From assembly GCF_003386285.1 (NCBI RefSeq), contig NZ_QPNC01000005.1, positions 1 to 64,000 of the forward strand: a stretch of DNA of 64,000 nt. The letters are read 5' to 3'. Position 1 is the stretch's first letter; the number at the start of each line of letters is the position of its first letter. A program made the translations under genes and the position numbers. Source of the stretch: Nocardiopsis sp. FIRDI 009. Lineage in GTDB: Bacteria > Actinomycetota > Actinomycetes > Streptosporangiales > Streptosporangiaceae. This document shows, piece after piece, positions 1 to 64,000 of this stretch. The notes below the pieces were generated by a model. The model did no database searches. It was not told the DNA's origin and worked only from the letters and a program-made list of their open reading frames with translations.

Positions 1-100
1 GGGTGTCACGCTGGCGCTCCAGCTCGGCGTCGACCGCCGCCGACACCTCCGGGTCCAGCTCGCTGAGGCTCTGGTTGAGCACGGTGTTGTCGGTCGCCAT
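1..100 (-). CDS. glyA: Serine hydroxymethyltransferase, N-terminal fragment (runs off window)
   Basis: Only the first 33 codons are inside the window; the rest lies beyond position 1. The peptide begins MATDNTVLNQSLSELDPEV and continues with an acidic helix ending in ELERQRDT, the typical start of actinobacterial GlyA. GlyA is the PLP enzyme that interconverts serine and glycine with tetrahydrofolate. The ATG lies 7 bases after the gcvH stop, so it is the third gene of a gcvT-gcvH-glyA operon under the glycine riboswitch. The PLP site cannot be seen. The identification rests on the N-terminus and the context. Confidence 0.85.
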   Translation of the reverse strand, partial: MATDNTVLNQSLSELDPEVSAAVDAELERQRDT

Positions 101-107
101 CGGTGGC

Positions 108-488
108 CTACTCCTCATCCTTGGTCAGAGCCTGGTACTCCTCAGCGGAGAGCAGGTCGGAGGGTTCCTCGGAGACCCGTGCCCGGAACAGCCACCCGTC
201 GCCGTAGGGGGCGGAGTTGACCGTCTCCGGTGCGCCCTCGAGGGCCTCGTTGACCTCGACGACCTCACCGTCAACCGGTGAGTAGATGTCGCTGACGGAC
301 TTGGTGGACTCCACCTCGCCGCACGTCTCCCCGGCGGTCACCTCGGTGCCCGCGTCGGGGAGTTCGACGTAGACGATGTCGCCCAGCGACTCGGCGGCGA
401 ACTCCGTGATCCCGACGGTGGCGACACCGTCCTCGATCCGGACCCACTCGTGTTTGGCGGTGTAACCCAGCTCCGTGGGAACGCTCAC
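108..488 (-). CDS. gcvH: Glycine cleavage system H protein
   Basis: A 126-residue lipoyl carrier that shuttles the aminomethyl group between the P, T and L proteins of glycine cleavage. The lipoylation site is Lys63 in the motif ESTKSVSD, followed by the [13 protein letters not shown] hairpin typical of lipoyl domains. Length and full-domain match are normal for the family. It is preceded by gcvT (155-bp gap) and followed 7 bases later by glyA, all leftward. No gcvP is visible in the window. A GGAG-type ribosome site precedes the ATG. Confidence 0.97.
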
Positions 489-643
489 TTCGACTCTCCT
501 TGGAGATATACCTTCATCCTGCCGTGCGCGCGTACGGCGCCCCGGCCCGGCCTACGCCTGGTCACACCCCGTACGTGCCGGTCCCCGGGTCGGGGATCCC
601 GCCGTGGGGGTGGGTGGGCCCCAGGGGTGCGGGGCCCGGGTTG

Positions 644-1759
644 TCACGACTGCCGCTTGTAGAACGGCAGTTCGACCACGTCGACGTCCTCACCGCGTCC
701 GCGCACGTCCACGGTGAACGTGCCGGCCGTGGTGTCGAGGTCGCCGTCCACGTAGGCCATGGCGATGGGGCGGCCCAGGGTGGGCGAGGGCGCGCCACTG
801 GTGATGGTGCCGACGACGGCGCCGTCGCGCAGCACGTCCTGCCCCCTGCGCAGCGGCCGGCGGCCGCGGGAGACGAGGCCGATGAGGCGGCGTTCGCGGG
901 CGGTGCGCGCGGCCTCCTCCAGGGCGGCGCGGCCGACGAAGTCACCCGGCTTGTCGAACTTGACGACGCGGCCGAGTCCGGCGTCGAAGGGGGTGAGGTC
1001 GGCGGTGAGCTCCTGCCCGTACAGCGGCATCCCGGCTTCCATCCGCAGGGTGTCGCGCGCGGAGAGTCCGGCGGGGACCAGGCCGTGCTCGGCGCCCGCC
1101 GTCATGAGGGCCTTCCACACCTGCGGGGCGCGGTCGGAGGGTCGGACGAAGATCTCGAACCCGTCCTCGCCGGTGTAACCGGTGCGGGCGAGCAGCACGG
1201 GCACCCCGGCCACGGTGTGCTCGTAGCCCGCGTAGTAGCGGATCCCGTCGAGGTCGGCGTCGGTGAGCGGGGCCAGGATGTCCACCGCGCGCGGGCCCTG
1301 GACGGCGATCAGCGCGTACTCGGCGGACTCGTCGGTGACCTCGACGTCGAAGCCCTTGGCCCGTTCGGTGAGGGCGTCGGCGACCACGGTCACGTTGGCC
1401 GCGTTGGCCACGACGAGGTACTCCTCCTCGCCGAGGCGGTAGACGATGAGGTCGTCCAGGACTCCGCCGTCGGCGGCGGTGATCATGGTGTAGCGGGCAC
1501 GACCGACCTTCACCTTGGACAGGTGACCGACCAGGGCGTGGTCGAGGGCCTCGGCGGCCTGCGGCCCGGTCAGGCGGATCTCGCCCATGTGGGAGAGGTC
1601 GAAGAGCCCGGCGGCCTCGCGGACCGCCTTGTGCTCGGCGGTCTCACTGCTGTAGCGCAGGGGCATGAGCCAGCCGGCGAAGTCGACCAGGGTCGCGCCG
1701 GACTGTTCGTGGATCTCACGCAGCGCTGTCGCGCGTGGCGCGGACGCGGGCTCTGACAT
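644..1759 (-). CDS. gcvT: Glycine cleavage system T protein (aminomethyltransferase)
   Basis: A 371-residue T protein that transfers methylene from aminomethyl-lipoyl H protein to tetrahydrofolate and releases ammonia. The family signatures VDFAGWLMPL (about residues 26-35), GLFDLSHMGE (51-60), LDDLIVYR (101-108, with the catalytic Asp) and TGYTGEDGFEIF are visible. The ATG at 1759 was chosen because CTCGGGAG lies just upstream and conservation begins there; the open frame runs further upstream into the riboswitch. First gene of gcvT-gcvH-glyA and directly controlled by the tandem glycine riboswitch. Confidence 0.96.
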   Translation of the reverse strand: MSEPASAPRATALREIHEQSGATLVDFAGWLMPLRYSSETAEHKAVREAAGLFDLSHMGEIRLTGPQAAEALDHALVGHLSKVKVGRARYTMITAADGGVLDDLIVYRLGEEEYLVVANAANVTVVADALTERAKGFDVEVTDESAEYALIAVQGPRAVDILAPLTDADLDGIRYYAGYEHTVAGVPVLLARTGYTGEDGFEIFVRPSDRAPQVWKALMTAGAEHGLVPAGLSARDTLRMEAGMPLYGQELTADLTPFDAGLGRVVKFDKPGDFVGRAALEEAARTARERRLIGLVSRGRRPLRRGQDVLRDGAVVGTITSGAPSPTLGRPIAMAYVDGDLDTTAGTFTVDVRGRGEDVDVVELPFYKRQS

Positions 1760-1810
1760 GGGCACTCCCGAGAGGATGGGCGTCTGTCGTGTGTGGCGTT
1801 GCCATCCTCC

Positions 1811-2003
1811 CCCTCTGTCATCTGTGCCTGAGAGCTTCACCGCGCCCTCGGCGTGGCTTGCACCTTCGGCGAGGGACGCGTGTCCCTGCTTTCCAGAGTG
1901 GTCTCGCCCGTACGGTCCACTGTGCCTGAGAGGTTGTCATCGGGGAGGGATTGCTCCTTCGGCGGCCCACATTGGCTACGCGGGCGCTCTCCCGTACGGG
2001 GTC
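1811..2003 (-). promoter_or_regulatory. Tandem glycine riboswitch upstream of gcvT
   Basis: Read on the minus strand, the leader contains two copies of the glycine aptamer. Each has a GGGAGAG/GGGCGAGA start, a GCCGAAGG-GCAA internal element and a CTCTCAGGCA closing element. The first aptamer covers about 2003-1922 and the second about 1917-1813, joined by a very short linker as in cooperative tandem glycine riboswitches. It lies about 50 bases upstream of the gcvT start. Glycine riboswitches normally turn on gcv operons when glycine is abundant. No clear terminator stem was seen between aptamer 2 and gcvT, so translational control is possible. Confidence 0.93.
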
Positions 2004-2153
2004 AGCAACACGATCAGCCTAGCAGTGGCCGCTCCCGGCGCCCAAGGGTGGCCGAGGTCCCACGGCGGCACGCGGGCGAAACCGCCCTACGGCGGGGGCG
2101 CAGCCGTTAGCTTGGGTGCGGTGGAACGGGAACCGACGCGTGAGGAGGCGCGC

Positions 2154-3083
2154 ATGGGGGCCGACATCAGGTGGGGGAGACGGACCGCGGTTCCGAGGCG
2201 CCGGGCGGTGCTGGCGGTCGCGGCGGGCGCGGTGACCGTTCTGCTGGGGGCCGCGTGCGCCACCCCGGTCCCGGAGACCGCCGGCCACGTCAGCGGCGAC
2301 GCGCGGCCGGTCGACCGGGCGGGTGGCGACGTCCCGTCGGTGGAGCGTGCGGACCTGGAACGGGTCTTCGAGGAGGCGGGGGTGGCGGGCACCTTCGTCC
2401 TCTACGACACGCAGGAGCGGTCGGCGACCGTCGTCGACCCGCGGGAGGCCCACCGCCGCAGTGTGCCCGCGTCCACCTTCAAGCTGGTCAACTCGGTGAT
2501 CGCGTTGCAGACGGGCGCGGTCGCCGACGTCGACGAGGTCGTCCCCCACGGCGGTGAGCCGCAGCCGGTCCCCGAGTGGGAGCGGGACATGAGCATGCGC
2601 GAGGCCCTGCCCGCGTCCAACGTCCCCGTCTACCAGGAGATCGCGCGCCGGGTCGGCCACGACCGGATGGCGACCTGGGTGGACCGGTTCGACTACGGCA
2701 ACCGCGATATCGGCGGGGCGGAGGCGGTGGACCGGTTCTGGCTGGAGGGGCCGCTGGAGGTCACCCCCATGGAGCAGACCGTGTTCCTGGCGAGCCTGGC
2801 TCGGGCGGAGCTGCCGGTGGAGGAGCGGCACCAGCGCGCGGTGCGCGAGATCGCGATGGTCGACGAGATCGGTGACCACTCCCTGTTCGCCAAGACCGGA
2901 TGGGGCGGGACCGTGGACCCGTCACCGGGCTGGTGGGTCGGCTGGGTCGAGCACGGGGACGATGTGCGCACCTTCGCCCTGCGGATGGACATCGAGGACG
3001 AATCCCAGCTGGAGCTGCGTGAGCGGCTCGGCCGGGAGCTTCTGGTCGAACTCGGCGCGCTGCCGCCGGAGGCCGCCGCCTGA
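2154..3083 (+). CDS. Class D (OXA-type) beta-lactamase, exported
   Basis: A 309-residue serine hydrolase. All class D signatures are present: Ser107-Thr-Phe-Lys110 (STFK, nucleophile and carboxylated Lys), Ser155-Asn-Val157, Tyr181-Gly-Asn183 and Lys247-Thr-Gly249, plus a WLEGPL motif. The N-terminus has arginine pairs, a hydrophobic stretch (about residues 18-32) and Cys35 after LLGAA, so export as a Tat substrate or lipoprotein is likely, although the lipobox is not canonical. GAGGAGG precedes the ATG. The gene is alone, with no BlaR/BlaI neighbours. Such chromosomal enzymes in soil actinomycetes may act on beta-lactams, but substrate range cannot be read from sequence. Confidence 0.92.
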   Translation: MGADIRWGRRTAVPRRRAVLAVAAGAVTVLLGAACATPVPETAGHVSGDARPVDRAGGDVPSVERADLERVFEEAGVAGTFVLYDTQERSATVVDPREAHRRSVPASTFKLVNSVIALQTGAVADVDEVVPHGGEPQPVPEWERDMSMREALPASNVPVYQEIARRVGHDRMATWVDRFDYGNRDIGGAEAVDRFWLEGPLEVTPMEQTVFLASLARAELPVEERHQRAVREIAMVDEIGDHSLFAKTGWGGTVDPSPGWWVGWVEHGDDVRTFALRMDIEDESQLELRERLGRELLVELGALPPEAAA

Positions 3084-3118
3084 CGTGTCCGACGGCGGCC
3101 CCGTGCCGGAGAGCGGAC

Positions 3119-4180
3119 TCACACGGCGGTCTTGCGGCGCTGGCGCACGGCCTCGGCCAGCTCGGACAGCACGTGCTCGGTGGTCTCCCAGCCCATGCAC
3201 TTGTCGGTGATCGACTGACCGTAGGTCAGCGCGGCCGGGTCACCCAGCTTCTGGGCGCCCTCCACGATGAAGCTCTCCAACATGACGCCGATGATGCCGG
3301 TCTGCCCCCCGGCGACCTGCTCGGCGATGGCGGAGGCGACACCGGGCTGGCGGGTGTGGTCCTTGCCGCTGTTGGCGTGGCTGGCGTCGATCATCAGTCG
3401 GCGCGGCAGGCCCGCCCGGCCGATGACGTCGAGCGCGGCCTCGACCGGCTCGGCGGCGAAGTTGGGGCCGCTCCGCCCGCCGCGCAGGATGACGTGGCAG
3501 TCGGGGTTGCCGTTGGTGACCACGACCGAGCCGGCGCCGGTCGGGTCGACGCCGAAGAACGTGTGTGAGGCGGCGGCCGCGCCGACGGCGTCCACCGCGA
3601 CCTGGACGTCGCCGTCGGTGCCGTTCTTGAAGCCGACCGGGGTGCTCAGTCCGCTGCTCAGCTGGCGGTGCACCTGGCTCTCGGTCGTGCGGGCGCCGAT
3701 CGCGCCCCAGGTCACGGCGTCGGCGATGTACTGCGGTGTGATCGGGTCGAGGAACTCGGTGCCCGCGGGCAGCCCCAGCGAGTTGATGTCCAGCAGGAGC
3801 TGACGGGCGGTGCGCAGGCCGTGGTGGACGTCGTAGGTGTCGTTCAGGTGGGGGTCGTTGATCAGGCCCTTCCACCCCACGGTGGTGCGCGGCTTCTCGA
3901 AGTACACCCGCATGACCACGCACAGGTCGTCGCGCAGCGAGGGCACGAGTCCGACCAGGCGCCGGGCGTAGTCCATCGCCGACTCGGGGTCGTGGACCGA
4001 GCAGGGTCCCACGACCACCAGCAGACGGTCGTCCTCCCCGTCGAGCACGCGCTTGACCTCGGCGCGCGCCTCCTCGACCAGGGAGTTGCGCTCGTGGCCC
4101 AGCGGCAGTTCCCTGAGCAGGTCCCCGGGGGCGATGAGTGGCTGGTAACTCGCCACCCGTGTGTCGTTGGTGCTCGGCAT
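3119..4180 (-). CDS. Class I 3-deoxy-7-phosphoheptulonate (DAHP) synthase
   Basis: A 353-residue enzyme for the first step of aromatic amino-acid synthesis, condensing PEP and erythrose 4-phosphate. It belongs to the E. coli AroF/AroG/AroH class: GPCSVHD (58-64, Cys60 as metal ligand), KPRTTVGWKG (96-105), GARTTESQ, GFKNGTDG, LRGG and DASHANS are present. GAGGGGAACACG precedes the ATG at 4180; the open frame extends upstream but conservation does not. Many actinomycetes use the class II enzyme for housekeeping, so this may be an additional isozyme. It is convergent with the beta-lactamase gene. Confidence 0.95.
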   Translation of the reverse strand: MPSTNDTRVASYQPLIAPGDLLRELPLGHERNSLVEEARAEVKRVLDGEDDRLLVVVGPCSVHDPESAMDYARRLVGLVPSLRDDLCVVMRVYFEKPRTTVGWKGLINDPHLNDTYDVHHGLRTARQLLLDINSLGLPAGTEFLDPITPQYIADAVTWGAIGARTTESQVHRQLSSGLSTPVGFKNGTDGDVQVAVDAVGAAAASHTFFGVDPTGAGSVVVTNGNPDCHVILRGGRSGPNFAAEPVEAALDVIGRAGLPRRLMIDASHANSGKDHTRQPGVASAIAEQVAGGQTGIIGVMLESFIVEGAQKLGDPAALTYGQSITDKCMGWETTEHVLSELAEAVRQRRKTAV

Positions 4181-4307
4181 CGTGTTCCCCTCGGTCCCTC
4201 GGTCGGTGCTGGCTTCGCCGCGACTGACAGTAGCGCGGCCCGGGCCCGGTCGGACGCGCTCGCACGGGGTTCCGGCGTCGATCACGGGATGGGAAACACC
4301 ACACGGG

Positions 4308-4332
4308 TGAGACACGAAAAGGTGGTGTCTCA
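4308..4332 (-). promoter_or_regulatory. Inverted repeat in the DAHP synthase leader
   Basis: Perfect 8-bp arms TGAGACAC and GTGTCTCA are separated by 9 bases, about 130 bp upstream of the DAHP synthase start and just after the acyl-CoA synthetase stop. It could be an operator or an RNA stem in the leader. A short open frame (MRHHLFVSHP...) overlaps it in phase with the downstream gene but carries no run of aromatic codons, so classic attenuation is not supported. Confidence 0.4.
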
Positions 4333-4380
4333 TGATGTGGGACGGTAATTCCTGGTCCATTCCGTTCCGGGGGTCGGAGA

Positions 4381-6099
4381 TCAGTCCTTCAGCCCCGGAA
4401 GGTCCTCTTCCCAGAACTCGCGCGGGTTGCGCTGGCCGTCGGTGACCGTGCCGCGCTCGGCTTCGGCCTGCCGCAGTTGTACACGTCGGATCTTACCCGA
4501 GACGGTCTTCGGCAGATCGGTGAACTCCAGGCGACGCACCCTCTTGTAGGGGGAGAGGCGCTCGCGGGCGTAGGTCAGGATGGCGCGGGCGGTGTCCGCG
4601 TCCGGTGGTACGCCCTCGGCCAGGGTGACGTAGGCCTTGGCCACCGACAGACGCAGCGGGTCGGGGGAGGGGACGACCGCCGCCTCGGCGACGAATTCGT
4701 GTTCGACGAGCACGCTTTCGAGTTCAAATGGTGAGATGCGGTAATCCGACGCCTTGAACACATCGTCGATCCGGCCGATATAGGTAATGTAGCCGCGGGT
4801 GTCCCGGGTGGCGAGGTCACCGGTGTGGTAGAGGCCGAGCCGGGTCACGTCGCGGGTCAGGTCGGTGCCGTCGGCGTACCCCGTCATCACCCCCACCGGA
4901 TCCCCGGACAGGTCGACGCAGATCTCTCCGGTCTCGGCCCTCTCGTCGGTGGTGGGGTCGGCGAGCACGATGTCGTATCCGGGCAGCGGGCGGCCCATCG
5001 ACCCCGGTACGACGGACTGCCCCGGAGCGTTGCCGACGAGCATGGTCGTCTCCGTCTGCCCGAACCCGTCGCGGACGGTGATCCCCCAGGCGTCACGCAC
5101 CCTGTCGACCACCTCCGGGTTGAGCGGCTCGCCCGCGGCGACCGCCTCGCGCAGCCGTACGCGCCAGGAGGCCAGGTCGGTCTGGATGAGCATGCGCCAC
5201 ACCGTGGGCGGCGCGCACATGGTGGTCACGCCGCAGCGGACGACCTGGTCCAGCAGCCGCTCGGCGTCGAACCGGTCCTGGTTCACCACCAGGACGGTCG
5301 CCTCGGCGTTCCACGGGGCGAACACGCTGCTGTAGGCGTGCTTGCCCCAGCCGGGCGAGGAGATGTTCAGGTGGATGTCGGCGGGCTGGACGCCGAGCCA
5401 GTACATCGTCGACAGGTGACCGACCGGGTAGGAGCGCTGCGAGTGGGAGACCAGTTTGGGCCGGGAGGTCGTGCCGGAGGTGAAGTACAGCAGCAGGGGG
5501 TCGTCGGCTCCGGTGGGGTGCGGCGGCGTGAAGTCCAGGGCGGCGTGCTCGGAGTCGGGGTAGCTCAGCCAGCCGTCCATGTACCCGACGCAGATACGCG
5601 TCCAGTGGCCGCGCAGGTGCGCGAACTTCTCGGTGTCGGTGGGGGAGCACACCACGTGCGCGACGTCGCCCCGGTCCAGCCGGTCCACGAGGTCGCTCTC
5701 GGTGAGCATGGGGGCGGTCGGGCAGACGACGGCGCCGAGTTTGATCGCCGCGAGCGTGGTCTCCCACAGCTCGACCTGGTTGCCGAGCATGAGCATGATC
5801 CGGTCACCCGGGTGCACCCCCTGGCCGATCAGCCAGTTGGCCACCTGGTTGGAGCGTTCGGACAGGTGCCGGTAGGTGTACCTGGCCTCGCTCCCGTCCT
5901 CCTCGACGATCCACAGCGCGGTGCGGTCGGGGACGGCCTCGGCCAGCGCGTCGAAGTAGTCCAGGGCCCAGTTGAACCGCTCGGACCGGGGCCAGCTGAA
6001 CTCCCGGTGCGCTCTGGGCTGGTCCTCGCGGTACCGGAGCAGCAGGTCACGGGCGGCCCGGAACTCCGCCGCCCCCGCGGCGGCCCTCTCTTTCGACAT
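4381..6099 (-). CDS. Medium-chain-type acyl-CoA synthetase / AMP-dependent ligase
   Basis: A 572-residue ANL-superfamily enzyme that activates a carboxylic acid through an acyl-AMP and transfers it to CoA. The P-loop YFTSGTTSRPKL is at 205-216, the A5 motif DGFGQTET at 344-351, YHTGDLA at 424-430, and PKTVSGKIRR (530-539, catalytic Lys536) closes the C-terminal domain. Overall architecture resembles ACSM-like medium-chain synthetases, but the acid is not predictable. GGAGGTCGCCGACG precedes the ATG. It lies upstream of the DAHP synthase gene, separated by 200 bp with an inverted repeat, so the two are probably separate transcription units. Confidence 0.9.
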   Translation of the reverse strand: MSKERAAAGAAEFRAARDLLLRYREDQPRAHREFSWPRSERFNWALDYFDALAEAVPDRTALWIVEEDGSEARYTYRHLSERSNQVANWLIGQGVHPGDRIMLMLGNQVELWETTLAAIKLGAVVCPTAPMLTESDLVDRLDRGDVAHVVCSPTDTEKFAHLRGHWTRICVGYMDGWLSYPDSEHAALDFTPPHPTGADDPLLLYFTSGTTSRPKLVSHSQRSYPVGHLSTMYWLGVQPADIHLNISSPGWGKHAYSSVFAPWNAEATVLVVNQDRFDAERLLDQVVRCGVTTMCAPPTVWRMLIQTDLASWRVRLREAVAAGEPLNPEVVDRVRDAWGITVRDGFGQTETTMLVGNAPGQSVVPGSMGRPLPGYDIVLADPTTDERAETGEICVDLSGDPVGVMTGYADGTDLTRDVTRLGLYHTGDLATRDTRGYITYIGRIDDVFKASDYRISPFELESVLVEHEFVAEAAVVPSPDPLRLSVAKAYVTLAEGVPPDADTARAILTYARERLSPYKRVRRLEFTDLPKTVSGKIRRVQLRQAEAERGTVTDGQRNPREFWEEDLPGLKD

Positions 6100-6238
6100 C
6101 GTCGGCGACCTCCGGTTCGGGAACCACGGACCGGGGCGGGCCCGTCCGCGTGCTCGGCCCGCGTGGGGCGCTGGGAACGCTGTGCCCAGCAGGTCCTACC
6201 CGGTAAGCCCGCGGGCGACGCCTGCGGGCAGCGCGCCG

Positions 6239-6251
6239 TACCATGGGCCGC
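6239..6251 (+). promoter_or_regulatory. Candidate leaderless promoter (-10 TACCAT)
   Basis: TACCAT (6239-6244) is followed by 7 bases and then the ATG at 6252. A -10 element of form TAnnnT at this distance places the transcription start at or next to the start codon. There is no Shine-Dalgarno sequence. The in-frame ATG at 6243 would fall inside the -10 element, which is why 6252 was preferred. Confidence 0.55.
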
Positions 6252-8227
<1,976 letters not shown>

Positions 8228-8276
8228 CGGACCGGCCGGAGACCGGGGGTTCACCTCCCGGCCCCGGCCGCGGCCG

Positions 8277-10334
8277 TCAGTACCGGGCGTCGGCGGTGCA
8301 GTCCGCCTCCAGGAGGTCGACGGAGTTGAACATGCCCAGCTCCGCCAACTGCTGGCGCCCCTGACGGCGGGACAGGTTCCATGAGGCGAAGCCCCTGCCC
8401 TCGGGGGCCTCCAGCCGGTCCCGGAGCCCCAGCAGGGCGCAGTCCCGGTCGTCGCCCGCCAACTCCATGAGCCCGGGGACCGCGTCGGCGGACAGGTCCC
8501 CCAGGTACTCGGTGTCCACGGTGGCCAGGTCGAGGTCCTGGTGGCTCTCGGCGATGCGCAGGTCCGGGTTCCCGTAGGCGAACACGGTCAGCGCGACCGC
8601 GGAGAGGGCGACGGTGGCGCGCGGGAGCCAGGCGGTGGAGCGGCCGAGCGTGTTGGCCAGACCCGCCACCATGACCAGGACGAACACGGCGCCGCTCCAC
8701 AGGATCCATGCCTCGGCGCTGGCCCGCATGCGCGTCAGTCCGAAGGTGTCGATGTAGAGCTGGAGCCGCATCATCGCCGAGACGAGGATGACGAGAGTGA
8801 GCAGGCACAGCAGACCGAGCAGGGCGTTGCGCACGGTGCGGGCGGTCGCCTCGCGGGCCGGGACCACCGCCGTGACCAGGGCGATGACGCCCAGGACCAG
8901 GAAGCTGACCACGACGAGCTGGAAGAACCCCTGCCGTGCGTACTCGGCGTAGACGAGTCCGGTGACCGACTGGACGTAGTCGTCGCCGCCGAACATCACC
9001 GCTCCCTGGACCACGACGAACGCCGTGAACAGCGCGATGAGGGAGCCGAGCGGGATGCTCCACACCCAGGTCGGCCAAGTGGGGCCGGAGGAGGCGGTGG
9101 TCGCCTCCGGAGGCGCGACCGGTACGTAACGCGGCGTGGGGCGCCGCCGGGCGGCCAGGACGGCCGACCCCGTGAACAGGACGGCCAGGGCGGCGCCGAA
9201 CAGGTCGGAGACGACCGTTCCGAGGTTCACGTTCTCGAACGGGCGGGCCAGGTAGCTGGCGAACACGGGGTCGGCGAAGGAGAAGAGCACGCCGAAGACG
9301 GTCAGCAGCACGGCGGTGACGGCCGTGGTGAGCACGGCGGGACCCACGAGCCCCCGGCCGCGGCCGGAGCGCAGGGGGCCGAGCAGGAAGCGCGGGCTCG
9401 CCGGGAGGTGCCGGAGCAGTGCCAGGCTCCCGGCGACCACGCCGACGGGGCCGCGCCGTGCGGCCGGGCTGTGGAGGGCGAAGGCCAGCGAGGCCAGGAG
9501 GAAGGCGCCGGTCAGGGTCCAGGCGAGGACCCAGCCCGCGTCGCGGAGGGCGGCGGTGGCCAGCAGGACGGCGGCGAGCACGCCGAAGACCGCCGACCAG
9601 GCGCGGCCGTGGCGTTCGGGTTCCGGATCGGGGACCGGCACCAGCACGGGTTGGGGGGCCGGGGCGGCCGCCCGGTGGGGAGGTCGCCCCGGGTGCGGCG
9701 GCCAGGGGGTGTGTTCCCGCCCGGAGCCGTGCGTCTGGGGGTGGTGCGGCGGGTTCGTTCGGCCGTCCTCGTCGGCCGTGTCGGGCGCACCGGCCGTCCG
9801 GGGACCCTCGGTCTCCTCGGTCCCCGTGCCCGTGTGCTCCGGGGATCCGATGGGCGCCCGCGCTTCGGGGTCGTCGTGGCGGGCGGGCTCCGGCCCCCTC
9901 CGTGGCCCGTCGGTCCGGCCCCCCTCGGGGGCGGCGGTCGCGTCCGGCTCCGCGGCCTGTCGGGAGCTGTCCTGTTCACGCTCCTCCCGGGGCTCGGCGG
10001 CCCCGTTCGGGTCCCCGGACGCCTCCGTCTCCTCCGGTCCGCTCTCCGTGACGGCGGGCCGCGCCGTGAGGGCGGCCAGCGCCGTCAGCCCCGCCACCAC
10101 ACCGGTGATGACCAGCCCGATCCCCGGGCGGTTCAGCGTGGCCAACAGCGCGGCGACGACACCGACCGCCAGTACCGCGAAGGGCAGCCAGCCCGGTGCC
10201 CGGGGCAGCGGGGGCCTCGGTCTGAGGTAGGGCGGATGGACGCTCGGACCGTAGGGCGGGTACTCCGACGGCGGTGTCCCCGGGGGGTGGGGTCCCGGCC
10301 GTTGTTCTTCTGCCGTGTCCTTGTGCGCGGTCAC
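8277..10334 (-). CDS. Large multi-pass membrane protein of the DUF4153/DUF4173 type
   Basis: About 685 residues. After a short Pro-rich N-terminus come two membrane segments, then a roughly 120-residue hydrophilic Glu/Pro/Arg-rich linker. The C-terminal half has many transmembrane helices and the signature YAEYARQGFFQLVVV...MRLQLYIDTFGLTRMRASA seen in DUF4153/DUF4173 proteins. The GTG start at 10334 is supported by GAGGAGAGGAG. The family is of unknown function, sometimes linked to envelope processes. The C-terminal extracytoplasmic tail (VDTEYLGDLSADAVPGLMEL...) contains several cysteines. Stands alone. Confidence 0.8.
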   Translation of the reverse strand: MTAHKDTAEEQRPGPHPPGTPPSEYPPYGPSVHPPYLRPRPPLPRAPGWLPFAVLAVGVVAALLATLNRPGIGLVITGVVAGLTALAALTARPAVTESGPEETEASGDPNGAAEPREEREQDSSRQAAEPDATAAPEGGRTDGPRRGPEPARHDDPEARAPIGSPEHTGTGTEETEGPRTAGAPDTADEDGRTNPPHHPQTHGSGREHTPWPPHPGRPPHRAAAPAPQPVLVPVPDPEPERHGRAWSAVFGVLAAVLLATAALRDAGWVLAWTLTGAFLLASLAFALHSPAARRGPVGVVAGSLALLRHLPASPRFLLGPLRSGRGRGLVGPAVLTTAVTAVLLTVFGVLFSFADPVFASYLARPFENVNLGTVVSDLFGAALAVLFTGSAVLAARRRPTPRYVPVAPPEATTASSGPTWPTWVWSIPLGSLIALFTAFVVVQGAVMFGGDDYVQSVTGLVYAEYARQGFFQLVVVSFLVLGVIALVTAVVPAREATARTVRNALLGLLCLLTLVILVSAMMRLQLYIDTFGLTRMRASAEAWILWSGAVFVLVMVAGLANTLGRSTAWLPRATVALSAVALTVFAYGNPDLRIAESHQDLDLATVDTEYLGDLSADAVPGLMELAGDDRDCALLGLRDRLEAPEGRGFASWNLSRRQGRQQLAELGMFNSVDLLEADCTADARY

Positions 10335-10525
10335 CGTGCTCCTCTCCTCGGAACGGGGCTCGGCGGCCTCGTTGGGATCGTCGGAGGTAGGACCACGGAG
10401 GCGGCGGGAAGGTTCACACGACACACCGCAGGAGCCCTCCGCGAGGGGCCGCGGGACCCGTGGGCCGGGGCACGGAGCGGCACTAGAGTCGAGGCACCCG
10501 CAATCCGCGTGAGGAAGGGACAGCC

Positions 10526-10717
10526 ATGCGAGTCGAGGTCGACTTCGACCAGTGCGAGAGCAACGCCCTGTGCGTGGGGGCGGCCCCCGAGGTCTTCGAG
10601 GTACGCGACGACGACTACCTCTACCTGCTGGCCGAGGAGCCGTCCGCCGACCTGCACGAGAAGGTGCGTGAGGCCGCGCGCCTGTGCCCCAAGCAGGCCA
10701 TCACCGTGAAGGAGTAG
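10526..10717 (+). CDS. Small [3Fe-4S]-type ferredoxin
   Basis: A 63-residue ferredoxin with three cysteines, Cys10, Cys16 and Cys54 (the last followed by Pro). The spacing CX5C...CP with only three ligands matches the [3Fe-4S] ferredoxins that serve cytochrome P450s in actinomycetes. GGAAGGGACAGCC precedes the ATG, and TAGAGT near 10485 is a plausible -10. Its last 17 bases overlap the convergent end of a ferredoxin-reductase gene. No P450 gene occurs in the window, so the partner is elsewhere. Confidence 0.9.
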   Translation: MRVEVDFDQCESNALCVGAAPEVFEVRDDDYLYLLAEEPSADLHEKVREAARLCPKQAITVKE

Positions 10718-11966
10718 CCCCCGCGGCGGTCAGCGCCTCGTCCCACGTCGTGGGCTTCTCCAGCAGGCCCCGGTAGCGCATGGTGCGGGGCGTTGACCGC
10801 AGCCCCAGCACCCCGGTGAGCATCCCGCCCCGGCCCAGGAAGGCGACGAACTTCCGGTCCTCCGGGGAGCCGTGCACGAAGGCGACCTCATCGGCGGGCG
10901 CTCCCTGGCCCAGGAGCTGGATCTTCATCTTGTATTGGTCCGACCAGAAGTAGGGGACCGGGGTGAAGGGGGTTCGGCCGCCACCCGCGAGGAGGTTGCG
11001 CGCCGCCGCCGCGCCCTGCTGGCTGGCGTTCGTCCAGTGCTCCAGCCGGATCCGGCCTCCGTAGCGCGGGTGCGGCCAGTTCGCCAGGTCGCCGACGGCG
11101 TACACGCCGGGCACCGACGCGGCGGAGAACTCGTCGCAGACCACCGCGCCGTCGGGGAGCAGCTCCACGCCCGAACCGCGCAGCCACTCGGTGTTCAGCC
11201 GGACGCCCAGCCCGGCCACCACGAGGGACGCCTCGATCGACGACCCGTCCGCCAACCGGACGCGTTCGACGCGGTCGGCGCCCTCGAACCCGGTCACGCC
11301 GACCCCGAGCCGCACGTCGACCCCGTTCTCCCGGTGCAGTTCGGTCAGGACCCGACCGATCCTCGGGTCGATCACCCGGGTCAGCGGCGTCGGCGCCGCC
11401 TCCACCAGGGTCACCTCCATGCCCACGGCGCGGGCGCTGGCCGCCACCTCCGCGCCGACGAACCCCGCCCCGACGACCACGAGGCGGCCACCCGAGTCGA
11501 AGGCCGCGCGTACGGCCTCGGCGTCGTCGAGGGTGCGCAGGACGTGCACACCGTCCAGGGCCGTGTCGGGGCGCCGGGCCCGCGCACCGCTGGCGATGAC
11601 GAGGCCGTCGTAGCGCACGGTCCCGGCGCCCTCCGGCCCGGCCACCTCGACCTCGCGCGTTCGGGTGTCGAGCCCGACCGCGCGGGTGCCCAGGCGAAGG
11701 TCCAGGCCCAGGGCGTCCACGTCGGCGTCGTCGCGCAACCGGAGGGCCCGGTGGCCCACGAGCCAGCCGGGTCCGCCGTTGGACGGGTCCATCCCGACCC
11801 CGGTCAGGACCTCCTTGGACAGCGGGGGCCGCGAGTAGGGGCGGTACGGTTCCTCGCCGACCAGCGTGAGCCGTCCGTCGAAGCCCTGCTCCCGCAGTGC
11901 CTCCGCGGCGTGCAGCCCCGCCATACCGGCGCCGACGATGACGATGTCCTTGAGGGTGTCCGGCAC
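10701..11966 (-). CDS. FAD-dependent pyridine nucleotide-disulfide oxidoreductase (ferredoxin reductase type)
   Basis: A 421-residue two-dinucleotide-fold flavoprotein. The FAD site VGAGMAG is at 11-17, the NAD(P)H site GAGFVGAEVAA in the middle, and the second FAD motif GVYAVGDLANW near residue 300. A C-terminal reductase_C-like domain ends the protein. The best family fit is ferredoxin/rubredoxin reductases of dioxygenase or P450 systems. The convergent, overlapping ferredoxin gene suggests a working electron-transfer pair, although the two cannot share a transcript. Confidence 0.88.
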   Translation of the reverse strand: MPDTLKDIVIVGAGMAGLHAAEALREQGFDGRLTLVGEEPYRPYSRPPLSKEVLTGVGMDPSNGGPGWLVGHRALRLRDDADVDALGLDLRLGTRAVGLDTRTREVEVAGPEGAGTVRYDGLVIASGARARRPDTALDGVHVLRTLDDAEAVRAAFDSGGRLVVVGAGFVGAEVAASARAVGMEVTLVEAAPTPLTRVIDPRIGRVLTELHRENGVDVRLGVGVTGFEGADRVERVRLADGSSIEASLVVAGLGVRLNTEWLRGSGVELLPDGAVVCDEFSAASVPGVYAVGDLANWPHPRYGGRIRLEHWTNASQQGAAAARNLLAGGGRTPFTPVPYFWSDQYKMKIQLLGQGAPADEVAFVHGSPEDRKFVAFLGRGGMLTGVLGLRSTPRTMRYRGLLEKPTTWDEALTAAGATPSR

Positions 11967-12015
11967 TGTGGTGCCCTTCCGAGGTCGAGTCCCACCGGGG
12001 GGTCGGATGTCCGGT

Positions 12016-13041
12016 CTACAGCGCGCGGACCTCCCCGACGGGCGCGCCGCCGCCGTGGATCTCGACGCGCAGCCGATCCTGGACGGGGGAGACGTCCACG
12101 CCGACGGTGCGCAGCGCGTCGAGTGCGACCAGGGTACGCGCCCGCTCCTCGGCGTCGCCGTCGCTGATCTTGACCGCGACGGTCTCTCCGGTGGGCGCGC
12201 CGATGAGGTGCACCCCGTCCGCGCCGATCTTTGCCACCATCCCCGGGACCCGGGTCATCAGCTCGGTGTCGATCCGGTCGGCGCCCGACACGTACTCCGG
12301 GTGGGCGCTCATGGCGTCGGTGACGGCGCGTTCGAGGCTGCCCTCGGGGGCGGTGCGCATGCGCCACAGGCCACGGGCGAGCCCGACCAGGGAGACGGCG
12401 AGCTGGGGCGCTCCGCAGCCGTCGACGGCGGTGTGCGCCACACGCTCCTCGGTCAGCTCCTCGATCGTCTCGCGGACGAGGACCTGGAGGGGGTGCTCCG
12501 GGTCGAGGTAGTCGTCGGTGCTCCAGCCCTGTCGGACGCAGGCGGAGAGCATGCCCGCGTGCTTGCCGGAGCAGTTCATCAGGAGGCGTTCGGGTTCGCG
12601 GCCCGCCCGCAGGAACGCGTGGCGGGCGGCCCGTCCGCCGGGGATGTCCGCGGGGCACCGCAGCGCGTCGGGGGTGAGCCCGGCCTTGGCGAGGATGCGC
12701 TCGGCCTCGGCGGCGTGCAGGTCCTCCCCGCCGTGGCTGCCCGCGGCGATGGCCAGGGAGGGGCCCTCCAGCGGGGCGCCCGCGCGCAGCATGGCCAGGG
12801 CCTGGAAGGGCTTGGCGGCGGAGCGGGGGAACATCGGCTGGTGGACGGGGCCGCGCGCGAGCGCGATCCGTCCGGCGGCGGACAGCGCGACCACCGCGCC
12901 GTAGTGCACGCTCTCGCGCATGCCGGAACGGATGACCTCGGCGAGGGGCACGTACTCCGGGTGCGGGCTCAGCGTCGGCCGTGGGCTCTGCGCCGAAGGC
13001 GTCGGTCGGGGGCCGTGGAGGTCGACGGGCGGTCGGGGCAT
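12016..13041 (-). CDS. Asparaginase of the rhizobial (ReAV/AnsA) type
   Basis: About 341 residues; hydrolyses L-asparagine to aspartate and ammonia if the family assignment holds. It carries the unusual active-site features of this family: an SxxK pair (Ser74-Ala-Ala-Lys77) and the NCSGKH segment (Cys157, Lys160) reminiscent of the metal-binding cysteine/lysine region, plus a later CGAP motif. It lacks the TGGT motifs of classic bacterial asparaginases. GAGGAGAGCCCGT precedes the ATG at 13041; the longer upstream frame crosses the divergent promoter region. Follows the reductase gene by about 50 bp on the opposite side of its promoter. Confidence 0.85.
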   Translation of the reverse strand: MPRPPVDLHGPRPTPSAQSPRPTLSPHPEYVPLAEVIRSGMRESVHYGAVVALSAAGRIALARGPVHQPMFPRSAAKPFQALAMLRAGAPLEGPSLAIAAGSHGGEDLHAAEAERILAKAGLTPDALRCPADIPGGRAARHAFLRAGREPERLLMNCSGKHAGMLSACVRQGWSTDDYLDPEHPLQVLVRETIEELTEERVAHTAVDGCGAPQLAVSLVGLARGLWRMRTAPEGSLERAVTDAMSAHPEYVSGADRIDTELMTRVPGMVAKIGADGVHLIGAPTGETVAVKISDGDAEERARTLVALDALRTVGVDVSPVQDRLRVEIHGGGAPVGEVRAL

Positions 13042-13320
13042 ACGGGCTCTCCTCGCCGTTGAGGTTCGGGTACGCGGGGAGTGTCCATCGGTGGACACGA
13101 CTAAGAACGTTACATAACGCACCTTTCTTCCGGTTGTGGGGTGGGATCGACCACCCTCATCGGCCCCCTGTCCCCGCTCACCCGGGCGCCCCGGCCGTGT
13201 CGGGACCGGGCGGCTCCGCGGACGACCGTGGTACCGGTGCGCACGGGGAGTAAGGTCGGTTCGAGCACGGGCCGGCCCGAACGCCGGTGGGTCGGCGGTG
13301 ACGAGGAAGTGGAGCACGCG

Positions 13321-14232
13321 ATGGGAACGCTGCGGATGGGCGCGCTGACCCGGAGGCGGGTCGGCCTGCGGGCGGCGGACCTGGAGTACGCGGTGCTCGA
13401 CACCGAGACGACGGGACTGGACCCGAGCGCGGGCGCCCGCGTCGTCGAGATCGCCGTGGTGCGTATGCGCGGCGACGGAGCGGTGGTCGAGGAGTTCAAC
13501 ACGCTGGTGGACCCGTGCGCGCCGGTGAGCGGGCGTGAGTTCCACGGCATCGGCGACAGCGACACCGTCGGCGCCCCCACCTCGGCCCAACTGGTCCCCA
13601 AGCTGACCGGACTCCTCTCCGGCGCGGTCGTGGTCAGCCACAACCTGGACTTCGAACAGCGCTTCCTGGCCTCCGAGCTGGTCCCGGCGGGGCTCCCCGC
13701 CGGCCAGTCCGGCCTGTGCACGCTGCGCGCCCTGCGCTCCCAGCTCGACCTGCGCCGGTACTCGCTCGCCCGGGCCTCCCACGCGCTCAGCGGGGACTGG
13801 CCGACCGGTCAGCACACCGCCTTGGGGGACGCTCGGGCCTGCGCCAAGCTGCTCGCGGAACTGCTGGCCAACGCCCCCGGTGAACTCCGCTACAGCGGCC
13901 CCGAACCGCGGGCCCTCCCGGTCCCCGGGGCGGGGTCCGCCGCCCCGGTGCGGTGGAAACCGCGCACGAACGGGGCGCCCGGCGGGCTCGCGCCGCTGCG
14001 CCCCTGGCCGTCGTGCTGGCGGGCGGTGGAGCTGGACGCGAAGCTGTGCGGCGGCGCGTTCGACGTCCGGGCCCGGACGGAGGCGGAGTCGGCCGCCCGT
14101 CGTGACAGTCGCCTGCGTGCGCGGCTGGCCACGGTCGCGGCGGTGACGGGCGGGGCGGCCGCCACGGCGGTCGGCGGTCTGCTCGTGCGCATGGCGGGGG
14201 AGGCCGGCGGCCTCAGAGGCCGGAGAGGGTGA
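13321..14232 (+). CDS. DEDDh-family 3'-5' exonuclease (DnaQ-like)
   Basis: About 303 residues. The exonuclease domain begins YAVLDTETTGLDP (Asp27, Glu29), followed by REFHGIGD, SHNLDFEQ and the terminal HTALGDARA, which together supply the DEDDh metal and catalytic residues of the Pol III epsilon family. After about residue 190 comes a low-complexity region and a C-terminus ending in a hydrophobic Ala/Gly segment (about 275-295) that could be a membrane anchor, which is unusual for this family. The ATG at 13321 has GTGGAG upstream. Role could be DNA repair or RNA trimming; not a replicase subunit by context. Confidence 0.87.
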   Translation: MGTLRMGALTRRRVGLRAADLEYAVLDTETTGLDPSAGARVVEIAVVRMRGDGAVVEEFNTLVDPCAPVSGREFHGIGDSDTVGAPTSAQLVPKLTGLLSGAVVVSHNLDFEQRFLASELVPAGLPAGQSGLCTLRALRSQLDLRRYSLARASHALSGDWPTGQHTALGDARACAKLLAELLANAPGELRYSGPEPRALPVPGAGSAAPVRWKPRTNGAPGGLAPLRPWPSCWRAVELDAKLCGGAFDVRARTEAESAARRDSRLRARLATVAAVTGGAAATAVGGLLVRMAGEAGGLRGRRG

Positions 14233-14404
14233 GGAAGAACGCCACGATCAGCGCGCTGCCTCCGACCGCCGTGCACAGGGCGCGTCCCTGCTCGGTGAGC
14301 CGTGCCGAGACCAGCCGGATCCGGGACGCCGCGTAACGGGGCACCTTGTTGAACAGGGCGAGCGACACCAGGACGGCGCCGAACAGGATCAGCACGAGGG
14401 ACAC
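14213..14404 (-). CDS. Small two-helix membrane protein, unknown
   Basis: About 63 residues from the GTG at 14404 (an alternative GTG at 14488 would add 28 polar residues). Two hydrophobic segments, VSLVLILFGAVLVSLALF and ALCTAVGGSALIVAFFLTL, flank a basic loop (KVPRYAASRIRLVSARL). Its last 20 bases overlap the exonuclease gene convergently. No family recognised. The start is uncertain because neither GTG has a good ribosome site. Confidence 0.55.
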   Translation of the reverse strand: MSLVLILFGAVLVSLALFNKVPRYAASRIRLVSARLTEQGRALCTAVGGSALIVAFFLTLSGL

Positions 14405-14556
14405 GTCGGGGAGGGCCTCACGACTCGACGGGGTGGTCGGGCGCCCGGGAGGGGCGGGCAGCCCGATTCTCGCCGAAGACACCGACACGTCGCGACTCGG
14501 TCCCTCTGGGCGTGGTTGCCCGATCGGGTTACGGACCCGCCCTTATCGCGCTGTGA

Positions 14557-15216
14557 TCACGAACTCATACCGTGAGTCACGGTGCGTGTGGATTTCGGCA
14601 AGATCGTGTCGACGGTTTCGGACGCCACCCCCAGTGCCCGGAGGACGAACCGGGTGACGAGCGCGTGGGTCTCGTCCAGGTCGATCTCACCGCTGACGAG
14701 CGGGATCCGTTGGGATCCCACCATGGACAGGGTGAGCCGGGCGGTCGCCTCGGCGGGCAGCGGGTCGAACTCGCCCGCAGCGGCGCCCTCCTCCAGGATT
14801 CCGGTGAGCAGGCGCTGCATGGGCGCCACGTGCGCGGCGAGCGCCTGGTAGGCGTCCGGGCCGAGGCTGGCCCCGAGTTCGGCCGCCGGCGGATGCGGAT
14901 GGGCGACGATGCCTTCGAGCTGGAGGCGGACGAACGCGGAGACCCGGCGCGCCGCCGACACCCCCGAGGGCAGTTCGCGCTCGTACTGCTCGACGAACGC
15001 GTTGCTGACCTCCTCGGTGAAGGCCAACAGCAGCGTCGCCTTGTCCGGGAAGTAGTTGTACAGGGCCGTGCGGGTGATGCCTGCGGCGTTGGCCACGTGG
15101 GTCATGGAGACGCGGTCGATCCCCTGTGACCGGATCAGCTCGTCGACGGCCGCCATGATGCGCTCCCGCGTGCGGGCACGGTGCGCGGCGATGGTCGGTG
15201 CCGTGATCTTGGGCAT
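14557..15216 (-). CDS. TetR-family regulator beside the heme oxygenase gene
   Basis: A 219-residue repressor-type protein. The N-terminal TetR helix-turn-helix (about residues 16-62) includes RERIMAAVDELIRSQG, VSMTHVANAAGITRTALYNYFPDKATLL. The C-terminal ligand domain is poorly conserved, as usual. It lies 98 bp downstream of the heme oxygenase gene and on the same strand, so it may be co-transcribed with it. Two TGAC-N4-TGTCA elements at the heme oxygenase promoter are candidate operators. Ligand unknown; heme or a porphyrin would make sense. Confidence 0.88.
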   Translation of the reverse strand: MPKITAPTIAAHRARTRERIMAAVDELIRSQGIDRVSMTHVANAAGITRTALYNYFPDKATLLLAFTEEVSNAFVEQYERELPSGVSAARRVSAFVRLQLEGIVAHPHPPAAELGASLGPDAYQALAAHVAPMQRLLTGILEEGAAAGEFDPLPAEATARLTLSMVGSQRIPLVSGEIDLDETHALVTRFVLRALGVASETVDTILPKSTRTVTHGMSS

Positions 15217-15314
15217 CCTCCTATGGTGTCACGCGTGGAGGTCACCGCGGTGCGTGCCGCGGGGGCGGTCGGGTGCTCCGGCACGGTCGTCGCAGGGGCG
15301 GAGAGGGCGTTCTC

Positions 15315-15989
15315 CTACCGCGCTCCCCACGTGCGTCCCAGGTCGGCCAGGACCTCGGTGTTGAGCTGGTAGGCCAGGCGGGTCTCGCGGACGAGCCGGT
15401 CGGCGGCGGCCGGGTCCAGGCCCAGGGCGTCGAGGCGTTGGCGGTAGTCGGAGCGGAACCGGGGCAGGCTGCCGAGTTCGTCGAAGACGTAGAAGGACAG
15501 GCCCTCGTGCGTGAGTCCGTAGGCCCTGGCGGCCACCTGGCGGATGAACTGGCCGCCGGACACGTCGCCCATGTACCGCGTGTAGTGGTGGGCGACGAAC
15601 CCCTCGGGGTGGTCGGCCATCTGCTCGATGCGGGCCACGTAGGTGCGGGTGGGCGGGCTGGGGGAGATCCGGTCGCGCCACCCGGGGCCGAGGAGGTGTT
15701 CCAGGTCGCGCACGAGCGCGGGGACGCGCGGCAGACCGGGCCACTGGAAGCGGCCCGCCACCGGGTCGTCCGCCAGCGCGCGGCCGAGGTCCTCCAGGGC
15801 CGCGTAGGCGAAGTAGTGCTGGGCGACCATCGCGGTGTAGCCGTCGATCGGGAGCGTGCCGCCCAGGAGGGCCCGGGTGAACCCGTGGTACTCCGCCGCC
15901 TCGTGGTCCTGCCAGGTCGCGGCCTTGAGCCGTTCGGAGAACGGGACCCCGGCGTCCTGGGACGTAGTGGCCTGGACCGTCGTGCTCAT
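15315..15989 (-). CDS. Heme oxygenase (biliverdin-producing type)
   Basis: A 224-residue cytoplasmic enzyme that opens heme to biliverdin, CO and Fe2+. The proximal ligand His29 lies in QDHEAAE, and the distal-helix motif GDVSGGQF (141-148) is intact. Size and pattern match bacterial HmuO-type enzymes. A perfect -35 (TTGACA, minus strand 16057-16052) lies upstream, with palindromic TGAC...GTCA elements around the -10 region, so expression is probably repressed by the adjacent TetR protein. No heme transporter is in the window. Likely role: iron acquisition from heme or heme detoxification. Confidence 0.93.
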   Translation of the reverse strand: MSTTVQATTSQDAGVPFSERLKAATWQDHEAAEYHGFTRALLGGTLPIDGYTAMVAQHYFAYAALEDLGRALADDPVAGRFQWPGLPRVPALVRDLEHLLGPGWRDRISPSPPTRTYVARIEQMADHPEGFVAHHYTRYMGDVSGGQFIRQVAARAYGLTHEGLSFYVFDELGSLPRFRSDYRQRLDALGLDPAAADRLVRETRLAYQLNTEVLADLGRTWGAR

Positions 15990-16022
15990 CCGGGTCGTCC
16001 GCCTTCCGTGTGGAGAATTTCA

Positions 16023-16078
16023 TGACATGATGTCACCAAGATGGGAGGGCGTGTCAAGAGGTATATGACGAGGTGTCA
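16023..16078 (-). promoter_or_regulatory. Heme oxygenase promoter with two TGAC-N4-TGTCA elements
   Basis: Two copies of the form TGAC-N4-TGTCA occur: TGACATGATGTCA (16023-16035) and TGACGAGGTGTCA (16066-16078), 43 bp apart. Between them on the minus strand is a consensus -35 TTGACA (16057-16052). The first copy covers the expected -10 position and the second lies just upstream of the -35. This is the classical layout for a TetR-type repressor, and a TetR gene follows in the same direction. The next 330 bases up to the phosphatase gene (16079-16407) hold no gene. Confidence 0.6.
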
Positions 16079-16407
16079 GATAAATTGCCCATACACGCCC
16101 GTACCGAGCGGAACATCACATCCGGCACGTTCCCCTGCACGCGCCGATGCGCGTGCCGAAACCCCTTGCAGGCGGGCCTGCACGTGCACCGCCGAGCGGT
16201 TTCGGCGGCCGCCGCGTGCGACGCGGGGACGGCCTCCGAACGCGCCTCCGTTGGATGTGTCTCGTCACGCTCGCTGGTCAACAGGTCGCTGTGGCGTTTA
16301 TCGTTTGGTTGTCGTGCGGGTCCGAACCGCCGGGAAGACCCGAGGTGTCCAACCCCGGGACACGCGGCGCGACAGCGCCCCACGGGCCAGCAGACCAAAG
16401 GCGATGA

Positions 16408-17712
16408 GTGGATACCAGGAGAACAGGGCACGATCCCGTGACGGTGATCGGCGACGAGGCGGCCAGCACCGCCACCACACACGGCGCCGCCGCGCATGAC
16501 GGCGCCGCCCTCGGTGATGGCACCGCCCCGCCCCACCGTCTGGAGGCGCCGGTCGAATCGGTGGACGTCCTGCTCGTCGAGGACGACCCGGGTGACGCCC
16601 TCCTCGCCGAGGAACTGCTCGCCGACACCCCCCTGACCACGCGCATCACGTGGGTCCCCACCCTCGCGGACGCCCGCGCGCCCCTCAAGGACTTCCGCGG
16701 CTGCGTCCTGCTCGACCTCAACCTCCCCGACGCCCAGGGCCTGGACCTGCTGCGCGAGGTGCTCCAGAGCGCGCCCTCGGCCGCCGTCGTCGTCCTCACC
16801 GGTCTCGACGACGAACACGAGGGCGTGGCCGCAGTCGCCGCCGGTGCCCAGGACTACCTGGTCAAGGGCCAGGTCGACGGTTCCCTCCTCGGTCGCAGCC
16901 TGCGCTACTCCCTGGAGCGCCGCCGCGCCGACGAGAACGCCCGGCAACTGCACGAGGCCCGCATGCGCGCCCGTGAGAACACACGCCTCGAACGCGGCCT
17001 GCTGCCCCAGGTCCTGCTCCAGAGTTCACCCCTGAGCCACCGCGCCTACTACCGGCCGGGCCGCAAGCGCGCCGTGGTCGGCGGTGACTTCTACGACGCG
17101 GTCGAGAAGAACGGCACCACGCACGTCATCATCGGCGACGTCAGCGGCCACGGCCCCGACGAGGCGGCCCTCGGAGTGAGCCTGCGCATCGCCTGGCGCA
17201 CCCTCGTCATGGCCGGCGTCGCCGAGGAGCGCGTCCTGCCGAACCTGGAGGAGATCCTGGTCAGCGAGCGGGCCCAGGAGGAGATGTACGCGACGCTGTG
17301 CATGGCCAGCCTCGACACCGGCACCGACCGCGTCCGGGTCCGCGTTCTCGGCCACCCGCCGCCCCTGGTCGTCCAGGACGGCTCGGTCGTGGAGACCCAG
17401 GCCTCCCCGCAGCCGCCGCTGGGCGTCTTCCCCGTCGAACAGGCCGACGTCGACGAGGTCGTCCTGCCGGTGGGCGCGAGCATGCTCTTCTACACCGACG
17501 GCCTCGTCGACGCCTACGACGGAGGCCCGCCCGCGCGCCTGGAGGTCGCGGGCCTGCGCCGGATGATCAGCGGCGTCCTCGACCAGGGGGTGCCCCTGAA
17601 CCTCCTGCCCGAACACGTGGTGGACGAGGCCGAGCGCAGCAACGGCGGACCGCTCCAGGACGACGTGGCGATGCTGCTCATCACGCACGGCGCTGACGGG
17701 GCCGCGGAGTGA
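16408..17712 (+). CDS. Receiver domain fused to SpoIIE/PP2C-type phosphatase
   Basis: A 434-residue response-regulator phosphatase. After a 50-residue Ala/Thr-rich leader comes a receiver domain (VDVLLVEDDPGD at 52-63, phospho-acceptor Asp103, Lys153 in YLVKG). A short coiled coil (about 165-200) joins it to a SpoIIE-type PP2C domain with GGDFYD (225-230) and GDVSGHG (243-249), whose acidic residues bind two metals. Such proteins dephosphorylate anti-sigma-factor antagonists on a signal from a partner kinase. GTG 16408 is preceded by AAAGG. Its stop overlaps the start of the kinase gene (GTGA), so they are translationally coupled. Confidence 0.9.
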   Translation: MDTRRTGHDPVTVIGDEAASTATTHGAAAHDGAALGDGTAPPHRLEAPVESVDVLLVEDDPGDALLAEELLADTPLTTRITWVPTLADARAPLKDFRGCVLLDLNLPDAQGLDLLREVLQSAPSAAVVVLTGLDDEHEGVAAVAAGAQDYLVKGQVDGSLLGRSLRYSLERRRADENARQLHEARMRARENTRLERGLLPQVLLQSSPLSHRAYYRPGRKRAVVGGDFYDAVEKNGTTHVIIGDVSGHGPDEAALGVSLRIAWRTLVMAGVAEERVLPNLEEILVSERAQEEMYATLCMASLDTGTDRVRVRVLGHPPPLVVQDGSVVETQASPQPPLGVFPVEQADVDEVVLPVGASMLFYTDGLVDAYDGGPPARLEVAGLRRMISGVLDQGVPLNLLPEHVVDEAERSNGGPLQDDVAMLLITHGADGAAE

Positions 17713-19625
17713 GCCGTACCGAGGAGGCGGCCGTGGAATCCGAGGGGAACGAGCCCCGCCGCTCCCCGGGAACACCGGTCGGCGGAGTCCTGTTCGTGGA
17801 CGGCGTACCGCGCGGCCTGGCCGGGCCGCGGGCCTCCTGGAGCCTGCGCCGCCGTGTCACCAGCCTGCTGACCGTGGTCGCGGTCGTGCTGGTCACGGCC
17901 GTGTCGGTGATCACGCTGGCCGCGCTCAACGCCCGTGACTCGCTCACGTTGCAGGTGGACTCGCTGACACCGACCGTGAACGCCGTCGAACAGACCCGCT
18001 CGGCCTACCTCAGCCAGGACCACGCCCTGCGCGGCTACATCCTCACCCAGGACCGCGAGTTCCTGGAGCCCTACATGGCGGCCAACGTCACCCTGCTGGA
18101 CAACCGCGCCGACCTCGCCCGCCTGGCCGAGGACAACCCCGCCGTGGCCTCCAACATCGAGGACCTGCTCGCCGCCGGGGAGCAGTGGACCACGGAGTTC
18201 GCCGAGCCCGTCCTGGAGCAGGTGAGCAACGGGGAGACACCCTCCCAGGAGGACCTCCAGAACGGCCGGGTGCTCTTCCTGGAGCTCAACCGCGTCAGCG
18301 ACGCCACCGACCAACAGCTCCGCAGCGAGATCGACGAGGCCCGCACCGGGTTGACGACGGCCACGCAGCAGGTCGTCGCGCTGCTGGTCCTGGTCGGTCT
18401 GGTCGTGGTGTTCCTGTCGGTGTTCCTGTGGGTCATGCTCCAGCAATGGGTGCTGCGCCCCCTGGAGGAACTCGCCGGGCACATGCGGCAGGTGTCGGAG
18501 GGATACTACGCCCACCGCATCAGCCTGCACGGGCCGCCGGAGATCGTCCGGCTCGGCCAGGACGTGGACGCCATGCGCGAACGCATCGTGCACGACCTCG
18601 ACGCGGTGGCCAGCGCGCGCCGCGCCCTCCAGGAGCAGTCCACGCTGCTGGAACACCAGGCCGAGGAACTGCGCCGCTCCAACCTGGAACTCGAACAGTT
18701 CGCCTACGTCGCCTCCCACGACCTCCAGGAGCCGCTGCGCAAGGTGGCGAGCTTCTGCCAGCTGCTGCAACGCCGCTACCACGGGCAGCTGGACGAGCGC
18801 GCCGACTCCTACATCGACTTCGCGGTCGAGGGAGCCAAGCGCATGCAGACCCTGATCAACGACCTGCTGGCCTTCTCCAGGGTCGGCCGGACCAAGGACT
18901 TCGCCTCCGTGGACCTGGACGTGGCGCTGGGCGACGCGCTCAGCAGCCTGTCGACCAGGTTGGAGGAGGCGGGAGCCGAGGTCACGAGCGACCCCCTGCC
19001 CACGGTCCAGGGCGACCGCACCCTGCTCACCCAGGTGTTCTTCAACCTGGTGGGCAACGCCGTGAAGTTCCGCGCCGAGGAGGACCCGCGGGTCCACATC
19101 AGCGTCGAGCGCAGCGGCGACGAGTGGGTGTTCTGCTGCGCCGACAACGGGATCGGGATCGAACCGCAGTACGCCGAGCGCATCTTCGTGATCTTCCAGC
19201 GGTTGCATACCCGTGACAAGTACACGGGAACGGGCATCGGCCTGGCGATGTGCAAGAAGATCGTGGAGTTCCACGGCGGTCGGATCTGGTTGGACGTCGA
19301 CGACGGGTCGCAGGACACCGGTCGGACCGGAACGCGCATATGCTGGTCCCTGCCCGCGGACCCCGACGAGGACGTGACGGCCGACACGGCGGGAACCGTC
19401 GAGGACGTCGACGACGATATCGGGGACGAGGGTGCGGAGGACGCCGGAGCCACGACCGCGGACACGGACGTGGACCCGGCGCCGGCGGCCGCGCGGCGGC
19501 CCGTGGGTACCGACGCCTCCGGAGCGGGCGGAGCCGGGTCGGGCGCAGAGCCCGGCCGAACGCCGTCCGTCCGGTCCGTCACCGATGGCGGTACGGTTCC
19601 CCCCGGTGACGGGGCGGGGCCCTGA
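17709..19625 (+). CDS. Membrane histidine kinase with CHASE3-like sensor, phytochrome-type kinase core
   Basis: About 638 residues. TM1 is near 50-72, then a roughly 145-residue extracytoplasmic helical domain of CHASE3 type (TRSAYLSQDHALRGYILTQD), TM2 about 222-244, a HAMP linker, and a kinase core with phospho-acceptor His337 in FAYVASHDLQEPLRKV. The ATPase boxes NLVGNAVKF, DNGIGIEP and GTGIGLAMCKKI follow. The DLQEPL H-box is typical of cyanobacterial/phytochrome-type kinases paired with Rcp1-like receivers. About 90 acidic, low-complexity residues follow the kinase. Start GTG overlaps the phosphatase stop. Predicted to phosphorylate one or both flanking receivers. Confidence 0.9.
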   Translation: MSRTEEAAVESEGNEPRRSPGTPVGGVLFVDGVPRGLAGPRASWSLRRRVTSLLTVVAVVLVTAVSVITLAALNARDSLTLQVDSLTPTVNAVEQTRSAYLSQDHALRGYILTQDREFLEPYMAANVTLLDNRADLARLAEDNPAVASNIEDLLAAGEQWTTEFAEPVLEQVSNGETPSQEDLQNGRVLFLELNRVSDATDQQLRSEIDEARTGLTTATQQVVALLVLVGLVVVFLSVFLWVMLQQWVLRPLEELAGHMRQVSEGYYAHRISLHGPPEIVRLGQDVDAMRERIVHDLDAVASARRALQEQSTLLEHQAEELRRSNLELEQFAYVASHDLQEPLRKVASFCQLLQRRYHGQLDERADSYIDFAVEGAKRMQTLINDLLAFSRVGRTKDFASVDLDVALGDALSSLSTRLEEAGAEVTSDPLPTVQGDRTLLTQVFFNLVGNAVKFRAEEDPRVHISVERSGDEWVFCCADNGIGIEPQYAERIFVIFQRLHTRDKYTGTGIGLAMCKKIVEFHGGRIWLDVDDGSQDTGRTGTRICWSLPADPDEDVTADTAGTVEDVDDDIGDEGAEDAGATTADTDVDPAPAAARRPVGTDASGAGGAGSGAEPGRTPSVRSVTDGGTVPPGDGAGP

Positions 19626-19641
19626 GCAGGGGTCTGGAAGC

Positions 19642-20088
19642 TTGAGCGAGGTCATGTTGGTGCATCCGATAGAGGTGCTGCTGGTCGAGGACGATCCCGG
19701 GGACGTCCTCATGACCAAGGAGGCGTTCGAGGAACACAAGCTGGGCAACCGGCTGCACGTGGTCTCGGACGGCGTGGAGGCCCTGCGGTTCCTGCGCCGG
19801 GAGGGCGAGTACGCCGACGCACCCCGCCCGCACCTGATCCTGCTCGACCTCAACCTCCCCCGCAAGGACGGCCGCGAGGTCCTGGAGGAGGTCAAGGCCG
19901 ACGACGCGCTGGCGCACATCCCCATCGTGGTGCTGACGACCTCCGAGGCCGAGGAGGACGTGCTGCGCAGCTACCGCCTGCACGCCAACGCCTACGTGCC
20001 CAAGCCGGTGGACTTCGAGCAGTTCATCAAGGTGGTCCGCCAGATCGACGACTTCTTCGTCACCGTGGTGCGCCTGCCCAAGGGGTAG
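19642..20088 (+). CDS. Single-domain response regulator (Rcp1-like)
   Basis: A stand-alone receiver of about 144-148 residues with IEVLLVEDDPGD at the start, the phospho-acceptor Asp in LILLDLNLPRKDG, conserved Thr-Ser (LTTSEAEED) and Lys in YVPKPVDFEQF. No output domain. The long helix-alpha4/5 insertion is typical of Rcp1-type partners of phytochrome-like kinases. The TTG at 19642 has AGGGG 9 bases upstream; ATG 19654 is the alternative and has no proper ribosome site. Third gene of the phosphatase-kinase-receiver operon; probably a shuttle or phosphate sink. Confidence 0.88.
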   Translation: MSEVMLVHPIEVLLVEDDPGDVLMTKEAFEEHKLGNRLHVVSDGVEALRFLRREGEYADAPRPHLILLDLNLPRKDGREVLEEVKADDALAHIPIVVLTTSEAEEDVLRSYRLHANAYVPKPVDFEQFIKVVRQIDDFFVTVVRLPKG

Positions 20089-20097
20089 GCGGTGTGC

Positions 20098-20245
20098 GTC
20101 CTGGCCTCCGCTTCGGACCGTGGCCGGGCACCCGAAAGGCCGGGGGTCCTTCATCCTTGGCGGCGCCTGACGCTCGTTCCTCGCCAGCGGCTCGCCTCGT
20201 CTCGCGGAACCCGGGCGGCGCCCGGACGACAATCCCCGGGAGCGG
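20098..20245. repeat. Dispersed intergenic repeat, copy 1
   Basis: This stretch shares the core CCTCCGCTTCGGACCGTG, a CGGGC block and the later blocks CGCTCGTTCCTCGCCA and GGCTCGCCTCGTC with the copy near 46.4 kb, and the first part also with the copy near 21.8 kb. It follows the response-regulator stop directly. The arms around GGCCGGG and CCCGG are partly complementary, so a large folded RNA is possible. Confidence 0.6.
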
Positions 20246-20314
20246 CGGAGGCCCACAAGGGCACGGCTTCGGGTCTCCTGGGACGCCAGGCGGGTGAGCT
20301 GCGCGGTTTTTCGT

Positions 20315-20327
20315 TACGGTAAGGGGT
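20315..20327 (+). promoter_or_regulatory. Candidate leaderless promoter (-10 TACGGT)
   Basis: TACGGT (20315-20320) followed by 7 bases and the ATG at 20328. The AAGGGG between them lies too close to the start for normal Shine-Dalgarno pairing, so a leaderless transcript is the simplest reading. Confidence 0.5.
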
Positions 20328-20855
20328 ATGAGCTTGCCGGAACCGCGTGACCCCGCCGGGCCGTACCGCGTCAGCCTCGTGTGCCTGGGGAACATCTGCC
20401 GATCGCCCATGGCCGAGAAGGTCCTGGCCGCCGACCTCGAACGGGCGGGTCTGGGCGACCTCGTCGCCGTGGACAGCTTCGGGACGGGCGACTGGCACGT
20501 GGGCGGGGGCATGGACCCGCGCGCCGCCTCCACCCTGCGCGTCCACGGGTACCTGACCGACCACACGGCCAGGCAGTTCACCCCGTCCCTGCTCGCCGAA
20601 CGGGACCTGGTCCTGGCCCTGGACCTGGACAACCTGGAGGACCTGCGCGCGGTGGTGAGCGAACGGGGTGAGGAGTTCGGCTTCTCCGCCGACCGCCTGC
20701 GCCTGTTCCGGTCGTTCACGCCGGGGGCCGGACCCAACCCCGAGGTGCCCGACCCGTACTACGGCGGCGACGACGGCTTCACGGCCGTCCTCAGCATGGT
20801 CGAAGCCGCCGCCAAGGGCCTGACCGGTGAACTCGTCGTCCGGCTGCGCGGGTAG
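20328..20855 (+). CDS. Low-molecular-weight protein-tyrosine phosphatase
   Basis: A 175-residue phosphatase. The P-loop CLGNICRSP is at 19-27 (nucleophile Cys19, Arg25), and the general-acid motif DPYYGG lies near residue 143. Family length and fold order are normal; an N-terminal extension of about 12 residues precedes the domain. In actinomycetes these enzymes dephosphorylate protein tyrosine or arginine residues and sometimes influence antibiotic and polysaccharide production. Followed by a fructosamine-kinase-like gene in the same direction; pairing of the two is frequent in actinomycetes as far as I recall, but not proof of a shared role. Confidence 0.92.
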   Translation: MSLPEPRDPAGPYRVSLVCLGNICRSPMAEKVLAADLERAGLGDLVAVDSFGTGDWHVGGGMDPRAASTLRVHGYLTDHTARQFTPSLLAERDLVLALDLDNLEDLRAVVSERGEEFGFSADRLRLFRSFTPGAGPNPEVPDPYYGGDDGFTAVLSMVEAAAKGLTGELVVRLRG

Positions 20856-20950
20856 CCCGGGTGGACGGAGAGCCGATCGTGTGCCCCGTCGGCGGCGGTG
20901 ACGGTGACGGGGACCGGGAGGAGCGCCGCCGGGACCCGGTCACCGGAACG

Positions 20951-21805
20951 ATGGCCGAACGCCTGACCGCGCTGCTGGGCCGGGGCGTCCGCCGTGCCGC
21001 GCGGGCCGGCAGCAGCCATGACTGGGAGATCTCCTACGCCGAACTCACCGACGGCACCCGGCTGTTCGTCAAGTCCCTGCCGCGGGGGGCGCCGGCCAGC
21101 GGGGTGCTCACGGCCGAGGCGCGCGGTCTGGAGTGGTTGGGGCACGGGCCCGGGTCACCCGTGATCGACGTCGTGGCCTGGGACGAGCGCATCCTCGTCC
21201 TGCCGTGGGTGGCGGAGCGCGAACCCTCGGCCCCCGCCGCCGAGCGGTTGGGCCGCCAACTCGCCGGGATGCACCTGACCGGCGCCGACCACTTCGGGGC
21301 GGCCTGGCCCGGCTACATCGGCCCGCTGCCCATGGACCACACCCCCTCCTCCGACTGGCCGCGCTTCTACGCCGAGCAGCGGCTCCGCCCCTACCTGCGC
21401 CGGGCCGTCGACCAGGGAACGCTGACCCCCTCCGACGGCCGGCTCGTCGAGCGGGTGGTCGAGGCCGTCCCCGACCTGGCCGGGACCCCCGAACCCCCCG
21501 CCCGCGTGCACGGCGACCTGTGGAACGGCAACGTCATCTGGCGGGACGGGGGAGCGGTGCTGGTCGACCCCGCCGCGCACGGCGGCCACCGGGAGGGCGA
21601 CCTGGCCATGCTCGCGCTGTTCGGACTGCCCTTCCTGGACCGGGTGCGGGACGCCTACAACGAGGTGGCGCCGCTGGCCGACGGTTGGCGCTCCCGGGTG
21701 GCGCTGCACCAGCTCCACCCCCTCCTGGTGCACGTGTGCCTGTTCGGCGCCGCGTACCGGACCACCGTCCTGGAGGCCGCGCGGGCGGCGCTGCGCGGCT
21801 GCTGA
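20951..21805 (+). CDS. Fructosamine/ketosamine kinase family protein
   Basis: About 284 residues from ATG 20951 (the frame opens at GTG 20861). It shows the aminoglycoside-phosphotransferase-like fold signatures: LFVKSLPRG (ATP lysine), HGDLWNGNVIW (catalytic loop, Asp as base) and DPAAHGGHREGDLAM (metal-binding loop). HGDLWxGN with DPAxxxGHREADLAM is diagnostic of fructosamine-3-kinases, which phosphorylate sugars on glycated amines so that proteins can be deglycated. Lies 95 bp after the phosphatase gene, probably in one operon. Confidence 0.87.
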   Translation: MAERLTALLGRGVRRAARAGSSHDWEISYAELTDGTRLFVKSLPRGAPASGVLTAEARGLEWLGHGPGSPVIDVVAWDERILVLPWVAEREPSAPAAERLGRQLAGMHLTGADHFGAAWPGYIGPLPMDHTPSSDWPRFYAEQRLRPYLRRAVDQGTLTPSDGRLVERVVEAVPDLAGTPEPPARVHGDLWNGNVIWRDGGAVLVDPAAHGGHREGDLAMLALFGLPFLDRVRDAYNEVAPLADGWRSRVALHQLHPLLVHVCLFGAAYRTTVLEAARAALRGC

Positions 21806-21809
21806 CCGC

Positions 21810-21878
21810 GCTTGTTCCGGTCCTCCGTGTTTCGCTTCGGACCGTGTTCGGGCGCTCGAAGGGCGGCTCCCCGGGGCT
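21810..21878. repeat. Dispersed intergenic repeat, copy 2 (short)
   Basis: Matches the first 70 bases or so of the 46.4-kb copy: GCTTG, GGTCCTCCG, CTTCGGACCGTGTTCGGGCG and AAGG in the same order. GGTCC and GGACC form an inverted pair. It fills the gap between two convergent stop codons and may act as a two-way terminator. Confidence 0.6.
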
Positions 21879-21879
21879 C

Positions 21880-22863
21880 TCAGCCCTTGACGCTGCCCGC
21901 GAGCAGGCCGCGGACGAAGTAGCGCTGGAGGAGGAAGAAGACGGTCAGCGGTACGACCATCGCCACGAAGGCGCCCGCCGTGAGCCGGTGCCAGTCCTCG
22001 CCCCGGGTTCCAGCCAGTTCGGCGAGCTGCACGGTGAGCGGGGCGGTGGCGCTGTCGCCCCCGGTGAAGATGAGGGCGACCAGCAGGTCGTTCCACACCC
22101 ACAGGAACTGGAAGATCCCCAGGGACACCAGGGCCGGGGTGAGCAGGGGCAGCACGATCCGCAGGAAGATCCTGCCGTGCCCGGCTCCGTCCACGCGCGC
22201 CGCGTCGAACAGGGAGCGCGGCAGTTGCGCGACGAAGTTGTGCAGCAGGAAGATCCCCAGCGGCAGACCGAAGATCGTGTGCGCCACCCAGACGTTGGTG
22301 AACGCCATGGCCCCGGTGAGTTCCCAGGCGGGCAGGACCTGGACCCCGCCCACGCTCACGCCCTGGGAGAAGAACCGCAGGAGCGGCACCAGGGACATCT
22401 GGAGCGGGACGATCTGGAGGGCGAAGACGCCCAGGTAGATCCAGTCCCGGCCGCGGAAGTCGATCCAGGCCAGCGCGTAGGCGGCGAGCGCCGCCAGGCC
22501 CAGGACGAACAGCGTCGAGGGCAGGGTGATGACGATGGAGTTGACGAGGTGGCTGGCGAGCCGCCCGTCGCCCGCGGACCCGAACAGGACGTCCCGGTAG
22601 TTGTCCAGGGTCACCTCAGGGGAGGCCGGGAACGTCCACCAGCCGGTCGTGCGGATCTGTTCGGCGGGCCGGAAGGAGGAGACGAACAGCCCGGCGGTCG
22701 GTACGGTCCAGAGCACGGCGATCACCATCGCCGCCGCGCTGGCCGTCGCTCCGCTCAGCCGGGCGCGCACACGGGACGCGGGACCGCCGGTGCGTGAGGC
22801 GGCCGTGCGCTTCGGCGCCCGTTCCGCCGTGGGCGAGGCGGTGGGGGTGGTGGCCTGGGTCAT
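21880..22863 (-). CDS. Sugar ABC transporter permease (MalG/AglG type)
   Basis: A 327-residue inner-membrane permease. After a 35-residue Ala/Thr/Arg-rich cytoplasmic tail there are six membrane helices. The EAA loop LFDAARVDGAGHGRIFLRIVLPLLTPAL, which docks the ATPase, is well conserved. Its start overlaps the stop of the upstream permease gene (ATGA). Best similarity in pattern is to alpha-glucoside (AglG-like) permeases, but the sugar is not certain. No ATPase gene is in the operon, so a shared MsiK-like ATPase elsewhere is assumed. Confidence 0.9.
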   Translation of the reverse strand: MTQATTPTASPTAERAPKRTAASRTGGPASRVRARLSGATASAAAMVIAVLWTVPTAGLFVSSFRPAEQIRTTGWWTFPASPEVTLDNYRDVLFGSAGDGRLASHLVNSIVITLPSTLFVLGLAALAAYALAWIDFRGRDWIYLGVFALQIVPLQMSLVPLLRFFSQGVSVGGVQVLPAWELTGAMAFTNVWVAHTIFGLPLGIFLLHNFVAQLPRSLFDAARVDGAGHGRIFLRIVLPLLTPALVSLGIFQFLWVWNDLLVALIFTGGDSATAPLTVQLAELAGTRGEDWHRLTAGAFVAMVVPLTVFFLLQRYFVRGLLAGSVKG

Positions 22864-23837
22864 GAGAGCTCCCTCGCCTTGCGCGTGCGTCGGATCTGCA
22901 CGATCACCAGCGGGATGACCAGGAGGAAGAGGAAGACCGCCAGAGCCGAGCCCTGGCCCACCTGCCCCTGCTGGAAGGCCTGGCTGTACATCTCGTTGGC
23001 GATCACGCTGGTGCCGTAGTTGCCGCCCGTCATGGTGCGGACGATGTCGAAGATCTTCAGGGTCTGCACCGTGATGGTGACGAGGACGACCAGCAGCGTC
23101 GGCCACACGGTCGGCAGGGTGATCCGGGTGAACAGCTGCCAGGGGCCCGCGCCGTCGATCCGGGCCGCCTCGACCATCTCCGCCGGGATCGCCTTGATGG
23201 CGGCGGACAGGACCACCATGGCGAACCCCGCCTGGACCCAGATGAGGACCAGGATGAGGAGGAAGGTGTTGACCGGCTGCTCCAGCAGCCACAGCCGCGG
23301 CTGCCCGCCGAACCACACGATGATCTGGTTGAACAGCCCGTACTGCTCCTGGTCGGCGGGCCGGTAGGCGAAGACGAACCGCCAGATGATGCCCGCGCCG
23401 ACGAACGAGATCGCCATCGGCATGAAGACCAGGGACTTGGCGACCGGCTCGAACCGGGAGCGGTCGACCAGGACCGCGTAGACGAGTCCGATGGCGGTGG
23501 CCAGGAGGGGGGCGAACAGCACCCAGAGCAGGGTGTTGCGCAGGACCAGCAGGATCTCCGGCCGCTGGAACATCCAGACGTAGTTGGCCAGTCCGACGAA
23601 CTCCGTTCCGGAGCGGTCGTGGAGGGACAGCACGGTGGTGCGCACCACCGGATAGAGCAGTCCGCCGACGAGCAGGATCAGCGCGGGCGCGAGGAAGACG
23701 ACGGCCTGCCAGCGGTCGCGTTTGGTGCGGGGGACGTCGAGGAGGACGAGCACCAGGCCGATGACGCCGAGGAAGGCGGCGATCCCGATGAGCATCCACA
23801 CGATCTTGGGCAGCTCGTCGAGGAGCGAGAACTCCAT
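22860..23837 (-). CDS. Sugar ABC transporter permease (MalF/AglF type)
   Basis: A 325-residue permease with one extra N-terminal helix (IVWMLIGIAAFLGVIGLVLVLL), then the six core helices and the EAA loop MVEAARIDGAGPWQLFTRITLPTVWPTL. The extra N-terminal helix and the segment MTGGNYGTSVIANEMYSQAF are characteristic of the AglF branch. Couples with the downstream AglG-like permease by a 4-base ATGA overlap and with the upstream binding-protein gene by a 102-bp gap. Confidence 0.9.
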   Translation of the reverse strand: MEFSLLDELPKIVWMLIGIAAFLGVIGLVLVLLDVPRTKRDRWQAVVFLAPALILLVGGLLYPVVRTTVLSLHDRSGTEFVGLANYVWMFQRPEILLVLRNTLLWVLFAPLLATAIGLVYAVLVDRSRFEPVAKSLVFMPMAISFVGAGIIWRFVFAYRPADQEQYGLFNQIIVWFGGQPRLWLLEQPVNTFLLILVLIWVQAGFAMVVLSAAIKAIPAEMVEAARIDGAGPWQLFTRITLPTVWPTLLVVLVTITVQTLKIFDIVRTMTGGNYGTSVIANEMYSQAFQQGQVGQGSALAVFLFLLVIPLVIVQIRRTRKARELS

Positions 23838-23939
23838 GAAAGCCTCTTGTCGGTGCCGGGGCCCGGGATCCGGGCGAGGCCGGATCCCGGGCGGGGGAGT
23901 GCGGGCGGAGGCGGCCCCGGTGGGCCGTGTCGGGGCGTC

Positions 23940-25289
23940 CTACCAGGCGGACTCCACGGACTCCAGGACGTCGGAGGTGGGGGTTCCGGTCACCCAGTCG
24001 ACCATGCCGCCCCAGAACACGTCGGTGCCGACGGCCGAGGGCATGGAGTCGCTGGCGTCGAAGTAGAACACGGTGTCGGGGTCGGTCAGGACCTCCTGGG
24101 TGAACCGGTCGGTCGGATCGGTCAGGGTGGCGGGGTCGAGGTCCCGGTGGGCGGACACCCAGGCGCCCTCGGAGGCGCGGCTGTCGGCGTACTCGGCCGT
24201 GGACAGGTACTCGTGGACGGCGTTGACCTCGGGGCGGTCGCTGAAGGGGACGGCGAACTCGCCGCCGCCCATGACGGGCACCTCGGCGCCCTCCTCCAGC
24301 GGGGGCAGGACGAACCCGTAGACGTCGCCGTCTTCGGCGATCTCGACGTCCTCGTCGAAGTTGGCCGCGTAGAAGGAGCCCATCAGGTAGAGGCCGCACC
24401 CTCCGTCGAGCAGCGGGAGCCCGGCCTCCTGGAAGGAGGTGACGGCGATGCTGTCCGGTCCGCCGAAGGTGCCGTTGACGTACTCCTCGTCGAGGAGGAT
24501 GTCGCCGGTCAGGTCGAAGGCCTCCTCGATCTCGGGGGCGTCGAAGGGGATGTCGTGGGAGATCCAGTCCTCGTACACGTCGCCGCCGGAGGTGCGCAGC
24601 AGCACGTTCTCGATCCAGTCGGTGCCGGGCCAGCCGGTGGCGTCCCCGGACTCGAAGCCCACGCACCACGGCTTGGTGCCGGAGGCGGCGATGTCCTCGG
24701 TGAGCGCCATCATCTCGTCCCAGGTCCGGGGGACCTCGTAGCCGTTCTCGGCGAAGAACGTGGGGGAGTACCAGACCATCGACTTCATGTTGGCGCCGTA
24801 GGGGGAGCCGTACAGCTGCCCGTCGACCGTGGCGTAGCTGCGCCAGTCCTCGCCCCAACCGGCCTCGACGTTGGCGCGAACGCCGTCGGAGACGGGGAGG
24901 GCGTGGCCGTCCTCGACCACGCGCTGGAGCAGACCGGGCTGGGGGATGAGCGCGAGGTCGGGGGCGTTGCCGCCGTCCAGGCGGATGGGCAGCTGGGCCT
25001 CGAACTCGCCGCTGCCCTCGTAGTCGATGGTGATCCCGGTGCAGGCGGAGAACTCCTCCCAGGAGCGCCGCATCCGCTCGGCCTCCTCGTCCCGGATCGA
25101 GGCGTAGATGGTGACCGTGCCGCCGATGTCCGTCCACTGCTCGAAGGGAGAGCAGTCCATACCGGAGGTGTCGACGGTGCCGCCGCCGCCCTCACCGCTG
25201 AGGTAGCCGCACCCTGAGGCGAGGAGGACCGCGCAGCCGGCCGCCAGGAGCGCGCGGCCTCTCGGTGTACTGCTCCGTGTGTGTCGCAT
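23940..25289 (-). CDS. Sugar-binding lipoprotein of ABC transporter (AglE-like)
   Basis: About 449 residues. The signal peptide ends in a good lipobox LLASGC (Cys27). The mature part is a family 1 extracellular solute-binding protein (GTVTIYASIRDEEAERMRRSW..., PDLALIPQPGLLQ, YGSPYGANMKSMVWYSP, TWDEMMALTEDI). The ATG at 25289 has GGAAGGG upstream. First gene of the operon binding protein-permease-permease. The intergenic region before it holds CGCAA-N4-TTGCG, a LacI-family-like operator. An alpha-glucoside substrate is likely but not proven. Confidence 0.9.
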   Translation of the reverse strand: MRHTRSSTPRGRALLAAGCAVLLASGCGYLSGEGGGGTVDTSGMDCSPFEQWTDIGGTVTIYASIRDEEAERMRRSWEEFSACTGITIDYEGSGEFEAQLPIRLDGGNAPDLALIPQPGLLQRVVEDGHALPVSDGVRANVEAGWGEDWRSYATVDGQLYGSPYGANMKSMVWYSPTFFAENGYEVPRTWDEMMALTEDIAASGTKPWCVGFESGDATGWPGTDWIENVLLRTSGGDVYEDWISHDIPFDAPEIEEAFDLTGDILLDEEYVNGTFGGPDSIAVTSFQEAGLPLLDGGCGLYLMGSFYAANFDEDVEIAEDGDVYGFVLPPLEEGAEVPVMGGGEFAVPFSDRPEVNAVHEYLSTAEYADSRASEGAWVSAHRDLDPATLTDPTDRFTQEVLTDPDTVFYFDASDSMPSAVGTDVFWGGMVDWVTGTPTSDVLESVESAW

Positions 25290-25403
25290 GGCAACCCTTC
25301 CGTCGTCCGCCCGCGGGCGCCCGGTGGCGAACGACCACATCGGTGTGGCGTAGGTCATCTGTTGATGATGAAAGTCCCCTCTTGTCCACATGTCCAGACT
25401 TGT

Positions 25404-25438
25404 CGCAAAAACTTGCGTAACAATACGAAAACTTGCGA
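25404..25438. promoter_or_regulatory. LacI-like operator in the sugar-transporter/oxidoreductase intergenic region
   Basis: CGCAAAAACTTGCG (25404-25417) has perfect 5-bp arms with a 4-base centre. An imperfect second copy, ACGAAAACTTGCGA (25425-25438), lies 21 bp further on. Both share AAAACTTGCG. The region is unusually AT-rich and sits about 115 bp upstream of the binding-protein gene and 50 bp upstream of the divergent oxidoreductase gene. No LacI gene is adjacent. Confidence 0.5.
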
Positions 25439-25486
25439 CCCGATCTTGCTGGATCCCCGCGTGTCACCGGGTCGTAGATTGGGGGC

Positions 25487-26587
25487 ATGTCTGACGCATC
25501 CCACCGCCCCGGACCGGGCGCACACGACGGACCCGAGCTGCACGTCGCGCTGGTCGGTTACGGGAAGGGCGGCGAGGTCTTCCACGCGCCGATCATCGAT
25601 GCGGTCCCGGGGCTGCGCCTGTCCGCCGTGGTCACCAAGGACCCCGGACGCCGCGCGGCCGCCGAGGCCCGCTACCCGGGGGTCACTGTCTACCCGACCG
25701 CCGCCGACCTGTGGGCGGACGCGGACCGGTACGAGATCGCGGTCGTGACCACCCCCAACCACACCCACGCCCCGCTGGCGAGGGCCGCTCTGGAGGCGGG
25801 GTTGGCGGTGGTGGTCGACAAGCCGTTCGCGCTCACCGCAGGCGAGGCGCGGGAGCTGACCGACCTGGCCGAGCGGCTCGAACAGGTGCTCACCGTGTAC
25901 CAGAACCGGCGCTGGGACGCCGACTTCCTGACGCTGTGGCGGCTGGTCGAGGAGGGTGCGCTGGGGCGGGTGCACCGGTTCGAGTCGAGGTTCGAGCGCT
26001 GGCGTCCCGAGGCCAGGGGAACGTGGCGGGACAGCGGGTCGGTCGCTGACGGCGCCGGGATCCTGTACGACCTGGGGCCGCACCTGATCGACCAGGCGGT
26101 CAACCTGTTCGGCCCGGTCGCCTCGGTCTACGCCGAGGTCGACGCCCTGCGCGACGGGGTCGGGGCGGACGACGACGTGTTCCTCGCGCTCACACACGAA
26201 CGGGGCACCCGCTCCCACCTGTGGATGAGCGCGCTGGCCGCCCAGACCGGGCCGCGTTTCCGGGTGCTCGGGGACGAGGCGGCGTTCACCAGCCACGGGA
26301 TGGACGGCCAGGAGGACCGTCTGGGAGCGGGTGAGCGCCCGGACGCGCCGGACTGGGGCGTGCAGCCGGAGGAGGCGTGGGGAACCCTCGGGGCGGACGG
26401 TCGGGTCCGGCGGGTGCCCGGCGCCAGGGGCGCCTACCCGGAGTTCTACGCGGCGGTGCGGGACGCGGTCGGCGAGGGTGAGCCGCCGCCGGTCGACCCG
26501 CACGAGGTGATCCACGGGCTGGAGGTCATCGAGGCGGCCCGGCGCAGCGCCGAGACGGGGGCGGTGGTCGCGCCGAGCTCCGGGTGA
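25487..26587 (+). CDS. Gfo/Idh/MocA family oxidoreductase
   Basis: A 366-residue NAD(P)-dependent dehydrogenase. The Rossmann segment VALVGYGKGGEVFHAPII starts the domain, VVTTPNHTHAPLARAAL and VVDKPFAL (catalytic-site Lys) follow, then VYQNRRWDADFLT and the C-terminal alpha/beta domain with YDLGPHLIDQAVNLFG. The pattern is that of the YdgJ-like branch, acting on sugars or inositol-like polyols. TAGATT (25475-25480) lies 6 bases before the ATG, so the mRNA may be leaderless. Divergent from the sugar ABC operon, so it may act on the imported sugar. Confidence 0.9.
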   Translation: MSDASHRPGPGAHDGPELHVALVGYGKGGEVFHAPIIDAVPGLRLSAVVTKDPGRRAAAEARYPGVTVYPTAADLWADADRYEIAVVTTPNHTHAPLARAALEAGLAVVVDKPFALTAGEARELTDLAERLEQVLTVYQNRRWDADFLTLWRLVEEGALGRVHRFESRFERWRPEARGTWRDSGSVADGAGILYDLGPHLIDQAVNLFGPVASVYAEVDALRDGVGADDDVFLALTHERGTRSHLWMSALAAQTGPRFRVLGDEAAFTSHGMDGQEDRLGAGERPDAPDWGVQPEEAWGTLGADGRVRRVPGARGAYPEFYAAVRDAVGEGEPPPVDPHEVIHGLEVIEAARRSAETGAVVAPSSG

Positions 26588-26608
26588 TCCGGCCGCGGGC
26601 GGGGCTCC

Positions 26609-27193
26609 TCAGCCGCGGCCGTCCGCGCCGAGCGCGGCGTCGACGAACTCGGCGAGGAAGTCCGCCAGGGCCCGCTCGGCCTCCGGATCACCCGGGTCCG
26701 TGCCGAGGACCATCCTGGACAGCTGGGGGAGCATGTTCGGCAGGGCGGCGATGCCGATCAGGAGAAGGAGGGTGCGCCGGGTGCGGTCCGAGGGCGGCTC
26801 GCCCAGGGCCTCGGCCAGCTGCTCGACCTTGCGGGCGTAGGCGGGCGCGCGCTCGTCCTCCCCGGGCAGTCGGCGGTCACCGTAGTACAGCGACTCCCAC
26901 AGCAGGAGCCGCAGCAGGTCGGGGTGGTCGCGATGGTACTCGTGGACGTGCCTGACGTACTCGGCGGGGCCGGTGTCGTCCAGGGACACCACCTCGGCGA
27001 GCTCTTGGCGGGCCCCCTCGATGACGCGCTCGAAGAGTTTCTCCTTGCTGCCGAAGTACGCGTAGATGCGCTGCTTGTTGACCCCCGCCCGCTCCGCGAT
27101 CCGATCGACCCGGGCGCCGCTGATGCCATGGGCGGTGAACTCCCGCCGGGCGGCGTTCAGGAGGAGCGCACGGGTGGTTTCGGTGCGTGTCAT
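26609..27193 (-). CDS. TetR-family regulator
   Basis: A 194-residue regulator with an N-terminal HTH: TRALLLNAARREFTAHGISGARVDRIAERAGVNKQRIYAYFGSKEKLF. The C-terminal domain is of the TetR_C type (DHPDLLRLLLWESLYYG...LPNMLPQLSRMVLG). The minus-strand sequence TACCAT-GGGAGC-ATG suggests a leaderless start with the -10 six bases before the ATG. Convergent with the oxidoreductase gene and divergent from the DUF1537 kinase gene, which is the nearest candidate target. Confidence 0.88.
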   Translation of the reverse strand: MTRTETTRALLLNAARREFTAHGISGARVDRIAERAGVNKQRIYAYFGSKEKLFERVIEGARQELAEVVSLDDTGPAEYVRHVHEYHRDHPDLLRLLLWESLYYGDRRLPGEDERAPAYARKVEQLAEALGEPPSDRTRRTLLLLIGIAALPNMLPQLSRMVLGTDPGDPEAERALADFLAEFVDAALGADGRG

Positions 27194-27330
27194 GCTCCCA
27201 TGGTAGCCGGGTGCCAACCGGTTGGTTGCCCTCTCGCGGGTCACGGGTCCCCCGTCCGGAGGCGGAGGGCGGGCTTTGGCTCTATGTTGGAGGGAGGTTA
27301 CCCCAGCGTTTCGTGCGAAGGAGCAGTGCC

Positions 27331-28692
27331 GTGGCCCAGGTCCTCGTGGTGGCGGACGACCTCACCGGAGCCAACGCCACCGGTGCCCGGTTCGCGCGGA
27401 CCGGGATGCGCGTGGCCACGGTGACACCCGAGCACGTGAGCCGGGTGGAAGGCGACTACGACGTGGTCGTGGCCAACCTGGACAGCCGCCACGTACCCGC
27501 CGAGCAGGCCGCCGACCTGGTGACCGACGTGGTTGAGGCGGTGTGGCCGGTGGGGCTGGTGGTCAAGCGGACCGACAGCACGCTGCGGGGCAACATCGGG
27601 GCCGAACTGGAGGCCACCTACGACGCCGTACGCGAGCGGGTGCCCGCCGGGACCCGTGTGCGGGTCCTGTTCACCCCGGCGTTCCCCGGATCCGGGCGGA
27701 TCACGGAGGACGGGGTGCAGCTGCTCAACGGCCAACCGCTGGAGCGCACCGACCTCGCCCTGGACCCGCTGACCCCGATGACCACCAGCGTGGTGGCCGA
27801 CATCCTCGCCGCCCAGACCGACCTGCCGGTGCGGCACGTGCCGGTCCGGCAGGTCACGCAGACGATGCTCACCGCCGAGCTCCTCGCGGGCGACGAACCC
27901 GTGGTGCTGTGCGACGCGAGCACCGAACAGCACCTGACCGACATCGCCGAGGCCGCCGCCGAGGCGCACCACACAGAGGGCGTCGTGTGGGTGTCGGCCG
28001 ACCCGGGGCCCACGGGGGCGCTGCTGGCCTACGCCCTGCGGCTGCGCGGGCAGGCGGGGTCGCGCGGGCCGCTGCTCGGGGTGGCGGGCAGCACCACCGA
28101 CCTGACGCGCCGCCAGCTCGCCACGGTCGCGCGGACCGGCGCGGTGCGGTTCGTCGATCTGGACGCGGTCGCCCTCAGCGACCCCGACGGCGACCACGCC
28201 GAGACGGTCGCCGAGGAGCTGGCCGAGCAGCTGTCCTCCTCCGGCTTCCCCGAGCTGTGCGTACTGCGCGTGGTGACGACCGCCGAGCGTGTACGGGAAC
28301 TGCCGGTCCAGGACCGGGCCGAGTTGCCGGGGCGGATCGCGCGCCTGGTGGCCGGCGTCATCCACGACATCGCCGACACCACGGGAGCCCAGGCACTGCC
28401 CAGCGGGCTGTACCTGACCGGGGGCGACTTGACCGCCAGTCTGCTGGACGAGCTGGACGTGCACGCGGTGGACGTGGGCGGTGAGGTGGTGCCGTTGGCG
28501 GTGCACGGCCACCTCAGCGGCGGGCCGCTGGACGGGACGCCGCTGGTGGCCAAGGGCGGTCTGGTGGGCGACGACATCACCCTGGTCGAGTGCCTGGCCA
28601 AGCTGCGCCGCGCGGTCCAGACGCGCCTGCACCAGGTGCACTCGGAGGTGTCGGAACACGTGGCGCCGATGCTCACGAGGGATCCGGCCTGA
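27331..28692 (+). CDS. Four-carbon acid sugar kinase family protein (DUF1537)
   Basis: About 453 residues. The N-terminal signature VVADDLTGANATGARFARTG and VKRTDSTLRGNIGAEL, and the C-terminal nucleotide-binding motif LPSGLYLTGGDLTASLLDELD...LVAKGGLVGD, are those of DUF1537 proteins (OtnK/DtnK type), which phosphorylate the 3- or 4-position of tetronate-like acid sugars or hydroxy acids. GAAGGAG precedes the GTG. No OtnC aldolase or PdxA2 dehydrogenase is adjacent, so the exact pathway is open. Confidence 0.88.
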   Translation: MAQVLVVADDLTGANATGARFARTGMRVATVTPEHVSRVEGDYDVVVANLDSRHVPAEQAADLVTDVVEAVWPVGLVVKRTDSTLRGNIGAELEATYDAVRERVPAGTRVRVLFTPAFPGSGRITEDGVQLLNGQPLERTDLALDPLTPMTTSVVADILAAQTDLPVRHVPVRQVTQTMLTAELLAGDEPVVLCDASTEQHLTDIAEAAAEAHHTEGVVWVSADPGPTGALLAYALRLRGQAGSRGPLLGVAGSTTDLTRRQLATVARTGAVRFVDLDAVALSDPDGDHAETVAEELAEQLSSSGFPELCVLRVVTTAERVRELPVQDRAELPGRIARLVAGVIHDIADTTGAQALPSGLYLTGGDLTASLLDELDVHAVDVGGEVVPLAVHGHLSGGPLDGTPLVAKGGLVGDDITLVECLAKLRRAVQTRLHQVHSEVSEHVAPMLTRDPA

Positions 28693-28758
28693 GGGGTGGG
28701 GCGCGGCGATCCCCCGCGGCCGTTCCCGGGAGGGGGCCTTCGGGACTCCCGGTGCGGA

Positions 28759-28787
28759 TCCGGGAGGCACCCCACGCACCTCCCGGA
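28759..28787. terminator. Bidirectional stem-loop between convergent genes
   Basis: TCCGGGAGG and CCTCCCGGA form a perfect 9-bp stem around an 11-base loop. It lies about 70 bases after the DUF1537 kinase stop and just before the hydrolase stop, as expected for a terminator serving both strands. Confidence 0.6.
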
Positions 28788-28809
28788 CCCCGCGGCGCCG
28801 GAAGGCGGC

Positions 28810-29712
28810 TCAGGCCCCCTCCGGCGCCGCCTCCAGGTGGTCGGCGACCAGCTTCTCCAAGAGTTCGGCCAGCGCCTCGGGCGCCTCCAGCGGTCCCATG
28901 TGGCCGACCCCCGGGATCTCGACCACGGGGCCGTCGGCGCCCGGGATGAGGTCGACCATGTGGTGCGCGTGCCACGGCGGCGTGAACTTGTCCTCGCCCC
29001 CGGCCACGACGACGGTCGGGGCGGTGATCCGGCGCGCGGAGTCGTCCAGCTCCAGGGTCGCCAGCACCCTGCCCCAGCGGCCGCGCGCCACGGGCTCGCA
29101 CGCGTGCACCATCCGGGCGGTCAGCCGCCTGGCGCGGCGGTCCGCGCGCCCTCCCAGGACCAGGTGGGCCAGCGCCGCCGCCGTGACCGGGTTGGCCGGG
29201 CCCATGGGCAGCGTCGTGCGCAGGAACGCCTGCGCGCCCAGGTACCCCAGCACACCGGGCAGCGGGAACGCCGTGGAGCGCCTGACCAACTGCGTGCACC
29301 CGGTGTTGGTGAGCAGGACGGCCGCCGCCCGGTCCGCGAACGCCGCGCGCGGACCGGCCGCCATGACGGTCATACCGCCGATGCTGTGCCCCGCGACGAC
29401 CGCTCTGCGCCCCTCCGGGACGGTGGCCTCCAGCACGGCGCACAGGTCGTCGGCGAGCTTGTCCGTGCCGTACCCGGCCTTGGTGAGGGGGGTCTGACTG
29501 CGCCCGTGTCCGCGCTGGTCGTACAGCACCACGCGCAGACCGGGGTCCAGCGCGCGCACCACCGGCCCCCAGGACGCCAGCGACGTGGCCCAGCAGTGGG
29601 CGAGGACCACGGTCGGGCCGTCCTCGGGACCGCGCACCTCGACGTGCAGTCGGGTGTGGTCGGCGGAGCGCACGGTGAGTTCCCGGGCCTGGCCCGGGTG
29701 TCGGGTCGCCAT
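28810..29712 (-). CDS. Alpha/beta hydrolase, last gene of the oxidation cluster
   Basis: About 300 residues. Nucleophile Ser in GHSIGG, oxyanion segment LAHCWATSLASWG, LYDQRGHGRS, catalytic Asp in GGEDKFTPP and His in GVGHMGPLE: a complete hydrolase fold without a signal peptide. It is in line with DUF4873, FMO, AurF-like and SDR genes. In Baeyer-Villiger pathways an esterase hydrolyses the ester or lactone made by the monooxygenase, which is a natural role here but inferred from context. GAGAGG precedes the ATG. Confidence 0.87.
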   Translation of the reverse strand: MATRHPGQARELTVRSADHTRLHVEVRGPEDGPTVVLAHCWATSLASWGPVVRALDPGLRVVLYDQRGHGRSQTPLTKAGYGTDKLADDLCAVLEATVPEGRRAVVAGHSIGGMTVMAAGPRAAFADRAAAVLLTNTGCTQLVRRSTAFPLPGVLGYLGAQAFLRTTLPMGPANPVTAAALAHLVLGGRADRRARRLTARMVHACEPVARGRWGRVLATLELDDSARRITAPTVVVAGGEDKFTPPWHAHHMVDLIPGADGPVVEIPGVGHMGPLEAPEALAELLEKLVADHLEAAPEGA

Positions 29713-29763
29713 CGGGGGACACCTCTCGATCGGGGGTCGGGGAGGGGGATGTTCCTACGGATG

Positions 29764-30102
29764 TCAGTCGTCGAGCGTGACGTCCGGAACGGGGAACGGC
29801 GGCGTGCCCGCCCCGCTGATCGGATGCCCTCCCCAGAGGTTGGGCTCGTCCAGGTCACCGACGCCCTCGTGGCCGTCCGGGGTCCGGACCCGGACGGTGC
29901 GCACCCCGCTCTCGAAGGCCGCGGTCACCCCGGGGTGGGCGGACAGCCGTCCCTTCCAGCGGTAGTCGCCGGTCAGCGGGGAGAAGTGGCCCGCCAGGTG
30001 GGCGTCGACCTCGACGGCGGACCCCTCCTCGGAGCCGTCTTCCGTCAGGACGATCGTCACCGGCCCCCGGTACTCCTCTTCCTCGTCGCCGAACCCGCTC
30101 AT
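29764..30102 (-). CDS. DUF4873 domain protein
   Basis: A 112-residue beta-rich soluble protein (YRGPVTIVL...VDAHLAGHFSPLTGDYRWKGRLSA...TPDGHEGVGDLDEPNLWGGHPISGAGTPPFP), the DUF4873 pattern. In other actinobacteria this domain is often fused to or beside flavin monooxygenases. Here its ATG lies 13 bases after the FMO stop, supporting a functional link such as an accessory or substrate-handling subunit. No activity known. Confidence 0.82.
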   Translation of the reverse strand: MSGFGDEEEEYRGPVTIVLTEDGSEEGSAVEVDAHLAGHFSPLTGDYRWKGRLSAHPGVTAAFESGVRTVRVRTPDGHEGVGDLDEPNLWGGHPISGAGTPPFPVPDVTLDD

Positions 30103-30115
30103 CGTCTCTGCCTCC

Positions 30116-31633
30116 TCACGCCGGGACGGGGGTCCTGCGGGCCCCGCGTGCGCGGCTCAGCCTCAGGTCGTAGTTGTGGGGGTCGAACCACCGGGTCCGC
30201 AGCGCGTAGCTCCAGGTGAAGGACGGCCACAGCGTCGTGTTGCGGCCCTCCTCGTTCAGGTACCAGCTGTCGCAGCCGCCGGACACCCACACGGTGCCCT
30301 CCATCGCCTTGGCGACCATGTCGTTGTAGGCGCGCTGGGCCTCGGGGCGCACCTCCATCCGGTCGATCCGGTTGCGGCACGCGTACCTGAGCGCCCGCAT
30401 CGTGTACCGGATCTGGGCCTCGATCATGAACACCTGGGAGGTGTGACCGAGCCCGGTGTTCGGTCCGGCGAGGATGAAGGCGTTGGGGAACCCGGCGACG
30501 GTGGTCCCGCGGAACGCCTGGGCCGTGCTGCCCCAGTGCTCGGCCAGGGAGACCCCGTCGGCGTCGAACATCCGGTGCGCGATCGGGGGGTCGGTGACGT
30601 GGAACCCGGTGCCGAGGATGATCGTGTCGACCTCGTGCTCGGTCTCCCGGCCGGAGGTGTCGCGGGTGACGACCGCGTTCGGCCGCACCTCGACGATCCC
30701 GTCGGTGACGACGTCCACGTTGGGCTGGGCCAGCGCGGGGTAGTAGTCGTTGGACATGAGGATGCGCTTGCAGCCGGCCCGGAAGTCCGGGGTGAGCTTG
30801 GCGCGCAGTTCCGGGTCCTTGACGCTGCGGTTGATGTTGGCCCGGCCGAGCCGTTCCACCAGGCCGAGGAGCCTGGGGTTCTTCGCGAAGCCGAAGACGT
30901 AGTTCTCCCGCCCCCAGTAGATGCCCTTGCGTGCGATCTGCTGGGTGAGGGGGATGTTGCGGTACAGCCAGCTCTCCAGTTTGGTGATGTCGCGGTCGTG
31001 GCGGAACATCACCCACGGCGCGGTGCGCTGGAAGAGGGAGAGCGCGGCCACCTTCGGCTGGATCCTGGGCACGAACTGGATCGCCGACGCCCCGGTCCCG
31101 ATCACGGCCACCCGGCGGCCGGTCAGGTCGTGGTCGTGGTCCCAGTCGGCCGAGTGGAACAGGGTCCCCTCGAAGGAGTCCAGGCCCTTGATGTCCGGGA
31201 AGGACGGGTCGGCGAGCGGTCCGGCTCCGCTGACCAGGAACTGGGCGGTCACGGTGCCGCCGCTCGTCTCGATCCGCCACCGGTTGCGTCGCGGCTCCCA
31301 GTGAGCGGCCTCGACGTCGTGCCCGTAGCGGACGTGGCGGTCGACGCCGTACTCGCCCGCGACCCGCTTCAGGTACTCCCAGATCTCCGGCTGGGGGGAG
31401 AACGAGCGGCTCCACCCGGGGTTGGGCGCGAAGGAGAAGGAGTACAGGTGCGAGGGGACGTCGCAGGCGGCACCGGGGTAGGAGTTGTCCCGCCACGTGC
31501 CGCCGACGTCGTCGGCGCGTTCCAGGACCACGAAATCGGTCAGGCCCGCCTGCCTGAGGCGGACGGCCATGCCGATCCCGGCGAAGCCGGTCCCGATGAC
31601 GGCCACCCGGAAGTGCGGTGGTTCTTCGGTCAC
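30116..31633 (-). CDS. Flavin-containing (Baeyer-Villiger type) monooxygenase
   Basis: A 505-residue class B flavoprotein monooxygenase. FAD Rossmann motif GTGFAG at 14-19, GGTWRDNSYPGAACDVPSHLYSFSF after it, then the Baeyer-Villiger fingerprint FxGxxxHxxxW as Phe154, Gly156, His160, Trp164, and the NADPH Rossmann motif AVIGTGASAIQ near 177. It probably inserts oxygen into a ketone to give an ester or lactone. The GTG at 31633 is preceded by GAAGGGACC. It is 309 bp after the AurF-like gene, with two stem-loops in between, and followed closely by DUF4873. Confidence 0.92.
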   Translation of the reverse strand: MTEEPPHFRVAVIGTGFAGIGMAVRLRQAGLTDFVVLERADDVGGTWRDNSYPGAACDVPSHLYSFSFAPNPGWSRSFSPQPEIWEYLKRVAGEYGVDRHVRYGHDVEAAHWEPRRNRWRIETSGGTVTAQFLVSGAGPLADPSFPDIKGLDSFEGTLFHSADWDHDHDLTGRRVAVIGTGASAIQFVPRIQPKVAALSLFQRTAPWVMFRHDRDITKLESWLYRNIPLTQQIARKGIYWGRENYVFGFAKNPRLLGLVERLGRANINRSVKDPELRAKLTPDFRAGCKRILMSNDYYPALAQPNVDVVTDGIVEVRPNAVVTRDTSGRETEHEVDTIILGTGFHVTDPPIAHRMFDADGVSLAEHWGSTAQAFRGTTVAGFPNAFILAGPNTGLGHTSQVFMIEAQIRYTMRALRYACRNRIDRMEVRPEAQRAYNDMVAKAMEGTVWVSGGCDSWYLNEEGRNTTLWPSFTWSYALRTRWFDPHNYDLRLSRARGARRTPVPA

Positions 31634-31689
31634 GTTCTGGTCCCTTCGTGCGAACCGGATCGGTCCTGCTGTCGGGTCGGGGTGGGGGT

Positions 31690-31763
31690 GCCCCGGGGAC
31701 GCGGCGCGTTCGTCCCCGGGGCGTCGGTCCCTCGGAGGCGTGGCGCGGTTCGCCTCCGAGGGA
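31690..31763 (-). other. Two tandem stem-loops between the AurF-like and FMO genes
   Basis: First stem: GCCCCGGGGAC (31690-31700) with GTCCCCGGGGC (31712-31722). Second: TCCCTCGGAGGC (31728-31739) with GCCTCCGAGGGA (31752-31763). Both are perfect. They lie within a 309-bp gap (31634-31942) that has no gene. They may partly terminate transcription or shield mRNA ends, giving different levels of SDR/AurF and FMO/DUF4873/hydrolase products. Confidence 0.6.
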
Positions 31764-31942
31764 GCGCGGCTCCCGGGAGAGGGTCATCGCGCCGCGGGCG
31801 TCCGTCGGGGTCCACCCCGCCGCGGAGCGGCTCCTGGGCGGTGGTGGGGTGACGTGCGGGCGCGTGAGTCCCCGGGAGGTGGGAGCCGACGCCGGAGGAC
31901 GTGGCGCGTTTCGTTCTCCGGCGCCGGCGTTCGCGGGCCCGG

Positions 31943-32857
31943 TCAGCGACCGAGCAGTCCGGCCTTCCTCCAGAAGTACTTTCCGAGGCCGGAGATGGCG
32001 CCGGCGGTGGTCAGGGTTCCGACGACCTTGCGGGCAGCCCAGGTCTTGGTGTCGATCCAGTGCGGGTTGGCCTTGGCGGCCCGGTACGCCTCCTTGGGGT
32101 CCAGTCCGACCTGCTCGTAGACCTTCGGGTTGATCAGCCGCGTGGCGGAGTAGTAGGTGACCAGGCCGAGCATGAGACGGCTGTAGGCCCTGTTGAGGGG
32201 GCCGCGCCTGGCCCAGTCGCGGGCGAACTCCTCTCGGGCGTAGCGCATGTGCCGCGCCTCCTCCACCACGTGGATCCGGGAGACGGAGCGCACCAGGGGC
32301 AGGACCTGCTCGTCCGGGATGGCCTCACGCTGGAGCTGGTCGAGAACCTCCTCGACGAACAGCGCTCCGGCGAAGATCAGCGGCCCGTGCGCGATCGCCT
32401 TGAACACCCTCCCGAGGTGGTAGGCGACCGGATCGAGCCGGTAGGTGTGCCAGCCGAGCTTGCCCACCATCTTGGCGAACATGACGGTGTGGCGGCACTC
32501 GTCGGCGATCTCGGTGTAGGCGTACTGGACGTGGTTGGTGGTGGGGTCGTTGTGGTAGGCGTGCCGCACCAGCATCTGCATGAGGATGGTCTCGAACCAG
32601 ATGCCGATGGTGGCGACGGAGGCGATCTCCAGGCGGCTGAGCTCCTTGCGCTTCTCCTCGCTCAGCTGGTCCCACAGGGGCGTGCCGTAGATGGAGATGC
32701 GCTCGGGGCGGATGGCCCACATGTCGGGGTCGACGGGGGCGTCCCAGTCGATCTCGACGAGCGGGTCGAACGAAGCCTTGGCCGAACCGCGCAGCAGGCG
32801 CTTGGCGATGTCCTCGCGGTCGGTGAGCTTGGGTTTGGCGGGGGTCTGGGTGGTCAT
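31943..32857 (-). CDS. AurF-like ferritin-fold diiron oxygenase
   Basis: About 304 residues, mostly helical. The diiron ligand motifs of the AurF (p-aminobenzoate N-oxygenase) group are visible: EIASVATIGIWFE, EIADECRHTVMF (ExxxxExxRH) and a later FVEEVLDQ...VVEEARHMRYAREE. AurF-type enzymes oxidise amines to nitro groups, but the wider family in actinobacteria includes uncharacterised oxygenases beside lipid genes. A GGAGGGACGAG ribosome site precedes the ATG, and it lies 11 bases after the SDR stop, so the two are clearly co-transcribed. Confidence 0.85.
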   Translation of the reverse strand: MTTQTPAKPKLTDREDIAKRLLRGSAKASFDPLVEIDWDAPVDPDMWAIRPERISIYGTPLWDQLSEEKRKELSRLEIASVATIGIWFETILMQMLVRHAYHNDPTTNHVQYAYTEIADECRHTVMFAKMVGKLGWHTYRLDPVAYHLGRVFKAIAHGPLIFAGALFVEEVLDQLQREAIPDEQVLPLVRSVSRIHVVEEARHMRYAREEFARDWARRGPLNRAYSRLMLGLVTYYSATRLINPKVYEQVGLDPKEAYRAAKANPHWIDTKTWAARKVVGTLTTAGAISGLGKYFWRKAGLLGR

Positions 32858-32868
32858 CTCGTCCCTCC

Positions 32869-33723
32869 TCAGGACACGTTCGGCCGGGGGTTGGCACCGT
32901 CGTGACGGGCGTGGAGTCCCTGGGCGATCTCCGCGTCGCCGAAGGCCCCGTCCGCGAGGAGCAGGCCCAACTGGAGCGACACGATCCGTTCGGTCGTGCC
33001 GGGGAAGTGCCGGGTCAGGTGGAGCGCGACCGCGCCGAGACCGGTGGAGGCCACGTCTCGCGGGGCCCGCCTGGCTCCGGCGGCCCGGACCACCGACATG
33101 ACGGTGTCCCGTTCCCGTTCGGCGGGGACGAGGCCGTCCAGCGCGACACCGGTGGCCCGGGAGCTGTCGTGGATGGGGGTGTCGACGTAGCCGGGGTAGA
33201 CGGTGGTGACCCCGACGTGGGTGCCGTACTCCGCGCGGAGGCAGTCGGCGTAGGCGGCGAGGGCCCGCTTGGAGACCGTGTAGGCCCCGGCGAAGGGCAG
33301 CTGGAGGTTGGCCAGCAGGGACGAGGTGAGGATGACCCGTCCCCCGCCCTCGACCAGCGCGGGCATCGCGGCGGAGGTGACCCGCCAGGCGCCGAGCAGG
33401 TTGACCTCCAGCGCCTGGTGCACGTGGACGTCGGGCTCCCGGCCGATGTCGACCGCCGGGCCGATGCCCGCGTAGTGGATCAGCAGGTCGAGGCGGCCGC
33501 CGAGCTGCTCGACGGCCTCGGCGACCGAGGAGCGGACCTGCTCGTCGTCGGTGATGTCGCAGCCGATGACACCGGGGGCGGGCTTGCGGTCGAGGCCGAC
33601 GACGTTCACCCCGAGGTGACGGAGGACGGCCACGGTGGCGCTGCCGAACGCTCCGGAGGCGCCGGTGACGATGGCGTTCTGGCCGGGGAGCCGTCGCAGG
33701 TGGCGCGGCAGGGGGGTCGTCAT
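32869..33723 (-). CDS. Short-chain dehydrogenase/reductase, first gene of the oxidation operon
   Basis: About 284 residues. Nucleotide motif TGASGAFG at 20-27, YAGIG (84-88) in place of the usual NAG motif (the Asn is replaced, by Tyr), catalytic Ser134/135, Tyr148 and Lys152 (YTVSK). C-terminal part includes TVYPGYVDTPIHDSS. It probably interconverts an alcohol and the ketone used by the monooxygenase. It is read first from a promoter with -35 TTGCAT (33779-33774), 17-bp spacer and -10 TAACGT (33756-33751), whose spacer is filled by the 25-bp shared element. Confidence 0.9.
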   Translation of the reverse strand: MTTPLPRHLRRLPGQNAIVTGASGAFGSATVAVLRHLGVNVVGLDRKPAPGVIGCDITDDEQVRSSVAEAVEQLGGRLDLLIHYAGIGPAVDIGREPDVHVHQALEVNLLGAWRVTSAAMPALVEGGGRVILTSSLLANLQLPFAGAYTVSKRALAAYADCLRAEYGTHVGVTTVYPGYVDTPIHDSSRATGVALDGLVPAERERDTVMSVVRAAGARRAPRDVASTGLGAVALHLTRHFPGTTERIVSLQLGLLLADGAFGDAEIAQGLHARHDGANPRPNVS

Positions 33724-33748
33724 GTGATCTCCTCCACAGTCATTGCCG

Positions 33749-33777
33749 GAACGTTACAACGAGCATTGTCACAATGC
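33749..33777 (-). promoter_or_regulatory. MerR-type operator candidate at the SDR promoter (shared element, copy A)
   Basis: On the plus strand GAACGTTACAA-N7-TGTCACA spans 33749-33773. Inside the region is also a perfect palindrome GCATTGT-C-ACAATGC (33763-33777). The element occupies the -35/-10 spacer and the -10 of the SDR promoter, the position used by MerR activators, and lies between the SDR gene and the divergent MerR gene. An element with 19 of 25 identical positions and identical spacing lies at 36786-36810. Confidence 0.65.
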
Positions 33778-33944
33778 AATGGGGTGAGACGGGAAATTTA
33801 CTTGCGAGTAGCTTCGGCGGGTCGCGGGGGAGCCGTGGAGGTGAACGGGACGGCGCGGGGTCGGCGACCCGGGAACGCCCGCCCAGAGGCGCAGTCGTGG
33901 CCGGGTGGAGGCGGCAACCGGCCGACAGCGCGTGCGGCGGTCTC

Positions 33945-33957
33945 TAGGCTTGGACCC
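33945..33957 (+). promoter_or_regulatory. Candidate leaderless promoter of the MerR gene (-10 TAGGCT)
   Basis: TAGGCT (33945-33950) is followed by 7 bases and then the ATG at 33958. No Shine-Dalgarno sequence is present. Confidence 0.5.
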
Positions 33958-34749
33958 ATGGCCGAATACCGCATTGACGAACTCGCCCGGCTCGCGGACA
34001 CGACGGTGCGCAACGTCCGGGTCTACCAGGACCGGGGACTGCTCGCTCCGCCCCGCAAACAGGGACGCGTGGGTATCTACTCGGAGGCGCACCTGGCACG
34101 CCTGCGGCTGATCGGCCAGCTACTGCGGCGCGGGTACACGTTCGCCAACATCGGCGAGATGTTCGCGGTCTGGGAGCGCGGCGGCGGCCTCTCCGACATC
34201 CTCGGCTTCGAGTCGGCCATCGGGGACGCCTGGAGTGACGAGATCGCCGACTACGTCACCGTGGGCGAGCTGCGCGACCTCTTCGGCAAGGGTGTGACGC
34301 CCCGGACGATAAAGCGGGCCATCGACCTGCGGGTGCTCGAACGCGACGGGCTGCGCTTCCGTGTCCCGAGCCCGCGCCTGCTGCACGCCGGGGCCGAGCT
34401 GGTCCGGATGGGGATGAGCGTGGACTCGGTCCTCGACATAGCGGAGAACCTGCGCGCCAAGGTCGGCGACGTCGCCGAACACATGGTCCGCCTGGTCGCC
34501 GAGCACATCCTGGCCGAGTACGCGCCGCTGACGGTGATACAGACCGGCAGCGAGGAGGTCGCGGAGATCGCCGAACTGATCCGCCGGGTGCGCCCGCTCG
34601 CCCAGCAGGCCGTGGACGCGGTCCTGGCCCAGGAGATGGCGGAGAAGATGAACGACGTGATGGGCGAGCACTTCGCCCTGGCGATGGAGCACATGCGCGG
34701 AGAGCCGGGCGGCCACCCCAAGGAGGACGGCCCCGCGGGGCCCGCCTGA
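33958..34749 (+). CDS. MerR-family regulator of the oxidation cluster
   Basis: About 263 residues. The N-terminal winged helix is classic MerR (YRIDELARLADTTVRNVRVYQDRGLLAPPRKQGRVGIYSEAHLARLRLIGQLLRRGYTFANI). The C-terminal part is long and helical (about 190 residues) without the cysteine metal site of metal-sensing MerRs, suggesting an organic ligand. It is divergent from the SDR-AurF-FMO-DUF4873-hydrolase operon and convergent with the GMC gene. The shared element at both flanking promoters is its most likely binding site. Confidence 0.9.
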   Translation: MAEYRIDELARLADTTVRNVRVYQDRGLLAPPRKQGRVGIYSEAHLARLRLIGQLLRRGYTFANIGEMFAVWERGGGLSDILGFESAIGDAWSDEIADYVTVGELRDLFGKGVTPRTIKRAIDLRVLERDGLRFRVPSPRLLHAGAELVRMGMSVDSVLDIAENLRAKVGDVAEHMVRLVAEHILAEYAPLTVIQTGSEEVAEIAELIRRVRPLAQQAVDAVLAQEMAEKMNDVMGEHFALAMEHMRGEPGGHPKEDGPAGPA

Positions 34750-34823
34750 GCACTCGTGCGCCGGGGCCGCCCGGCCGGTCGGCGCCGGGCGCCTCCTCAG
34801 GCGGGTCGGGGCGGAACGGTCCC

Positions 34824-36704
34824 TCAGGAGCCGCCCCCGCCCTCGGCGGCGGCGCCTTCCCCGGACGCGTCCCGATCGGTCGGGGACCCCTCGCCCCCGT
34901 CCGCTCCGCGCACCACCGACAGCGGGAGCGGGGTGGTGTAGCGCAGCTCCGCGAAGGCGCCCGCCGGGACCGCGGGCGCGTGCGGGAACACCGGACGCAG
35001 CCGCCGGTACGGCTCCCCCTGCGCGGGTCGGGGGTCCTGCTCACCCTTGTTCGGCCACAGCGACATGGCGCGCTCGGCCTGGGCGGTGATGGTCAGCGAC
35101 GGGTTCACCCCGAGGTTGGCGGTGACCGCCGCGCCGTCCACGACGTGGATCCCGGGGTGCCCGTACAGCCGGTGGTAGGGGTCGATCACACCGTTGTCCG
35201 GACCGTCCCCGATCGGACAGCCGCCCAGGAAGTGCGCGGTCATCGGGATGTTGAACACGTCGCCGACGGTGCCGCCGGGGTAGCCGTCGATCCGCTCGGC
35301 GAGCCGGGTGGCGGCCTCCTGGCCCTCCGGGATCCAGGTCGGGTTCGGCTCTCCGTGGCCCTGGCGCGAGGTCAGCTTCTTGCGTCCGCCGAGCAGGCCG
35401 CGCCTGACCGAGGTCGTCAGCGAGTTGTCCAGGGACTGCATGACCAGGCCGATGATGATCCGCTCCGACCAGCGCCGGTTGGAGAGGCTGCGGGCGAAGA
35501 CGTAGGGGTGGCGTGCGGCCCGGCCCAGGAAGCGCAGCCAGCGCGGCGCCCTCCCCCCGCCCGGCACCTGGATCGTGGTGAGCAGGCCCATCGCGTTGGA
35601 GCCCTTGCCGTAGCGGACCGGTTCGATGTGGGTGTTCTCGTTGGGGTGGATGGAGGAGGTGATCGCCACCCCCCGGGTCAGGTCCTCGGGCGGCGGCACG
35701 TGGCGGCTCATCGCGCCCACGAGCGCCTCGGAGTTGGTCCGGGTCAGCGTTCCGAGCCTGGCGGACAGGCGGGGCAGCAGCCCGGCGTCGCGCATCCGGT
35801 GCAGGAGGGTCTGCGTGTTGTACGTCCCGGCGGCCACCACGACCTGCCCGGCGGTGAACGTGCGGGCGTTCTCCCGGCGACGCGGCGCGTCGGTGCGGAC
35901 GGTGTCGACGGCGAAACCGCCGCCGGGCAGTTCCCGCAGCCGCTCGACGGTGGTCAGCGGGTGGACCTCGGCGCCCGCGCGTTCGGCGAAGTACAGGTAG
36001 TTCTCGGTGAGGGTGTTCTTCGCGCCGTGGCGGCAGCCGGTCATGCACTCGCCGCACTCCGTGCACGCCCGCCGCTCGGGGCCCGCGCCGCCGAAGTAGG
36101 GGTCGCCGACGGACTCGCCCGGCGCGGCCTCGTTGCCGTCGCCGTCCGCACCGTCGCCGAAGCACACGCCGACGGGGGTCAGGCGGAAGGTGTGACCCAC
36201 GCCCATCTCCTCGGCGACCGCCTTCAGGTGGACGTCGGAGGGGGTGACGGTCGGGTTGGTGCGGACGCCGAGCATGCGCCGGGCCTGGTCGTAGAAGGGG
36301 GCGAGCTCCGACTTCCAGTCGGTGATGTGCCGCCACTGCGGATCCTCGAAGAACGCGTCCATCGGGTGGTAGAGCGTGTTCGCGTAGTTGAGCGAACCGC
36401 CGCCGACACCGGCTCCGGCGAGGATCATGACGTCGCGCAGCAGGTGGATGCGTTGGATGCCGTACATACCCAGCCGCGGCGCCCAGAGGAAGTTGCGCAC
36501 GTCCCAGGAGGACGACGGCAGTGTTTCCGGGGTGAAACGGCGCCCGGCCTCCAGGACGCCGACGCGGTAGCCCTTCTCGGTGAGCCGGAGGGCGCTCACC
36601 GAGCCGCCGAAGCCGGAGCCGACCACGATGACGTCGTAGTCATGGGGGTCCGTGGCGTGCTCGGTGGAGCGGGCGGGCGGTGGTGCGTTGCGCTCTGCGG
36701 ACAC
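34824..36704 (-). CDS. GMC-family flavin oxidoreductase (cholesterol-oxidase-like) with four-cysteine motif
   Basis: About 626 residues. FAD motif VVGSGFGGS at 27-35, second flavin segment AGAGVGGGSLNYANTL (96-111), and a C-terminal GMC domain with TAHFLGGCPIG and VDGAAVTANLGVNPSLTITAQAERA. Between them is CTECGECMTGC with Cys214, 217, 220 and 224, the iron-sulfur-like or zinc-like cluster found in the ChoD-like GMC branch. The GTG at 36704 has GAAAGAGG upstream; the longer open frame runs through the promoter. Likely substrate is a hydrophobic alcohol or sterol. Leftward and convergent with the MerR gene. Confidence 0.88.
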   Translation of the reverse strand: MSAERNAPPPARSTEHATDPHDYDVIVVGSGFGGSVSALRLTEKGYRVGVLEAGRRFTPETLPSSSWDVRNFLWAPRLGMYGIQRIHLLRDVMILAGAGVGGGSLNYANTLYHPMDAFFEDPQWRHITDWKSELAPFYDQARRMLGVRTNPTVTPSDVHLKAVAEEMGVGHTFRLTPVGVCFGDGADGDGNEAAPGESVGDPYFGGAGPERRACTECGECMTGCRHGAKNTLTENYLYFAERAGAEVHPLTTVERLRELPGGGFAVDTVRTDAPRRRENARTFTAGQVVVAAGTYNTQTLLHRMRDAGLLPRLSARLGTLTRTNSEALVGAMSRHVPPPEDLTRGVAITSSIHPNENTHIEPVRYGKGSNAMGLLTTIQVPGGGRAPRWLRFLGRAARHPYVFARSLSNRRWSERIIIGLVMQSLDNSLTTSVRRGLLGGRKKLTSRQGHGEPNPTWIPEGQEAATRLAERIDGYPGGTVGDVFNIPMTAHFLGGCPIGDGPDNGVIDPYHRLYGHPGIHVVDGAAVTANLGVNPSLTITAQAERAMSLWPNKGEQDPRPAQGEPYRRLRPVFPHAPAVPAGAFAELRYTTPLPLSVVRGADGGEGSPTDRDASGEGAAAEGGGGS

Positions 36705-36785
36705 TGAGGCCTCTTTCAGTTCGGGTGTCGCGGTCCCGTAGTGCGCCGGATACGAGTCTGCAACATCGAATACGCCATCTAGAAA

Positions 36786-36810
36786 TGTGACATTTTCTAT
36801 TGTAACGTTC
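36786..36810 (+). promoter_or_regulatory. Shared element, copy B, between the GMC gene and DUF6230
   Basis: Plus-strand reading TGTGACA-N7-TTGTAACGTTC. Together with TAGAAA (36780-36785), a 17-bp spacer and TAACGT (36803-36808), it has the same promoter geometry as the SDR promoter, but pointing rightward to DUF6230. On the minus strand the same element holds TACAAT (36804-36799), a good -10 for the GMC gene. It may serve both directions. Confidence 0.6.
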
Positions 36811-36830
36811 GTCACTACCGCCGAGTAGGT

Positions 36831-36846
36831 GTGTTCCATGTAACAC
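36831..36846. promoter_or_regulatory. Near-perfect 16-bp palindrome upstream of DUF6230
   Basis: GTGTTCCATGTAACAC is palindromic except for one symmetric base pair. It lies about 20 bp downstream of shared element B and 70 bp before the DUF6230 start. It could be a second operator. No dedicated regulator is adjacent apart from MerR. Confidence 0.4.
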
Positions 36847-36916
36847 GCGAGGCGCGCGTCGGCGCAACACACGTTCCCCCTCGCCGCCCCGGGCGGCGAA
36901 ACCCTGGAGGTTGCAG

Positions 36917-37564
36917 ATGCCCAAGCCTTCCGATGAGGCGCTCCAGGCGTCTCAGGACGCGCCTGAGCAGTACGACGGTGGCGGAGGCACACGGTGGCGG
37001 AGGTTCGCCCTCATCGCCGTGCCCGGTCTGACGGCCGCCGCCGTCCTCGGCGGGATGACGACGCAGGGGCTCCTGGCCGCCTCGTTCGCCGTCTCCGGTG
37101 ACAGCTTCAAGATGTCCGCTGACCAGCTCACCGGACAGGGATTCACCCAGTACGGCGACGTCGCCGAGTCCGTCGACGGCTCCGGCCGCGCCGTCGGACT
37201 GTCCACGGTCAACACCGCCGACCTGGAGAACCTGTGCATGTCCTCCCTGTGGGACCTGGGCATCGGCGAGGCCACCCTGGTGATCACCGCCGGTGAGACG
37301 GACCCGGTCCACGGCACCGACCTGGTGCTCGACCTCGAACAGCTGCGCGGCAACGCCGAGTTCGACCAGATCGAGATCGGCCGCGACGCCAGCACACTGG
37401 ACAAGGCCGAGGGCGGCCAGGGCCCGGCGGGCGGGTTCGGCCTCCAGGCGGACGAGATCCGGGTGGCGGACGTGGAGCTGACCACCTGGGCCGTCACCTC
37501 CGGCTCCCTGCGGTTGAGCGGCCTCAACCTGGCAGTCCTCCCGGGCAACCACGAGTGCTTCTGA
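36917..37564 (+). CDS. DUF6230 family membrane-anchored protein
   Basis: A 215-residue protein with a polar N-terminus, one membrane segment (about 30-55, FALIAVPGLTAAAVLGGMTTQGLLAASF) and a predicted extracytoplasmic domain that begins AVSGDSFKMSADQLTGQGFTQYGD. This is the DUF6230 pattern, usually encoded beside DUF6114 in Streptomyces and relatives. Function unknown; older annotations call some members cholesterol esterase without support that I know of. TGGAGGTTGCAG precedes the ATG. The downstream DUF6114 gene starts 4 bases after its stop. Confidence 0.82.
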   Translation: MPKPSDEALQASQDAPEQYDGGGGTRWRRFALIAVPGLTAAAVLGGMTTQGLLAASFAVSGDSFKMSADQLTGQGFTQYGDVAESVDGSGRAVGLSTVNTADLENLCMSSLWDLGIGEATLVITAGETDPVHGTDLVLDLEQLRGNAEFDQIEIGRDASTLDKAEGGQGPAGGFGLQADEIRVADVELTTWAVTSGSLRLSGLNLAVLPGNHECF

Positions 37565-37568
37565 TCCC

Positions 37569-38978
37569 ATGGCCCACGCACTCGACGCGCTCGGCACGGT
37601 CTGGGGACGGTTCCGTTCCTGGCGGCGCACCCGACCGTTCTGGGGCGGCCTGCTGCTCGTCGCCGCGGGTGCGGAGCTGTTGGTCGCACCCGCCGCGCAG
37701 AGCCTGATCCTGCCGATCGACCTGATCATCTACGCCGGCATCGCCGGTGTCTCGGGCACCCTCATCGGTGTCCTGCTGATCGCGATCGGGGTGCTCAGCT
37801 GGCTCCAGCCGGTGCAGCACACCTTCTTCGGGCTGGTCGGGCTCCTGCTGGCGCTCGTGTCCTTCGTGACGTCCAACTTCGGTGGGTTCGTCATCGGGAT
37901 GCTGCTCGGCATCGTCGGCGCCTCGCTCGTCTTCGCGTGGGCACCACGCGTGCGGCGGCGACCACCTGGTCGCCGCCGCACGCGGCCCCGCCGCCGTGCC
38001 GACACGCCGACCGGGGAGGAGCCCGGACAGGACATCGCGGACACCGACGCGGAGGACGGGGGTGAGGAGGGCGGTGCCGACGGGGCCGTCTCCCCGGGCG
38101 GGACCCGCCCCCTGGCCGCCCTCGCGCTGCCGCTCGTGTTCACCCTGACCGTCACGGCCGCCCAGGCGCCCGCCGACTGGCCCTGGGACTGGTTCCTCCC
38201 GTCGGGGGACGAGGAGGAGCAACCCTCCGACCCTCCCGCCGACGGCGCCTCCCCCACGGACACCCCCTCTGGAGACCCCTCCGCGGAGCCGACGGCCGAC
38301 CCCACCGACGAGGCCCCCGACGGGACACCGGAGGGACCCGGTGACCGCGAGGACCCGGCCGACCCCCCGGCGGAGGACGGGAACGAGGACGAGGCTGAGG
38401 AGGAGGAGACCGAGGGCGCTGAGGACGCCGACCCGTCCGACTGCCCGATGGTGACCGGCCGGACCGGTGTGGCCGAGACCGAGGAGCAACTCCTGTCGGC
38501 CGTCCGCGCCTGCCAGGCCGCGGCGGAGGAGGGCGACCTCCCGGACGTCGCGGTCGAGGCGGACTACGACTGCTTCTCCGGCGCGACCAGCACCGGCGGC
38601 CTGACGGCGGACCGCCTCACGATGAGCGGGGCCAGTTACGAGGGGGTCGTGGAGTGTCCCACCGCGGACGGCCCCCGCCGTTACCTCCGGCTCTCCATGA
38701 ACCGGGCGAACCTGCGCGGCGCCGAGCTGTGGTTCGAGGACGCCGGGGCCCGGATGAGCCTCGGACTGCCCACCCTGATCATGGAGGGCAGCGTGGAGAT
38801 GCACGTCACCCGCATGCACGTGCGCATCCTGGGCATCCCGCTCACCTTCACCCCGGACTTCCCGCCCCCGCTGCTGCTCCCGTACATGATCGTCACCGAC
38901 GTCGACGTGGCCAACCCGATGGCCAGCACCGACCTGATGACCATCCCCGGCTTCGACGGCCGGTACAACGGGGCCTGA
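37569..38978 (+). CDS. DUF6114 membrane protein fused to an acidic linker and C-terminal secreted-like domain
   Basis: About 469 residues. Four transmembrane helices in the first 130 residues (DUF6114), then a basic segment (RVRRRPPGRRRTRPRRR), another membrane helix near 180-200, a roughly 100-residue Asp/Glu/Pro/Thr-rich linker and a C-terminal domain of about 170 residues resembling DUF6230 (DCFSGATSTGGLTADRLTMSGASYEG). The C-terminal similarity to the upstream DUF6230 protein suggests the two domains work together. The fusion is longer than plain DUF6114 proteins. Function unknown; envelope or lipid-related by context. Confidence 0.78.
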   Translation: MAHALDALGTVWGRFRSWRRTRPFWGGLLLVAAGAELLVAPAAQSLILPIDLIIYAGIAGVSGTLIGVLLIAIGVLSWLQPVQHTFFGLVGLLLALVSFVTSNFGGFVIGMLLGIVGASLVFAWAPRVRRRPPGRRRTRPRRRADTPTGEEPGQDIADTDAEDGGEEGGADGAVSPGGTRPLAALALPLVFTLTVTAAQAPADWPWDWFLPSGDEEEQPSDPPADGASPTDTPSGDPSAEPTADPTDEAPDGTPEGPGDREDPADPPAEDGNEDEAEEEETEGAEDADPSDCPMVTGRTGVAETEEQLLSAVRACQAAAEEGDLPDVAVEADYDCFSGATSTGGLTADRLTMSGASYEGVVECPTADGPRRYLRLSMNRANLRGAELWFEDAGARMSLGLPTLIMEGSVEMHVTRMHVRILGIPLTFTPDFPPPLLLPYMIVTDVDVANPMASTDLMTIPGFDGRYNGA

Positions 38979-38986
38979 GGCCCGGC

Positions 38987-39022
38987 GTCGACGGGGGCGC
39001 CGCGACCGGCGCCCCCGTCGAC
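38987..39022. terminator. Bidirectional stem-loop between DUF6114 and helicase genes
   Basis: Perfect 15-bp stem GTCGACGGGGGCGCC / GGCGCCCCCGTCGAC around 6 bases. It sits exactly between the convergent stop codons. Confidence 0.75.
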
Positions 39023-39025
39023 CAC

Positions 39026-40840
39026 TCACCAGGAGTCGGCGATCAGACGGCTGGGCCGCCCCACGTGCGACACGTACAGCGCGTCCCTGGCGCGCGTCGC
39101 GGCGACGAACAGCAGCGTCCGCTCCTGCTGGAAGGTGTGCTCCAGGGCGACCTGGTCGCCGTCGGCCGCCTCGATGGCCGCCTTCGGGGGAAGCAGGTGG
39201 TCGCTCACCCCCACCAGGGCCACACAGCGGAACTCCTGTCCCTTGAGCTGGTGCATGGTGCCGACCCGCACCGCCTCGCCGCCGTCAGGACCCTCCAGCG
39301 GCGCGGTGCGCACGTCGCGCGCCTCCAGTTCCTTGGTGACGCCGCGCGCCACCCAGTGGTTGCGCCCGGCCACGGCGATCTCGCTCGGGCTGACCCCTGC
39401 CTCCAGCCACACCCGGACCCAGTCGCCGAGCGCGGAGAGCTCCTCGGCGCGGTCGGCGCACCCGCGCACCACCGGCGCCGGGCCGCGCAGGAGGGAACGG
39501 TAACCGGCCAGGGTGTCGGCGTCGTCGTCCAGCCCGAGGGCGGCGCGGCGGCCCAGGATCGGCATGCTCCAGTCGAGGATCTCCTGGGTCACCCGGTAGC
39601 TGACCCGCAGCCGGTGGCCGCGCCCGCGCACGTTGATGCCGAGGGAGGCCAGCGAGACCCGGTTGTCGGACACCCGCTGGTGCGGGTCGCCGACGATGAA
39701 CAGGTCGTCCGGGCCCTCCGGAACGGCGGCGCGGAGCATCCGCCACTGGGCGGGGTGCAGGTCCTGGGCCTCGTCGACCACGGCGTGCCGGAACAGCGGT
39801 CCGCCCCGCTCCAACAGCCGCGCCGCCTCGGCCGCCAGCTGGGGATGGGACCACAGGCCCTCCACGCGCATGGCCCCGGCGTAGCGGCGGACGGTCTCCC
39901 ACACCTGGCGGCGGTGCTCGGGGGCCAGGTGCTGGATCCGCCCGCTGCGCTCGCAGCGGATGTACTGCGGCAGCAGCTCCAGGTTCTGGGCGAGGATGAC
40001 CTGCTCCCACTCGTCGACGAGGAAGCGGCCGGAGAAGGGCAGCCCGTCGGCGACCGCCAGGGCGCGCCAGCGCTGGGCCAGCTCGTCCCCGCTGAGAAGG
40101 CGGGGCGCCACGCTGGAGTGCGCCTGGACCACGGACCGGGCGAGGCTGTCGATGGTGGCCACCCGCACCCGGGAGCGGGTGCCGGGGTCGGGCAGCAGCT
40201 GGTCGAGGCGCTCGGAGAGGGTCTGGGCCAGTGACCGGTTGTAGGTGGTGAGCAGGACCGACTCGCGGGGGTCCTCGGGGCGGGCGGCGGCGTCGCGCAG
40301 GGCCAGGTGGGCGGCCCGGTGCAGGGCCAGGACCGTCTTTCCGGTCCCCGGACCGCCGGTGACCTGGGCGGACCCGTTGAAGTGCGCCTCGGCGAGTCGG
40401 TGCTGGTCGGGGTGGAGGGTGATCTGCCACTGGTCGAAGGGCGCGCGCAGGGCCCCGGCCAGCTCGGGCGGACCGGTGGGTGTGGGGTCGACACTCCCGG
40501 GGCCGGCGACGGTGGGGATGCCGGGGCGCAGCCCGCGGGCGAAGCGGAGCGCCTCGTCGCGGGGGCGCACGGCGATGAGGCGGTACTCGGGGATGTCGCC
40601 CTCGGGATGGTCGGCGGAGGAGCGCTCCTCGACCTCGGGGTTGGGCAGGACGACGCCGGACCAGTCGGGGGCGATGCTGACGATCCGGACACGCGGGTCG
40701 GCGGCGCCCTCGACGGACTCCAGCGCCGGGTGGTCGCCTGCCTGGTAGGCGCGCATCGCGGTCAGCGCGAGGAGCTGGACGTCGGGCGTGAGGCGGGAGA
40801 AGTCGCTGAGAAACGTCGGGGCGATCGCAAGGGCGGACAC
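39026..40840 (-). CDS. UvrD/Rep-like superfamily I helicase
   Basis: About 604 residues. Walker A GGPGTGKT at 162-169, the AAA_19-type region LLTTYNRSLAQTL, Walker B VVDEAQDLHP near 380, FIVGDPHQRV, and C-terminal motifs TMHQLKGQEFRCVAL and RTLLFVAATRARDAL. A 150-residue N-terminal domain precedes the helicase core. The GTG at 40840 has GGAGGAAACCACG upstream; the frame stays open far beyond but lacks conservation. Such orphan small helicases in actinobacteria may act in repair or in defence. No nuclease partner is adjacent. Confidence 0.87.
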   Translation of the reverse strand: MSALAIAPTFLSDFSRLTPDVQLLALTAMRAYQAGDHPALESVEGAADPRVRIVSIAPDWSGVVLPNPEVEERSSADHPEGDIPEYRLIAVRPRDEALRFARGLRPGIPTVAGPGSVDPTPTGPPELAGALRAPFDQWQITLHPDQHRLAEAHFNGSAQVTGGPGTGKTVLALHRAAHLALRDAAARPEDPRESVLLTTYNRSLAQTLSERLDQLLPDPGTRSRVRVATIDSLARSVVQAHSSVAPRLLSGDELAQRWRALAVADGLPFSGRFLVDEWEQVILAQNLELLPQYIRCERSGRIQHLAPEHRRQVWETVRRYAGAMRVEGLWSHPQLAAEAARLLERGGPLFRHAVVDEAQDLHPAQWRMLRAAVPEGPDDLFIVGDPHQRVSDNRVSLASLGINVRGRGHRLRVSYRVTQEILDWSMPILGRRAALGLDDDADTLAGYRSLLRGPAPVVRGCADRAEELSALGDWVRVWLEAGVSPSEIAVAGRNHWVARGVTKELEARDVRTAPLEGPDGGEAVRVGTMHQLKGQEFRCVALVGVSDHLLPPKAAIEAADGDQVALEHTFQQERTLLFVAATRARDALYVSHVGRPSRLIADSW

Positions 40841-41684
40841 GTCGTGGTTTCCTCCGGTCTTCGACCAGGTGGTGTCGGGCGGTGCTGGGCGGTCGGAGCG
40901 GATGGTGTCGGGCGGGCGGCGGCGTTCGGCGCGCCGTCGCTCTACGTGAATGATGCTCGCGGCGGAATTCCGGCAAACGCCGCGATGAAGGCGATTCTCG
41001 GCAGGCTCGGAGAGCGGATGAGGGTTCGTGTCTGTGCAGCTCACAAGGGTATTTGCGGAAACCAGTTCGATGGATTCGGGAAACTTTCCCCGGGCTTGCG
41101 GGGGGGTGGCCCCGTGACCTGCGGTTCTTCCTGTGCCTCCTGAGTCCGTAAGTGGCTTATTGTCCTGTCCGAAATCCGACTCCGAAGGGATCGAACCCCT
41201 GATCCAAGCCGGAGACGCGGAGAGGCCGAGGCGCCCCCGGACGTGGACGGGGACGACCGAAAACGGGAACGCGCCGTGACGGCCCGGGGGAACCGGGCGG
41301 CCGACGCGTCTGGCGGCGCACGACGGGAGAGGACCCCGGGACGGGTCCACCGCCGACGGCGTGGCCGGATCCGGACACGCCCTGTCCGTGCACGCTCCCA
41401 CACGGGATCGTGTACGGCACGGAGCACGCGGACCACGCGTGGTTCAGGACCCTGCCGGGGTCCGTCCTACCCCGGCAGGGTCCTCAACCACCCTGGAGAT
41501 CCAGGTACCCGGCACCGGTCGGCGGCAAAGCGCTCCGGGACCGGCGACCTCGCGGCTGGCGGGCTCCGGCGTCGCCCGGCCTCCACCGGACGCACCCATG
41601 ATGGCTCGGGGGAACGACAAAGCGACGGTCGGTGCTCCGCCCCGTGTCGCGGCGGACCCGGCGTCGGCACTCCACCGGTGCGCC
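40841..41684. other. Non-coding stretch between helicase and SanA-like genes
   Basis: About 840 bp with no gene I can support. Frames are open but show no family similarity or ribosome sites. It contains a sharply AT-richer part (about 40940-41070), a tRNA T-arm-like sequence (minus strand GGGGTTCGATCCCTT near 41210) without the rest of a tRNA, and a strong hairpin at 41447-41483. Confidence 0.5.
41447..41483. terminator. Strong stem-loop in the 41-kb gap
   Basis: Perfect 14-bp stem GGACCCTGCCGGGG / CCCCGGCAGGGTCC with a 9-base loop. It lies between two divergent genes, where no terminator is expected, so it may end a short unrecognised transcript or be a structured leader of the SanA-like gene. 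Confidence 0.5.
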
Positions 41685-42332
41685 ATGATGGGTGTGCGCA
41701 GGCGTCGCAGGAGGAGGGTGGCCGGGGTGGCTGTGTGGATCGTGGCGATCGGGGTCGGCGTGCCGGTCCTGGCACTGGCGCCGTTCGCGTGGACGTACCT
41801 GGCCAGCGCCGGTCGGCGCAGAAGCCCGCTGACGGTGCCGTACCGGCCCGTCGCCGTCGTCCTGGGCGCCGCGGCCTGGGACGACGGGCCCTGCCCCCTG
41901 CTCGCCCGCAGGCTCGACATCGCCGTGCGCCTGTTCGAGGAGGGCCGGGTCGGACGGATCATCGTCTCGGGCGACAACCGCGAGGTCTCCCGTCGGGAGA
42001 CCGACACCATGACCGAGTACCTGGTCGCCCACGGGGTTCCGGCCGACCGGATCGACGCCGACCGCTACGGGTACCGGACCTGGGACACCTGTGTGCGGGT
42101 GCGCGACCTGTTCGGGGTGGCAGAGGCCACGATGGTCACCCAGTCCTTCCACCTGCCCCGCACCGTCGCGCTCGCCCGCGCCGCCGGGATCGACGCCGTC
42201 GGGGTCGGGGACCCGAGCCTGGGGGGCCGACGCCGGTCAACGGTCGTCGGCTACGCGCGGGAGGTCGGTGCGGCCGTCAGGGCCCTGCGCGACGCCGTCC
42301 GCCGCCCCGCCCCGGCCCACGCGGAGCCCTGA
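41685..42332 (+). CDS. SanA/YdcF-like (DUF218) membrane protein, paralogue 1
   Basis: About 215 residues. A basic N-terminus and one membrane helix (VAVWIVAIGVGVPVLALAPFAW) precede a DUF218 domain: VVLGAAAWDDG, LLARRLDIAVRLFEEGRVGRIIVSGDN, RETDTMTEYLV, RTWDTCVRVRDLFGVAEATMVTQSFHLPRTVALARAAGIDAVGV. SanA-type proteins influence envelope barrier function and vancomycin tolerance in enterobacteria. The start (ATG 41685 or 41688) is chosen by the membrane helix; there is no strong ribosome site. A close paralogue lies 1.6 kb away at 43934-44827 on the other strand. Confidence 0.82.
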   Translation: MMGVRRRRRRRVAGVAVWIVAIGVGVPVLALAPFAWTYLASAGRRRSPLTVPYRPVAVVLGAAAWDDGPCPLLARRLDIAVRLFEEGRVGRIIVSGDNREVSRRETDTMTEYLVAHGVPADRIDADRYGYRTWDTCVRVRDLFGVAEATMVTQSFHLPRTVALARAAGIDAVGVGDPSLGGRRRSTVVGYAREVGAAVRALRDAVRRPAPAHAEP

Positions 42333-42480
42333 CGGCCGACCGTCGGCCGCGAGCCCCCGGTTCGCGCGGCCGACGCTCCGCGTTTCCCACCTTCCAACTG
42401 CTTGTTTGTAGGCTCCAGAGCAGGAAGGAGGTGGGTGCCGCCTCCCCGCCGAGGAAGGGCGGTCCACACCCACGAACACC

Positions 42481-43920
42481 ATGAACGCCACCACGGGTAA
42501 CAGCTCACACGACGGCGCGCGGGAGGTGGACTGGGTCGCTCTGGCCCCCGAGGGGGGCGAGCGCATCCCGGAACTCCTGGAATCCCTCGCCGGAAGCGAC
42601 GCGGCGCTCTCCGAGCTCCACGACATCATCCACTTCCCCGCACCCGGCCACCGCGCCGCACCCCGGGCGGTCGACTTCCTGGTCGACATCGCCTGCTCAC
42701 CACAGACGCCGGTCATCGACCGCTGGCGTCCGCTCAGCCTCCTCCTGGAGCTGGTGAGCGGCCACGCCGAGGACCGCTTCCCGCGGCCCCGCGACCTCCA
42801 GCAGTGGCGGGACGAGGTCGCCTGGGTGACCTCCAACGACGCGGAGAAAGTACGCGAGCAGTACCGGACCTGGATGGCGGAGGCCCCGGACGAACAGCAG
42901 TACCGGCGCATGCGCAACCGGCTGGCCGTCCTGGAGGAACCCGACGGCGCCGCCGTCCTCCAGGCCGAACTGGACACCCACGAGGCGATCCGCGCACGCG
43001 TCACCGACCTGGTCACGCTCCTGCGGGGCAGCGGCAACCGGGGCGGCCTGGACCGGGCCGGGGAGTGGGTCAGCTACGTGCTCGCCTTCCTGCACGAGGA
43101 CGCCGAGTTCATCGCCGCCGAGATCACCGGAGCCTCCCAGTTCCTGCTCGCCAAGGACCTGCGCGGCACGCCACCGGCGCCCACCTCCTACAGCGAACTC
43201 AGGAACGGCATCGACAACGGGGAGCCGCTGGCCGCCGAACTCTTCGCCCTCGGCCTGCTCGCCAGCCCCGAGGACACCGACACCACCGTCGCGCTCGCCC
43301 ACGAGATGGCGGGCGGGAACCTCTACAACGCCTTCGCCGCCTCCGTGGCGATGGTGCTCATCCACGGCGAGAACACCCCACGCGAGGGGCTGCGCCGGAT
43401 CGGTCGCGGCGGCGGCACCCACGTCGGCTACGAGGGCCTGTTCAACGAGTCCTGGCCGCACTGCGGCACACGCTCCCCGCAGGTCCTCGGGTTCCTGGCG
43501 CTCGGCCGGGCCGGCGACCGCGCCCGCCGGCTGCGCCTGGACATGCTGCCGGGGCTGATCAAGGGCGAGCCCGCCTCGCGCGCGCTGGTCACCGGCGTCG
43601 GTCTGGAGATGGTGCTGGGTCCCCGCTGCCGGGAGTACTCGGCCGAGGAGCACGCCCGGGCCGACTACGACGAGGAGACGCTCAAGGTCCTGTGGGCGAT
43701 CGCCGAACTGCCCGCCTCCGCCTGGGAGGACGCGGAGTTCACCGACACCCTGCGCGCCTGGGCGCTGCCGGAGGACCCCCAGGAGTTCTGCGAACTCGTC
43801 GGGGTGGAACCCGAGCCCGCCGAGCCGGAGGCCGCCGAGACCCCCGAGGCGGGGCCCGGGAACCGGGCCGCCGAGCGCGGGGGCCTGCTCGGGCGTCTGT
43901 TCGGCGGCCGTCAGGGGTGA
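42481..43920 (+). CDS. Hypothetical protein between two SanA-like genes
   Basis: A 479-residue acidic, helix-rich soluble protein with no signal peptide. The repeated helical pattern (PRAVDFLVDIACSPQTPVIDRWRPLSLLLELVSG; LAAELFALGLLASPEDTDTTVALAHEMAGG; SPQVLGFLALGRAGDRARRLRLDMLP) suggests a HEAT-like alpha-solenoid. The C-terminus ends in a low-complexity Pro/Glu region and GLLGRLFGGRQG, a small amphipathic tail. No family recognised with confidence. It follows SanA-like paralogue 1 by 150 bp and is convergent with paralogue 2. Confidence 0.72.
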   Translation: MNATTGNSSHDGAREVDWVALAPEGGERIPELLESLAGSDAALSELHDIIHFPAPGHRAAPRAVDFLVDIACSPQTPVIDRWRPLSLLLELVSGHAEDRFPRPRDLQQWRDEVAWVTSNDAEKVREQYRTWMAEAPDEQQYRRMRNRLAVLEEPDGAAVLQAELDTHEAIRARVTDLVTLLRGSGNRGGLDRAGEWVSYVLAFLHEDAEFIAAEITGASQFLLAKDLRGTPPAPTSYSELRNGIDNGEPLAAELFALGLLASPEDTDTTVALAHEMAGGNLYNAFAASVAMVLIHGENTPREGLRRIGRGGGTHVGYEGLFNESWPHCGTRSPQVLGFLALGRAGDRARRLRLDMLPGLIKGEPASRALVTGVGLEMVLGPRCREYSAEEHARADYDEETLKVLWAIAELPASAWEDAEFTDTLRAWALPEDPQEFCELVGVEPEPAEPEAAETPEAGPGNRAAERGGLLGRLFGGRQG

Positions 43921-43933
43921 TCCCCCGGAACCG

Positions 43934-44827
43934 TCAACCCTGGTCGGCCGCCTCGGCGGCGGCCAGGGCCTCGTCCACCCCCGACTCGTACTCGCCGAGG
44001 AACACGGGGTCGGGGCGGAACACCATCGTCAGGAACGCGGCCGCGGTCGCGGGGACCTCCCGGACCCAGCCGTAGACGGTGGCCGCGGTGCGCTCGCGCA
44101 GACTGGAGTCGGCCACCCCCACCGCGTCGATCCCTGCCGTCCGACACAGGCCCACGGCGCGCGGCAGATGGAAGTCCTGGGTGACGACCGTGGCCTCCTC
44201 CACCCCGAACACCTCGCTGGCCCGGGCGCAGGAGTCCCAGGTGGAGAAACCCGCGTAGTCGGTGACGACGCGGTCCCCGGGGATCCCAGCGGCCACCAGG
44301 TAGTCGCGCATGGTGTCGGGCTCGTTGTAGTGCTCGACACTGTTGTCCCCGCTGACCAGGATCGCCTGGACACGGCCGTCGAAGTAGAGGTCGGCGGCGG
44401 TGTCCAGGCGACGGGCGAGCAGCAGGGTCGGGTGTCCGTCGGGGCGCACCCCCGCGCCGAGCACGAGGGCCACCGGGCGGTCGGGCACGGTCGCGGCGGA
44501 GTGGCGGTCGTCGGCGGTGGACACCAGCGACCACACGAACGGCGCGCAGCCCAGCAGGACGGCGGTCACGGCCAGCGCGCCGAGGATCCGCCGCCAGGGA
44601 CGGCCCCCGGGCGCGCCGGTACCGTCCCCGTCGCGGTCGGCGGACTCCTCGTGGGCGTCGCGGTCGTCGGCGGGCTCGGCGGGCGTGGAGTCAGGGGTCG
44701 TCACACCCGGGGAGACGATCCGAGGGGCGGTCGGGTTCCGGGTCGGCTCCGTGTTCGCGTTCCCGCCGCTCCCGGGTCTTGGCCGGACGGGGGGTCGAGG
44801 TCCGCCGCGGTGATGGTCTAGGGTCAT
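43934..44827 (-). CDS. SanA/YdcF-like (DUF218) membrane protein, paralogue 2
   Basis: About 297 residues if started at ATG 44827. A 75-residue polar Asp/Thr/Pro-rich N-terminus precedes one membrane helix (ILGALAVTAVLLGCAPFVWSLV) and a DUF218 domain (LVLGAGVRPDGHPTLLLARRLD, AILVSGDNSVEHYNEPDTMRDYL, STWDSCARASEVFGVEEATVVTQDFHLPRAVGLCRTAGIDAVGVAD). It is clearly a paralogue of 41685-42332. The ATG lies only 3 bp from the divergent DUF885 start, so both mRNAs may be leaderless or the true start is further in (for example GTG in PGVTTPDS). Confidence 0.78.
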   Translation of the reverse strand: MTLDHHRGGPRPPVRPRPGSGGNANTEPTRNPTAPRIVSPGVTTPDSTPAEPADDRDAHEESADRDGDGTGAPGGRPWRRILGALAVTAVLLGCAPFVWSLVSTADDRHSAATVPDRPVALVLGAGVRPDGHPTLLLARRLDTAADLYFDGRVQAILVSGDNSVEHYNEPDTMRDYLVAAGIPGDRVVTDYAGFSTWDSCARASEVFGVEEATVVTQDFHLPRAVGLCRTAGIDAVGVADSSLRERTAATVYGWVREVPATAAAFLTMVFRPDPVFLGEYESGVDEALAAAEAADQG

Positions 44828-44830
44828 CGG
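44819..44830 (+). promoter_or_regulatory. Candidate leaderless promoter of the DUF885 gene (-10 TAGGGT)
   Basis: TAGGGT (44819-44824) is followed by 6 bases and the ATG at 44831; no ribosome site. It lies within the N-terminus of the divergent SanA-like gene if that gene starts at 44827, so that start may be too long. Confidence 0.55.
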
Positions 44831-46393
44831 ATGTCTGAGAAACCGCGACACGAACTCTCCCCGCGTCTGCGGGCGCTGGCCGACCTCACCCCCGGCGCCA
44901 TGCGCGAGGGCGCGGGCATGCACGAGTACGACGGCGTCGTCGCCGACCTGTCCCCCGAGGGCGTCCGCGCGGGCCTGTCCGCCCTCGGCGGAGCCCCCCT
45001 CGACGACCCCCACGACGAGGCCCACCTGGCCGCGTTCGAGGACGGACTCCGGGTGGAGCTGGGCGAACTCCAACTGCACCGCGCCAACCCGCTCCACCAC
45101 CTCGGTGAGCTCGACGTGTCCTGCTACGACCGGGACTACGCCCCCAAGGAGGAGCGCGACCGCGCCAGAACCGCCCACCTGGAACAGTGGCCCGGGGTCG
45201 TGGACCACGCGATCGAGGCCCTGGACCGCCTCTCCGCCCCCGTCGCCCGGTCGCTCCTGGGCGCGGTGAAGGGAGTGGCCGAGGGGCTGCCCGACACCGT
45301 CCCGGACGAGGTCCGCCGGACCGCCCTGGCCGCCCACTCCCGTCTGGTCGCCCACGTGGAACAGGCCGCCGCCTCCGGCCCCGGCAGCGCCGCGCTGGGC
45401 GCGGACGGCCTGAGCAGGCTCATGGGCGTCTCCGAGGCCACCACCGTCGACCTCGCCGACCTGGCGGCCCGGGCCGACGCCGAACGCGACCGTCTGCGCG
45501 AGCGGCTGGCCGAGGCCACCGCACGCCTGGCGCCCGGCCGCGACCCGATGGAGGTCAGCCGGGAACTGACGCGCCGGCACCCGGACGCCGAGGGCGTCCT
45601 GGACGCCGCGCGCCGCTGGACCCGGATCGCCCTCGACTTCACCGCCGAACGCGGTCTGGCCCCGTACGGCGACGGTGAGTGCAGGGTGGACGTCTCCCCG
45701 CCGTCCCAGCGGTGGGCCACCGCGATGATGGCCTGGTCGGGGCCGTGGGAGGCGGACACCCCGTCCTTCTACCACATCACCCCGCCCGACCCCGCCTGGT
45801 CGGCGGAGGAGGCCGCGGAGTGGCTGGAGATGTTCAGCCACACCACCCTCCCCGCCGTCAGCGTCCACGAGGTGGCGCCCGGCCACTACTCCCACGGCCG
45901 CGCGCTGCGCCGGGCGCCCAGCGCGGTCCGCCGCGCCCTGCACTCGATGACCTTCGCGGAGGGATGGGCGCACTACGCCGAGGAGATGTGCCTGGAGGAG
46001 GGCTTCGGGGCCTACGCGGCCGAACGCCTGGGCGACCCGGAGTGGAGCGCCGCCCACTACGAGATCGGGGTGTGGCTGGAGGCCCTGATCCGGGTGACCC
46101 GCCTCTCCGTGGCCGTCGGTGTGCACACCGGAGGGATGACCGTGCGGGAGGCGGCCGCCCGCTTCTCGGCGGACACGCCGCTCCAGGGGCCCGCCGCCCT
46201 GTCCGAGGCCAACCGGGCCACCTTCGACCCCACCTACGGCCGCTACACCTGGGGCAAGCTGGAGATCCTCGCGCTCCGGGAGCGGGCCCGGGAGCGGTGG
46301 GGGGACGGCTTCTCCCTCGCCCGCTTCCACCGGGCCATGCTCGACCTGGGCTCGCCCCCGCTCGGCCTCCTCGACGCGGCCCTGGAGGGCTAA
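44831..46393 (+). CDS. DUF885 family metallopeptidase-like protein
   Basis: About 520 residues, helical, no signal peptide. The zinc-binding motif HEVAPGH (346-352, HExxxGH) and a downstream EGWAHYAEEM glutamate motif are those of the DUF885 family, related to M3/M32-like gluzincins. Members are predicted carboxypeptidase-like, and their physiological substrates are mostly unknown. Stops exactly at the edge of the 46.4-kb repeat; convergent with murQ. Overlap with the murein-recycling genes next door may be chance. Confidence 0.87.
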   Translation: MSEKPRHELSPRLRALADLTPGAMREGAGMHEYDGVVADLSPEGVRAGLSALGGAPLDDPHDEAHLAAFEDGLRVELGELQLHRANPLHHLGELDVSCYDRDYAPKEERDRARTAHLEQWPGVVDHAIEALDRLSAPVARSLLGAVKGVAEGLPDTVPDEVRRTALAAHSRLVAHVEQAAASGPGSAALGADGLSRLMGVSEATTVDLADLAARADAERDRLRERLAEATARLAPGRDPMEVSRELTRRHPDAEGVLDAARRWTRIALDFTAERGLAPYGDGECRVDVSPPSQRWATAMMAWSGPWEADTPSFYHITPPDPAWSAEEAAEWLEMFSHTTLPAVSVHEVAPGHYSHGRALRRAPSAVRRALHSMTFAEGWAHYAEEMCLEEGFGAYAAERLGDPEWSAAHYEIGVWLEALIRVTRLSVAVGVHTGGMTVREAAARFSADTPLQGPAALSEANRATFDPTYGRYTWGKLEILALRERARERWGDGFSLARFHRAMLDLGSPPLGLLDAALEG

Positions 46394-46396
46394 GCT

Positions 46397-46586
46397 GTGC
46401 TTGCTTTGGTCCTCCGCTGCGCTTCGGACCGTGTTCGGGCGCCCTCAAGGCAGGGATTCTTCCTCCTCGGCCGCGCCTGTCGCTCGTTCCTCGCCACGCG
46501 GCTCGCCTCGTCGTGCAGAACCCTGCCGGCGCCCGAACGGTAACCCCCTGGGGTGACCGTTCGCAGGACGGGCCCAGAGCAAGCAC
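46397..46586. repeat. Dispersed intergenic repeat, copy 3 (full length, hairpin-forming)
   Basis: Fills the gap between the DUF885 and murQ stop codons. Its outermost bases are a perfect inverted repeat GTGCTTGCT (46397-46405) / AGCAAGCAC (46578-46586). Inside are further nested inverted pairs, GTTCGGGCGCC with GGCGCCCGAAC and GGCAGGGATTCT with AGAACCCTGCC. It could fold as a long cruciform or act as a two-way terminator. The core is shared with copies at 20.1 and 21.8 kb. Confidence 0.7.
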
Positions 46587-46588
46587 GC

Positions 46589-47596
46589 TCACACCGTCTG
46601 GTCGGGTACCCCCAGCTCGGCCAGGGCGGCGCGGACACGGCCCCCACCAGTGGACAGTGCCCGCGCCGCCCGCCGCGGGTCCACGTCCGCCAGCAGCGAC
46701 ACCAGCGCCACACGGGTGTCGCCGTCCGCCGCGGCCAACGCCTCCGCGCACGCCCGCTCCTCCAGCCCGGTCGCCTGGGACAGCAGGGTCACCACGCGCC
46801 CGCGCAGTTTGCTGTTGCTGGCGTCGACACCGACCATGAGGTTCGAGTAGGTCCGCCCCATCCGCACCATGACGGCGGTCGAGAACGCGTTCAGCGCCAG
46901 CTTCTGCGCCGTCCCCGCCTTCATCCGCGTGGATCCGGCGATCACCTCGGCCCCGGTGTCCATCCCCACATGCACGTCCACCCCCGCGGCCAGCGGGGCG
47001 TCCGGGTTCGCGCTGATCAGCACCGTCGCCGCCGCCCGCTCCCGGGCCGCGGCCAACGCGCCGCCCACGTAGGGGGTGCGTCCGCTCGCCGCCAGCCCCA
47101 CCGCGAGCGATCCGGGCGCCACCCCGGCCGCGGCGATCCGTCCGGACTCCCAGTCGTCCTCGGTCCCCTCCACCGCGCGCGCCAGGGCGTCACCGCCCCC
47201 CGCGTGGTGGGCGACCACCCAGTCGGCGGGCACCCCGTAGGTGGGTGGCAGTTCGGCGGCGTCCTGGGCCGCGATCCGCCCCGAGGTCCCGGCGCCGAAG
47301 TAGTGGATGGCCGCGCCCGACTCCAGCGCCGCCACCCCCAGGTCGACGGCGCGCGCCAGTTCCGGCAGGGCCGCGGCGACGGCGGTCGGCACCGTCATGT
47401 CCTCCGCGTTGATCTGCCGCAGGATGTCCAGCGACGGAAGCAGGTCGATGTCGTGGGTCCCCGAGTTGCGGGCCTCGGTGGGCGACCGGACGATCACCGT
47501 GTCGCCGCCTTCCCGGGGCCGGGCGGCGCGGTGCTCCCCGGCGCCGCCGTCCGTACCGCTGTGCACAGCGCTCTCCTGTTCGGTCCGCACCGGCAA
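46589..47596 (-). CDS. murQ: N-acetylmuramic acid 6-phosphate etherase
   Basis: A 335-residue SIS-fold enzyme that cleaves the lactyl ether of MurNAc-6-phosphate to GlcNAc-6-phosphate during cell-wall recycling. Signatures HYFGAGTSGRIAAQDAAELPPTYG, VGLAASGRTPYV and GAEVIAGSTRMKAGTAQKLALNAFSTAVM are intact. Start is TTG 47596, supported by GGAAGGGAACGG. It is 60 bp downstream of the rpiR gene on the same strand, so they are probably one operon. No anmK or MurNAc-specific PTS gene is nearby. Confidence 0.95.
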   Translation of the reverse strand: MPVRTEQESAVHSGTDGGAGEHRAARPREGGDTVIVRSPTEARNSGTHDIDLLPSLDILRQINAEDMTVPTAVAAALPELARAVDLGVAALESGAAIHYFGAGTSGRIAAQDAAELPPTYGVPADWVVAHHAGGGDALARAVEGTEDDWESGRIAAAGVAPGSLAVGLAASGRTPYVGGALAAARERAAATVLISANPDAPLAAGVDVHVGMDTGAEVIAGSTRMKAGTAQKLALNAFSTAVMVRMGRTYSNLMVGVDASNSKLRGRVVTLLSQATGLEERACAEALAAADGDTRVALVSLLADVDPRRAARALSTGGGRVRAALAELGVPDQTV

Positions 47597-47656
47597 CCGT
47601 TCCCTTCCGTCGGTGGTCGCCCCCGCACCGTCACCGCGGCGCCGGGGCGGGGCGGA

Positions 47657-48637
47657 TCACTCGTCGTCCACGCTCGTGGCGTGGGGGGCCGCATCGCTCC
47701 TGCGGCGTTTGCGGTCGTCGTTGATGCGCAGGCCCCGGACCGCCTCGTAGGTGGTCTCCAGAGCGGTGCGGCTCTCCGTGTAGCGGCTCTGCGCCAGCCC
47801 CACGAAGAGGCAGTCCACGACCGTGAGCTGGGCGAGTCTGCTCGCGGTCGCCCCCGACCGGAACGTGGTCTCGCGGGCCGCCGTGGTGAGCACGTGGTCG
47901 GCGAAGCCGACGGGGGAGCGGGGGAAGTTGGTGATGGCCACCGTCCGAGCTCCGCGCCGCCCGGCCTCGGTCAGGGCCTGCACGGTGTCGATCGTGGTGC
48001 CGCTGTGGGAGATGCCGATCGCCACGTCGCGCTCGTCGAGCAGGGCCGCGCTGGTCAGCATGACGTGCGCGTCCGACCACGCGAAGGACGTCATCCCGAT
48101 CCGGTGCAGCTTCTGCTGGAGGTCGGCGCCGACGAAGGCGCTCGCGCCGACCCCGTACACGTCGATCCGGCGGGCCGCGGACATGGCGTCGATGACCGCG
48201 CGCAGCACGTCGACGTCGAGCGCCGCTCCGGTCTCCTCGACGGCGCGCGCGTCGGTGTAGGCGATCTTCTGGACCACGGTGACCAGGGTGTCGTCCGGAT
48301 CGATGTCGCTGGCCATCTCGGGTGCCCCGGAACGAGCCCCGCGCGCCTGACCGGCCTCCGTGGCCAGGGCCAGGCGCAGCTCGCGGTAGCCGCTGAAGTC
48401 GATGGTCCGGCAGAAGCGGATCACCGTGGCCTCGGAGGTGGCGCAGTCCTTGGCGAGCTGGGTGATGGACGACGCCGCCGCCCGCTCGGGGTCGTCGACG
48501 ATGCGTTGGGCGACCCGCCGCTCGGCCGGGGCGAGCGACGGGATCAGCGACCGGATCCGCAGGACCGTGGTGGGAACGGCGGGGGCGGTGGCGTTCCCGG
48601 CGGCCTGGTCGCCGGAAGACTTCGGGATTTGCGCCAT
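47657..48637 (-). CDS. RpiR/MurR-family regulator
   Basis: A 326-residue regulator: N-terminal HTH_6 (SLAPAERRVAQRIVDDPERAAASSITQLAKDCATSEATVIRFCRTIDFSGYRELRLAL) and C-terminal SIS sugar-phosphate-binding domain (RRIDVYGVGASAFVGADLQQKLHRIG...VAIGISHSGTTIDTVQAL). Such proteins sense phosphosugars; linkage to murQ points to MurNAc-6P or a similar ligand. The element AGGAAAGTTTC lies 2 bases upstream of its ATG, and the same core sits inside a perfect palindrome at the peptide-transporter operon, so it probably autoregulates and controls that operon. Confidence 0.92.
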   Translation of the reverse strand: MAQIPKSSGDQAAGNATAPAVPTTVLRIRSLIPSLAPAERRVAQRIVDDPERAAASSITQLAKDCATSEATVIRFCRTIDFSGYRELRLALATEAGQARGARSGAPEMASDIDPDDTLVTVVQKIAYTDARAVEETGAALDVDVLRAVIDAMSAARRIDVYGVGASAFVGADLQQKLHRIGMTSFAWSDAHVMLTSAALLDERDVAIGISHSGTTIDTVQALTEAGRRGARTVAITNFPRSPVGFADHVLTTAARETTFRSGATASRLAQLTVVDCLFVGLAQSRYTESRTALETTYEAVRGLRINDDRKRRRSDAAPHATSVDDE

Positions 48638-48639
48638 GG

Positions 48640-48654
48640 AGGAAAGTTTCTTTC
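48640..48654 (-). promoter_or_regulatory. RpiR operator candidate at the rpiR start
   Basis: The plus strand shows AGGAAAGTTTC followed by TTTC; on the coding strand GAAACTTTCCT ends 2 bases before the ATG. Eleven bases are identical to the core of the 23-bp palindrome upstream of the peptide ABC operon (55108-55130). Confidence 0.6.
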
Positions 48655-48836
48655 GGTCGTGGTGCAGAGTCAACGCGCGGAAGGGAAAAAGCGGGAGAAT
48701 CAAGGATGACAAGGCACGCCCTCGGCGGCAAGTACCAGGGTGGCGATTGCGAAATCCCAGTTCAGGGGGCACTCTGGGGGCGGGGCGCCACGGCCCGCCC
48801 GCTCACGTCGGCGCTGTTTGGCAGGGGGATGGTGCT

Positions 48837-50624
48837 GTGTCGCGACGCGACCCGGCAAGACGCCGGTACGCCACGACCACCGACACCCGACCCGTGGAAC
48901 CGTCCTGGAGGGGACACCCGTCCGCGGGGCTGCGCGTCACGGTCCTGGGTCGCCTCGGCGTCGAGGTCGGCGGGGACGCGCTCCCGTTGCGCGGTGACAG
49001 GCGCCGGGCCCTCCTGGCGGCCCTGTTCCTCGGTGCGGGGCGGACCCTGGCCGTGGGCGACCTCGTCACACGCGTGTGGGGGGTGTCGTCGAACCAGGCC
49101 AACCGCAGCGCCCTCCAGGTGCACGTGGCGCGCGCCCGCGCCCTGTTCGACGCGCACTGCGGCCGCCCGCTCATCCTGGGCGGCGACGGCGGTTACCGGA
49201 TCGAGCTCGACGAGACCGAGTCCGACCTGCTCACCTTCCGCTCCCTGGTCCGCCAGGCCGACGCCGCCGACACCCCCGAAGGCCGGACCGACCTGTTGGT
49301 CCACGCCCTGGGCCTGTGGCGCGGGCCCGTCCTGGGCGACGTCACCAGCCCCGTTCTGCACGCCCGCGACGTCGCGCCGCTGAACGAGGAGCTGCTGCGC
49401 GTCGCCGAGGCGGGGTTCGGGGCCGCACTGGAGCGCGGCGACCACGAGGAGGTCGCGCGCCGGGTCGCCTCCGTCGTCGCCGACCACCCCGAACGCGAAC
49501 CCCTGGCCCGCATCCACATGGTCGCCCTCTACCGGTCGGGGCGCTCCAGTGAGGCGCTGCGCGTGTACGCGCGCACCCGTGCCGTTCTCGCCGAGCGCCT
49601 CGGGGCGGATCCGGGCCGGGAGCTCCGGGAGACCTTCCACGGCATCCTGCGGGGCGACCTCGACCGGGTGCCGCGCGTTCCGCGCCCCCGTGCCCTGGGC
49701 GGCCCGGACGCGGCGGGGCGGGAGGGAACCGCCCGCCCGGCTCGGGGGGCCGATCCCCCCGAGCCCGGAGTGGTCCCCGCCGAACTGCCCGCGGCGGTCG
49801 TGCCCCTGGTGGGCAGGGACCGGGCGCTGGCCGAACTCGACCGGCTGGTCGATCCCTGCGCTCTGATGCCCGGAAGCGTACTGGTGCGCGGACCGGCGGG
49901 GGCGGGGAGCAGCGCCCTCGCCGTGCGCTGGGCGCACGGCGCGGCGGCGCACTTCCCGGACGGCCAGCTCTACGTCAACCTCCGCGGTGAGGACGGGCGG
50001 CCGTACGATCCGGCCGAGGCGCTGCGCCGCCTGCTGCGCTCCCTGACCGGGGGCGCCGAGGTCCCGGACGGCCTGGGCACGGACGAGGTGGCGGCTCGGG
50101 CACGGACGCTCACCGCCCGCAGGCGCGTGCTGCTCGTCCTGGACAACGCCGTCTCGGCCCGGCAGGTGCGCCCGTTGCTGCCCGGCGGGACGGGGTGCGC
50201 GGCGGTGGTCACCAGCCGGCACTGGCTGACCGACCTGCTGGTCCGGGACGGGTTGCGGGTGCTGCCGGTGGGAGCCCTGGCGCGGGAGGAGGCGGTCGCG
50301 CTCCTGGAGTCGCTGGTGGCTCCCGAGCGCCGTTCCGGGGAGGGGCTGGAGCGGCTCGCCCAGCTGGCCGGGTGCCTGCCGCTGCCGTTGCGCATGGCGG
50401 TCGCGTGGCTGGACACCCGTCCGGACCGGTCGGTGGACGACCTCGTGCGGGCGGTGGAGGGGGTGGACCCGGCACACAGCGGAACGCCCGCGGCCCGGAT
50501 GGCCGCGGTGTTGCGTGCCGGGCCCGGGGAGGGCCGTCGCGGCCGCGGGGAAGTACCGGCCGGACCCGGCCCACCGGCCACGAGTCTGCGGCCCCCGTCT
50601 TACGCTCCGCTTTCGCCCGGGTGA
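48837..50624 (+). CDS. SARP/AfsR-type regulator with degenerate P-loop, lacking TPR region
   Basis: About 595 residues. A winged-helix OmpR-like DNA-binding domain (31-115, LRVTVLGRLGVEVGG...RRALLAALFLGAG), a BTAD helical domain (125-275) and an NB-ARC-like ATPase region (from 320). The phosphate-binding loop at 352-359 reads GPAGAGSS, with Ser in place of the essential Lys, while Walker B-like LLVLDNAVSARQVRPLLPGG remains. The usual TPR sensor half of AfsR-type proteins is absent. GTG 48837 follows AGGGGG. SARP proteins activate antibiotic clusters; none is seen here. Confidence 0.85.
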   Translation: MSRRDPARRRYATTTDTRPVEPSWRGHPSAGLRVTVLGRLGVEVGGDALPLRGDRRRALLAALFLGAGRTLAVGDLVTRVWGVSSNQANRSALQVHVARARALFDAHCGRPLILGGDGGYRIELDETESDLLTFRSLVRQADAADTPEGRTDLLVHALGLWRGPVLGDVTSPVLHARDVAPLNEELLRVAEAGFGAALERGDHEEVARRVASVVADHPEREPLARIHMVALYRSGRSSEALRVYARTRAVLAERLGADPGRELRETFHGILRGDLDRVPRVPRPRALGGPDAAGREGTARPARGADPPEPGVVPAELPAAVVPLVGRDRALAELDRLVDPCALMPGSVLVRGPAGAGSSALAVRWAHGAAAHFPDGQLYVNLRGEDGRPYDPAEALRRLLRSLTGGAEVPDGLGTDEVAARARTLTARRRVLLVLDNAVSARQVRPLLPGGTGCAAVVTSRHWLTDLLVRDGLRVLPVGALAREEAVALLESLVAPERRSGEGLERLAQLAGCLPLPLRMAVAWLDTRPDRSVDDLVRAVEGVDPAHSGTPAARMAAVLRAGPGEGRRGRGEVPAGPGPPATSLRPPSYAPLSPG

Positions 50625-50738
50625 GCGCCGCCGGCCATGGGGGAGAAGAGGGTCTCGGCGGAGCGTGAGAAACCCAGGGGGCGGTTGTGATCTCGGTTCG
50701 ATCCGTTCTCGGGGGTCCTCACGGTCCACACGAGTCGC

Positions 50739-50751
50739 TAATGTCGATCAC
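50739..50751 (+). promoter_or_regulatory. Candidate leaderless promoter (-10 TAATGT)
   Basis: TAATGT (50739-50744) followed by 7 bases and the ATG at 50752; no ribosome site. Confidence 0.5.
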
Positions 50752-50937
50752 ATGACACAGAACAATGATCCCAACAACGACCCGGCGGGTAACACCCAGC
50801 ACTTCCGCCGCTTCGTCAACGAGAATCCCGTGAGCGACGAGCCCGCGCGCAGACCGATCGTCCCGCTGGTCCTGGCCGGTGTCGGCGTGGTCCTCGTCAT
50901 CGCGGTGGCCGTCGTCATCTTCCTCGCTCTCACCTAG
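50752..50937 (+). CDS. Small single-pass membrane protein, unknown
   Basis: A 61-residue protein with an Asn/Asp/Pro-rich N-terminus (MTQNNDPNNDPAGNTQHF) and one C-terminal membrane helix (PIVPLVLAGVGVVLVIAVAVVIFLAL). The sequence looks like many actinobacterial tail-anchored small proteins. No homologue named. Followed by a strong hairpin, so it is a monocistronic unit. Confidence 0.72.
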   Translation: MTQNNDPNNDPAGNTQHFRRFVNENPVSDEPARRPIVPLVLAGVGVVLVIAVAVVIFLALT

Positions 50938-50940
50938 ACC

Positions 50941-50986
50941 GCCCGTGCTTTCCGTGCCGTCGCCGTGCTTCGGCTCCGAGCACGGG
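50941..50986 (+). terminator. Stem-loop after the small membrane protein
   Basis: GCCCGTGCT and AGCACGGGC form a perfect 9-bp stem 4 bases after the stop codon, with an internal GC-rich loop. Confidence 0.55.
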
Positions 50987-51040
50987 CCGGGGTGCCCCGG
51001 GCGGCCGTTCCATCGGTTCGCGGCCGCTCCGAGGTCCTGC

Positions 51041-51046
51041 TAAGGT
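51041..51046 (+). promoter_or_regulatory. -10 element of the first tRNA-Lys
   Basis: TAAGGT about 50 bases before the tRNA. A comparable TAGAGT at 51305-51310 precedes the second tRNA, with TTCGGG 17 bases upstream as a plausible -35. The two tRNAs therefore appear to be separate transcripts. Confidence 0.4.
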
Positions 51047-51097
51047 TGTCGTTGTCGCCAGGGAGCACGGCCCACCGGCCGCCCTGGAACACGACCA

Positions 51098-51170
<73 letters not shown>

Positions 51171-51177
51171 CGCCACA

Positions 51178-51217
51178 ACGGTCCCGGTCGGGAGGCATGC
51201 CTCCCGACCGGGACCGT
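51178..51217. terminator. Perfect palindromic terminator after tRNA-Lys copy 1
   Basis: A perfect 40-bp palindrome beginning ACGGTCCCGGTCGGGAGG and mirrored without a loop, 8 bases after the tRNA. Confidence 0.8.
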
Positions 51218-51355
51218 TCGTCTTCCCCGCCCTCCATCCGCGTCCACCCTGGTGGTGTGCCCCACACGGGGCGGCTGGCGGTTCGGGGCGGTCCAAGGAT
51301 CCGGTAGAGTTGAATCCGTTGCCGCGGCGGTCCGACAGGACCTCCGGGACGACGC

Positions 51356-51428
<73 letters not shown>

Positions 51429-51434
51429 CAGACG

Positions 51435-51460
51435 AGGCCCCGGTCGCAAGACCGGGGCCT
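51435..51460 (+). terminator. Terminator after tRNA-Lys copy 2
   Basis: AGGCCCCGGTC and GACCGGGGCCT form an 11-bp stem with a 4-base loop, followed by TCGCGTTT. Confidence 0.8.
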
Positions 51461-51835
51461 TCGCGTTTGCAGGGGTGTGATCCCGGCCATGCTGCCCCTC
51501 GCCCCCTTTCGGCGGGGCGCCGCGCCGCCGGCGAACTCCCCGAAGGCCCACGGTTCAACGGTTTCCCGGTTCCCCGGCCCGCGGAGAATGGCGTTCCGCC
51601 GTTCCGGCCGGCCCCCGTCCCGGGCTCTGTCGTGGGTGTGGTCTAGATTGGTCATACCTCTCGCCGAGTGGAAATTCATCCGTCATGACCTGCGGAAACC
51701 ACGAAGTGTAGTCAACTTTTCGCTATTCGTCGTTTTCTTTATTTCGAATTGACATCCCCCGCCCGGTGGGGAACTCTTACGACTCGCGCCCCCCTTCCGC
51801 GCGAGATCACCCCTGAACACACCCGGAGTACCCTC
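51461..51835. other. Gap between tRNA-Lys copy 2 and the first Septum_form-like gene
   Basis: No gene seen. The last 130 bases before the downstream gene (about 51700-51760) are conspicuously AT-rich for this chromosome and contain TTTCGCTATTCG and TTTCTTTATTTCG, probably promoter sequence for the lipoprotein gene. Confidence 0.45.
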
Positions 51836-52318
51836 ATGTCTTCCCTCTCCCCCGCCGTCCGTGCCGCCCTGGTGTCCGCGACGGCCGTCGGCGCCGCGTT
51901 CGGCCTCAGCGGCTGCGGCGCCCTCATCTCCGCGCTCGGCGGGGGCAACACCCTTGAACTCGCCGTCGGCGACTGCTTCATCGAGGACGAGATGTACAGC
52001 GTGGGCAGCGACAGCGAGGTGACCGACGTCCCGTTGGTGGACTGCTCCGAGGAGCACGACTCCGAGATCTACTACCTGTACGACCTGGAGGGCGACAGCT
52101 TCCCGGGGCTGGAGGCGGCTCGGGCGGACGCTGATGAGACCTGCACGGCCCAGGCCTTCACCGACTTCGTCGGCGTCGAGTACGCGGAGTCGGAGATCTA
52201 CGCCTCCTACCTCGTCCCGACCGAGCTTTCCTGGAACACGGCAGACGACCGTGAGGTCGTCTGCTACCTGTTCACCGACGAGATGACCACCGGTTCCCTC
52301 GAGGGCGCCAACCGCTGA
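51836..52318 (+). CDS. Septum_form-type lipoprotein, paralogue 1
   Basis: A 160-residue exported protein. Signal peptide with lipobox GLSGC (Cys27). The mature domain has LAVGDCFIEDEM...VPLVDCSEEHDSEIYY...DETCTAQAFTDFVGVEY...TADDREVVCYL, with four cysteines in the spacing of the Septum_form (PF13845-like) domain seen in actinobacterial cell-surface proteins. TCGGAG-like AGTACC site precedes the ATG. A divergent second copy follows at 52533. Function unknown; perhaps division- or envelope-linked. Confidence 0.82.
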   Translation: MSSLSPAVRAALVSATAVGAAFGLSGCGALISALGGGNTLELAVGDCFIEDEMYSVGSDSEVTDVPLVDCSEEHDSEIYYLYDLEGDSFPGLEAARADADETCTAQAFTDFVGVEYAESEIYASYLVPTELSWNTADDREVVCYLFTDEMTTGSLEGANR

Positions 52319-52335
52319 CCCCCGCGTCCGCGGAC

Positions 52336-52367
52336 ACCCGTGACCGACCCCGGGGTCGGTCACGGGT
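52336..52367. terminator. Perfect palindromic terminator between the paralogues
   Basis: ACCCGTGACCGACCC and GGGTCGGTCACGGGT separated by CG, followed by TCTTCC. It separates the two related lipoprotein genes into independent units. Confidence 0.85.
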
Positions 52368-52532
52368 TCTTCCGTTCCACGGGTGGCGGAAGATCATCGC
52401 GGCCCGCGGTTCCGGAGCCCGGGATTCAGCTCGATCGTATCGATTCGGTGACATACCGAACGCCGCGCTCCTTCCGTGCGTCCGCACAGGTGTCGCCGAC
52501 CCCCGTCGGTGCGAGTACGACGATCCTGTGGG

Positions 52533-53147
52533 GTGACCGTGGAGTCCGATGCGTGCCGTTCGATACTCGGCCGAACCGCCCTGGGCCTCCTGGCCGTCGG
52601 CGTCGCCCTGGCGCTGTCGGCGTGCGGCCCCGTTCCCCTGCTTCCCCCCGCCCTGAGCGCTGGCGAGACCGACGAACCGGAACCCGTCGACCCGCCCGAG
52701 CCCACGGGCCCGGAGCCGCGGCCGACCTCGGAGCCCACCCACACGCCCGAACCCCCTGAGCCCTCCGGTCCGGAGAGCGTCAGCGTCTTCGACCTGGAGG
52801 AGGGCGACTGCATCACGGACTACACCATCGCGGGCGACGAGAGTATCTCCGAGGTCCCGGTCGTCGACTGCGCCGAACCGCACATCTACGAGATCTACTA
52901 CGCGGGCGACCTCGACGGCGACGAGTACCCCGGGGAGGAGGAGGTCGTCGAGATGACCTCCGAGCGTTGCGAGGAGGAGTTCGCCGAGTTCGTCGGCGTC
53001 CCGTCGGAGCGGTCCGAACTGGATCACAGTTGGCTGTTCCCCACCGAGGACGGCTGGAACGGGGACGATGACCGCGAGATCCTCTGCCTGGTCCACGAGA
53101 GGGGCGACGGCCAGGTCAGCGGCAGCCTGGAGGGCGCCCATCGCTGA
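52533..53147 (+). CDS. Septum_form-type lipoprotein, paralogue 2
   Basis: About 204 residues from GTG 52533. Signal peptide with lipobox ALSAC, then a 60-residue Pro/Glu/Thr-rich spacer and a domain FDLEEGDCITDYT...VPVVDCAEPHIYEIYY...ERCEEEFAEFVGVPSERSELDHSWLFPTEDGW...DREILCL, which lines up with paralogue 1 cysteine for cysteine. The spacer is the main difference and could let the domain reach across the peptidoglycan. The start is not certain because ribosome-site signals are weak. Confidence 0.8.
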   Translation: MTVESDACRSILGRTALGLLAVGVALALSACGPVPLLPPALSAGETDEPEPVDPPEPTGPEPRPTSEPTHTPEPPEPSGPESVSVFDLEEGDCITDYTIAGDESISEVPVVDCAEPHIYEIYYAGDLDGDEYPGEEEVVEMTSERCEEEFAEFVGVPSERSELDHSWLFPTEDGWNGDDDREILCLVHERGDGQVSGSLEGAHR

Positions 53148-53162
53148 CCCCGGCCGGGGGAA

Positions 53163-53191
53163 CGGCCCGCACCGGGGTTTGGTGCGGGCCG
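53163..53191. terminator. Stem-loop between paralogue 2 and the peptidase gene
   Basis: CGGCCCGCACC and GGTGCGGGCCG with a 7-base loop, between convergent stop codons. Confidence 0.75.
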
Positions 53192-53212
53192 CGTCACGGT
53201 CGGGCCGGTTCC

Positions 53213-54853
53213 CTAACGGAGGGGTGTCGGGATCGGGAGACCGCCCCGCGCGGCCTCCCGCGCCTCGGACAGCAGTGCGGTGATCTCGGCCGCCGCCAAC
53301 GGTTGATCCGCGGCCGCCGCCGGTCGCGGAAGACCCGCGCACGTGACGTCCTCGGGAGCGGCGCCGTCCACCAGGTAGGCGTCCACCGCGTCGGTCACGC
53401 AGGACATGCCGGGCATGCCGTAGAAGGCGTGCCCGCCCTCGTCGGTGACGGTGACCAGACGGTGCCCCAGGCGCTCGGACATGGCCACGCCGCTCGCGTG
53501 GGGGGTCTGGGTGTCGAACTCCCCGGCGACGACCAGGCCGACGGGGTACCCGTCGCGCTCCAGTTCCACGAGCGGTTCGACCGGATCGTCGGAGGTGAAG
53601 GAGCACGGCGTCGGCGCGTGCCAGGCCGCGCCGACGCCGAACGGGTGCGCCTCGCGGACCTCCCGCATGTCGGCGTAGTAACGGGAGAGGCGGCCGGGCC
53701 ACTCCGCCTCGCAGATCACGGCGATGGTCAGGCTCGGGTTGGACACCTGGTAGTCGGGCTCCTGCGTGGTGGGGGCCGCCGTCGGGGGGAAGGGGATGTC
53801 GTGGGCGAAGTGGGCCAGAAGACCCGTGGTCACGTCCCACTGGCCCTGGAACCGGGCGACCTGGCCGACGAGGAAGTCGAAGTCGTCGTTGGTGAACGCG
53901 TATCCGTCGGGGTATCCGGGCACGTCGGTGCGCGGCGCGCGTTCGAGGCTTCGGGACGTCTCCTCGAAGGCGGCCAGGACCTCGGCGGAGGTCGATCCCA
54001 GACCGTACACGTCGTCGTGCTGGGCGACCCAGGGCGTGTAGCGCTCGACGTTGCGGGTGTAGGCCGGGGCCATCTGGGTGAAGACACCGCGCCAGAAGCC
54101 CTCCGGCCGCACCGCGGAGTCCAGGACGCTGCGGTCCAGCCGGTCGGGGAAGAGGCTGCCGTAGACCGCGCCGAGGTAGGTCCCGTAGGAGTAGCCCAGG
54201 TAGTTGAGCCCGTCCTCCCCCAGGGCGGCCCGGATGACGTCCATGTCCCGCGCGGTGTTCGCCGTGGTCATGAACGGTCGGACGTCGCCGTCCGCTCGGT
54301 CGCAGGCGCGTTCCGCGGTGATCGCCGCCCGGGTGATGCCGCTGAAGTCCCCGTCGTCCGGGCGGGGCGGGCTCGACAGGCCGATGTCGTCGACGCCGCA
54401 GTCCAGGCGCGGCGAGGAGGCGCCGCTGCCGCGCGGGTCCATGCCGATGACGTCGTAGACCTCGGCGATCCGCTCGCCGCCGAGCCCGAAGCCGATGCCG
54501 CGGTCCGGATCGGGGGTCACCGGCAGGACGCGGCCCGTGCCGCCGGGACCGCCCGGGTTGGTGAGCAGGATCCCGCGGCGCCGTTCGGGGTCGGTGGCGC
54601 GTCTGCGGCTGATCGCGATGGTGACGCGCGCGCCGTCGGGGCGGGCGTAGTCCAGGGGCGCCTCGACCTCGGCGCACTCCAGTCCCGCGAGGATCGGCTC
54701 CTCGCACGGCGTCCACACGACCTCCTGGCCGTGGAACTCGGCGAGGGGGTCGGTGGGATCGGCGGCGGCGGGGGAGGCCGCCACGAGGGTGAGGGTCAGG
54801 GCGCCCACGAGGACGCTCACGGTTGACGTGGTGATCGTGCGTGCTCCGCGCAC
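53213..54853 (-). CDS. Exported Tap-like tripeptidyl aminopeptidase (alpha/beta hydrolase)
   Basis: About 546 residues. Signal peptide (TITTSTVSVLVGALTLTLVAASPAAAD), oxyanion-hole motif LTNPGGPGGTG, nucleophile Ser in GYSYGTYLGA, and C-terminal TAP-like domain with the Asp in VVAGEFDTQTP and His in DEGGHAFYG. Such S33-like enzymes cleave tripeptides from exported protein N-termini; the substrate here is unproven. GTG 54853 has GCGGAGGCGACAC upstream. It is divergent from the oligopeptide ABC operon, so peptide release and import may be linked. Confidence 0.87.
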   Translation of the reverse strand: MRGARTITTSTVSVLVGALTLTLVAASPAAADPTDPLAEFHGQEVVWTPCEEPILAGLECAEVEAPLDYARPDGARVTIAISRRRATDPERRRGILLTNPGGPGGTGRVLPVTPDPDRGIGFGLGGERIAEVYDVIGMDPRGSGASSPRLDCGVDDIGLSSPPRPDDGDFSGITRAAITAERACDRADGDVRPFMTTANTARDMDVIRAALGEDGLNYLGYSYGTYLGAVYGSLFPDRLDRSVLDSAVRPEGFWRGVFTQMAPAYTRNVERYTPWVAQHDDVYGLGSTSAEVLAAFEETSRSLERAPRTDVPGYPDGYAFTNDDFDFLVGQVARFQGQWDVTTGLLAHFAHDIPFPPTAAPTTQEPDYQVSNPSLTIAVICEAEWPGRLSRYYADMREVREAHPFGVGAAWHAPTPCSFTSDDPVEPLVELERDGYPVGLVVAGEFDTQTPHASGVAMSERLGHRLVTVTDEGGHAFYGMPGMSCVTDAVDAYLVDGAAPEDVTCAGLPRPAAAADQPLAAAEITALLSEAREAARGGLPIPTPLR

Positions 54854-55180
54854 GTGTCGCCTCCGCTCTTCGCCCGAGCCGTGGGGGTGCTCGGGTGACT
54901 GTCGTCGGAGCGTCACCGTACGAATCGGGAGATGCACGACAACACTGACAAAAGTTGTGTAAGGCGGGTGTTGGCCGGATGCGGACAGTCTGAATTGTGG
55001 CTGAACGTCACTGTATGAGTTGTTTGTGGAACTGATCGTGTCGCGCTCCAGACGCCGTTTGGTCACGGGGGTGGCGTGCGACACATCCGGCCGGTTACGG
55101 TGATTTTCTATTAGGAAACTTTCCTAATAGATAAACGGACGCCCCCGCACACGGCTCGACCCCCCGCTCGAAGGAGCACC
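54854..55180. other. Divergent promoter region of the peptidase and peptide ABC operon
   Basis: A 327-bp region with no gene, AT-richer than average near 54930-55080. TACGGT (55096-55101) is a candidate -10 for the ABC operon. The RpiR-type palindrome follows at 55108. Confidence 0.5.
55108..55130. promoter_or_regulatory. Perfect 23-bp palindrome at the peptide ABC operon (RpiR operator candidate)
   Basis: Arms CTATTAGGAAA and TTTCCTAATAG around a central C, perfect over 23 bp, 50 bp upstream of the first permease start. It lies just after TACGGT, so a bound repressor would block initiation. Its core GAAACTTTCCT recurs at the rpiR start codon (48640-48650). Confidence 0.75.
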
Positions 55181-56269
55181 GTGACCACCGACATCGCGGC
55201 CTCCCCACCACCCTCGCCGCCCGCCGGGAACGCCTCCGTCCGGAGGCGGGCCGGCTCCCTCTGGCTCCGCGTCTGGCGCCACCACGCCGTCGTCAGGGTC
55301 CGCAAGGCCGTGACCGTCGTGTTCGTGGTGGCCAACGTGACCTTCTTCCTCGGCCGCGCCATGCCCGGCGACCCCGTCGACGTCATGGCCGGACGGCTCA
55401 CCCAGGGCGGGATGAGCATGGAGGAGGCCCGGGCGATCGCCACGTACTCCCTGGCCTACGACGTGGACGCGCCCCTGTACGAGCAGTGGTGGGACTTCCT
55501 CGTCGGCCTGGTCACCTTCGACCTGGGCGACACCATCAACCGGCCCGGCGTCACCGTGATGGAGGCCATCAGCGCCTACCTGCCCTGGACGCTGTTCAGC
55601 ATCGGGACCGGAACCCTCATCGCCATCGCCCTCGGCCTCGCCCTGGGCATGGTCATGGCCTACCGGCGCAATCAGTTCCTGGACCACGTGCTCAGCGTCG
55701 TCGCCTCCGTGCTCGGCGCCATCCCCAACTACCTCATCGCCATGCTGCTCGTGGCCGGAGGGGGGATGTACCTGGGCTGGTTCAACCCGATCGCCCTGCG
55801 CGGGACGCTCAGCCCCGGGGTCGAACCCGGTTTCACGGCGGAGTTCGTCGGCGACGCCTTCCTCCACGCGCTCCTGCCGATCCTCACCTACGTCCTGGCG
55901 ATCATCGGCGTCTGGATGCTCATCATGAAGGCCTCCACCACGGAGGTCCTGAGCGAGGACTACGTGACCGTCGCCCGGGCCCGCGGCCTGCGGGACACCC
56001 GCATCGCCTCCGCCTACGTCGGGCGCAACGCCGTCCTGCCGCTGGTGGCGCAGATCGCGATCTCCTTCGGGACCCTGGTCGGCGGCGCGATCTTCGTCGA
56101 GGAGGTCCTGGTCTACAAGGGCGTGGGCGGTCTCCTGCTGGACGCCGTCAACTACCGCGACTACCCGCTGCTCCAGGGCCTGCTGGTCATCATCACCTCG
56201 TGCGTGGTCCTCGCCAACCTCGTCGCGGACCTGCTCTACAGCCGCCTCGACCCGCGCATCCGCGACTAG
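55181..56269 (+). CDS. Oligopeptide ABC transporter permease (DppB type)
   Basis: A 362-residue inner-membrane permease, about six helices, GTG start after GAAGGAGCACC. An unusually long N-terminal region (about 45 residues) comes before the first helix. The EAA-type loop is VLSEDYVTVARARGLRDTRIASAYVGRNAVLPLVAQIA. First gene of a six-gene operon under the RpiR-like palindrome. The substrate could be cell-wall tripeptide or dipeptides; sequence alone does not tell. Confidence 0.9.
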   Translation: MTTDIAASPPPSPPAGNASVRRRAGSLWLRVWRHHAVVRVRKAVTVVFVVANVTFFLGRAMPGDPVDVMAGRLTQGGMSMEEARAIATYSLAYDVDAPLYEQWWDFLVGLVTFDLGDTINRPGVTVMEAISAYLPWTLFSIGTGTLIAIALGLALGMVMAYRRNQFLDHVLSVVASVLGAIPNYLIAMLLVAGGGMYLGWFNPIALRGTLSPGVEPGFTAEFVGDAFLHALLPILTYVLAIIGVWMLIMKASTTEVLSEDYVTVARARGLRDTRIASAYVGRNAVLPLVAQIAISFGTLVGGAIFVEEVLVYKGVGGLLLDAVNYRDYPLLQGLLVIITSCVVLANLVADLLYSRLDPRIRD

Positions 56270-56334
56270 GGCCGCCGCGTCATGCACCGATCCACGCGCG
56301 ACACGCGCGCCACACGACCCGGAGGGCCGCGACC

Positions 56335-57216
56335 ATGACCACCGCCACCGCACCGCCCCCCGCCGCCGGTGTCTGGGGGAGCATCTGGCGGGGGCTGACC
56401 CACAGCACGAGCGGCTTCGTCGGCCTCTGCCTCGTCATCGGCGTCCTGCTGTTCTCCTTCGTCGGGCCACTGGTCGTCGACACGGACAACCCCACGGACG
56501 TCAGCCTCATCTGGGGGCCGGTGAACGCGGAGCACTGGCTCGGCACCAACCACGAGGGCAAGGACACCTTCGTCCAACTCGTGCTGGGCGGACGCGAACC
56601 CATCTGGGTCGGCGTCCTGGCCGCCGTCATCACCGTCGCCATCGCCGTCGTCCTCGGCGGGATCGCGGGGTACGTGCGCGGCCGGGTCGACCACCTCCTT
56701 CTCCAGCTCACCGACATCACGATGACCATCCCGTTCATCGTGCTGATGCTGGTCGTCGCCTCGTTCTACCGCACCGCCTCGCCGATGGTGGTCGCGCTCA
56801 TCATCGGCCTGGTCACCTGGCCCCACCTGATGCGCTCCATCCGGGCCCAGGTGCTCAGCCTGCGCGAACGCGAGTTCGTCGAGGCCGCCCGCCTCCAGGA
56901 CCTCGGAACCGCGCGCATCCTCTTCGTCGAGGTCATGCCCAACATGGCGGGCTACGTCTTCGTCAACTTCATCATCGCGATCACCAACGCGATCTACGCC
57001 GTGGTCGGCATGTACCTGCTCGGCCTGCTGCCCAGCACCGCCGACAACTGGGGCCTGATGATCCAGCAGGCATGGAACAACAACGCGTTCCTGCTGCCCA
57101 CCGCCATGCCCTTCCTGATCGCCCCCATGGTGATGATCATGCTCTTCCAGATCGGCCTGGTCACCATGACCCGGTCCCTGGAACAGGCCCTCAACCCGCG
57201 ACTCCGGGACAGGTGA
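56335..57216 (+). CDS. Oligopeptide ABC transporter permease (DppC type)
   Basis: A 293-residue permease with the expected five to six helices and the docking loop LREREFVEAARLQDLGTARILFVEVMPNMAGYV. ATG 56335 follows GGAGGGCCGCGACC. It has an Ala/Pro-rich N-terminus in place of the longer leader common in the family. 65 bp after the DppB-like gene. Confidence 0.92.
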   Translation: MTTATAPPPAAGVWGSIWRGLTHSTSGFVGLCLVIGVLLFSFVGPLVVDTDNPTDVSLIWGPVNAEHWLGTNHEGKDTFVQLVLGGREPIWVGVLAAVITVAIAVVLGGIAGYVRGRVDHLLLQLTDITMTIPFIVLMLVVASFYRTASPMVVALIIGLVTWPHLMRSIRAQVLSLREREFVEAARLQDLGTARILFVEVMPNMAGYVFVNFIIAITNAIYAVVGMYLLGLLPSTADNWGLMIQQAWNNNAFLLPTAMPFLIAPMVMIMLFQIGLVTMTRSLEQALNPRLRDR

Positions 57217-57221
57217 GCCAC

Positions 57222-58292
57222 GTGACCGACCACTCCACCACCCCGGAGGACACCGGGGCCCTGCTGTCCGTCAGCGGCGTGGACATCGGCTACCGCACCG
57301 GCAGGCGGACCGAGACCACCATCGTCCGCGACGTCTCCCTCGACCTGTACCCCGGGCAGTCCCTGGCCCTGGTGGGGGAGTCGGGCTGCGGCAAGACCAC
57401 CCTCGGCCTGGGCCTGCTCCGCCTGCTCCCGCGCACCGGCCGGATCAGCGCCGGACGGATCCTCTTCCGCCGCAAGGACGGCCGCCGCGTGGACGTGCGC
57501 ACCCTCGGCAAGGAGGAGCTGCGCCGGTTCCGCTGGAACGAGGCGGCGATGGTCTTCCAGGGCGCGATGAACGCCTTCAACCCGGTCCTGCGGATCGAGG
57601 ACCACTTCACCGACACCTTCCGGGCCCACGAGAGCGGGCGCGGACGCCGACCGCGCGCACGGATCCTGGAGCGCTCCGCCGAACTGCTGGAGATGCTCCA
57701 CCTCGATCCCGCCCGAGTCCTGCGCGCCCACCCGCACGAACTCTCCGGCGGCATGCGCCAGCGCGCCCTCATCGCGCTCGCCCTGGCCCTGGAACCGCAG
57801 CTGCTCATCCTCGACGAGCCCACCACCGCGCTGGACGTGCTCACCCAGCGCGCCATCGTCGAGCGCCTGGCCGAACTGCGCGAGCGGCTCGGTTTCTCGA
57901 TGGTCTTCATCACCCATGACCTCGGTCTGGCCGCGGAGCTGTCCGACCGCGTCGCCACCATGTACGCGGGCCGGCTGATCGAGACCGGGACCACGCGCGA
58001 CATCTTCCACCGGCCGCGCCACCCCTACACCTCGGCGCTGATCAACTCGGTGCCCTCCGTCTCCGGCGGCCGCACCCTCCCGGAGTCCCTGCCCGGCGGC
58101 CCGCCCAGCCTGGCCGCCCTGCCGCCCGGGTGCTCGTTCGCGCCGCGCTGCGCCCACGCGCTCGACCGGTGCTCCCGGACGCGGCCCGAACCGGAGCTGC
58201 TCCAGGAACGCGACCGGGGGATGAGCCACGCCGCGGCCTGCCTGCGCTCGACCGACACCGCACTCTTCGCCGAGGGGGCCACCCGTGACTGA
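57222..58292 (+). CDS. Oligopeptide ABC transporter ATPase (DppD type)
   Basis: About 356 residues. Walker A GESGCGKTT, Q-loop VFQGAMNAFNP, signature ELSGGMRQRALIALAL, Walker B LLILDEPTTALD and switch His in FITHDLGLA, followed by the C-terminal oligo_HPY region with PPGCSFAPRCAHALDRC (cysteine cluster). Start GTG 57222 has AGGTGAG upstream; GTG 57213 overlapping the permease stop is an alternative. Overlaps the next ATPase gene by 8 bases. Confidence 0.93.
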   Translation: MTDHSTTPEDTGALLSVSGVDIGYRTGRRTETTIVRDVSLDLYPGQSLALVGESGCGKTTLGLGLLRLLPRTGRISAGRILFRRKDGRRVDVRTLGKEELRRFRWNEAAMVFQGAMNAFNPVLRIEDHFTDTFRAHESGRGRRPRARILERSAELLEMLHLDPARVLRAHPHELSGGMRQRALIALALALEPQLLILDEPTTALDVLTQRAIVERLAELRERLGFSMVFITHDLGLAAELSDRVATMYAGRLIETGTTRDIFHRPRHPYTSALINSVPSVSGGRTLPESLPGGPPSLAALPPGCSFAPRCAHALDRCSRTRPEPELLQERDRGMSHAAACLRSTDTALFAEGATRD

Positions 58293-59334
58293 CCGGACCT
58301 TGCGGACCACCCCGCCGCCCGCGCCCGAGACGACCGCCGCCGACGGCGGCCCGGCCGCCGCGCAGCCCGTACTGACCCTGCGCGGCGTCCGACGGGAGTT
58401 CGACACCCCGCGCGGTCGGATCAGCGCCGTGGCCGGGGTCGACCTGGACGTGCGCCCCGGCTCCGTGGTGTGCCTGGTCGGCGAGTCCGGCTGTGGGAAG
58501 ACCACCACCGCCAGGATCGCGGCCGGGCTGACCGCCCCCTCCGGCGGGTCCGTGCTCTTCCGGGGGCGCGACGTCGCCGCGATGGACAAGCGGGAGCGCG
58601 CCGGATTCCGCCGCTCCGTCCAGTACATCCACCAGGACCCCTACGCCTCGCTCAACCCGGTGCGCACGGTGTGGTCGACGGTCACGGCCGGGCTCCGCCG
58701 CCACCGGATGGTCGGCGGCCGGGCCGAGGCGCGCGGGGCCGCCGCCGAACTCCTGGAACGGGTCGACCTCACCCCGGCCGAGGACTACCTGGACAAGTAC
58801 CCGCACCAGATGTCCGGCGGGCAGCGCCAGCGGGTCGCCGTGGCGCGCGCCCTGGCGATGAACCCGCAGGTGGTCATCGCCGACGAGTCCACGTCGATGC
58901 TGGACGTGTCGATCCGGGTCAGCATGCTCAACACCCTCGGCCGGCTCCGGGACGAGCTCGGCGTCGGGTTCCTCTTCATCACCCACGACCTGGCGGTGGC
59001 CAGGTACTTCGCCTGGGAGGGCGAGGTCGCGGTCATGTACCTGGGGCGGGTCGTCGAGCACGGACCCACCCCGCGCGTGGTCGGCGACCCGCGCCATCCC
59101 TACACCCGGGCGCTGGTCTCGGCGGTGTGCGAACCCGACCCCGACCTCGCCCGCGGCGGGGAGCGGTTCCGGCTGCGCTCGGCCGACGTCCCCGATCTGA
59201 CCGACCCGCCCCCCGGATGCGACTTCCACCCGCGGTGCCCGCTCCACGAGGCGGGCGACTGCGACACCGTGCGGCCGCCGCTGGTCCGTCACCGGGACCG
59301 GTCGCTGTCCTGTCACGTGGTCACGAGGGGGTGA
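58285..59334 (+). CDS. Oligopeptide ABC transporter ATPase (DppF type)
   Basis: A 349-residue partner ATPase. Walker A GESGCGKTT, IHQDPYASLNP, signature MSGGQRQRVAVARAL, and Walker B VVIADESTSMLD, where DES replaces the usual DEP but keeps the catalytic Glu. The C-terminal oligo_HPY part ends with PPGCDFHPRCPLHEAGDCD. GTG start overlaps the DppD-like gene. Confidence 0.93.
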   Translation: MTDRTLRTTPPPAPETTAADGGPAAAQPVLTLRGVRREFDTPRGRISAVAGVDLDVRPGSVVCLVGESGCGKTTTARIAAGLTAPSGGSVLFRGRDVAAMDKRERAGFRRSVQYIHQDPYASLNPVRTVWSTVTAGLRRHRMVGGRAEARGAAAELLERVDLTPAEDYLDKYPHQMSGGQRQRVAVARALAMNPQVVIADESTSMLDVSIRVSMLNTLGRLRDELGVGFLFITHDLAVARYFAWEGEVAVMYLGRVVEHGPTPRVVGDPRHPYTRALVSAVCEPDPDLARGGERFRLRSADVPDLTDPPPGCDFHPRCPLHEAGDCDTVRPPLVRHRDRSLSCHVVTRG

Positions 59335-59338
59335 GCGG

Positions 59339-59527
59339 ATGCTCCTCATCGGCCGCTTCGGCCTGCTCGTCGGCGCCTTCCTCACCCTGGCCAGCACCTT
59401 CACGGCCTGCCTCAACCCCCCTGGCACGGCCGAGTTCGTCATCAGCGTCGTCACCGTCGGTGTCGGGCTGCTCGTCGTCGCCCTCGGTCTGCTCGCCGTC
59501 CTACTGGAAAGGAAGCGACAAGAATGA
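59339..59527 (+). CDS. Small two-helix membrane protein inside the peptide ABC operon
   Basis: A 62-residue protein: MLLIGRFGLLVGAFLTLAS...FVISVVTVGVGLLVVALGLLAVLL, ending in basic RKRQE. GTGAGCGG-type spacing puts its ATG 4 bases after the DppF-like stop, and its stop overlaps the ATG of the binding-protein gene (ATGA), so it is translated as part of the operon. No family known; perhaps an accessory subunit. Confidence 0.75.
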   Translation: MLLIGRFGLLVGAFLTLASTFTACLNPPGTAEFVISVVTVGVGLLVVALGLLAVLLERKRQE

Positions 59528-61332
59528 CCCCCACCCCCTCACCGGAGACGCTCATGCGGGACCTCAGCCGCCGACGGCTGCTCAGAGCGGTCGGCTTCGG
59601 CACGGCCGGGGCGGCGGGCGCCGGCGTCCTGGCCGCCTGCTCCGGGGGCGGAGAGGAGTCGGACGTCGCGCGGTTCACCGGGGTCTACGACTACGACCTG
59701 GACTCCAACACCCGCAACATGGCGGTCGAGGACGGCGCGCTCCTGCTCAACTCCGTCTACGAGGACCTGTTCCTGACCACCGGCGCCATGTACGACTGGC
59801 GCGAGCACACGTGGGAGTACCTCCTGTTGGAGGGCTCGGAGTGGGACGGGGACAACCTCGTCGTGACGCTCCGCCCCGGTCTGAGGTGGAGCGACGGCAG
59901 CGATCTGACCGCCGAGGACGTGATCCAGACCTACGCGATGGCGATCCTGGAGACGCCGCCGTGGTCCGTGGGCTTCCCCCAGGTCACCGAGCTCGAGCAG
60001 CTCGACGGTCTCAGTGTCCGGCTGGCCTTCGACGACCCCTTCGTCAACATCGAGCGCAGTATCCTCAAACGCCGGTTCGTCAGCAAGACGACCTACGCCG
60101 ACTTCGGACCGCGCGCGGTCGAACTGGTCAACGCCGGGGTCCGCCAGGGCGACGACGAGCACGGCGAGTTCAACGCCGAGTTCATCGAGTTCAACCCGGA
60201 CGAGATCATCTGCAGCGGGCCGTACATGTTCGACCGGTCCCGGATGTCGGACGCGAGCATCACGCTGGTGCGCAACGAGAACGGTTTCCGGGGGACCGAG
60301 GTGGGCTTCGACGAGGTCCTCATCCACCGGGGTGACAACCGCCAGGCCGCGCTGCTGTTCCAACAGGGCGAGGTGGACTACTCGTCGCTGGCCCCCACCG
60401 CCGCCGACCAGCGGGCCTTCCAGAGCGTGGAGGGGTTCCGCTGGGTGGAGCACACCGGTTACGACGGTTGCGGCGTCATGTTCAACTACGCCGCCAGACC
60501 CGAGCTCAAGGACGTCCGTGTCCGCCGGGCGCTCGCCCACCTCCTCGACGGCGACACCATCGGCCGGGTGGCGCGCGGTGAGGCCTACGAGGGGGTCCGG
60601 TACTACGCGGGGCTCGTGGACGTCCAGGCGGAGGAGATCTTCACCGAGGAGGAGCTGGGCCGGTTCACCCACTACGGGTACGACCCCGAACGCGCCGCCG
60701 AACTGCTGGAGGAGGCCGGGTGGACCCTGGAGGACGGGACCTGGCACCTGCCCAACGGCGACGAGGCCAGCTTCGAGGTGATCGGGGTGTCCGGCTGGAG
60801 CGACTTCGAACTGACCGCCGTGCAGGTGGAGGAGGCATGGAACGGCTTCGGGATCCCGACCACGGCGACCAACGTGCCCTCGGACAACCCCTGGGGCATC
60901 TGGGGCGCGGGTGACTTCGAGGTGGCGGTCCGCCACTGGGGCAACCCCGAGATCCCGGACTACTGGGGCGCCTTCCAGATGAACTTCCTGCTGGAGAACG
61001 CCGGTACCGAGGACGCGCCGGGCCAGTCCTTCGACCTGGAGGTCGAGAGTCCGTCGCTGGGCGAGGTCGACCTGGCGGCGCTGGTCGAGGAGGCCAAGCG
61101 GGCCGGGTCGCTGGAGGAGCAGCGCGAGACCCTGCTGACGATGGCCACGATCTTCAACGAGCTGCTGCCGCGGATCCCGATCTGGACCTACCGGTACCTG
61201 GCCCCCGCGTTGGAGGGGGTGCGGGTCGAGGGCTTCGACGCCGAGCTTCCGTCGGACGCCAACCAGATGTACCAGGACAACCACGTCATGCTGGCGCTGA
61301 TCCAGGGGAACCTGCGACCGGCGGGGGAGTGA
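59524..61332 (+). CDS. Oligopeptide-binding lipoprotein (family 5), Tat-exported
   Basis: A 602-residue extracytoplasmic binding protein. The Tat motif SRRRLLRAVGFG (15-26) and lipobox LAAC (Cys39) define a Tat lipoprotein. The mature sequence has the family 5 pattern (LRPGLRWSDGSDLTAEDVIQTYAMAI, VRRALAHLLDGDTIGRVARG, FTHYGYDPERAAELLEEAGW). It is the last gene of the operon and is followed by a strong palindrome at 61362. Substrate not predictable; murein peptides are the hypothesis from the shared operator. Confidence 0.92.
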   Translation: MTPTPSPETLMRDLSRRRLLRAVGFGTAGAAGAGVLAACSGGGEESDVARFTGVYDYDLDSNTRNMAVEDGALLLNSVYEDLFLTTGAMYDWREHTWEYLLLEGSEWDGDNLVVTLRPGLRWSDGSDLTAEDVIQTYAMAILETPPWSVGFPQVTELEQLDGLSVRLAFDDPFVNIERSILKRRFVSKTTYADFGPRAVELVNAGVRQGDDEHGEFNAEFIEFNPDEIICSGPYMFDRSRMSDASITLVRNENGFRGTEVGFDEVLIHRGDNRQAALLFQQGEVDYSSLAPTAADQRAFQSVEGFRWVEHTGYDGCGVMFNYAARPELKDVRVRRALAHLLDGDTIGRVARGEAYEGVRYYAGLVDVQAEEIFTEEELGRFTHYGYDPERAAELLEEAGWTLEDGTWHLPNGDEASFEVIGVSGWSDFELTAVQVEEAWNGFGIPTTATNVPSDNPWGIWGAGDFEVAVRHWGNPEIPDYWGAFQMNFLLENAGTEDAPGQSFDLEVESPSLGEVDLAALVEEAKRAGSLEEQRETLLTMATIFNELLPRIPIWTYRYLAPALEGVRVEGFDAELPSDANQMYQDNHVMLALIQGNLRPAGE

Positions 61333-61361
61333 TCCGGTCGCCGGTGCGGGCCGGTCTCCGG

Positions 61362-61393
61362 TGAGGGGTGGGGCCGCGCGGCCCCACCCCTCA
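61362..61393. terminator. Palindromic terminator after the peptide ABC operon
   Basis: Perfect 32-bp palindrome with arms TGAGGGGTGGGGCCGC and GCGGCCCCACCCCTCA, 29 bases after the binding-protein stop. Confidence 0.85.
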
Positions 61394-61885
61394 GCCGTGC
61401 GTAGGGCGGATGCGAGTCGTGTGACCACGGTTGGTCGTGTGACTCGGGACACATGTCCTGGGTTGGGTGGCCAATGTCATGAAGTCGGCAAAACAGACAA
61501 TCAGGATCTAAGGGATAAAGCGACTTTGTCTGTGTTTTCGCACGTCACCAGTGGTGTGTTGAGGTCCTTTCGGATGCTTCTCGGATTCTCCTGCCAAGCG
61601 GGAGGGCCTTTGTTAGTCTGACGATCCGAACGGCGGTTCTCGGCGGATGTACAGGAATTGTGCCGGACGTGGATACTTGTCTCCGGATAGGGCGTTACTC
61701 TCCTTGTCCTGGTATCCAATCGTGCGTGCCACCTCCACCGTGGATCCCGTTCCGGCGTTCCCCCGGCGTACGGGACGCCCGTCGCCACGGGGTCCCTGCG
61801 CGGTCCTCGCGGCGGCGCCTCCCTGGTCAGGGCGGTGATGCGGGGCCACCGCCGATCCGCCCACCTGATGCGAGGAGACGAGACT
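61394..61885. other. Long leader/promoter region before the CvnA-like gene
   Basis: About 490 bp without a supported gene. The part from 61480 to 61700 is AT-richer than the surroundings, suggesting promoters. No palindrome of the RpiR type was seen in it. Confidence 0.4.
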
Positions 61886-64000
61886 GTGGCACAGGCCCCG
61901 TCACCGCACGAACGCGATGGCAACCCCCTGGCCGAGATGAAGTCGACGGAGGATGGGCGAGGAGGAAGGTTCCGCCGGGCCATCTCACGGATGGTCAAGT
62001 CCCAGAACCCCCCGTCACCGGAGACCGAGCGAGGACATCCCGTGCATCAGCCCGTGCATCCGCACTCGCGGTCCGACGAGCCCCCCAAGGCCCCCAAGGA
62101 CGGGGGCGGCGACCGGCGCTCCGCCGGTCCCACGCGCTCGGAGGACGACCCGTCCGACCGGCCCGTCGGACCGTTCTCCGCCTCGGCGGAGAAGGGCTAC
62201 CGCCCCGCGACCCGCACGAGCGTCCCGAATCCCTACACCACCCGGCGCCTGGAGATCGACGACGTCGACACCGGCGCGCGCTCGGTCGGACAGTGGCGGG
62301 GCATGGGCCTCGACGAGCCCGACCCGCGCGGCCGACCCAGGACCACCGACTCCCCGGCACACATGAGCGACACCACCCCGAACACGGGCGCCGCGGCGCG
62401 GCCCACCACCGGACCACAGCCCCGGACGGCCGAGGGCTCCGCTGAGCAGGACCAGCGGGAACCGGCCGCCCCGGCGCCTCCCGCGGACGACGCGGCGCAC
62501 AGCACCGACACACCCCGGCACACCTCGGAACCCGCCGCCCACCGGGCCCCCTCCCGGCAGGGGGCCGACGGCACGCGTGCCACCCACACCCCGCGCACCG
62601 GCGAGAACGGCCCCGTCCGATCCGCCTCCCCCGAACCCTCGGGCGAGGGGGACCGGCGCACGTCGGCGACCGGCAAGCACGGGGCCGACCCCCTGGAGGG
62701 AGGTTCGCGCATGGACGACCAGCCGAACCCGTACGGGACAGCCGAACCCCGGACCACGGATCCGACGACCGGCCAGTACGCCGAACGGAGTGAGACCGCC
62801 GATCCCGGTCCGCACGCGCGGGCACGGGAATCCGCGGTGCCGCCCGCCGGAGCGCCCGGACCCGGCCCGGTGCCCCCGGGGCAGGCTCCCGATCCGACCA
62901 CCGGGACGTGGCCGCAGGCCGTCCACCCCCTGCACCCCCTGCACGCCCCGCAGGGCCACCCGCCCCAGGCCGCCCCCGCCCAGCCCGGGTTCCACGGGCC
63001 CGTCGGCGGCCAGGGGTACCCGACGTACGCCGGGTACCCGGGACAGCCCCCGTACCCGGGGCAGGCGGCCCACCACGCCCACCCGCCCCACCAGGGGCCC
63101 GGCTACCAGCCCGCGCCGGTCCAGCACCACCCGGCCCCCTACGCGCCGCCGCACCCGATGGTGGCCTACCAGAACCCCTATCCGGTCCCGTACCAGCCGC
63201 CCGGCTACGTGTTCCCCGGCCAGCCGGTGGTCCTCCCCGGCCAGTTCCCGGTCTACGGCCAGCCCGTCCACCACGTCATCGTGCTGACCTCCGGGCAGGC
63301 CCCGCAGGTGATCACCGCCGAACCGGCCGCCGACCGCGCCGAGCCGGAGCGCGAGGGCCGGACCGAGGCAGGGAGGGGCGAGACCGGGCGGGACGGCGAC
63401 GAGGACACCCCCCACGCACGGGGGGTCGCCGAGGAGGCCGCCGCCGAACCGGCCGCGGACGACGCCTCCGCCGGTGCGGAGGAGGAGGCCCCCACGGCCG
63501 AGCGGGACGACGACGGTGACCGGGACGGGGCCGCCCAGGGCGGCACCGAGGGCGAGTCGGACCGGGAGGGCCTGCTCAACGAGGCGCTGGCCGGTCTGGC
63601 CATGCGCGACCTGTCCCTGGTCGACACCCTCCTGGAGACGGTCGAGGAACTGGAGACCGATGCCCAGGACCCCGATCTGCTCGACAAGCTCTTCCAGATC
63701 GACAACCTCGCGACCCGCATGCGGCGGAACGGGGAGAACTTCCTGGTGCTGACCGGCCACGACGGCGGCGAGTCCGACGCCCACGACGAGATCGTCCCGC
63801 TCCTGGACGTCGCCCGCGCCGCGACCTCCGAGATCAAGGACTACCCCCGTGTCCGGCTGGGCAAGCTCCCCCAGACGTCCATCACCGGTATGGCCGCCGA
63901 CGACATCAGCCACCTGCTCGCCGAGTTGCTGGACAACGCGACCGCCAACTCCCCCGAGCACTCCCAGGTCGTGGTCAGCGCCCGCGAACTCGACGACGGC
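61886..64000 (+). CDS. CvnA-like sensor ATPase with long disordered N-terminus (3' end outside window)
   Basis: 705 codons are visible and the frame is open at the edge. GTG 61886 is preceded by GAGGAGACGAGACT. Residues 1-about 370 are Pro/Asp/Arg/His-rich and disordered; about 370-470 are Pro/Tyr/Gln/His-rich (QGYPTYAGYPGQPPYPGQ). Then an acidic stretch, a helical dimerisation region (LNEALAGLAMRDLSLVDTLLETVEELE, QIDNLATRMRRNGENFLVL) and the start of an HATPase_c domain (ISHLLAELLDNATANSPEH, N-box). This order matches conservon CvnA-type histidine kinase-like proteins, but without the usual membrane helices and nitrate-sensor domain in the visible part. Confidence 0.82.
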   Translation, partial: MAQAPSPHERDGNPLAEMKSTEDGRGGRFRRAISRMVKSQNPPSPETERGHPVHQPVHPHSRSDEPPKAPKDGGGDRRSAGPTRSEDDPSDRPVGPFSASAEKGYRPATRTSVPNPYTTRRLEIDDVDTGARSVGQWRGMGLDEPDPRGRPRTTDSPAHMSDTTPNTGAAARPTTGPQPRTAEGSAEQDQREPAAPAPPADDAAHSTDTPRHTSEPAAHRAPSRQGADGTRATHTPRTGENGPVRSASPEPSGEGDRRTSATGKHGADPLEGGSRMDDQPNPYGTAEPRTTDPTTGQYAERSETADPGPHARARESAVPPAGAPGPGPVPPGQAPDPTTGTWPQAVHPLHPLHAPQGHPPQAAPAQPGFHGPVGGQGYPTYAGYPGQPPYPGQAAHHAHPPHQGPGYQPAPVQHHPAPYAPPHPMVAYQNPYPVPYQPPGYVFPGQPVVLPGQFPVYGQPVHHVIVLTSGQAPQVITAEPAADRAEPEREGRTEAGRGETGRDGDEDTPHARGVAEEAAAEPAADDASAGAEEEAPTAERDDDGDRDGAAQGGTEGESDREGLLNEALAGLAMRDLSLVDTLLETVEELETDAQDPDLLDKLFQIDNLATRMRRNGENFLVLTGHDGGESDAHDEIVPLLDVARAATSEIKDYPRVRLGKLPQTSITGMAADDISHLLAELLDNATANSPEHSQVVVSARELDDG

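Follow-up and report, generated by a model that had tools for sequence, protein, structure and literature searches.

A MerR-family regulator appears to act on one conserved palindrome at two promoters in Nocardiopsis and its relatives

Genes at the locus

The stretch analysed here (the window) covers 64,000 nucleotides of Nocardiopsis sp. FIRDI 009. A leftward operon begins with an SDR-family dehydrogenase gene (32869..33723, minus strand; PF00106, E 5.5e-31), followed on the same strand by an AurF-like diiron oxygenase (31943..32857; PF11583, E 1.9e-104), whose 349.2 bits against a gathering cut-off of 29.6 speak for family membership only. Next come a Baeyer-Villiger-type flavin monooxygenase (FMO; 30116..31633, minus strand; PF00743), a DUF4873 protein (29764..30102, minus strand; PF16170, E 1.2e-24 on 29785-30102) and an alpha/beta hydrolase (28810..29712, minus strand; PF00561, E 7.4e-22). 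By homology, the best solved relatives of the FMO were cyclohexanone and phenylacetone monooxygenases (E down to 3.7e-64). For the alcohol-ketone-ester-acid route that the first-pass annotation ascribed to SDR, FMO and hydrolase, the analysis covered the family membership of the enzymes.

A cholesterol-oxidase-like GMC oxidoreductase (34824..36704, minus strand; PF05199; start codon inferred) matched solved cholesterol oxidases at E 4.5e-21 and scored 549.6 bits against the cholesterol oxidase model ChoxAB (NF058674), under its 850-bit cut-off. Divergent from it lie a DUF6230 protein (36917..37564, plus strand; PF19741, E 4.1e-46, 157.3 bits against a gathering cut-off of 27.5) and a DUF6114 protein (37569..38978, plus strand; PF19609, E 8.5e-35, 120 bits against 27.9). 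The DUF6230 model (mean pLDDT 78.3) combines a beta-sheet domain with a single predicted helix at 28-50 that by eye resembles a membrane helix.

The MerR-family regulator (33958..34749, plus strand; PF13411, E 5.8e-20) has an N-terminal winged helix-turn-helix (71.6 bits, cut-off 21.6). Its AlphaFold2 model (263 residues, mean pLDDT 82.5) contains a second winged-helix-like unit, and helices 155-188 and 199-247 in the monomer. Over about residues 1-90 the fold matched CadR, PbrR, CueR, GlnR and CarH; no B12-type part was detected by Pfam.

A conserved dyad at two predicted promoters

The first-pass annotation had singled out two 25-mers (33749-33773 and 36786-36810), correctly located, identical at 19 of 25 positions and equally spaced. 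The 5' GAAC of the 25-mer falls partly within the SDR -10 region, and a 20-bp palindrome, GTKACAA-N6-TTGTMAC (dyad A, layout 7-6-7), is a better unit. A search with an 18-base pattern at three mismatches or fewer returned two matches in the window, both with all 18 named bases: site 1 (33753..33772, plus strand; GTTACAA-N6-TTGTCAC) and, between the GMC and DUF6230 genes, site 2 (36787..36806, minus strand; GTTACAA-N6-ATGTCAC). At the same threshold, 100 dinucleotide shuffles of the window gave no match and the whole 5.8-Mb genome only the same two places; a reversed control pattern matched nowhere in the genome.

The promoter TTGCAT-N17-TAACGT described earlier as facing the SDR gene is present, with its predicted -35 at 33774..33779 and -10 at 33751..33756 (minus strand). 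Dyad A lies between these elements, and in all 64 aligned rows of SDR/AurF-type promoters it keeps this place between the predicted elements, with a 17-bp spacer. TTG begins the -35 in 64/64 rows, while the -10 reads TAACGT, TAATGT or TAATAT (53, 10 and 1 rows).

At site 2, the proposed rightward TAGAAA-N17-TAACGT can be read in the window, and its -10 (36803..36808, plus strand) is predicted from the 61-row profile, where TAATGT, TAATCT and TAACGT occur in 52, 6 and 3 rows. Its -35, in contrast, is probably CTAGAA (36779..36784, plus strand), because the hexamer conserved in relatives is (T/C)T(G/A)GAA, placed one base further upstream, which makes the spacer 18 bp in 61/61 rows (CTAGAA 28, TTGGAA 20, CTGGAA 13). 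The leftward, -10-like TACAAT assigned to the GMC gene (36799..36804, minus strand) is there too, mostly overlapped by dyad A and identical in 61/61 rows; no good -35 was seen by eye upstream of it. Control by site 2 of just one divergent gene, GMC or DUF6230, could be read from this asymmetry, since DUF6230 has both promoter elements and GMC a good -10 only. We regard it as doubtful: the GMC-side TACAAT and the DUF6230-side -35 and -10 are all kept throughout the 61 rows, and a protein sitting on one promoter would cover the other.

Mode of control

In the proposed mechanism, a MerR dimer would sit on dyad A, which fills and overlaps the promoter of the SDR-AurF-FMO-DUF4873-hydrolase operon as well as those of the divergent GMC and DUF6230-DUF6114 genes, and would block RNA polymerase. 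Blocking is the most likely effect of bound MerR because the promoters have normal 17/18-bp spacers, and we infer repression with moderate confidence.

It is unlikely that MerR binds dyad A as a classic activator, or as repressor and activator both, by bending the DNA between -35 and -10. Its winged helix-turn-helix and an operator between the two elements are shared with the activators MerR, CueR, SoxR and BmrR; the spacer is the usual place of MerR-activator sites in the accessible passages of PMC5045206 and PMC9909328. Likewise, FtsR activates ftsZ, according to the part available of PMC6683498, and is distantly related through a match that stays below threshold (23 bits against the 150-bit cut-off of the FtsR/Rv1828 model, NF050798). 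However, both the 25-bp FtsR motif, AACCCTAAAGTAAAGGTTGAGGGTA, and its ftsZ target, as given there, differ from those of the present regulator. The 19-20-bp spacer of the classic activator subclass was not found, the values here being 17 bp in every SDR/AurF-type row and 18 bp in every site 2 row. According to the review PMC9909328 (same passages), 19-20 bp is the length in MerR-activated promoters, and shortening it abolishes their response. The activator mechanism implied by the first-pass annotation is not supported: the 17-bp SDR spacer, which it had itself flagged, is a conserved feature, and together with the 18 bp at site 2 fits repression better. Going by the title of a 1997 paper listed in PMC9909328, spacing reportedly turns SoxR from an activator into a repressor.

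Among the MerR-family repressors, CarH blocks RNA polymerase over the core promoter, the effect proposed here. CarH/CarA and HspR share with the present regulator the MerR winged helix and the binding over the core promoter predicted for it, but the present protein differs in lacking a Pfam B12-type part, in its operator, and in its 263 residues with a second winged-helix-like unit.

Conservation and co-occurrence with MerR

The first-pass annotation had named conservation in related genomes as the check on the regulon, and lack of it as the argument against; the search found the element deeply conserved among relatives. Among 249 genomes of the order, exact dyad A occurred in 58 of 61 with a MerR orthologue and in 1 of 188 without (Fisher p 7e-52, kinship ignored), counts that kinship among the genomes inflates. 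MerR clusters held 104 of the 106 exact copies, the other two (G072:C5, G161:C2) lying outside them. Of the three MerR genomes without an exact dyad, G235 and G240 have one-mismatch sites beside MerR. In the third, G026, MerR, DUF6230 and site 2 have all decayed, and site 1, SDR, AurF and FMO were not found in its 19-kb stretch.

Of 40 genomes in the genus, 39 retain site 2, as do 23/23 fetched loci of other genera containing the GMC end; four genomes (G001, G027, G030, G034) have one base change in common within it. Site 1 is lost at two loci (L117, L121) where MerR and the operon are still present. When neighbours change, the dyad stays with MerR: it accompanies MerR and AurF with no SDR match at ten loci (L104, L108-L116), and in Trebonia kvetii (L187) it accompanies SDR-FMO, with no GMC or DUF6230 match in the fetched stretch. 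More distant MerR relatives (L259-L261, L263, L264) had no convincing dyad. It was also observed that other DUF6230-DUF6114 pairs, absent from the earlier account, do without the element (0 of 7 fetched paralogue loci).

In the window no dyad lies near the start of MerR itself (best match, 8 mismatches), so that nothing here points to self-control, and at three mismatches or fewer only 5 of 16 loci with a modest gap have a copy before MerR. Eight Nocardiopsis loci, with SDR-MerR distances of 1.2-5.9 kb, all have an extra dyad 87-89 bp before MerR (two mismatches or fewer). Six of them (one being L234) hold a second AurF gene within the insert, which the extra dyad would serve.

Clade variants and residue 22

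In Actinomadura, where MerR stands beside an adenylyl-cyclase gene, the same 7-6-7 layout reads GTGYCAT-N6-ATGTMAC. At 21 of 25 clade-B loci a site with up to four mismatches to the clade-A query lies 48-81 bp before MerR; as 20 shuffles gave minima of 3-5 mismatches, which 3-4 mismatches do not surpass, it is the constant place and the alignment that carry this candidate dyad, not the mismatch count. The inner base pair of the dyad changes together with residue 22 of MerR: valine goes with A..T at 64 of 68 loci and alanine with T..A at 40 of 43. The residue may be only a clade marker, since two main clades carry the signal.

The comparison covered 124 loci, several Actinomadura genomes being counted twice: the window, L033-L072 (less L041 and L058, with broken MerR, and L069, with none), L103-L153, L186, L187 and L231-L264 (less the duplicate L234). 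Left out were also the paralogues L154-L160, and L185 and L188-L230, mostly duplicates. The neutral dyad pattern used names only 8 bases, so some matches are perhaps due to chance; 10 of the 124 rows had no dyad at one mismatch or fewer.

Because the dyad stays with MerR and residue 22 covaries, MerR is very probably the protein that binds dyad A. Palindromes of this kind are common to many regulator families, and a regulator encoded elsewhere, for instance of the TetR family, might bind it with MerR a mere neighbour. The MerR-dyad pairing is drawn from genome comparison, and the two exact dyads away from MerR clusters would suit such a regulator, which is nonetheless improbable: of nine cluster proteins MerR alone, split contigs apart, is common to the mapped dyad loci, the dyad is nearly absent from genomes without a MerR orthologue, and residue 22 covaries. 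That promoter hexamers alone account for the conservation is hardly credible, since, although TAACGT and TTGCAT overlap or flank dyad A in the SDR promoter, GTGAC and the dyad layout are conserved beyond them, site 2 has the dyad at a different -35 offset (18 bp), and Actinomadura keeps its variant in a different promoter context.

Further dyads

A second conserved dyad (dyad B, TACYNNCGAGTA), overlooked by the first-pass annotation, occurs at both promoters. Copy 1 (TACTTGCGAGTA; 33799..33810, unstranded) is 46 bp from the dyad A start; copy 2 (TACCGCCGAGTA; 36816..36827, unstranded), on the site 2 side, lies directly downstream of the predicted DUF6230 transcription start and across the GMC promoter -35 region. 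Dyad B is also found close to some lipid-type genes, its enrichment in the genome being only mild. A second regulator on dyad B beside each site would tie the promoters to fatty-acid metabolism, a coupling to which we give about an even chance. Dyad C (GTGTTCCATGTAACAC; 36831..36846, unstranded), a conserved inverted repeat in the DUF6230 leader, was recognised by eye in the aligned rows and in the conservation profile.

Proposed regulon and significance

A dedicated local regulon under MerR and dyad A accounts for the data with a probability of roughly 0.7. The earlier proposal that one MerR, through two sites, joins the SDR-AurF-FMO-DUF4873-hydrolase operon to GMC and DUF6230-DUF6114 gains from the deep conservation of the element, and the link between the oxidation enzymes and DUF6230-DUF6114 is strongly supported by genome comparison. 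The promoters would be freed of MerR by a small molecule, perhaps a lipid, oxidised or not, so that the enzymes, GMC and the DUF6230-DUF6114 pair would be turned on jointly; a lipid signal is plausible, if tentative.

A literature search, with most subscription journals outside its scope, returned no description of the regulon or of DUF6230 function. The accessible passages of PMC10616846 describe a lipothrenin cluster in which, as here, an AurF-like diiron N-oxygenase (litN) stands beside a DUF4873 protein (litO) and a GMC oxidoreductase and a hydrolase are also present. Its enzymes act on threonine-hexadecanedioic acid amides, and deletion of litN abolished, that of litO reduced, the N-hydroxylated products. 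It differs in that the cluster is biosynthetic and its regulators are TetR and AfsR-type, and those passages contain no SDR-FMO-MerR or DUF6230 set.

A Rv1264-type cyclase is divergent to the Actinomadura MerR orthologues (L129, E 3.6e-21 over residues 18-323). The regulatory domain of the adenylyl cyclase Rv1264 binds oleate. By Foldseek the MerR model weakly resembled this domain, with matches at E 1.3e-3 to 1.4e-2, none reaching 0.001, query-length TM of 0.31-0.37 and rmsd of 9-14 Å. One profile comparison gave a weak signal, scoring 24.6 where the highest of 40 shuffles reached 19.1 (Prob 5), another lay inside the shuffle range, and MerR, unlike Rv1264, is no cyclase. It is conceivable, if rather unlikely, that this MerR subfamily senses fatty acids or oxidised lipids through a C-terminal part of common ancestry with the oleate-binding domain, the Actinomadura MerR facing such a cyclase and the Nocardiopsidaceae one having been rewired, by a small operator change, to lipid oxidation, with DUF6230-DUF6114 as the envelope part (transport or display).

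An uncharacterised actinobacterial MerR subfamily thus gains a candidate operator. DUF6230-DUF6114 is placed under the same putative switch as the AurF, Baeyer-Villiger, SDR and GMC enzymes, so that its function can be probed with deletions and lipid analysis. Finally, two clades with differing operators and a candidate specificity residue may offer a natural experiment on MerR recognition.

Dyad A and its conservation within Nocardiopsis

The conserved element is best described as dyad A, a palindrome of 20 bp with the consensus GTKACAA-N6-TTGTMAC, represented in the window by site 1 in the SDR promoter (33753..33772) and site 2 in the gap between GMC and DUF6230 (36787..36806). The two 25-mers reported there by the first-pass annotation were located exactly as claimed; when up to three mismatches were allowed across 18 named bases, there was no other match in the window (none in 100 shuffles) or elsewhere in the 5.8-Mb genome. 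The looser form GTTACA-N8-TGTMAC occurred without mismatch at the two known places only, and at up to two mismatches it gave 26 and 35 matches, versus 57 and 41 for a reversed control.

Conservation of the element in relatives, which that annotation had proposed to check, was found in 39 of 40 Nocardiopsis genomes, each of which contains GTTACAA-N7-TGTCAC one or more times with no more than one mismatch. At the same threshold, site 2 was present in 39/40 genomes and site 1 in 37/40, the misses at site 1 being G002 and G022, whose contigs begin inside the cluster, and G026. The distance from the SDR start to site 1 was 30 bp (31 bp in locus L065) wherever the SDR alignment begins at residue 1. 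All 40 genomes encoded a MerR orthologue; the G009 gene comes as two pieces with a single TGA, and that of G026 is split over two frames. In the latter genome (locus L058) regulator, site and targets have decayed jointly: MerR is frameshifted and its usual start missing, site 1 has been lost, site 2 carries two mismatches, DUF6230 is decayed, with no Pfam match for it in the genome, and SDR, AurF and FMO were not found in the fetched stretch; GMC is kept (79% identity).

A local MerR regulon as such is a known kind of thing; a search of the accessible literature, short of most subscription journals, found no description of this candidate operator, MerR subfamily or targets.

Distribution across the order

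A search of 249 genomes of the order with the exact form RTTACAA-N7-TGTCAC returned 59 genomes, versus five matches for a reversed control pattern. They comprised 58 of the 61 genomes with a MerR orthologue, set by our own choice at 58% identity or more, versus one of the 188 others (G161). These 61, 35 from the genus and 26 others, are termed clade A. Almost all exact matches (104/106) lay inside the cluster. An exact dyad A also stands outside the cluster in G072 (L183:3861-3880), where the DNA looks intergenic.

Outside the genus, the dyad (up to two mismatches) adjoined MerR in 23 of the 26 clade A loci; none was seen beside MerR in L117 and L121, while in L119 the contig ends within the locus and the site is on contig C257. 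Site 2, searched as a palindromic pattern with up to two mismatches, was present in 23/23 loci having a GMC promoter with DUF6114 behind, 22 of which also had a DUF6230 match (none in L117).

Association of dyad A with MerR

Dyad A keeps its place near MerR in loci with a different set of neighbouring genes. Upstream of AurF it occurs in L104 and L108-L116, where no SDR match was found; in two further loci, L186 and L187 (Trebonia kvetii), it stands, with one mismatch, between SDR-FMO and MerR, and no GMC or DUF6230 match was found within the fetched 12.7 kb.

Clade B (Actinomadura and kin, including L129-L150 and L231-L256) has a MerR of about 45-54% identity, divergent from an Rv1264-type adenylyl cyclase, a homologue of which was present in 43/66 fetched loci. 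The 7-6-7 layout recurs between the two genes as GTGYCAT-N6-ATGTMAC. Scored with the clade A query, unfitted to them, 21/25 loci had three or four mismatches, always 48-81 bp upstream of MerR, and L146, L151, L152 and L153 had five or six; because shuffles gave means of 5.3-6.6 and minima of 3-6, single loci are not significant, and the putative clade B dyad rests on constant position and alignment. One of the 21, L132, has AurF as neighbour and no cyclase there. A MerR paralogue (37-38%) whose FMO and hydrolase neighbours are divergent has a dyad of partial similarity, ATGACAA-N6-TTGGAAG, at 7920 in L156 and 7772 in L157 (MerR orientation).

MerR residue 22, which we take to lie within the recognition helix, was compared with the inner base of the dyad in 124 loci, using a neutral pattern that ignores this base; since only eight bases are named, some matches may be due to chance. 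V22 accompanied inner A..T in 64/68 loci, A22 T..A in 40/43, S22 T..A in 2/2 and Q22 G..G in one, while no dyad at up to one mismatch was found in 10/124 loci, seven of them V22. Such pairing is what direct reading of dyad A by MerR would predict; with two clades only, residue 22 may be a mere clade marker.

Dyad B

A second palindrome, TACYNNCGAGTA (dyad B), lies beside both MerR sites (33799-33810 and 36816-36827). With up to two mismatches allowed, its distance from the dyad A start was 46 or 47 bp at site 1 in 36/37 Nocardiopsis loci having that site (the exception being L047) and 29 or 30 bp at site 2 in 39/39 having this one; in other genera it was found at site 2 in 22/23 loci (missing in L119), and none was seen near site 1. 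The DUF6230 leader also holds a conserved inverted repeat, GTGTTCCATGTAACAC (36831-36846).

Dyad B is only mildly enriched in its own genome, TACTNNCGAGTA with up to one mismatch giving 28 and 31 matches versus 20 and 23 for the control. All eight other exact places were inspected. Four neighbours were of a type that we label lipid-type (L161, L162, L164, L166): a fadD-like AMP-ligase, a thiolase, an Fe-S protein with CCG domains and a DUF4442 protein. The remaining four were a binding protein, dxr and, both recognized by eye, a luciferase-like enzyme and a secY/ribosomal stretch. We read dyad B as a putative site of a fatty-acid-type regulator.

Possible control of merR and of a second AurF gene

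Self-control of MerR is plausible where a dyad lies 85-89 bp upstream of its gene. Thirteen loci have one dyad (up to one mismatch) at this distance, common to SDR and MerR, and an additional copy occurs there in eight loci whose insert measures 1.2-5.9 kb. A second AurF gene is present within the insert in six of six checked loci (L039, L041, L042, L053, L071 and L234, the last on the same contig as L056), so that its dyad copy may act on both AurF and MerR; a similar gap is found in L045 and L070. In the Nocardiopsis loci concerned, this AurF is situated between SDR and MerR and has a dyad A copy, and mostly a dyad B copy, to itself. Between the two AurF operators of L053 (5529-8953, MerR orientation as fetched), one transposase-like and one large NTPase-like gene were recognized by eye.

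In the window, dyad A is 205 bp from MerR (33958..34749, plus strand), and the merR promoter looks separate from it. The position of a TAGGCT ending 7 bp upstream of the merR ATG (33945-33958) suggests a leaderless transcript.

Promoters and putative mode of action

MerR activators act at 19-20-bp spacers, according to PMC5045206 and PMC9909328. On the SDR/AurF side, TTGNNN stood 17 bp from TAAYGT or TAATAT in 64/64 rows, which were picked by the dyad, itself overlapping the -10 TAA and not the TTG. On the DUF6230 side, (T/C)T(G/A)GAA stood 18 bp from TAAYGT or TAATCT in 61/61 rows, and TACAAT on the opposite strand, mostly overlapped by the dyad, was invariant in the same number. The title of a 1997 paper listed among the references of PMC9909328 states that spacing converts SoxR from an activator into a repressor. 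With predicted spacers of 17 and 18 bp against the 19-20 bp of activators, and with the SoxR title, our main reading, given binding by MerR and at a probability of about 0.6, is that MerR would repress these promoters and that a ligand would release the repression.
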